DNA from: a virus
Length of the DNA stretch: 25,296 nt
Direction: 5' to 3' (one strand)
Virus record (IMG/VR): IMGVR_UViG_3300028197_000144
Location: 1 to 25,296 of that record
In this document: positions 1 through 25,296 of the stretch, one piece after another
Layout: every line of letters starts with the position of its first letter
How positions within the stretch are numbered: the stretch's first letter is position 1
Translations under genes and position numbers: made by a program
Notes under the pieces: model-generated
What the model was told of the DNA's origin: nothing
The model's input: only the letters and a program-made list of their open reading frames with translations
Database searches by the model: none

Positions 1-861
1 GGACAAATTCTACCATGTTATGTAATATGTGGTAACCATGATATTTGGGCTAAGAAATCAAATGACATATCTTCAATTGATAGTTTAAAATGGATTCCTA
101 ATGTACAGGTTTACAAAGAGCCTGAGTTATTGAATTGGTCTGGTAAAAACATTTTACTAATGCCATGGAGAAGAGATGCAGAACATGAAGCGGAAACCCT
201 AGCAGAGTATCCACAGGCAGATATTGTATATTGCCATTCAGAAGTTAGAGGTATTTACCTTAATGCTAAAGTTAAGAATGAACATGGTACTGATTCTAAT
301 ATTTATGATAAGTACGCGAGAGTTTATAGTGGACATATTCACTTTAGACAAGAGAGAGGTAAATTATTAATGGTCGGAGTACCATACCAATTAACTAGAT
401 CAGATCGAGATAACCCAAAAGGATTTGACCTAGTTAATCTAGAAAATATGGAAGAGACGTTCTTTGAGAACAATGACTCTCCTAAATTCCTAAGGTATAA
501 CATCAAAGCGCTGTATGACATGCCTCTTGGCAAGTTTAAGGAACAAATAAGAAATAACTTTGTAGATCTATTCGTTCCATCGCAAATCGCCACAACCAAT
601 GCATTGAGCCAGTTGGTTAATGAAATTCAACACATATCTAGAAAACTAGAACCAAATATTTACGAAGAAGATTCATATATCGATAAAGACTTTTATGACA
701 TAGATGAAATTGAAGAGATGTATAAGAATTACAATATTCTTAATCTTTGTAATATGTATATTGATAGTATGAAACAAGATGACGATTTGACGATAAGACT
801 AAAGAGCAAGTTAAAACAATTGTATACGCAATGTGCATACAATTATGACACAGACAAATAA
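1..861 (+). CDS. 47: Recombination endonuclease subunit gp47 (Mre11/SbcD-like), 5'-truncated
   Basis: This is the nuclease subunit of the T4 gp46/gp47 complex, which processes DNA ends for recombination-dependent replication and host DNA breakdown. The frame is open from base 1, so the N-terminus lies outside the window; 286 codons remain, against about 339 residues in T4. Calcineurin-type metallophosphoesterase motifs are visible: GNHD at fragment residues 11-14, a histidine in YCHSEV (residue 79), and GHIH (residues 111-114). The N-terminal DxH motif would lie in the missing part. A TTG at 130 could be taken as a start, but coding clearly continues upstream through GNHD. The stop codon overlaps the gp46 ATG by one base (TAATG), as expected for translational coupling of a stoichiometric complex. 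Confidence 0.93.
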   Translation, partial: GQILPCYVICGNHDIWAKKSNDISSIDSLKWIPNVQVYKEPELLNWSGKNILLMPWRRDAEHEAETLAEYPQADIVYCHSEVRGIYLNAKVKNEHGTDSNIYDKYARVYSGHIHFRQERGKLLMVGVPYQLTRSDRDNPKGFDLVNLENMEETFFENNDSPKFLRYNIKALYDMPLGKFKEQIRNNFVDLFVPSQIATTNALSQLVNEIQHISRKLEPNIYEEDSYIDKDFYDIDEIEEMYKNYNILNLCNMYIDSMKQDDDLTIRLKSKLKQLYTQCAYNYDTDK

Positions 862-2531
862 TGAGAATAGACTACATTGAATTTAAGAACTTTGCTTCTT
901 ATGGAAATCAAGTACAGAGGATAGAATTTAGACAAGATACTTCAGAGTTATTTTTAACCCTAGGTAAAAACGGCCATGGTAAAACAACTATCGCTAATGC
1001 TATTATCTATGGTCTATATGGAAAGGTAGAAGGTGTTAAATTAGCAGATCTACCTAATCGTATTAATAAAGAACTACATGTAAAAATTGGATTACAATGT
1101 GGTACTATGAAGATCGAAATAGAAAGAGGTATTGCTCCAAGTAGATTTAGTGTCTTAATTAATGGTGTTGAATTTGATAAAGCAGGTAAGAAATCTGTAC
1201 AAGAATATTTAGAAGATGAGGTGTTTGGTATTCCGTATCATGTATTTAAAAATATAATTATCTTATCAGTAAATGATTTTAAATCATTCTTAACCATGTC
1301 TAATTATGATAAGAAGCAGATTATTGATAGAATGTTTGGCTTCTCTATCCTTAACGATATGCAAAGACAAATTAAGGATGAGCGTAGAGATATTAAATTT
1401 GATATTGATGCTTTTGATGCTGAGTTAAATGAGATAATGAATTCAATTGGATCTGTAAGAGGTAAACTAAATACCCTATTAGCAGAATCTAAAACTGCAA
1501 ATAAATCTAAAATTCAAGAATTAAAAGATCAATTAGTAACTCTACATGAAACTGTATTAGATATTGAAGCTAATCGTAAGCAGGAAGAATCTGCGATGAA
1601 TAAGTTCAATAAAGAATATAACGAAAAAAGAACAGAAGCTGGAGATATTAAAAGAGAAATTGACTATCTAAATAAGAAGTTAGAATTATACGAGAGTGGA
1701 CATTGTCCAACTTGTGAAACTAAATTAACTTCTGATTGGCACATATCTCAGAAAGATAGTTTTAGTGAAAAGATAGAAACTAGTACAGATCAAATTAAGG
1801 CTATTAAAGCTGAAATGGATGGACTACAAGAAAAGGTAGTATCTGCTAGAGACTCTAAACTAGAACTAGAAGGCCAGATCTCAGATAATAAGTTTACAAT
1901 GAGAGGACTTAAAGGAGAGCTCTTAAAATTAAAAGATACTCCAGAAGGAGCTGACTTCGACCACTTAAGAAACCTTATTACAGAATTCGAAGAGAAAGAG
2001 GCTATTAAATCTACAAGTAAAGATGGACTAAATGCAGACTATAACTTTATGGAAGTTGTAGAAAATATATTAGGTGAAGATGGAGTAAAGAACTTAGCAG
2101 TTAAAACTATTCTACCAGGACTTAATACTAATATTGCAGCCATGGCACAAACGATGCACTTGCAATTCCATATTAGATTTGATGAGAAGTTTAATTGTAT
2201 TATTAATCACCTAGGTGAAGATATTAATCCAATGACACTTTCAACAGGTGAGCGTAAGAAGGCAGACTTTATTGTTATTATCGCAATCATTAAGATCTTA
2301 AAGTTAAGATTCCCACAACTAAACCTTCTTTTCTTAGATGAGTTATTATCTTCAGTAGACCATGATGGTGTTTACAATATATTGAAGATCTTAAATCAAG
2401 TAATTAAAGAACATGAAATAAATACATTCGTAATTAATCACTCGGTATTACCACATGAGATTTTCGATAAGAAGATTGAAATCTACCGAGAAAACGGATT
2501 CTCTAAATTTACGATAGAGAACATAGATTAA
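861..2531 (+). CDS. 46: Recombination endonuclease subunit gp46 (Rad50/SbcC-like ATPase)
   Basis: This is the SMC-like ATPase partner of gp47. At 556 residues it is close to T4 gp46 (about 560). In order it shows Walker A GKNGHGKT (residues 35-42), two long charged coiled-coil arms, a zinc-hook CPTC at residues 282-285 near the middle, the ABC signature LSTGE (460-464), and Walker B LLFLDE with D493 and E494, followed by a D-loop (SSVD). This is a complete Rad50 architecture with short arms, as in T4. It starts at the ATG overlapping the gp47 stop. No GATATATA box precedes the pair, consistent with early or middle expression. Confidence 0.95.
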   Translation: MRIDYIEFKNFASYGNQVQRIEFRQDTSELFLTLGKNGHGKTTIANAIIYGLYGKVEGVKLADLPNRINKELHVKIGLQCGTMKIEIERGIAPSRFSVLINGVEFDKAGKKSVQEYLEDEVFGIPYHVFKNIIILSVNDFKSFLTMSNYDKKQIIDRMFGFSILNDMQRQIKDERRDIKFDIDAFDAELNEIMNSIGSVRGKLNTLLAESKTANKSKIQELKDQLVTLHETVLDIEANRKQEESAMNKFNKEYNEKRTEAGDIKREIDYLNKKLELYESGHCPTCETKLTSDWHISQKDSFSEKIETSTDQIKAIKAEMDGLQEKVVSARDSKLELEGQISDNKFTMRGLKGELLKLKDTPEGADFDHLRNLITEFEEKEAIKSTSKDGLNADYNFMEVVENILGEDGVKNLAVKTILPGLNTNIAAMAQTMHLQFHIRFDEKFNCIINHLGEDINPMTLSTGERKKADFIVIIAIIKILKLRFPQLNLLFLDELLSSVDHDGVYNILKILNQVIKEHEINTFVINHSVLPHEIFDKKIEIYRENGFSKFTIENID

Positions 2532-2537
2532 TAGAGT

Positions 2538-2545
2538 GATATATA
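2538..2545 (+). promoter_or_regulatory. Late promoter-like box GATATATA upstream of gp15-like gene
   Basis: The exact 8-mer lies between gp46 and the next gene, only 4 bases before the ATG at 2550. By analogy with T4 late promoters (TATAAATA centred near -10) transcription would begin at or inside the start codon, so the mRNA would be essentially leaderless. Function is inferred from the recurrence of the box at ten late-gene starts. Confidence 0.55.
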
Positions 2546-2549
2546 CTCT

Positions 2550-3626
2550 ATGGCAACATACAATTTAAAATTTAATAAAGACGATTCAGTTATCAGACAC
2601 GTTGTTGTTGGACTCTTAGCAGACCTCAATAGTAAACTGAGTTTTTGGAGACAAATTAGCAACGACGAGAGAGTGGTTGTTGATGTTCCTTTCTTTTATG
2701 CAGTCTCAGGAGATGAGAACTTTTTAAAAGATGCATTCCTATTTTCAAATGTAAATGGACCTGGTTGTGACCCTGATGGTCAGTTCGCGGATGGTAATTA
2801 TGATAAAGTACCAAGAGGTATTGTAAACCTAACGTCGTTTGCTGTAGATCCCGCTAAGCTAGTTAATAAAAGAAACATGGGTCAATACTCGATGATGAAT
2901 GAGGGTGGACTGATGGAAGGCTATGTTGCTGAATTCGAAATGATTCCATGTGTTATTGGAGTAGATGTAGAAATACTAGTATCTAGTCAATTAGACCTGT
3001 TTAAAGTTACAGAAGCTATTGTAAAGAAAATGTACAAGGCTAATTTCTATAACGTTGACGCAGGACATTTAGAAGAGGGAACTTACAGAATTTCATCTGA
3101 GTATATGATGCCAGATGATTATACACAGGAAAGACCTGTAGAATATAGCTTTGATGATAAAGCAAATCATAAAATTACATTTAGTTTAGAGATTAATTCA
3201 TTTATACCTTCATTTGATTTTGAAGAAGATACTTACAGAAAATTCACTAGAACTATGTATGCTAATGCAATAACAGGAGATTATGACGATCCAAACGGAT
3301 TCTTAGATCCTAATATGACACCTAATGTTTACTATGATTGTAACCAAGGTACTAAATGGGAATCTAATGGAACACAATGGATCAAGACTGGAGATGGGTT
3401 TGATTGCACTGATCTTTCATTGACAGCTACATTTGGTAATCAACAAAATAAAGAAAGTCAAATTAAGAGAGTCTCTAGAAGAAGAAAACAGGCTAATAGA
3501 ATGTTTACAATCGCGAATGGTCCAGGGCCTGCAGTTATCACCTCAGAAGATGAAAAATCTATGCTTGGAGACAATTATACAGTTACTGGTAGAGACTATC
3601 CATTCGGAGGTAAAATAGACGAATAA
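2550..3626 (+). CDS. 15: Probable tail sheath stabiliser / tail completion protein (gp15-like)
   Basis: T4 gp15 caps the tail tube and sheath and joins the tail to the head-neck complex. The 358-residue product follows the gp15 plan in order: an N-terminal helix (DDSVIRHVVVGLLADL) followed by WRQI; a VVDVPFFYAVSGDENFL strand like the VPVYYGD segment of gp15; PRGIVNLTSFAVDP; then EMIPCVIGVDVEILVSS leading into a helix with LFKVTEAIVKKM; and finally a strand ITFSLEINSFIP. It is longer than T4 gp15 (about 272), with an extra Gly/Asp-rich C-terminus from about residue 250. The match is from remembered motif order, not an alignment. It sits next to gp46 rather than beside gp14/gp16 as in T4. The late box supports a virion role. 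Confidence 0.58.
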   Translation: MATYNLKFNKDDSVIRHVVVGLLADLNSKLSFWRQISNDERVVVDVPFFYAVSGDENFLKDAFLFSNVNGPGCDPDGQFADGNYDKVPRGIVNLTSFAVDPAKLVNKRNMGQYSMMNEGGLMEGYVAEFEMIPCVIGVDVEILVSSQLDLFKVTEAIVKKMYKANFYNVDAGHLEEGTYRISSEYMMPDDYTQERPVEYSFDDKANHKITFSLEINSFIPSFDFEEDTYRKFTRTMYANAITGDYDDPNGFLDPNMTPNVYYDCNQGTKWESNGTQWIKTGDGFDCTDLSLTATFGNQQNKESQIKRVSRRRKQANRMFTIANGPGPAVITSEDEKSMLGDNYTVTGRDYPFGGKIDE

Positions 3627-3633
3627 TTTGACT

Positions 3634-3641
3634 GATATATA
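3634..3641 (+). promoter_or_regulatory. Late promoter-like box GATATATA
   Basis: Exact 8-mer 25 bases before the ATG at 3667. Its position supports 3667 as the start, because a TTG start at 3628 would place the box inside the coding region. Confidence 0.6.
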
Positions 3642-3666
3642 CTTAATAGAAAATAAAATACAAAAA

Positions 3667-4857
3667 ATGGCAAATTTAAAAAACAATAAAGTTATTTCAC
3701 CAATCGTTGAAAGTGGCCAAGGTCACATTTTTCATGTTAATGGTGCAAACTTTAAAGTAACTGGTTCTCATATAGAACTAGTAGAAGAAACTAATGATGT
3801 ATTTAATACATTAGTTGCTGCTAACAACTTATTTACAATCAACGAGAATGGCATTTCATTCTATTACGATTACAACAACAAAAAAGCTATCTCTAAAATA
3901 GAAGAAGGTTCAATAGAAGCTTTTGATAAAATGAATGACTTAAATGAGAAAGTTGCTTTCTTAAATGAGTCAATTAAAGAGCTTAAATTAGCAAATAAAA
4001 AAGGAGAGGCGTTAGAGATCGCAACTAAAGAATTAGATGCTACTCAAACAGAATTAAATGAAACTAAGAAATCTGCAATAGCAGTACAGTTTACGTATGT
4101 AAAAGAATCAAATGCATTCTTTGCAGGTAAAATGGAAATTACTTTAGGTTCTGAAGAAAAACTTTCTGAAAGATTTTTTAATATAGGTTACATTAAGTAT
4201 CAAGATAAAGCTATCATGGAAGCATTCCAAACAGCTGCTACAAACTTCGATACTTACAAAGTTTTAGATTTTGTAGAAGAGTCTACTAAAGATCAAATTA
4301 CAGTAATTTCTATGAAAGCTGAAAATAACGCTTTTGTTTATAGAAGAAACGAAGATACTAAAATAACACAATTCAAAAAATTATTAGCTGATGCTGCTGT
4401 AGAATATGTAGCAGAACAAACTGGAGCTGATGTTACTGAATTATATGCTGAAGTTTTAGAATCTATAGTAGAAAGAAGAGCTGCTAAGAATGAAAAGATT
4501 AATCTTTACAATGAGATGTTATCATTCCTACATGACCAAGTTGGTAGATTAGCAGAAGCTGATAGAAACTTAACAGATATTAAAGCTGCTGATAATTTAT
4601 TAAAAACTGAAATTAAAAGAATTTCAGAAGAATTAGATGGAGTACAAAACGAAGATCTTTTAAATATTGAAGATGGTTACGTTAGTGCTCAATTAAAAGT
4701 AGAAGCAGATGGCATGCCTAAAGGTCAATCTATGAAAGTAGATGCTTTAGAATATACAAACGCAGGTAAGAATGATATACTTACAGTGTTCATAAAAGAT
4801 GAACCTGCTAGAATTGAGAAATTCAAAATTGCTTTAGATTCAGAAGAGGCAGTTTAA
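3667..4857 (+). CDS. Unknown late protein with coiled-coil segments
   Basis: I do not recognise this 396-residue protein. The frame is open from a TTG at 3628, but the ATG at 3667 follows an A-rich leader (ATACAAAAA) and a late-promoter-like box, and begins MANLKNNK, so it is preferred. The N-terminal ~80 residues look beta-rich (GHIFHVNGANFKVTGSH). A Glu/Lys-rich helical stretch around residues 80-140 and another around 285-345 are probable coiled coils. The C-terminus returns to mixed alpha/beta. No signal peptide, membrane segment or catalytic motif is apparent. It is the last gene before a strong terminator, in a two-gene late unit with the gp15-like gene. A virion or assembly role is inferred from the box and neighbour only. 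Confidence 0.75.
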   Translation: MANLKNNKVISPIVESGQGHIFHVNGANFKVTGSHIELVEETNDVFNTLVAANNLFTINENGISFYYDYNNKKAISKIEEGSIEAFDKMNDLNEKVAFLNESIKELKLANKKGEALEIATKELDATQTELNETKKSAIAVQFTYVKESNAFFAGKMEITLGSEEKLSERFFNIGYIKYQDKAIMEAFQTAATNFDTYKVLDFVEESTKDQITVISMKAENNAFVYRRNEDTKITQFKKLLADAAVEYVAEQTGADVTELYAEVLESIVERRAAKNEKINLYNEMLSFLHDQVGRLAEADRNLTDIKAADNLLKTEIKRISEELDGVQNEDLLNIEDGYVSAQLKVEADGMPKGQSMKVDALEYTNAGKNDILTVFIKDEPARIEKFKIALDSEEAV

Positions 4858-4882
4858 TCATACAACTCCACAAATTTCAATA

Positions 4883-4914
4883 AAAGCCCGTTTCGAAACA
4901 ATCGGGCTTTTTTT
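4883..4914 (+). terminator. Rho-independent terminator
   Basis: An 8-bp stem AAAGCCCG (4883-4890) / CGGGCTTT (4903-4910) with a 12-base loop leads directly into a T-run (4908-4914). It lies 25 bases after the stop of the 3667 gene and separates that late unit from gp55. Confidence 0.9.
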
Positions 4915-4943
4915 CATATAAAGGTAAATTAAACGAAACAAAC

Positions 4944-5321
4944 GTGCCGAGAAAAAAGAATTATCTAAACAACAAGGATCTTTACAATCAGATTGTACAG
5001 TCTTTAGAGGATGATAAATTAACGAAGGATGCTGAGAAGATGTTAATCCTATTAGCAGAGAGGGCAATAAGAAAATTAGTTTATGTAAATAATGATGATA
5101 GAAATGATTGTCTACAGTTTGCAATACTAGACCTCTTAAAATACTGGCGTAATTTTAATCCCAAATATACCAACGCGTTTGCCTATTTCACAGAGATAGC
5201 AAAGAGAGGGTATGCGAAGGGCTGGAATAAAATCCACCCGCAAAAGTATAAGAACACAATGTCGATGGATAAGATTAATACCAACAATGGTAGTTCGGAA
5301 GGCGGAATGTTTAATATATAA
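4944..5321 (+). CDS. 55: Late transcription sigma factor, gp55-like
   Basis: T4 gp55 is a minimal sigma-family protein that directs host RNA polymerase to late promoters. The product (125 residues) matches gp55 in NYLNNKDLYNQIV near the N-terminus (T4 has NYVNNKELLQAII). The sigma region 2-like segment also matches: DRNDCLQFAILDLLKYWRNF then NPKYTNAFAYFTEIAKRGY (T4: [20 protein letters not shown]). It is much shorter than T4 gp55 (about 185). The T4 C-terminal tail carries the sliding-clamp-binding motif; here the protein ends SSEGGMFNI, where MFNI could be a reduced hydrophobic clamp-binding motif, which is speculative. The start is a GTG; no in-frame ATG lies nearby upstream and the N-terminal match begins a few residues in. 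The stop abuts the gp4 ATG. Confidence 0.82.
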   Translation: MPRKKNYLNNKDLYNQIVQSLEDDKLTKDAEKMLILLAERAIRKLVYVNNDDRNDCLQFAILDLLKYWRNFNPKYTNAFAYFTEIAKRGYAKGWNKIHPQKYKNTMSMDKINTNNGSSEGGMFNI

Positions 5322-5798
5322 ATGTCAATAAAGAACTTAAAACCCAGAGGGAATTCCGGTTTTGTACAAGGCTATTATGAGCCACAAAACCCTGATAAGT
5401 ACATCGGTCCAACGCCGATCATTTATCGTTCCTCATGGGAAAGAAAGTTTTGTATTATGTGCGATACTAAAGATAACGTATTAAAATGGTCAAGTGAACC
5501 AGTAGAAATTAAGTATATTTCTAGACAGGATAATAGACAACATAAGTATTATCCTGATTTTTATATGAAGACTAAGAATGAAGAAGGTATTGAAGAAGAA
5601 TTTATGGTTGAGATAAAACCAGAAGCTCAAATTAAAAAACCTAGACCACCTCTTAAGAAATCAAAAAAGGCTTTAGCATCGTATAAATTCTTAGCAGAAC
5701 AATATGTTAAGAATACTGACAAATATAAATATGCACAAGCATGGTGCGAAAGTCGTAACATGCGATTTATTGTGTTGACAGAAAAGACACTTAAATAA
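5322..5798 (+). CDS. 4: Head completion protein gp4-like (PD-(D/E)xK nuclease fold)
   Basis: T4 gp4 acts after DNA packaging, when the head is completed and joined to the tail. The 158-residue length is close to T4 gp4 (about 150). The diagnostic segment YRSSWERKFCIMCD (residues 35-48) is followed by KWSSEPVEIKY, then YYPDFY and VEIKP. P78-D79 and E97-x-K99 form a PD-(D/E)xK-type nuclease signature like TnsA/Vsr-related proteins. The ATG follows the gp55 stop with no gap. An AATATATA sequence (5313-5320) ends two bases before the ATG but overlaps the gp55 stop and has A in place of the first G. The gene stop overlaps the next ATG (TAATG). Confidence 0.85.
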   Translation: MSIKNLKPRGNSGFVQGYYEPQNPDKYIGPTPIIYRSSWERKFCIMCDTKDNVLKWSSEPVEIKYISRQDNRQHKYYPDFYMKTKNEEGIEEEFMVEIKPEAQIKKPRPPLKKSKKALASYKFLAEQYVKNTDKYKYAQAWCESRNMRFIVLTEKTLK

Positions 5799-6379
5799 TG
5801 GGAGAAGTTAAAAAAGGCATAAGAGAATTAGCAAAAGAGTCTGGCGGAAGAGGCAAGGCTGCTTCTGCTTCTCAGAGTTGGTTTGAGGATTCTAAAAAAT
5901 CTATTAGAGAAAATGCAGTACAAAAAACTGCTAGAAGATTTAGACCAGGCCAAGTTTATGTATTTAGATATGACGATCCTAAATATGCAGTAGCATGGGA
6001 TAAAAATCCATGTGTATTAGCATTAGACCCAGCAGGAGGTAATGATTGCGGTATTAACTTAAATCTATTACCACCTAATGTAAAAGAAGAACTACTAGAT
6101 GTAGTTTACGAAAGATTCAAAGGTTACTTAAAGGGACAAGAAGGAAAGCCTGCTAAAAACCAGGCTCCACTATCATTAACTTATGAGGGTGCAAAGGGTT
6201 TCTTAGGTCAATTTGGATTTGATTTTGCGATTAGACAATATATCCCTAGTCGTAAATCACAACAAGCAGTAGTTGGATATGAACACTGGCCAAGAGTAGT
6301 ATTATGCGATTTCCTACAACTAGAAGGTATGGGAGTTGGAGCTATTAGGGCGATGTTCAAAAACCACTTAAATAAATGA
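5798..6379 (+). CDS. Conserved T4-type structural protein, possibly DNA end protector (gp2-like)
   Basis: The product has 193 residues. The N-terminal ~45 are basic and Ser/Lys/Arg-rich. A conserved-looking core follows: FRPGQVYVFRYDDPKYA (about 48-64), then a strand with CVLALDPAGG, and GINLNLLPPNVKEELLD. I associate this 'Y-D-P-K ... GxNLxxLPP' pattern with a protein conserved in T4-like phages and, tentatively, with the DNA end protector gp2. In T4 gene 2 neighbours gene 4, as this gene does here, but T4 gp2 is longer (about 274). gp53, the other T4 neighbour of gene 4, is not matched. The function should be treated as unproven. The start overlaps the gp4 stop by one base. Confidence 0.35.
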   Translation: MGEVKKGIRELAKESGGRGKAASASQSWFEDSKKSIRENAVQKTARRFRPGQVYVFRYDDPKYAVAWDKNPCVLALDPAGGNDCGINLNLLPPNVKEELLDVVYERFKGYLKGQEGKPAKNQAPLSLTYEGAKGFLGQFGFDFAIRQYIPSRKSQQAVVGYEHWPRVVLCDFLQLEGMGVGAIRAMFKNHLNK

Positions 6380-6387
6380 GATATATA
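6380..6387 (+). promoter_or_regulatory. Late promoter-like box GATATATA upstream of portal
   Basis: Exact 8-mer followed by AAA, directly after the stop of the preceding gene and 21 bases before the portal ATG. The intervening leader is A/T-rich with no Shine-Dalgarno sequence. Confidence 0.65.
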
Positions 6388-6408
6388 AAACAGAAATAAT
6401 ACTATATT

Positions 6409-8007
6409 ATGGCAGGATTTACCGAAAAAAGAAACGGACCGTTTAGTTCTAACACAAGACCATTTAGCCTTTCAAATGCTTTGAAAACGCTAAGTTCTTT
6501 TGGTATGCGTTATGACGACATGGTACTTAGACAATCTCAAGCTATTGGTCCAATGGAAGACCAGTTTGGCTATAGAGAGATGAACCCGTTTGGCCTAGAC
6601 AACGATGATATTTATGGTGCATTTGCTGCACTATCCATGGCAGATATTAATATGAAGAAGAACGTACCGTTCTTTGATATTGATTATCCTGGTAAAAGAG
6701 ATGAATTGAGAAGATTCTCAATGAATGATGAAGTTGAAGATATTCTAGATATACTTTGTGATGAAGCAATTGTATATGATGAAAAGAATTTCTTTGCAAC
6801 TCCATCAATTATGGGTCTTGATGTTTCCGATGAGGTAAACAAAGACCTTAACAAATACTTTAGACAAATTTATCACTACTTTGGTTTTAATGGTGAGCAA
6901 TCAGCATGGTACTTCTTTAGAAAATTCCTAGTTGATGGTTATTTATCATTTGAGATAATTTATTCCCCAGACCAAAAAGAGATTATAGGTTTTAAAGAAA
7001 TCGATCCAGTAACCCTAATGCCTGGTTTTAATAAAGACGACGGTAAGAAGGTATGGATTCAATACAAAGATGATCCAGTAAAAGAAAGAGTATTATATGA
7101 TTCTCAAATCATCTATATTGCATATTCTTCACTTTCAACTGCATCTAGAGTATCTTATGTAGAAAGATTAATTAGATCTTTTAATCTACTTAGAATTATG
7201 GAACATACCAGAGTAATCTGGGCAGTGACTAACGCTTCATTTAGAATGAAGTTTATTATACCTGTAGGTGGTAAATCTAAAACTAGAGCAAAACAATCGT
7301 TAGCTCAGTTAATGAATAACTATAAAGAAGTTGTTGATTTTGATTTTGAATCAGGGTCATTAACAACAGATGGTAAACCAATGTTACAGTTTAGTAAAGA
7401 GTATTGGTTACCTTCTAAAGATGGTGAAGTGCCAGAGATTGAAACTCTTGGCGGTGAAGGACCAGAATTAAATGATACAGAAGCTCTTAAGTATTTCTAT
7501 GATAAACTAAGACAAGTATCTAAAATACCTTACAATAGATTCTTATATGAAGATGATGGTGGTGACTATGCATTAGCTGGTGACGGTATGGTAAGAGATG
7601 AAATCAAGTTCGCTAAGTTTATTAATAGACTAAGATCAGTATTCCAAGAGGTATTAGTTAAGCCATTGTATATTCAAATGTGTCTTAAATACCCAGAATT
7701 TACTGACGATCCACAATTTAAAACTCAGGTAGCCTTAAGGTTTAATGAAGAGAATGTATTCGCTGAATTAAAGAATCAAGAAATCATGCAGTTAAGATTA
7801 GACTTTATCTCAAGTATGAGAGATAGTTTAATGACAACTAACCAAGAAACTATGGAAGAAGAATATTACTTCGACCAAGAATACTTAGTAACAAAGTATC
7901 TAAAACTAACTGAGGATGAAATTAACGCTAACAAGTCCTATAAAGCAAAGGCTGCAAAAGCCGCTGCTGATGAACCGGCACCTGAAGACGACGGGCTGGG
8001 AATCTAA
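6409..8007 (+). CDS. 20: Portal vertex protein gp20
   Basis: The dodecameric portal at one head vertex nucleates prohead assembly and is the channel through which terminase packages DNA. The product has 532 residues (T4 gp20: 524). Recognisable gp20 features are the NDEVEDILDILCDEAIVYD region; ARVIWAVTNASFRMKF-type text after RSFNLLRIMEHTR; the tunnel-region helix MNNYKEVVDFDFESGSLTTD; EYWLPSKDGEVPEIETL; and KYFYDKLRQVSKIPYNRF. The C-terminus is Ala/Lys-rich and then acidic. It opens the head module in T4 order (20, core, 21, 22, 23). A late box precedes it. Confidence 0.95.
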   Translation: MAGFTEKRNGPFSSNTRPFSLSNALKTLSSFGMRYDDMVLRQSQAIGPMEDQFGYREMNPFGLDNDDIYGAFAALSMADINMKKNVPFFDIDYPGKRDELRRFSMNDEVEDILDILCDEAIVYDEKNFFATPSIMGLDVSDEVNKDLNKYFRQIYHYFGFNGEQSAWYFFRKFLVDGYLSFEIIYSPDQKEIIGFKEIDPVTLMPGFNKDDGKKVWIQYKDDPVKERVLYDSQIIYIAYSSLSTASRVSYVERLIRSFNLLRIMEHTRVIWAVTNASFRMKFIIPVGGKSKTRAKQSLAQLMNNYKEVVDFDFESGSLTTDGKPMLQFSKEYWLPSKDGEVPEIETLGGEGPELNDTEALKYFYDKLRQVSKIPYNRFLYEDDGGDYALAGDGMVRDEIKFAKFINRLRSVFQEVLVKPLYIQMCLKYPEFTDDPQFKTQVALRFNEENVFAELKNQEIMQLRLDFISSMRDSLMTTNQETMEEEYYFDQEYLVTKYLKLTEDEINANKSYKAKAAKAAADEPAPEDDGLGI

Positions 8008-8034
8008 CCAAATCCTAGATAATCTAGAAAAAGA

Positions 8035-8042
8035 GATATATA
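8035..8042 (+). promoter_or_regulatory. Late promoter-like box GATATATA upstream of acidic core protein
   Basis: Exact 8-mer 4 bases before the ATG at 8047, the same very short spacing as at 2538. A T4-like start site would make a leaderless mRNA. Confidence 0.55.
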
Positions 8043-8046
8043 AACT

Positions 8047-8409
8047 ATGAAAACAGATATTAATATTTTTAAAACATTTGAAGAATTCATCACTGAAGAC
8101 GCTTTAAAAGCCGGTGAAGAATCTGATATTTATGTAGAGCCTTTAACTTTAGACTCAGGTTCGGAGATTAAATCAGCTGAAATATTAGGAGCTATTACAG
8201 CATCTAAGACAGAAAAAGAGTTTAAAGACTATTTCTTTCAAGAGTATGGACAAGATGCTTTTGCTGAAGGTGAAATGGATATTCTAGTTAAATATTACCT
8301 AGATAAAGAGACAGAAGACGCCGAAGAAGAGAAAGAAGCAGAAGCAGAAGGTGATTCAGAAGGTGGTGAAGAAGCTGCAGCTGATGACGAGCTAGACCTT
8401 GACATTTAA
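8047..8409 (+). CDS. Small acidic late protein, probable prohead core protein (gp67/68-like position)
   Basis: The product has 120 residues. The N-terminus is MKTDINIFKTFEEFITEDAL; the C-terminal ~35 residues are almost entirely Glu, Asp, Ala and Gly. In T4 the genes between portal 20 and protease 21 are 67 and 68, short charged internal core proteins needed for correct head shape. The position between 20 and 21-22 and the acidic character fit that role, but I see no specific sequence match. Acidic tails also occur in the neighbouring scaffold protein, so this may be a related core component. Confidence 0.6.
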   Translation: MKTDINIFKTFEEFITEDALKAGEESDIYVEPLTLDSGSEIKSAEILGAITASKTEKEFKDYFFQEYGQDAFAEGEMDILVKYYLDKETEDAEEEKEAEAEGDSEGGEEAAADDELDLDI

Positions 8410-8438
8410 CATATTAAGATATTTGCATAATAAGACGT

Positions 8439-8446
8439 GATATATA
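8439..8446 (+). promoter_or_regulatory. Late promoter-like box GATATATA upstream of protease-scaffold gene
   Basis: Exact 8-mer in the 61-base gap between the acidic protein and the protease-scaffold gene, 24 bases before the ATG at 8471. An A-rich leader follows. Confidence 0.65.
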
Positions 8447-8470
8447 TTAAAAATAATAAAAACCATAGAT

Positions 8471-10843
8471 ATGGCAAAAGTTAACGATTTACTAATCGTC
8501 GAAATGTCCTCTTCCCAACTAAGCGTAGCTTCAACGGAAAATAAAGAGTACATCCTCGAAGGTATTTTTGGTGAAATTGACACTAAGAATAAAAATAATA
8601 GAATTTATACTGAAGATGAGTATGTACCTCAAATTCAAGCTTTACAAGATAAGATTAAGTCTTCTAAGCTTTTAGGTGAGTTAGACCATCCTCAACAATT
8701 CGATATTTCTCTAAAAAGTGTTTCACACATTATAGAGGAACTTTACTATGATAAAGAATCAAAACATGTAAAAGGTAAAATTAGACTATTAGATACTGAC
8801 GCAGGTCGTCAAGCTAAAGCATTAGTTGATGCTGGTGTACCTTTACAAATTTCTTCAAGAGCAGCTGGAGCTGTAGAATCAAATGGTAAAGTTAAAATCA
8901 AACAACTATTTACTTATGACCTAGTTGCAGATCCTGGATTTGCTAACGCTGAGTTAAAGAGAGTAAATGAGTCTTATGGTTTTGATAACAACTCTGGACT
9001 TTGGATTTACGAAATGAATGGTGAAGCAAAGTCTACAGAACAAGATATTACAACAACAAACATAAATACAGAAATAAAAGAAAAAAACATGGCAGAATTT
9101 GTAAAAGCTGAAGATTTCCATAAGTATTCTGAGTACTTAGCTAACGAAATGAAAAGCATTAAAGAGTCTATCGGTGCAAAAAACGAAGACAACACGTTAG
9201 AAGATGTAACATCTCATAACGACCACATCGTTGAAAGCGTTAATACTCTCTCAGAATATGTTGAGTATTTAGCTGGCAAATTAGACGAGTCAATCCAGTA
9301 TTCAGAACACGTTGCTGAAAAAGCAGATCAAGGTATATCTTATACTGAGACTGTTGCTGAAAAATTAGATCAAGGTATTCAGTACTCTGAGCATTTAGCA
9401 GAAGCTGTTGGTAAAGTTAAAGACTTTGCTAACTATGTTGCTGAACAAGCTAACGAAGGTAATGAAACTAATAAGAATCTATTAGGTTACGTTGAATACT
9501 TAAAAGAAAACTTACAGCAAGTATCAGAATATACTGAATACATCGCAACTCAAATCAATGAAAACTTAGTTGAAGAAACTGAAGAGGTTGAAGAGACTGA
9601 AGAAGTTGAAGAAACTGAAGAAACTCCAGAAGTAACTGAAGAGGAAACTCCAGAAGTAACTGAAGAGGAAACTCCAGAAGTAACTGAAGAGGATGAAGCT
9701 GGTGAAGGTGCTGAAGAAGTTGCTGAAGAAGATGAAGTTGAAGAAAGTAAATTAGATACTGCTTTAGCTGTTGCTGATTTAGCAAGTAAACTTAAAGATG
9801 ATGAAGCTGACGAATCTGAAGAAGTTGAAGAGACTGAAGAAGTAGCTGAAACTGAAGAAGTTGAAGAGACTGAAGAAGTTGAAGAGACTGAAGAAGTAGC
9901 TGAAACTGAAGAAGTTGAAGAGACTGAAGAAGTTGAAGAGACTGAAGAAGTTGAAGAGACTGAAGAAGTAGCTGAAACTGAAGAAGTTGAAGAGACTGAA
10001 GAAGTTGAAGAAACTGAAGAAGTTACTGAGGAAGAAGATGAAGAATTTCATACAGAAGCTGAAGAAGTAACTGAAGAAGAAGACGCTGTTGAAGCACCTG
10101 GTGCTGAAAAGGAAGAAGCTGAAGGCGGAGAAGAAGCTGGTGATAATTCAGAAGAAGGTGATGTAGAGTCTGGTGATTCTGGAGAACCTGCTGAAGAATT
10201 AGAAGATGAAACTGAAGATGTATCTGAAGTTGAGCCAGAAGGTGAAACTGAAGAAGCTGAAGCTGGTGAAGGTGATGAAGAAGCTGAAGGTGAAGAAGGA
10301 GCACACGATCCATTAGAATCTTACAAAAAAGAAATTTCATCTAAATTAGATACATTAGTAGAAGCTGCTCAAGTAAAAGAAAATGAAAATCCTGCATTCT
10401 TAAATGTAGTTTCAGGTTCTATACAAGAGGCTTACAATACACTAAATGAAGATGCAAAAACTGAAGTTAGAAACAGAGTTACAAAAAGAGCATTTATGAA
10501 TGAGTCACAAATTAGTGCAATCATTGAAAACGCAAATGCTGTTGTTGAAGCTAAGAATAACGAACCATTCTTTATGACTGCAATACCTACAGAATATAAA
10601 GAAAAGTTTGAATCTCTAACTGAAGGAAAACAAGCACAAATTAAAGCACAAGCAAATTATCATACTCTAAAGACTGAGTATCAAGTTAGAAACTTCTGGG
10701 AAACTAGAGATCTAAGAGAGGTTAAAGTTGACTTAGAAAAGTTAGCTGCAGTTAATGAATCAGCTAAGACTGAAGAAATTAATAAGCCACTATATGATGT
10801 TTCCGATATGGCTGATGCTTTTAAGAAAAGATTTAAAAAGTAA
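8471..10843 (+). CDS. 21-22: Prohead protease-scaffold fusion (gp21 + gp22)
   Basis: One 790-residue frame joins two functions that T4 encodes separately. Residues 1 to about 170 resemble the T4 gp21 / S78-type assembly protease: LLGELDHP with candidate catalytic H73, ISSRAAG with candidate nucleophile S128 or S129, and D150/D154 as possible third residue. Residues ~185-206 are a Thr/Asn/Lys linker. Residues 207-790 resemble a scaffolding core protein: heptad-like 14-residue repeats (271-312), a long Glu/Val/Thr repeat tract (about 367-525), an acidic linker, and a helical C-terminus. It lies between core protein and major capsid as 21 and 22 do in T4. Candidate gp21-type cleavage sites include LAE|A (E311) and LTE|G (E718). 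An internal in-frame ATG at 9089 may yield scaffold alone. Confidence 0.85.
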   Translation: MAKVNDLLIVEMSSSQLSVASTENKEYILEGIFGEIDTKNKNNRIYTEDEYVPQIQALQDKIKSSKLLGELDHPQQFDISLKSVSHIIEELYYDKESKHVKGKIRLLDTDAGRQAKALVDAGVPLQISSRAAGAVESNGKVKIKQLFTYDLVADPGFANAELKRVNESYGFDNNSGLWIYEMNGEAKSTEQDITTTNINTEIKEKNMAEFVKAEDFHKYSEYLANEMKSIKESIGAKNEDNTLEDVTSHNDHIVESVNTLSEYVEYLAGKLDESIQYSEHVAEKADQGISYTETVAEKLDQGIQYSEHLAEAVGKVKDFANYVAEQANEGNETNKNLLGYVEYLKENLQQVSEYTEYIATQINENLVEETEEVEETEEVEETEETPEVTEEETPEVTEEETPEVTEEDEAGEGAEEVAEEDEVEESKLDTALAVADLASKLKDDEADESEEVEETEEVAETEEVEETEEVEETEEVAETEEVEETEEVEETEEVEETEEVAETEEVEETEEVEETEEVTEEEDEEFHTEAEEVTEEEDAVEAPGAEKEEAEGGEEAGDNSEEGDVESGDSGEPAEELEDETEDVSEVEPEGETEEAEAGEGDEEAEGEEGAHDPLESYKKEISSKLDTLVEAAQVKENENPAFLNVVSGSIQEAYNTLNEDAKTEVRNRVTKRAFMNESQISAIIENANAVVEAKNNEPFFMTAIPTEYKEKFESLTEGKQAQIKAQANYHTLKTEYQVRNFWETRDLREVKVDLEKLAAVNESAKTEEINKPLYDVSDMADAFKKRFKK
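9061..9091 (+). promoter_or_regulatory. Candidate internal promoter and start codon for a nested scaffold product
   Basis: Inside the protease-scaffold frame, CATAAATA (9061-9068) matches the general T4/cyanophage late-box form NATAAATA and lies 20 bases before an in-frame ATG at 9089-9091. The bases between are A-rich and G/C-poor, like the leaders of other genes here. Initiation would give a 584-residue scaffold beginning MAEFVKAEDF. This is inference; a GATATTAC at 9044 is an alternative, weaker box. Confidence 0.4.
9281..9406 (+). repeat. Three 42-base tandem repeats (14-residue coiled-coil units)
   Basis: Units at 9281-9322, 9323-9364 and 9365-9406 encode LDESIQYSEHVAEK, ADQGISYTETVAEK and LDQGIQYSEHLAEA. 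Fourteen residues equal two heptads, so this is expected to lengthen a helical rod in the scaffold. DNA copies are diverged, so they are older than the Glu-rich repeats downstream. Confidence 0.8.
9569..9691 (+). repeat. Glu-rich tandem repeat tract 1 in scaffold
   Basis: It encodes VEETEE units followed by three near-identical TPEVTEEE units (24-base period). The DNA copies are almost identical, consistent with recent expansion. Confidence 0.85.
9818..10040 (+). repeat. Glu-rich tandem repeat tract 2 in scaffold (18-base period)
   Basis: Eleven hexapeptide units V(E/A)ETEE in a row, with the Ala variant at units 2, 5 and 9. The 18-base unit GAAGTTGAAGAGACTGAA is repeated almost perfectly at DNA level and the Ala variant has its own constant spelling, which points to duplication of multi-unit blocks. 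The opposite strand gives Leu/Phe-rich open frames that are artefacts of this repeat. Confidence 0.9.
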
Positions 10844-10845
10844 AC

Positions 10846-10853
10846 AATATATA
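10846..10853 (+). promoter_or_regulatory. Late promoter-like box AATATATA upstream of major capsid gene
   Basis: AATATATAAAC lies three bases after the protease-scaffold stop (A in place of the first G of the usual box). It is 97 bases before the capsid ATG, the longest spacing in the window. Confidence 0.5.
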
Positions 10854-10950
10854 AACTAATCGACGATATAGGGTATCGAAGCAGAAAACCCAAGCAAGTC
10901 GAGTTTCGAAAGAAACACTAAACAAACCATTAAAAAAACAATTTAACAAA
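10854..10950 (+). promoter_or_regulatory. Long, potentially structured 5' leader of the major capsid gene
   Basis: This gene-free stretch can form small hairpins: CGATA/TATCG (10864-10868 with 10874-10878, loop TAGGG) and GTTTC/GAAAC (10903-10907 with 10912-10916) closing a GAAA tetraloop. GGGT (10871-10874) can alternatively pair with ACCC (10888-10891). The last ~30 bases before the ATG are A-rich and unstructured. A role in mRNA stability or translation level of the most abundant virion protein is inferred. Confidence 0.4.
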
Positions 10951-12348
10951 ATGGCAAATTTAATTAATGAAGCTGAAGTTAGAAACACTTGGTCTCCGAT
11001 TATCGAAGAAGCAACTGGAATTAACGAAAGCTCAAAACTAGCTTGGATGTCAGAATACTGTCACAATCACAAGCTTTATGAAGATGCAAACATCATGTCT
11101 TTAGGGACTGCTGGTAACATCTTTGGTATGGGAGCTGCAAGCTTACCTGCTACTCCAAACAGCGCTGACTTAGGTTCAGGCGATAAAGCTCCAACTTTAT
11201 TACCTTTAGCTATGCAAGTTGCTGCACAAACAATCGGTCTTGATTTAGTACCTGTTGTACCAATGGCTGGACCAATGGGATTACTTTCTTACTTAGACTT
11301 CGTATACGAAGGTGGTAAAGTAGGTGGTACTGAGGCTCCAACTTACATCAAATCTGCAACTGCTGTTGCTGCATTTACTGAAAACGGTAGAACATTTACT
11401 CCTGAGGCTGTATTATCTAGAGTAGATGGAGAAACTATCTACCTTGTTACTGGTGATGCTACTAATGCTACACTTACAACTTTAGCTGACTTTAGAGCTG
11501 GTTCTGGTGAAGCTGCTGCTACGATTTCTTTAGTAAAAGCTTTAGAAGATCACATTCCTGCTTTCTCTGGTGCTGCTGATGGTAGCCCATATTCAAGAAG
11601 TGCAGGGGAACAAGCTCCAGACAAAGTAATGGGCTTAAGCTTATTCTCTAAAAGCGTTGCTGCTGAAACTTTCCAAGTTGCTGCTGCAGTTACTAGAGAG
11701 CAAGTACAAGACCTTAAACAATTCGGTGTTGACGCTATCGCTCAAGTAGAGGCAGTTTTAACTAACGAATTAACTCAGTCTATTAACAACCACATCTTAA
11801 CGTCAATGAGAGCATTAGCTGCTGGAAATGATGGCGTAGGTAACTTAGCATTCGGTGCTCTAGCTGGTGGTGAAACTAAAGCTGACCAACACAGAAAGAT
11901 TTTAACTCACATCTTAGCTTCTGCGAACTTAATCGCACAAAGAGGTAGAAGAGGTGCTGGTAACTTCGCTGTAGTAGGTGGAATGGTTGCTTCTGCAATC
12001 CAATCTGTTGCTGGTTTCGTTGCATACCCAATGGCTAACACTGTTAACCAAGTTGCAGGTTCAATCTATCCTTTAGGTTCTGTTGCAGGTATTAACATTT
12101 ACACTGACCCATCAATTGGTTTTGGTGATCTAAATGTATTAGTTGGTAGAAAAGGTGACGGTAACGGACCTGGACTAGTATTCATGCCTTACTTAATGGC
12201 TGAATCAGTACAAGCAATCGTTGAAGGAACTATGGCTCCGAAAGTAGCTGTAAAATCTAGATACGCATTAGTTGAAGCTGGTTTCCATCCTGGTACTCAG
12301 TATGAAGACTTTGCAATTACATTAGCTAATGGTATTACATTACTATAA
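10951..12348 (+). CDS. 23: Major capsid protein gp23
   Basis: This is the HK97-fold shell protein of the head. The product has 465 residues (T4 gp23: 521). The N-terminus INEAEVRNTWSPIIEEATG parallels T4 KAELLNKWKPLLEGEG. An internal helix follows TREQVQDLKQFG, and RGAGNFAVVGGMVASAIQ corresponds to the GNFIIASRNVVNVL region of gp23. The C-terminal part shows GINIYTDPSIGF, LVGRKGDG, LVFMPYLMAES and MAPKVAVKSRYALVEAGFHP, in the order seen in T4 gp23. Candidate prohead-protease sites of the (L/I)xE|(A/S/D) type are IEE|A (after E20), INE|S (after E26) and LYE|D (after E44). It directly follows the protease-scaffold gene as in T4 and ends at a strong terminator. Confidence 0.95.
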   Translation: MANLINEAEVRNTWSPIIEEATGINESSKLAWMSEYCHNHKLYEDANIMSLGTAGNIFGMGAASLPATPNSADLGSGDKAPTLLPLAMQVAAQTIGLDLVPVVPMAGPMGLLSYLDFVYEGGKVGGTEAPTYIKSATAVAAFTENGRTFTPEAVLSRVDGETIYLVTGDATNATLTTLADFRAGSGEAAATISLVKALEDHIPAFSGAADGSPYSRSAGEQAPDKVMGLSLFSKSVAAETFQVAAAVTREQVQDLKQFGVDAIAQVEAVLTNELTQSINNHILTSMRALAAGNDGVGNLAFGALAGGETKADQHRKILTHILASANLIAQRGRRGAGNFAVVGGMVASAIQSVAGFVAYPMANTVNQVAGSIYPLGSVAGINIYTDPSIGFGDLNVLVGRKGDGNGPGLVFMPYLMAESVQAIVEGTMAPKVAVKSRYALVEAGFHPGTQYEDFAITLANGITLL

Positions 12349-12374
12349 TCTAGTAAAGTTCATATAACTATATT

Positions 12375-12402
12375 AAAGGCCCTCTTTTGAGGGCCTTTTC
12401 TT
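12375..12402 (+). terminator. Rho-independent terminator after major capsid gene
   Basis: A perfect 10-bp stem AAAGGCCCTC (12375-12384) / GAGGGCCTTT (12389-12398) with a TTTT loop and T-rich tail. It lies 26 bases after the gp23 stop. Confidence 0.93.
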
Positions 12403-12419
12403 TTATATAGACTTAGGAA

Positions 12420-12427
12420 GATATATA
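12420..12427 (+). promoter_or_regulatory. Late promoter-like box GATATATA
   Basis: Exact 8-mer followed by AA, 18 bases after the capsid terminator and 40 bases before the ATG at 12468. Together they mark an independent transcription unit. Confidence 0.65.
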
Positions 12428-12467
12428 AATCATATAATAAAATAGTTTAAAATACAAAAAAAGTACT

Positions 12468-13745
12468 ATGGCTAAAATGAAATTTAAGAAACCAATCTTA
12501 TTACAAGAAGATTTTGCCGCTGGCGAGGTTTCTAACCCAAACCAAAATGCAACCCCGGTTGTTCAAACAGATACCAATACAGTAGGTATTGATAAAACTA
12601 CAAATATTGCTAAATCAGGAGAAGAAGTTAGAGCTGAGATTATTAAAGATGTAGACTCTATTTTAACTAACTTAGAAACACTTTCTAAAAATTTAAACGA
12701 GGATCTTGATTTTTTTCTGAATGAGGTTGGCGAACCTCATACTCCATTGAATGAAAACTTCGATCAAGTCATTGCTAGCTTCTTATCTAAAGCTGCTGTA
12801 GCAAAAGGCATGGGTATGATGAAAAAATACGGTGAATTAAAGCTATCTGCAAATTCTAACGTATTAGATTATGAAAAATTTAAAAAGACTAAAGCAATAG
12901 ACCAAAAACTTCGTAAACTTAGAGATGTAAAAGATAATATGAAAGATGGCCCGGGTAAAGAAAAGGCAATCGCAAATATTCAAAAATTAGTAACTGCTAA
13001 ATCAGATGCAGATTCTACATTTGAGTTAGCAAAAGAAAAGGCTGCAAATAAAGTAGCAGAAGTTGATGAGAAATTAAAGAAGCTAGAGTCTAAAATGGCT
13101 GGTAAAGAGAAAGAGATTTACGATACTAAGAAAAGAGAAATAAATGCTAATGTAGCTGAACAAGGTTTAGGATTAAAAGCTCAAAGATTAAAAGCTCAAG
13201 GAAAAGAAGATGCTGCAAAAGAAGCTGCTGCTGATTTAGGTAAAATGAAGTCTACAAATGCAGAAATGAGATCTACTATTAAGGAATTAGAAAAGGAGTC
13301 TAAGGATATGGGAGATATAGATGGTCAAATCACAAGAACTGAAGCGGATTTAAAGTTAGCTAAAAAAGAAATGGATGCTGATAGAGCTAAATCAAAAAAA
13401 GCAGGTGAGGAATTCGATGAGAAACCATATAAGGACGCTATACAATCTATAACCAATCAACTTATTTCACTAAAAGACCAGAAAGCTAAGAGTAATAAAG
13501 ATAAAAAGAATGAATCAGAGGAGTTAGAAGAAGGTAACGCATTCGGTGCTGCAAGAGCAGAAGCAATTGCAAAAGGTGAAAAGACTTTTAAAGTCGGTGA
13601 TGAAGAATATGATGTAGAAGATGTAGATGCTGATGATAAAGAAAATGCTGAAGAATTTGTAGAAGAAGCAAAAGAAGAATTACCTAAAAAGATTGAACTT
13701 TATGAAGGTATGTCTATTGCTGATAGATTTAAAGCTTTAATGTAA
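12468..13745 (+). CDS. Unknown coiled-coil late protein, candidate internal head protein
   Basis: I do not recognise a family for this 425-residue, Lys/Glu/Ala-rich protein. Residues ~50-90 and ~145-345 are predicted long coiled coil (for example KLRKLRDVKDNMKDG, ADLKLAKKEMDADRAKSK). A distinct C-terminal module contains AFGAARAEAIAKGEKTFKVG then DEEYDVEDVD (about 358-388), a short 'ARxxAIAxGExxFxVgxxxYxV' pattern I have seen in phage proteins of unknown role. The end is IELYEGMSIADRFKALM. A candidate prohead-protease site LEE|G (after E355) separates coiled coil from module. It lies right after gp23 with its own late box. Its composition fits a core, scaffold or internal protein, but this is inference. 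Confidence 0.75.
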   Translation: MAKMKFKKPILLQEDFAAGEVSNPNQNATPVVQTDTNTVGIDKTTNIAKSGEEVRAEIIKDVDSILTNLETLSKNLNEDLDFFLNEVGEPHTPLNENFDQVIASFLSKAAVAKGMGMMKKYGELKLSANSNVLDYEKFKKTKAIDQKLRKLRDVKDNMKDGPGKEKAIANIQKLVTAKSDADSTFELAKEKAANKVAEVDEKLKKLESKMAGKEKEIYDTKKREINANVAEQGLGLKAQRLKAQGKEDAAKEAAADLGKMKSTNAEMRSTIKELEKESKDMGDIDGQITRTEADLKLAKKEMDADRAKSKKAGEEFDEKPYKDAIQSITNQLISLKDQKAKSNKDKKNESEELEEGNAFGAARAEAIAKGEKTFKVGDEEYDVEDVDADDKENAEEFVEEAKEELPKKIELYEGMSIADRFKALM

Positions 13746-13747
13746 TA

Positions 13748-14236
13748 TTAAAGAGAACGCTTAGCGTTCTTTTTAGCAAGTTTAAGAAACTCCTCTCGTT
13801 CTGCGAGCAGGAGTTTTTTACATTTTTTACGAAAGTCAACTGATGATTTAAGTATACGACTATCTACCATTGGAGCATCTAACACATCATAATATTCTGG
13901 ATGGATAAAATTCTCAAGATCGAAGTTCATAAACTTAGACTTAATAGGTTTAAGTGAAATAGCACAATACCAATCAATAGTATTATACGACCTCTCTAGA
14001 CCTTTTTCGTCTAGGGCTCTATCGTTAATGACATCCCAATAAATCTTAGTAGAAGTTGTAGATTTTGGTCTTTGCATTTTTAAGACACATTCCATAAACT
14101 GGTCATCATCAGACCATTTAACAAGATTCCTATGATTAATTAGAAACTTTCTTAAAAATCTCGGTAAGTACTTTAGAATAATACCGTATCTGTTTGCCGG
14201 CCAAGGGCCACCAGTCTTTTTGATAATTATATCCAT
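13748..14236 (-). CDS. Hypothetical protein, only minus-strand gene
   Basis: The product has 162 residues, function not recognised. It is basic with several Trp and Tyr residues (GGPWPANRYGIILKYLPRFL near the N-terminus, IYWDVINDRAL, IDWYCAISLKPIK). The composition looks like real coding sequence, and no plus-strand gene competes for the interval. The C-terminus is Lys/Leu/Glu-rich. The gene converges on the 12468 gene with a two-base gap, and its last ~24 codons carry two plus-strand terminator hairpins. Upstream on the minus strand, GATAAATA (14250-14243) ends 6 bases before the ATG and resembles a late box. It sits at the boundary between head and replication modules. Confidence 0.7.
   Translation of the reverse strand: MDIIIKKTGGPWPANRYGIILKYLPRFLRKFLINHRNLVKWSDDDQFMECVLKMQRPKSTTSTKIYWDVINDRALDEKGLERSYNTIDWYCAISLKPIKSKFMNFDLENFIHPEYYDVLDAPMVDSRILKSSVDFRKKCKKLLLAEREEFLKLAKKNAKRSL
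13754..13774 (+). terminator. Terminator hairpin 1, shared by convergent genes
   Basis: A 7-bp stem AGAACGC (13754-13760) / GCGTTCT (13764-13770), loop TTA, followed by TTTT on the plus strand. It starts 8 bases after the plus-strand stop and lies within the last codons of the minus-strand gene. Read on the minus strand the tail is TTTAATATTA, so it may work in both directions. Confidence 0.75.
13787..13819 (+). terminator. Terminator hairpin 2 (plus-strand), inside the minus-strand gene
   Basis: The stem AAACTCCT/AGGAGTTT (13787-13794 with 13809-13816) continues as CTCG/CGAG (13795-13798 with 13804-13807) past a one-base bulge, with a 5-base loop and a TTTTTT tail (13814-13819). This is a strong plus-strand intrinsic terminator embedded in minus-strand coding sequence. 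Confidence 0.8.
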
Positions 14237-14242
14237 ATACTA

Positions 14243-14250
14243 TATTTATC
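14243..14250 (-). promoter_or_regulatory. Possible late box GATAAATA on minus strand
   Basis: Read on the minus strand, GATAAATA matches 7 of 8 T4 late-box bases and 7 of 8 of the local GATATATA. It lies 6 bases before the minus-strand ATG. A single AT-rich match of this kind can arise by chance. Confidence 0.35.
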
Positions 14251-14263
14251 TATGAAACATTTC

Positions 14264-14279
14264 GGTACTATGGTACTAT
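14264..14279. repeat. Tandem 8-base direct repeat GGTACTAT
   Basis: Two adjacent perfect copies (14264-14271 and 14272-14279) lie in the 62-base divergent intergenic region between the minus-strand gene and gp44. The second copy runs into TATAAT (14277-14282). It could be an operator or promoter element; no function is demonstrated. Confidence 0.5.
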
Positions 14280-14298
14280 AATAACTAAACAATGTCGT

Positions 14299-15258
14299 AT
14301 GATGAATTCAATAAACCAATTATTTACAGAGAAGTATAGACCTAAGAACTTCGATGATCTTATTTTGCCAGAACGTGTGATGTCCAAGTTTAAAGATGGA
14401 CTAGTACAGAATATGCTATTTGCAGGCTCTCCTGGTACCGGTAAGACATCTTGTGCTAAGGCTATAGTGAATCAATTCGGTTTACCTTACCTTTACATTA
14501 ACGCATCTACAGACACATCTGTGGATGTAATCAGAACTAAGATTATAGATTTCTGTTCTACAGTGTCTATTATGGATGCTCCTGGAATGTTTAAAGTAGT
14601 AATACTAGATGAGGTTGATGGTGTATCTGATCAGTTCTTTAAAGCACTTCGTGCTACAATGGAGCAATTCGCTAGTAATTCTAGATTTATTGCAACATGT
14701 AATTATATCAATAAACTACCGGATCCAATTCTATCAAGATTTGAAGTTATTAATTTCGACTTTGATAAAGAAGAAGAATCTGAATTAACTAAGAAGTATA
14801 TTAGAAGAGTTTATGAGATATGTAAAGCTGAGGGTATGTCTATTCAAAAAGATGCACTCGTAGAATTTGTTAGACGTAACTTTCCAGATCTTAGATCTAC
14901 GTTAAATAAACTACAAGGCTATAAGACGCAAGGTACTACAGATATTACAGTAGAAGATGTTAAGAAGTTTAACTCAGTCTATAAAGATGTTTTTGATCTA
15001 GTATTTAACGAATCAGATCCAGCTAAGAACTATCAGCTGCTGGTTAGTAATTATTCTAATAGAGTAGATGATGTTTTACAATCATTAGGTGAGGAGTTTG
15101 TAGAATATATACAACAAGAACGATTGCAAAGTGTGAAGCATATTCCGCAAGTAATTATTTCGGTAGCTAAACATCAAGCTCAGAGAGTTCATGTAATAGA
15201 CCCGGTAATCACAATGTTAAGTTGTGTATATGATATTCAAGGAATTGTAAAAGAATAA
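14299..15258 (+). CDS. 44: Sliding-clamp loader ATPase large subunit gp44
   Basis: This AAA+ subunit of the gp44/62 clamp loader opens and loads the gp45 clamp for DNA replication (and, in T4, late transcription). At 319 residues it is the same length as T4 gp44. It shows the N-terminal EKYRPKNFDDLI, Walker A GSPGTGKTS (43-51), Walker B VVILDEVD (100-107), sensor-1 FIATCNY (130-136), and SRF (146-148) at the arginine-finger position usually written SRC. The helical collar follows. Two consecutive ATGs (14299 and 14302) are possible starts. No GATATATA box precedes it; a TATAAT lies at 14277. It is the first gene of the replication block. Confidence 0.95.
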   Translation: MMNSINQLFTEKYRPKNFDDLILPERVMSKFKDGLVQNMLFAGSPGTGKTSCAKAIVNQFGLPYLYINASTDTSVDVIRTKIIDFCSTVSIMDAPGMFKVVILDEVDGVSDQFFKALRATMEQFASNSRFIATCNYINKLPDPILSRFEVINFDFDKEEESELTKKYIRRVYEICKAEGMSIQKDALVEFVRRNFPDLRSTLNKLQGYKTQGTTDITVEDVKKFNSVYKDVFDLVFNESDPAKNYQLLVSNYSNRVDDVLQSLGEEFVEYIQQERLQSVKHIPQVIISVAKHQAQRVHVIDPVITMLSCVYDIQGIVKE

Positions 15259-15334
15259 ACAAAATAAATGCCAAATAATTTTTCTATGTCAAATATTTTT
15301 CGTATATTAGTATAGGAATTAAAACACACAAAAT
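15259..15334 (+). promoter_or_regulatory. AT-rich intergenic region upstream of RNase H, possible promoter
   Basis: These 76 bases lie between gp44 and the exonuclease gene. TATTTTTC (15294-15301) partly resembles the Bacteroidota -7 element TAnnTTTG, but no convincing upstream TTTG is at the right distance. No GATATATA box, hairpin or small gene is seen. Confidence 0.2.
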
Positions 15335-16600
15335 ATGAAGGTGGGAAAACATACACTATTAATCGACGGTAACTACTTTGTCTTCAGTAGGTTATTCGTC
15401 TTACCCAAGCCTAAAGGTGGTACACTGCTATTAGGTGATGATAAACAAAAGTCTCAGTTCATGAGAAAACTAGCAATTGACTTTGCATCTGAAATGCGTA
15501 AGCTTAAGATGTTTGTCGATGATGTAGTTTTGACAGTAGACTCTAAATCATGGAGAAAAGACCTTTATCCAGATGCACAATATAAAGGTACAAGAAAACA
15601 AAATAAAACTGTAGATTGGACAGCAGTCTATGAAGTCTATGAAGCATTCCAAGAAATTGTAGCTAAGAAAGGTGTAACCGTACATCAAATTCAAGGCGCA
15701 GAAGCAGATGATGTTATCTTTGGTTGGTCAACAATGTTGAACGCTAGAGGTAAATCTTGTATTGTATGGACTGGTGACAGAGACCTTATTCAATTAGTTA
15801 ACTATTCTGCTACAAATGACGCGCATACGGTATGGTACTACAACACCAAAAAATCTCTCTATGGATATAAAGGCTTTGAGCAAGATATGGCAGAGTCGGC
15901 CTCTAAGAGCATGACAGAAGACGATATGCTATTCAATATGGGCGGACAACACATGATGCGAGATGCTTATCAAAAAGATATTATGGGTTGGGTAAGAGCT
16001 AACAAGGTTGGTATTACAGAAATTGACTGTGATGAATTCATCTTTAAGAAAATACTAACAGGTGACAAATCAGATAATATCCCATCTGTTGTTACATGGC
16101 AGAAAGAAATGAAGACAGGTAAACTTAGAAATTATTCTATTACAGATAAAACTGCAGAGTCTATCTATAACCAGTTCATTAAAGAATACAAAGACTTTAA
16201 AATAGACTACCTATTCTCATCAGAGGCTAAAGACAAATTATCAGATATTATTTATAGAGTAGTAGGTCATAGCTCTCTAACGCTAATCAAAGCTAATCTT
16301 ACTAGTAATATCGGTTTAATGTTATTACATAATGATACTATTCCAGATCCTATTCTAAAGGCTATCTATAGTGCTATTGAAAAAGATTGGGAAGGTGCAT
16401 TAGAAAACAAAGAATCTTTATTTGAGATGGATAAAATCTTAGCAGATACTGATTGGTTAGAAGGCGCTAAGAAAAACAATTTTGCCCCAGATGCTTTCGC
16501 GGGGATGGATATTCCAAAAGAGAAAGAGCCTCCAATGAAGTTAGTAGGTAAAAAGACTAAAAAGACTGGTCCAAAAGATCCAACTAAAAAATTATTTTAA
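15335..16600 (+). CDS. rnh: RNase H / 5'-3' exonuclease (FEN-1 family), T4 Rnh-like
   Basis: This nuclease removes RNA primers and adjacent DNA from lagging-strand fragments. Acidic metal-binding residues of the FEN family appear in order: D11 in LLIDGNYF, D69 in TVDSKSWRK (with basic K/R residues and YKGTRKQ after it), E123/D125/D126 in GAEADDVIF, D148/D150 in WTGDRDLIQL, and D244/D247 in LTGDKSDNIP. The 23-residue spacing D125-D148 equals the T4 spacing as I recall it. The gap from D150 to D244 (94 residues) is far longer than in T4 RNase H (about 40), indicating a ~50-residue insertion. The protein has 421 residues versus 305 in T4, with a Lys/Pro-rich tail ending KKLF that could contact the clamp. 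The stop overlaps the next ATG (TAATG). Confidence 0.9.
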   Translation: MKVGKHTLLIDGNYFVFSRLFVLPKPKGGTLLLGDDKQKSQFMRKLAIDFASEMRKLKMFVDDVVLTVDSKSWRKDLYPDAQYKGTRKQNKTVDWTAVYEVYEAFQEIVAKKGVTVHQIQGAEADDVIFGWSTMLNARGKSCIVWTGDRDLIQLVNYSATNDAHTVWYYNTKKSLYGYKGFEQDMAESASKSMTEDDMLFNMGGQHMMRDAYQKDIMGWVRANKVGITEIDCDEFIFKKILTGDKSDNIPSVVTWQKEMKTGKLRNYSITDKTAESIYNQFIKEYKDFKIDYLFSSEAKDKLSDIIYRVVGHSSLTLIKANLTSNIGLMLLHNDTIPDPILKAIYSAIEKDWEGALENKESLFEMDKILADTDWLEGAKKNNFAPDAFAGMDIPKEKEPPMKLVGKKTKKTGPKDPTKKLF

Positions 16601-16773
16601 TGCCTGAGCAAACCATGAACCTAGATGACTATCTTACAATTGAAGAAATATTAGCAGAGGCTAATGCCTATGGACTAAGAGCAGAAGTTCAAGAATGGGC
16701 TAATAAGCTCATGAAAGAAGGTTATGATTATGAGGCTGCTTATACCATGGCTTTTAACGAGTGGTGTAAGTAA
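16600..16773 (+). CDS. Small acidic hypothetical protein, 57 aa
   Basis: This short frame is translationally coupled to the exonuclease gene: its ATG (16600-16602) shares the A of the upstream TAA. It begins MPEQTMNLDDYLTIEEI, is rich in Glu and Ala, and ends with two predicted helices containing EVQEWANKLMKEGYDYEAAY and AFNEWCK. The 'QEWAxxLMxEGYDYEEAYxxAFxEW' style resembles small helical phage proteins of unknown function. Protein-like composition and the TAATG junction (also used by 47/46 and gp4/next gene) argue that it is real. Confidence 0.72.
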   Translation: MPEQTMNLDDYLTIEEILAEANAYGLRAEVQEWANKLMKEGYDYEAAYTMAFNEWCK

Positions 16774-16802
16774 ACTTTCCCATTTATTATCATATAATCA
16801 AT

Positions 16803-17231
16803 ATGCTAGACGAAACTAAGTTATTTGACTTTGTGAAAATCATGTTTACAAAGCCAGCACACTACAAGAAAATAAAACAACATAATAAGAAGCGACACCA
16901 CTTCATGATTAATAGATTTATGTCTATTAAATATCCAGCTAATGCAATGATGTTTAATATCAATGGTATTAACGGGGGTAATGTAGTGGATAGTTGGTCA
17001 ATGGTTGCTGCTAGGTTTAAATCAGTACCTAGATGGTTTTATACCAAAACTAAGAAAGCTAAGAAAAATACGGTTGATAAATATAATCCAAGTGATAGAG
17101 CGGTAGAGCTTTATATGAATAAAAACGAAATAGGTAATCGTGAGTTTGGTGAATTAAAACTGTTTGCTAAAGATCAATTATACGATGACCTTAAAAAAAT
17201 TGAAGAGCAAATAGATGTCTACACAAAATGA
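16803..17231 (+). CDS. 62: Probable clamp-loader small subunit (gp62-like)
   Basis: The product has 142 residues (T4 gp62: 187). The central segment HHFMINRFMSIKYPANAMMF, followed by NGINGGNVVDSW, SMVAARFKSVPRWFYTKTKK and AVELYMNKNEIGNREF, corresponds in order to T4 gp62. The T4 counterparts are [41 protein letters not shown] and IIKLLAKRYQVN. A C-terminal helix LKLFAKDQLYDDLKKI follows. In T4 gp62 binds four gp44 subunits and is encoded next to 44; here RNase H and a small gene intervene. The match is by motif order from memory, so it is probable rather than certain. It overlaps the next gene by 17 bases. Confidence 0.5.
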   Translation: MLDETKLFDFVKIMFTKPAHYKKIKQHNKKRHHFMINRFMSIKYPANAMMFNINGINGGNVVDSWSMVAARFKSVPRWFYTKTKKAKKNTVDKYNPSDRAVELYMNKNEIGNREFGELKLFAKDQLYDDLKKIEEQIDVYTK

Positions 17232-17865
17232 TACATTTTCAGAGATAATTGACGTTACTCTATATAAATATAACTCTGTTGATTTAAAACTCTGGGGTAT
17301 TATCCTTAGAGGATTTGTTGCTAAAAACCACGGCTCAGATACTAGTAGAGTAGTTTCAGCTACAACAATGAGGGATTATCTTACTAAATATTTTAAGAAA
17401 GATATTAATAGATTTAATGCTGTAAGTGATACTGCTATTCATAAAGAGGCTACCTCAATTTATTTTATTTGGCAAATTTTTGATACTATGCCAAATCTAA
17501 AATATATTAGAGTTAACTTAAATTCAAACTCAAGCTATAACAGAATTGTTAAAGTAGATCAGGCAAAGACTATTAAATATGATATAAAAGTTCTTAGAGG
17601 TTTTATTAGAACTTTTGATATGTTCCATAATAACGAAGTTGCATTAGTTAATAGAGTTTTATATAAAGCTGGGCTATTAGAACATAATCAACACTTTAGA
17701 TTGATTAAAGTTAAAGATTTCTTAAATCAATTAGATTTATACTTATCAGAGAATAATAATGGAGAAGTTTTTAGTGTAACTAACGCTTTTATCTCAAGAT
17801 TAGAGGGATATGAAGCCGATAATCCTGAAATGCTTTTAATCACTGATAAAGATTCAGATATATAA
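17215..17865 (+). CDS. Hypothetical protein, 216 aa, upstream of neck protein
   Basis: Not recognised. The product is mixed helical and strand-rich with many Asn, Tyr and Lys residues (SEIIDVTLYKYNSVDLKLWG, SIYFIWQIFDTMPNLKYIRV) and an acidic end. No signal peptide or membrane span is evident. The ATG at 17215 overlaps the gp62-like gene by 17 bases, suggesting coupling to the replication block. By position just before a gp14-type gene it might be a neck gp13 counterpart, but T4 gp13 is longer (309) and I see no sequence support. The stop codon overlaps the late box that serves the next gene. Confidence 0.65.
   Translation: MSTQNDTFSEIIDVTLYKYNSVDLKLWGIILRGFVAKNHGSDTSRVVSATTMRDYLTKYFKKDINRFNAVSDTAIHKEATSIYFIWQIFDTMPNLKYIRVNLNSNSSYNRIVKVDQAKTIKYDIKVLRGFIRTFDMFHNNEVALVNRVLYKAGLLEHNQHFRLIKVKDFLNQLDLYLSENNNGEVFSVTNAFISRLEGYEADNPEMLLITDKDSDI
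17857..17864 (+). promoter_or_regulatory. Late promoter-like box GATATATA upstream of neck protein
   Basis: Exact 8-mer overlapping the stop of the preceding gene, 33 bases before the ATG at 17898. Between them AGACTA/TAGTCT (17874-17879 with 17883-17888, loop GAA) could form a hairpin at the very 5' end of the transcript. Confidence 0.6.
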
Positions 17866-17897
17866 TAAAAAATAGACTAGAATAGTCTTTATACTAA

Positions 17898-19853
17898 ATG
17901 GTAACTAATTTTACTGCAAATCAAATAGGCGATCAAATTTTCGCTAAACTTCAAGAACCGTATTTAGATACGCTAAGGGTTTTGTCTTGGGGTATTTTAG
18001 CGGGTGTTAGCTCGGCTAATACTATAGGTACTTTACAAATAACTGAAGGAAGTATTCATATTAGCGGTACTGGAGTTAATCTAGATTTAGCGGCTGGTGA
18101 TAAGATACTAGTAGGTTCTAATGTTTTAGAGGTTGCAACAGTTGGAGTTAATAATTTTACTATAACTACACCGGCTACATTTTCTGCTGCCTCTGCAACA
18201 TGGTATAAAGTGCCAGATACAAATAATAGATTTGCATACGAATGGAGATATTCACAAGAAGGTACGGTAAGTGATGGTGGACAAATGTCAGAATTTAGCC
18301 CTCTTAATATTAATACCACTCCAGCTGATTTACTAGGTCAAACTTTTGACCCAACAAAACCACTTTGGATTGATATTAGAGCAGAAGTAGCTGCCCTTTC
18401 AGATTTACATACAATTAGCCTATTTAGTGTAACTTTTGAATTAGAAACACAAGCAGGAACAATTGAATCTTGTCCTCAAATTTGTAACGATTGTAATGAC
18501 CCTTATTTAGATGGATGTACAAACGTTGTAGTAGCATGTGAAGATCCTGTTTACAATCCATATAGTTTAAGTAAACCAACTGCTATCTATAAAGAACTTA
18601 CTGAGCTATCCACTAGTATGTGGGGACATGAAGTAAAATACTTTAGTGTAGAACCAGATAAAAGATCTAGAGATGTTGTACTTATGGAATACTCACTCTA
18701 TAATGTACAAGCGCAAGGCCAGGTTAAGATAATGGTACCTGATAACGAAATGCCAACACAGGATTTCCAATTTGATATATTTGGAATGGGTTGGGAAGAC
18801 TTTGAAGTTCATATTACAAAAGGTCAAATGGAAGCTGCGTTTGGAGCAGGTAAATCACCAAGAGCTAGAGATTACTTATATTTCCCACTAATGAATAGAA
18901 TGTACGAAGTTGCTTCGGTTTCTTTTGCAGATGAATTTAATATGGAAATGACTTACTGGAGAGTAATGTTAAGAAAATATGAAGAAAGAACTTCTACAAT
19001 AGTTGGAGATGATGCAACAGGACAGGCAATTCAAACAGAGATGGATGGATTAACAGTTGGATTAGAAGAAGTATTCGGAGAAGAATTACAGGCAGAATAT
19101 GCACAATCTAGTAAACCAGAACAATATCAAACCGTATTTAGTCCAGTAGCCGATGGAATTAGAGATAGAATTCATAATGCCATTACTATTTCAGATATGG
19201 AGATTAGAAATAAGTGGACTATAGTTTCTAAAAATCATTATGACCTTTCAACAATTAAAGATCAAGGTATTGAAGCTCTAGTTTACAAAAAAGTTTCTAC
19301 TTTAGCTGCTGATAAAAATTTAGCGTTTACAACTTGGTTCCAACCTAATATGACTAGTAACGCAGGAGAACAAATTTTATTTGATGGACAATTAGGTGAT
19401 AAAGGACTTAAATTAGGACTTAATAGTACTAATATAAAAGCTTATATAAATGACCAAACGTATCAGTTTGATTTTGGAGCAAATCCACAAAACGGACAGT
19501 GGTATGGTTTAGTATTTAATCTAAATAACTCATTTGGTCAAGTAGCATCTTATGTTTACAAATTAAATTCAGCTGGTAATAGAACTCCAAACATGCCAAT
19601 TGAACAAACTTTAATAGAAGTAATGAATCAAAAACATTCAATTACTGCAGCTGGTTGGGTAACTGATAAACAGTATTCATTAATGCCAGGTCAATTAAAG
19701 CAAACTAACATTAGATTATTTAATAAAACTATTGGACAAGGTCAACATAGAAATATGTTACAACAATATGTTGTTAGAGATAATCAACTTGCTAGTATTA
19801 TAGATAATGCAATCCCATCTATACAATTAAGAAGGTATAACCAAAGTAGGTGA
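17898..19853 (+). CDS. 14: Neck protein, gp14-like core with extra N-terminal and C-terminal lectin-like domains
   Basis: The product has 651 residues, far longer than T4 gp14 (256). Residues ~45-104 form a small beta domain (GTLQITEGSIHISGTGVN, AAGDKILVG, TITTPATF). A Cys cluster follows: C192, C196, C199, C207, C214. The gp14-type core lies around 220-365: KPTAIYKELTELS, DKRSRDVVLMEYSL, WEDFEVHITKGQMEAAFG, then PRARDYLYFPLMNRMYEVAS and YWRVMLRKYEER, like the T4 segment ending LFEVRFVE...CELFEY. Residues ~450-612 resemble a LamG/concanavalin A-like sandwich: LAFTTWFQPN, EQILFDGQLG, GLKLGLNS, GQWYGLVFNLNN, TNIRLFNKTIG. The position before 16 and 17 matches T4 order 13-14-15-16-17. The extra domains may decorate the neck. 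Confidence 0.65.
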   Translation: MVTNFTANQIGDQIFAKLQEPYLDTLRVLSWGILAGVSSANTIGTLQITEGSIHISGTGVNLDLAAGDKILVGSNVLEVATVGVNNFTITTPATFSAASATWYKVPDTNNRFAYEWRYSQEGTVSDGGQMSEFSPLNINTTPADLLGQTFDPTKPLWIDIRAEVAALSDLHTISLFSVTFELETQAGTIESCPQICNDCNDPYLDGCTNVVVACEDPVYNPYSLSKPTAIYKELTELSTSMWGHEVKYFSVEPDKRSRDVVLMEYSLYNVQAQGQVKIMVPDNEMPTQDFQFDIFGMGWEDFEVHITKGQMEAAFGAGKSPRARDYLYFPLMNRMYEVASVSFADEFNMEMTYWRVMLRKYEERTSTIVGDDATGQAIQTEMDGLTVGLEEVFGEELQAEYAQSSKPEQYQTVFSPVADGIRDRIHNAITISDMEIRNKWTIVSKNHYDLSTIKDQGIEALVYKKVSTLAADKNLAFTTWFQPNMTSNAGEQILFDGQLGDKGLKLGLNSTNIKAYINDQTYQFDFGANPQNGQWYGLVFNLNNSFGQVASYVYKLNSAGNRTPNMPIEQTLIEVMNQKHSITAAGWVTDKQYSLMPGQLKQTNIRLFNKTIGQGQHRNMLQQYVVRDNQLASIIDNAIPSIQLRRYNQSR

Positions 19854-19888
19854 TAAATAGTAATCAAAATTTGTCACAGGATTTTCTA

Positions 19889-19896
19889 GATATATA
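19889..19896 (+). promoter_or_regulatory. Late promoter-like box GATATATA upstream of small terminase
   Basis: Exact 8-mer 17 bases before the gp16 ATG, in the 60-base gap after the neck gene. Confidence 0.62.
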
Positions 19897-19913
19897 GAAT
19901 ATAATATCATATT

Positions 19914-20573
19914 ATGAGTGAAAAGAAAAAGACAATATCAGAACAAGCAGATCAAATAAGACAAGAGTTAGATGATTTGATTGGAGATGGCGTAATGGAT
20001 GTGGAAAGCGATCCAAAGGATTTGCCTATTCAGGCTAGACCTACTGATTTAGTACCACAAGTTAATTATACAGAATTAAAGTCTAGTGCAACTAAGAAGG
20101 CACAAAAGACTATAACTAGTCTTATGAAATTTTATCTCGATGCAGATATTATTGAAAAAGACGAATATATCGCTGCTAAAAAGCAAATGGATGAAATGAC
20201 AATGTCGTCATTAATATATCAGTTACAAGCAGGTGAAAAAGCACTAACTACTCTATTAGAAACAATTGACTCAGGTGAATTAGCACCTAGAATGTTTGAA
20301 GTACTAGCAACTCTACAAAAATCAATGCTAGATATTATTAAATCTCAGACCATGTACTTAATGGCTGCTGAAGAGGGAACAAAACGTATTGCTAGAGATA
20401 TAGAAATCTATAAGCAAAGAGAAGATAATAGAGAGATCGAAGGGTCAGGTGGAGATACAGGTAATAAAAATATCCAAAGAGGTACTAAAGACTTAATGGC
20501 TGCAATTCAAGCAGGTATTCATGGTGCATCTGAAGAAGAGGATATTGAAGACGTAGAACCAACAGAAGAATAA
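19914..20573 (+). CDS. 16: Terminase small subunit gp16
   Basis: This DNA-recognition and regulatory subunit stimulates gp17 during packaging. The product has 219 residues (T4 gp16: 164). A central all-helical region includes SLIYQLQAGEKALTTLLETI, then DSGELAPRMFEVLATLQKSM and DIIKSQTMYLMAAEE. This matches the 'G.L.PR.FEVL..L.K' segment and coiled-coil core of gp16 proteins. Both N- and C-termini are acidic and probably flexible; the C-terminal tail (EEEDIEDVEPTEE) may contact gp17. It stands immediately before gp17, with a 3-base gap, as in T4. Confidence 0.88.
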   Translation: MSEKKKTISEQADQIRQELDDLIGDGVMDVESDPKDLPIQARPTDLVPQVNYTELKSSATKKAQKTITSLMKFYLDADIIEKDEYIAAKKQMDEMTMSSLIYQLQAGEKALTTLLETIDSGELAPRMFEVLATLQKSMLDIIKSQTMYLMAAEEGTKRIARDIEIYKQREDNREIEGSGGDTGNKNIQRGTKDLMAAIQAGIHGASEEEDIEDVEPTEE

Positions 20574-20576
20574 TAT

Positions 20577-22409
20577 ATGTCAGACGGAGTAGGAGATAAT
20601 AAATGGATTCCAAAAGCAGAGGGTGATGCCACCATGACTGACAGAATCGTGTGGTCTACCAGACAGATCGATGATTTGTTAGTGGCAATGGACCAGGGTT
20701 ATCGTCCTAAGATTAAGTTACCATTCTACGAGGGTAGACAATTTCTAAAGAAGGGTAATATTGTATTTGAATATACCGATGATGAAATAAGTGAGTTAGC
20801 TAGATGTGCCAAGGATATTGTCTATTTTGCAGAGAAGTATGCAGTAGTAATGACAGATGAAGGTATTCAACAAGTAAAACTGAGAGATTATCAGAAGGAA
20901 ATGTTAAGAAATTTCCAGAATGATAGATTTAATATTGTTCTTGCAGCTCGACAAATGGGTAAAACAGTAACAGCATCTATTTTTAATGCATGGTATGTTA
21001 CTTTTAATATGGACAAGAATACTCTATTACTTGCAAATAAATCTGATTCAACAAAAGAAATTATTGATAAAGCCAAAACAGTAATTGAGAACCTACCGTT
21101 CTTTATGAAACCTGGTATTATTAAATATGATGTAATGAATGTAAGATGTGATAATGGTTGTCGACTAATAGGACAATCAACCACAGCAAAATCTGGTATT
21201 GGTTTTACAATCCATAATCTATACCTAGATGAGTTTGCCCACGTCCATCCATCGATAGCTGATTCTTTCTATGAGAACGTATATCCTACGTTATCCTCGT
21301 CGAAAGTCTCAAGAATAACAATTACATCTACGCCAAATGGATTTAATAAGTTCTATCAAATCTATGCTGCGGCAGATAGAGGTGATAATGAATACCTAGC
21401 AACAAGAGTAGATTGGTGGCAACATCCAGATAGAGATGAAGCATGGTATGACAGAGAGCTTGCTAACCTAGGTTCAATTGAAGCATTTAATAAACAATAT
21501 GGAAATGAATTCGTTAGCTCATCTAACCTCTTATTAGACCCAGTGGATATGAAGAAGATGAGAAAAAGAATGAAGCCCTATATTTATCATGAGTTTGACG
21601 AATTTGATTTTATCTCAATTGATACAAAGGGACATTTAGAATGGGATCCATCATTTGATATTGATACATGCTCAGATAAAGAAAACTTTTGGGTATTTTC
21701 TGTAGATATTGCAGAAGGTAATGGCGGAGATGCATCTGTTATTAATGTATTTAGGGTAGATCCTATGAACGAAGGAGAAATAAAAGCGATTATTAGCCCT
21801 GGTGCAATGTATGATTTCTTTAAATTTACACAAGTATGTAGATTTAGATCGAACGAACATGTTATAGAAGATTTTGCAAAAGTACTGTATACATTATCAG
21901 TAGATATATTTAACTCTGAGAATGTAAAGATGATTGTAGAGTATAATACTTATGGTACAGTGTTATTCCAATACTTAAGAAGCATATTCCCACAAAGAAA
22001 TGATTTCGATGATGAGATGATAGTTAAATTTAAGCATAGACATGATGCCAGGACTATAAAACCAGGAATAAAACTAAAATCTGACAATAAAGCTATCTTC
22101 TGTCAGAACTTTGCGAAACTTTACAAGATAAATAGATTAGATTTAACAGATGAAGTTACAGTAACAGAAGCATCACTATTTGGTACATTGCCAAATGGAA
22201 GTTATGGAGCTCAAATGGGCAACGACGATGTGATAATGACTTGTATTACTGCAACCGAATTCTTTAATACAACAGACTATGCAGATTTTATTGAAGAGCT
22301 ATTAGATTTTATAGATCCAGACCTACACGACGAGATGGAAAGCATCTTATATAAGGACACGGATCAGGCTGGAGATTTACAATATGATATTTATGACCTA
22401 CTTAAATAA
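20577..22409 (+). CDS. 17: Terminase large subunit gp17 (packaging ATPase-nuclease)
   Basis: This motor pumps DNA through the portal and cuts concatemers at headful. At 610 residues it equals the length of T4 gp17. N-terminal ATPase: Walker A AARQMGKT (123-130), Walker B LYLDEF with D218 and E219, and coupling motif TSTPNG (250-255). C-terminal RNase H-fold nuclease: first acidic residue D377 in FSVDIAEGNGGD, second E455 in MIVEYNTYG, third D550/D551 in MGNDDVIM. All key residues are present, so it should be active. It starts at an ATG three bases after the gp16 stop and is followed by the sheath gene. Confidence 0.97.
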   Translation: MSDGVGDNKWIPKAEGDATMTDRIVWSTRQIDDLLVAMDQGYRPKIKLPFYEGRQFLKKGNIVFEYTDDEISELARCAKDIVYFAEKYAVVMTDEGIQQVKLRDYQKEMLRNFQNDRFNIVLAARQMGKTVTASIFNAWYVTFNMDKNTLLLANKSDSTKEIIDKAKTVIENLPFFMKPGIIKYDVMNVRCDNGCRLIGQSTTAKSGIGFTIHNLYLDEFAHVHPSIADSFYENVYPTLSSSKVSRITITSTPNGFNKFYQIYAAADRGDNEYLATRVDWWQHPDRDEAWYDRELANLGSIEAFNKQYGNEFVSSSNLLLDPVDMKKMRKRMKPYIYHEFDEFDFISIDTKGHLEWDPSFDIDTCSDKENFWVFSVDIAEGNGGDASVINVFRVDPMNEGEIKAIISPGAMYDFFKFTQVCRFRSNEHVIEDFAKVLYTLSVDIFNSENVKMIVEYNTYGTVLFQYLRSIFPQRNDFDDEMIVKFKHRHDARTIKPGIKLKSDNKAIFCQNFAKLYKINRLDLTDEVTVTEASLFGTLPNGSYGAQMGNDDVIMTCITATEFFNTTDYADFIEELLDFIDPDLHDEMESILYKDTDQAGDLQYDIYDLLK

Positions 22410-22426
22410 ATTTACAAAAGCATAGG

Positions 22427-22434
22427 GATATATA
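22427..22434 (+). promoter_or_regulatory. Late promoter-like box GATATATA upstream of tail sheath
   Basis: Exact 8-mer 17 bases after the gp17 stop and 32 bases before the sheath ATG; an A-rich leader without Shine-Dalgarno sequence follows. Confidence 0.65.
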
Positions 22435-22466
22435 ATAAAAGAATTAAAAAATAAAAACGAACAACT

Positions 22467-25296
22467 ATGGCATTAAGTCCCAATTTATTACAGTTCAAAA
22501 GCTCAGGCGTATATCGTCTAGAGTTTGACAAGTCACAAACCGTAAATATCCCTGCGGAGACTATTAGACTAGTGGTAGGAAGATCTTCTAAAGGTCCTTA
22601 CAATACACCAGTATTAATAGAAGATGTAGAGCAATTTATCCAAGTATTTGGAAGTATTGACAAGTCACTAGAAAAGAAAAATATGTTTTTTCACAGATCA
22701 GCATTAGAATGCTTATCAAGAGGTCCTATCTTAGCACTTAACTTGACAACTGCAGATGATAATGATAAAGTTGCAATCTTCTCACCAGCGACAAACTCTG
22801 GCCAAGAAGGTCTTTCATCAGTACCAGTAAATGGTTCATCACAGTTATTAAAGAAATACAGCGATGTATTTGATACAGATAAGTTTTGGAATCCTTCAGA
22901 TGAGAAGTTACTAGCTGCTGCTGCACAAGACACAAACCACGCTATTTCATTTGTAAATATCAAACAAGATCCTATCTCAGTTATTATTAGACAAGCTGGA
23001 GATGTAAGAGGTTTTGAAGTTACTGCAAGAGAATGGTATGGCGAAGCTAATATTCCAGAAGGAGTTGAAGCAGATGAATACGTATCAGACTACATGGTAG
23101 ATGTATTTGTATTCAAAGGTAAATTTGATGCACAAGCATTAAATAACGATCCAGTTTACGGAGAGTTCTTTACTTCTAAAGGTTTAGAAAAAGAGCAACT
23201 ATCTAAATTCGTTGGACTAAGAGAAGTGACATTATTAGCACAATACTCTGGTTCTATGATTCCAGAATTCCAAGATAATGAAGGAAGACAATTATACATT
23301 GAAACTTTAATTAACTTAGAAGCAAGAAGAACAGGTTTATTCTGCGCAATTCAAGAAGATGCACTTCCAGAAATCGATTTAATAGGTAACGGATTTAACG
23401 TATACCAAGATTACGAAGTACTTTCACATAGAGTAGAACAAACAGTAACTCCATTAGCACAATCTTTAGCATCAGTTGGTGGTAAAATACAAGTTGATGG
23501 TTCAATAATGACAATATCTGGTAGTGTAGGCTTTACGGCTGCATCATTAGCAGCATTGCCAAACCCAATTGTTGTAGGTAAATTCTTAGAAGCAGCACAA
23601 GCTGACGAATATGTAAGAATTACAGACATCTCAAATGGTGCAACTGCTGATACAGTAGTAATTACAGCGGATGGAAACATCTCTCAACAAAGTGGAATTT
23701 ACGAACAATATTCTGATTCTAATCCTGCTCAATGGACTAATGATGTTAATTATAGAATAAATGAAGATGGAGAATTAGTTTTTGATAGAGCTCCTGATAC
23801 TAATGGAGATACATTCTTATCTGCAGGTGCAAATGGCGCTGTTTCATTCTTATTATCAGAAAATGCTAATGAGTTTATTGGTATTGGAATTATTCAAACT
23901 ACATACAATGACGCTGATGACAGTGCAGGTACCGGATTTGGTGCAGACTCTTTCTTAGTACCAATGAATGGTGGAAACCTTGGTTTCTCTTCAACATTAG
24001 TAACTGGTGGAGGTGTACTTCCAGGAGGAACTGATTTTGTCGCTAAGAAATCAGCAATAAGTACTCAATTTGCAGTAAACAATATTGAATTAAATGCTAG
24101 AGCAGTAGAATTCGAGTCTGGATGGACTTTCGAAGATATGGGCGCTGGTACTTTTAAATTCTATAAAGATAACGTAGTTACTGATACATTTACAAAAGAT
24201 GCTAACGGAGACGTAGTTATCAAAGTAGGTATGTATGTACCTGGTGATGGCGGTAAACTATCTAGAATTAAGAAGATTGTTAAATCAACTGCAAATTCTG
24301 GTGTAACTACTATCTATGAATTTGAAACACACAGACCAGTAACTAACAATCCAATCTATGCATTTAGAAGATTTGAAGAAGCTGCAGGTGTTTACAAGAT
24401 GTTCCCATTAAACGGAGCTTCACAAGGAGAAAAGAAAATTGTAGATTTATTAACATCTATCAAACCAGGTACTGGTTTAGGTAATGCGTTAGTAGATAAA
24501 GATAATATTACATTTAGATATGTTGTTGATACATTTGGTTCTTTAGAATCCGGTGGAATTATTAATAAAGAAGAATTATCATTCTTATGTAAAGAAAGAC
24601 AAAATGCTTCTGCTATTCTTAATGCACCAATGGTGAAAGAATTAAAAGCATCAACTAATCCATCATTCTTAAATGAATTTTCTGGAGCATTTGACGTAAA
24701 TAATGTTGCAACGGGTGGTAACTTAAACTTAAACCCAAGTGCATTATATACTTTACCTTCAATTAACGAAGGTGCAACGTATGCATTCTATTACGGTCCA
24801 GGTTTAAATGTTATTGAAAACGGTAGAACTAAGGTGATTCCACCAGCTGCTTATATTTCAAATAACTACATTGACAAATTCTCTGACGCTCTGCCATGGT
24901 CAATCATTGCAGGCCCAAGAAGAGGTGTTGTTGGTGGAACTGGAGTACAGTCATTAGAATTTGCATTCGATAAGAATGATAGAGATGTACTAGAGCCATT
25001 CGGTTACAATCCAATTGTATTCGAAAGAGGCGTAGGTTTAACTATCAAAGGAAACAAGACTGCACAACAAGGAATTCAGTCAGCTCTTTCTTCAGCTCAC
25101 GTAAGAGAAGCTCTTATATACATTGAAGATGGACTAGCAGAAATCCTTAAGAATTACCTATTTGAGTTCAATACTGCTCAGACTAGATTAGAAATTAAAA
25201 CTTTAGCAGATAGCTTTATGGAGTCAGTTAAGAAAGACGGTGGTGTATACGATTACAGAAACATCATGGATTCTACTAACAACACTAACGAAGTTA
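22467..25296 (+). CDS. 18: Contractile tail sheath protein gp18, 3'-truncated, enlarged
   Basis: The frame stays open from the ATG at 22467 to the window end: 943 codons, against 659 residues in T4 gp18. The N-terminus MALSPNLLQFKSSGVYRLEFD is typical of sheath proteins (SPGVxxxExD pattern). The C-terminal domain is clear: LEFAFDKNDRDVLEPFGYNP, IVFERGVGLTIKGNKTAQQG, SAHVREALIYIEDGLAEILK, YLFEFNTAQTRLEIKTL and YRNIMDSTNNTNEV, each with a T4 gp18 counterpart (NRDVLNKNAINPIV, KYSLFEFNDAFTRAQF, CDETNNTPEVI). Only a few tens of residues should be missing. The extra length lies in the middle, about residues 330-630, and is beta- and Gly/Asn-rich, suggesting inserted surface domains. It follows 16-17 as in T4 and has its own late box. 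Confidence 0.93.
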   Translation, partial: MALSPNLLQFKSSGVYRLEFDKSQTVNIPAETIRLVVGRSSKGPYNTPVLIEDVEQFIQVFGSIDKSLEKKNMFFHRSALECLSRGPILALNLTTADDNDKVAIFSPATNSGQEGLSSVPVNGSSQLLKKYSDVFDTDKFWNPSDEKLLAAAAQDTNHAISFVNIKQDPISVIIRQAGDVRGFEVTAREWYGEANIPEGVEADEYVSDYMVDVFVFKGKFDAQALNNDPVYGEFFTSKGLEKEQLSKFVGLREVTLLAQYSGSMIPEFQDNEGRQLYIETLINLEARRTGLFCAIQEDALPEIDLIGNGFNVYQDYEVLSHRVEQTVTPLAQSLASVGGKIQVDGSIMTISGSVGFTAASLAALPNPIVVGKFLEAAQADEYVRITDISNGATADTVVITADGNISQQSGIYEQYSDSNPAQWTNDVNYRINEDGELVFDRAPDTNGDTFLSAGANGAVSFLLSENANEFIGIGIIQTTYNDADDSAGTGFGADSFLVPMNGGNLGFSSTLVTGGGVLPGGTDFVAKKSAISTQFAVNNIELNARAVEFESGWTFEDMGAGTFKFYKDNVVTDTFTKDANGDVVIKVGMYVPGDGGKLSRIKKIVKSTANSGVTTIYEFETHRPVTNNPIYAFRRFEEAAGVYKMFPLNGASQGEKKIVDLLTSIKPGTGLGNALVDKDNITFRYVVDTFGSLESGGIINKEELSFLCKERQNASAILNAPMVKELKASTNPSFLNEFSGAFDVNNVATGGNLNLNPSALYTLPSINEGATYAFYYGPGLNVIENGRTKVIPPAAYISNNYIDKFSDALPWSIIAGPRRGVVGGTGVQSLEFAFDKNDRDVLEPFGYNPIVFERGVGLTIKGNKTAQQGIQSALSSAHVREALIYIEDGLAEILKNYLFEFNTAQTRLEIKTLADSFMESVKKDGGVYDYRNIMDSTNNTNEV

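Follow-up and report, generated by a model that had tools for sequence, protein, structure and literature searches.

A fused T4-type prohead protease-scaffold gene with a conserved internal start codon probably encodes a nested scaffold-only protein

The coding of the prohead protease and of the scaffold differs between known systems. Genes 21 and 22 of phage T4 are separate. In phage lambda, whose protease is S49/ClpP-like, the scaffold Nu3 is made from an internal start, as it likewise is in Mu I/Z, and UL26.5 of herpes simplex virus 1 (HSV-1) has a promoter of its own. To our knowledge, no separate scaffold is made by an internal start in gpO of phage P2. The account of HSV-1 UL26/UL26.5 given in PMC12474303 comprises a protease, a release site, an in-frame internal start of the scaffold and a second cleavage site on the C-terminal side, and it puts the protease-derived scaffold at about a tenth. 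PMC8508860 describes lambda C/Nu3 as a single gene that encodes protease and scaffold, and gpO of P2 as containing both within one gene. The figures given for the T4 core in PMC5694885 are about 576 copies of gp22 and 100 of gp21, and an internal start at Met45 of T4 gp21, which leads to a shorter gp21, is described in PMC9026906. Judged from titles and the opening of abstracts, no paper among the open-licence matches listed describes a scaffold start nested in a T4-type gene, which is weak evidence of absence.

The DNA analysed here, called the window, is a record of an uncultured virus, 25,296 bases in full length, that carries a T4-type head module with the following features.

6409-8007: portal gene (PHROG 213)
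8047-8409: gene for a small acidic protein
8439-8446, plus strand: GATATATA, probable late promoter of the fused gene
8471-10843, plus strand: fused prohead protease-scaffold open reading frame, 790 aa, with a T4 gp21-like protease followed by a scaffold-like part in the gp22 position
8471-8971, plus strand: S77 protease domain, residues 1-167
8963-8974, plus strand: VNE/S, putative release site closing the protease domain, residues 165-168
8972-9088, plus strand: variable, probably disordered linker (from alignment and AF2) with the putative internal initiation region
9061-9068, plus strand: CATAAATA, promoter proposed in the first-pass annotation; not conserved and not supported
9069-9088, plus strand: A-rich putative initiation region of the nested product, with A at -3, -6, -12 and -13
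9089-9091, plus strand: internal ATG, codon 207
9089-10843, plus strand: nested scaffold-only reading frame, 584 aa, predicted product
10751-10762, plus strand: VNES at residue 761, a second putative cleavage site close to the C-terminus (from the alignment of the C-terminus)
10951-12348: gene for a gp23-type capsid protein
2538, 3634, 6380, 8035, 8439, 12420, 17857, 19889 and 22427, plus strand: positions of GATATATA

The fused frame lies between the portal and gp23 genes, is open from 8471 to 10843 and passes from the protease into the scaffold-like part without a stop codon. It matches PF03420 (E 2.7e-11; 43.8 bits against a cut-off of 27) and PHROG 207 (E 1.2e-34). By similarity to T4 gp21 (5jbl) in both sequence (phmmer E 6.5e-5) and fold (Foldseek E 4.7e-9), its N-terminal part is a T4-type (S77) prohead protease, unlike the S49/ClpP-like protease of lambda C. 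The gene order of portal, core, protease, scaffold and capsid is also that of T4. Residues H73, S129 and D154, which by comparison with T4 gp21 we take to be the catalytic triad, are invariant in 32 aligned sequences, and so are N166 and E167 of the putative release site. The motif [LIV]NE[SA] is found at residues 165 and 761 of the fusion and twice within the first 30 residues of the MCP; the plain [LI]xE motif, after which T4-type prohead proteases cut, is not enriched in the fusion (21 occurrences versus 18 in shuffles). If cleaved as we suppose, this set of putative NE/S or NE/A sites at the protease end, the C-terminus and the capsid N-terminus would resemble the R and M sites of herpesviruses, although the motif itself is nearer to that of T4. 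Foldseek matches of the protease model to the VZV and HCMV proteases were weak (E 0.03 and 0.1).

The rest of the fusion is less easily classified. Neither a PHROG or Pfam match nor a sequence match to known gp22 was found for the scaffold part, and we file the nested 584-aa frame as a putative scaffold by its position and make-up alone: low-confidence predicted helices, Glu-rich repeats and a conserved C-terminal domain. In the AF2 model of the 790-aa protein, which is of low confidence (mean pLDDT 55), the pLDDT is below 50 from residue 184, residues 182-212 are without secondary structure, and helices are predicted, again with low confidence, from residue 213 onwards. The C-terminal domain is common to the fused genes of Tenacibaculum phage PTm1, Chryseobacterium phage MA9V-2 and a Lak phage. 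When its profile was compared with 19 sequences, these three fused proteins were matched, and none of the split scaffolds reached anything better than E 0.035. Tandem repeats rich in Glu, Thr and Val extend over 9568-10302 and include an 18-bp unit present in 11.6 copies at 9816-10024. The fused protein measures 656 to 834 aa among the closed open reading frames of the relatives L002-L081.

The first-pass annotation had suggested that the end of the linker reads like a 5' leader and that an in-frame ATG behind it starts a nested, scaffold-only product. The composition of the linker agrees with this description, as codons 193-206 (9047-9088) contain 8 G/C in 42 bases compared with 33.7% G+C for the whole window. 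The linker ends in AAAAAAAC, which is followed by ATGGCAGAA, an ATGGCA start, and the stretch encodes ITTTNINTEIKEKN. The further claim that the same arrangement is found at other genes here stands for the ATG side only. Seven other starts begin with ATGGC (2550, 3667, 6409, 8471, 10951, 12468 and 22467), and ATGGCA without a Shine-Dalgarno (SD) site recurs at 2550, 3667, 6409, 8471, 10951 and 22467, in most cases behind A-rich DNA; the promoter-like motif that precedes genes in the window is GATATATA and not CATAAATA. None of the 18 gene starts in the window has an SD site. A-rich, unstructured initiation regions that lack an SD are typical of Bacteroidota, and the SD-less starts, combined with what hosts PTm1, MA9V-2 and the Lak phage have, lead us to infer that the host probably belongs to this group.

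Adenines at -3, -6, -12 and -13 are measured determinants that raise translation in F. johnsoniae, according to PMC6847099. All four are present at only two of the 19 starts that we scored, 9089 and 22467. A start-context matrix, which was trained on few genes and is biased toward A-rich DNA, ranks ATG 9089 15th among the 639 plus-strand ATGs of the window. Few parts of the gene are as little structured as the junction: 4.5% of 467 folding windows are equally weak (median 9% in relatives). No RNA structure was found there, and the 80 bases from the ATG onward fold like shuffled sequences (z 0.19).

The internal ATG is anything but poorly conserved. Among the best 80 of 193 relatives, the junction frame is open and the ATG present in all 80, with the reservations that these relatives are not independent samples and that one of the six patterns used to find them contained the junction Met. 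They are 73-97% identical in the junction region, and the linker ahead of the ATG varies in both length and sequence. The equivalent of ATG 9089 has the highest start-context score of all internal in-frame ATGs in 78 of these best 80 of 193. The bases immediately upstream, AAAAC at -5 to -1, are the same in 46 of 46 distinct sequences (window included), and A is found at -6 in 44 of them.

A closer look at the silent positions shows that they are constrained exactly at this place. Synonymous divergence at codons 202-206 drops to about 4% of expectation, which is the minimum across the first 330 codons, and recovers a few codons past the ATG; the next independent low stretch in these 330 codons is at 32% of expectation. 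The calculation used 30 dereplicated sequences, to which 78 of 81 (three were too short or contained N) were reduced at 95% identity, the window included. Not one of 10,000 column permutations matched the observed minimum, the permuted window omitting the Met column since Met has no synonyms. A similar but weaker effect is seen at the first codons of the MCP, portal and protease genes, which belong to the least divergent windows within each gene.

The nested product could also arise from a transcript of its own. GATATATA is probably the late promoter motif of this virus: its 9 matches in the window (2.4 expected) are all on the plus strand, 12-48 nt ahead of gene starts. With expected counts derived from the frequency of the motif within genes, 26 of the 87 dereplicated upstream regions from the window clade contain it (0.04 expected), as do 21 of 107 from a sister clade (0.43 expected), where GATAAATA occurs in 5 of 107 (0.51 expected). 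As a separate observation, a possible counterpart for the capsid gene is AATATATAA at 10846-10854. The late promoter that the first-pass annotation placed within the linker, CATAAATA, does lie at 9061-9068, 20 bases short of the ATG. However, we reject it as a promoter and as the position of a transcript start, as YATAAATA occurs in the window at chance frequency (8 times versus 7.4 expected) and CATAAATA or TATAAATA is found in only 5 of the 39 distinct junctions to which the window clade was collapsed.

What speaks for a nested promoter is the sister clade: 28 of its 31 distinct junctions carry the late-promoter-like GATANATA in roughly the equivalent position, with 27-50 nt between it and the internal ATG downstream. 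There the motif is encoded in two reading frames, GAT-AxA-TAT (Asp-Lys/Arg/Thr-Tyr) and gGA-TAT-ATA-G (Gly-Tyr-Ile), something for which protein function offers no explanation. Because GATANATA is present in 0 of the 39 window-clade junctions, the window clade would have lost the nested motif or never had it, and we consider it improbable that a promoter at 9061, and not ribosome entry on the long mRNA, yields the nested product of this virus. In this respect the sister clade resembles UL26.5 with its promoter, whereas initiation in the window clade looks translational.

The other fused genes extend the comparison beyond close relatives. With the huge-phage record LR756500 we found 65 loci, of which four (L138, L139, L154 and L163) end before or inside the junction; a Met precedes the scaffold in all 61 that reach it, by a criterion that is loose for such distant loci. 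In L100-L140 this Met lies 32-62 residues past the NE of the putative release site, behind very different linkers. In L100-L140, the count of the four adenines separates 36 junction Mets from 150 other Mets only weakly (p 0.04), and the A content does so with p 1e-8. In none of three sister groups did synonymous divergence have its minimum at the ATG. Two sub-groups of L100-L140, with 7 dereplicated sequences each, showed the strongest silent constraint about 30-50 nt before the Met, at the promoter-like motif; the 31 sister-clade junctions mentioned above come from these sub-groups and their neighbours. In the 'ELFNM' clade (L141-L162) the synonymous constraint at the Met is weak.

A further lineage of fused genes carries an SD. 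In the Rhizobium phage RHph_TM40, the Acinetobacter phage Ab1-TPeters and the Escherichia phages IME392 and EP_H11, an SD and an ATG are situated at the end of the linker; in the 478-aa fusion of the Escherichia phages, GAGGAG stands six bases ahead of the ATG at codon 204. When the fused proteins of RHph_TM40, IME392 and Ab1-TPeters served as queries one at a time, scans of viral contigs gave no matches; an alignment of the group as the query gave 37 more contigs. After removal of the near-duplicates L171, L181, L190, L194 and L195 and of the unparsed L169 from 42 loci, an in-frame ATG with an SD was present 5-60 residues past the protease in 31 of 36 distinct fused genes and missing from the other 5, versus 5 of 204 control blocks, each 55 residues long. 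Counted per ATG, an SD accompanies 35 of the 53 that lie at the junction, compared with 8 of 214 in the rest of the genes (p 6e-23); without dereplication and with a stricter parser, an earlier count had given 27 of 34 versus 7 of 177 in-frame ATGs elsewhere. The full AGGAGG is found in 7 of the 36 genes, and L169 (Thermus phage phiLo) has GAGG 8 nt ahead of its junction ATG. In two split relatives that fall inside this lineage, Vibrio phages 1.031.O and Va2, the scaffold gene has its own SD and ATG, and the scaffolds match the nested frames of three fused phages with E values of 0.002 to 7e-8 in what are small BLAST comparisons of coiled-coil-like sequence. The protease frame of 1.031.O (L167:1655-3073), separate from the scaffold, has a long basic N-terminal extension, and a long N-terminal extension is also seen, by coordinates only, in the separate protease of Va2 (L170:1583-3037).

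Among phage records, 1,512 match the window protein and 143 match that of TM40; the region was taken from 25 of them. In PTm1, the annotated start of the fused protease (L084:3483-3582) may be too far downstream: another 33 codons on its 5' side are open, and similarity to the window protease already sets in ahead of it. In Microcystis phage Mel-JY01, a gene annotated as ribosomal protein S21 (L096:4559-4786) lies within the head-gene cluster.

These records also supply the best case for a virus that makes the fusion only, with a protease on each scaffold molecule as in gpO of P2 and with the junction Met as a mere linker residue. The fused gene of PTm1 has no ATG from the protease end to residue 296, and no convincing internal start ATG was found in those of MA9V-2 and the Lak phage (L089), so fusion alone can suffice. 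For the window we nevertheless regard this as very unlikely, since the silent bases around the ATG are under selection and neither the junction SD of the other lineage nor the promoter-like motifs of the sister clade are accounted for by the function of the protein.

An equally slim chance remains that the cut at VNE/S alone supplies free scaffold, in an amount equal to that of the protease. The cut itself is compatible with an internal start, and the invariant N166-E167 pair and the occurrence of the motif at the MCP N-terminus make it plausible. As the only source of scaffold, however, it would leave the silent-site constraint at the ATG unexplained, and it would free the scaffold only once the protease is active. 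Finally, it is hardly credible that the conserved A-rich bases serve programmed -1 frameshifting, which would produce free protease instead of free scaffold. An in-frame A AAA AAC does occur in the window, and each of the 24 distinct junctions examined has a stop in the -1 frame 7-11 codons on, but only 6 of the 24 contain the heptamer, the constraint lies on both sides of the ATG, and the 80 bases that begin with the ATG are no more stably folded than their shuffled versions (z 0.19).

Hence, the nested scaffold-only product by internal initiation is strongly supported by the comparison of sequences, in which the conservation of the ATG, the constraint on silent bases and the parallel start signals in two other groups agree. 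The gene consists of one frame without a stop and has a conserved internal start with initiation signals, and by these properties it is a nested protease/scaffold gene. It very probably gives two in-frame products, the 790-aa fusion and a 584-aa scaffold-only protein.

We propose the following scheme, in which the second product, the ratio and the cleavages are deductions. Translation from 8471 would give the 790-aa protease-scaffold fusion, and a second entry of ribosomes within the linker codons at 9069-9091 would start the 584-aa protein at ATG 9089. As a result, the same linker DNA would have to be both coding and an A-rich, unstructured, SD-less initiation region. The scaffold-only protein would form most of the prohead core, and the rarer fusion would bring the protease in by the shared scaffold part. 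After assembly, the protease would free itself at VNE/S (residue 167) and also act on similar sites in the scaffold and in the capsid propeptide. By analogy with the stoichiometry of T4 and HSV, few full-length and many scaffold copies would be expected, and the nested start could thus yield a T4- or HSV-like ratio of protease to scaffold from one gene.

The design is most similar to that of HSV-1 UL26/UL26.5 (the VP24-VP21 precursor and VP22a), with which it has in common a protease, a putative release site, an internal start and a second site near the C-terminus. It differs from the herpesvirus system in that a nested promoter motif is absent from the window-clade junctions and in that the scaffold-only product is predicted. 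The internal start of T4 gp21 makes no scaffold, unlike the nested start proposed here.

Genes 21 and 22 are split in the T4-like phages syn9 and G2494. A tree built from 41 protease domains does not unite the fused genes in a single clade (AU p 1e-5, with long branches in play), which implies that fusion or fission took place more than once. The proposed loss of a stop codon between ancestral genes 21 and 22 is compatible with these data as one of the two possible directions of change; a stop within the linker, looked for in the best 80 of 193 close relatives and in 61 distant loci, was found in none. We think it likely that fusion of gene 21 with gene 22 has happened repeatedly among T4-type phages and that the start of gene 22 was kept inside the linker, each time with a signal read by the ribosomes of the host or by the late RNA polymerase, this being a joint claim that includes the kinds of signal, namely an A-rich leader, an SD or a late promoter hidden in codons.

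If this is true, the fused genes are a phage counterpart of UL26/UL26.5, built on a protease family related to the herpesvirus enzyme and reached more than once. Nesting the scaffold in the protease gene would be a way for tailed viruses to set the ratio of the two proteins, and S77 phages with three kinds of start signal in different lineages would link the phage and herpesvirus designs. The SD version carried by Escherichia phages IME392 and EP_H11 makes the proposal testable in a laboratory host. Also, many large-phage genomes probably carry an abundant head protein that is absent from their annotation.
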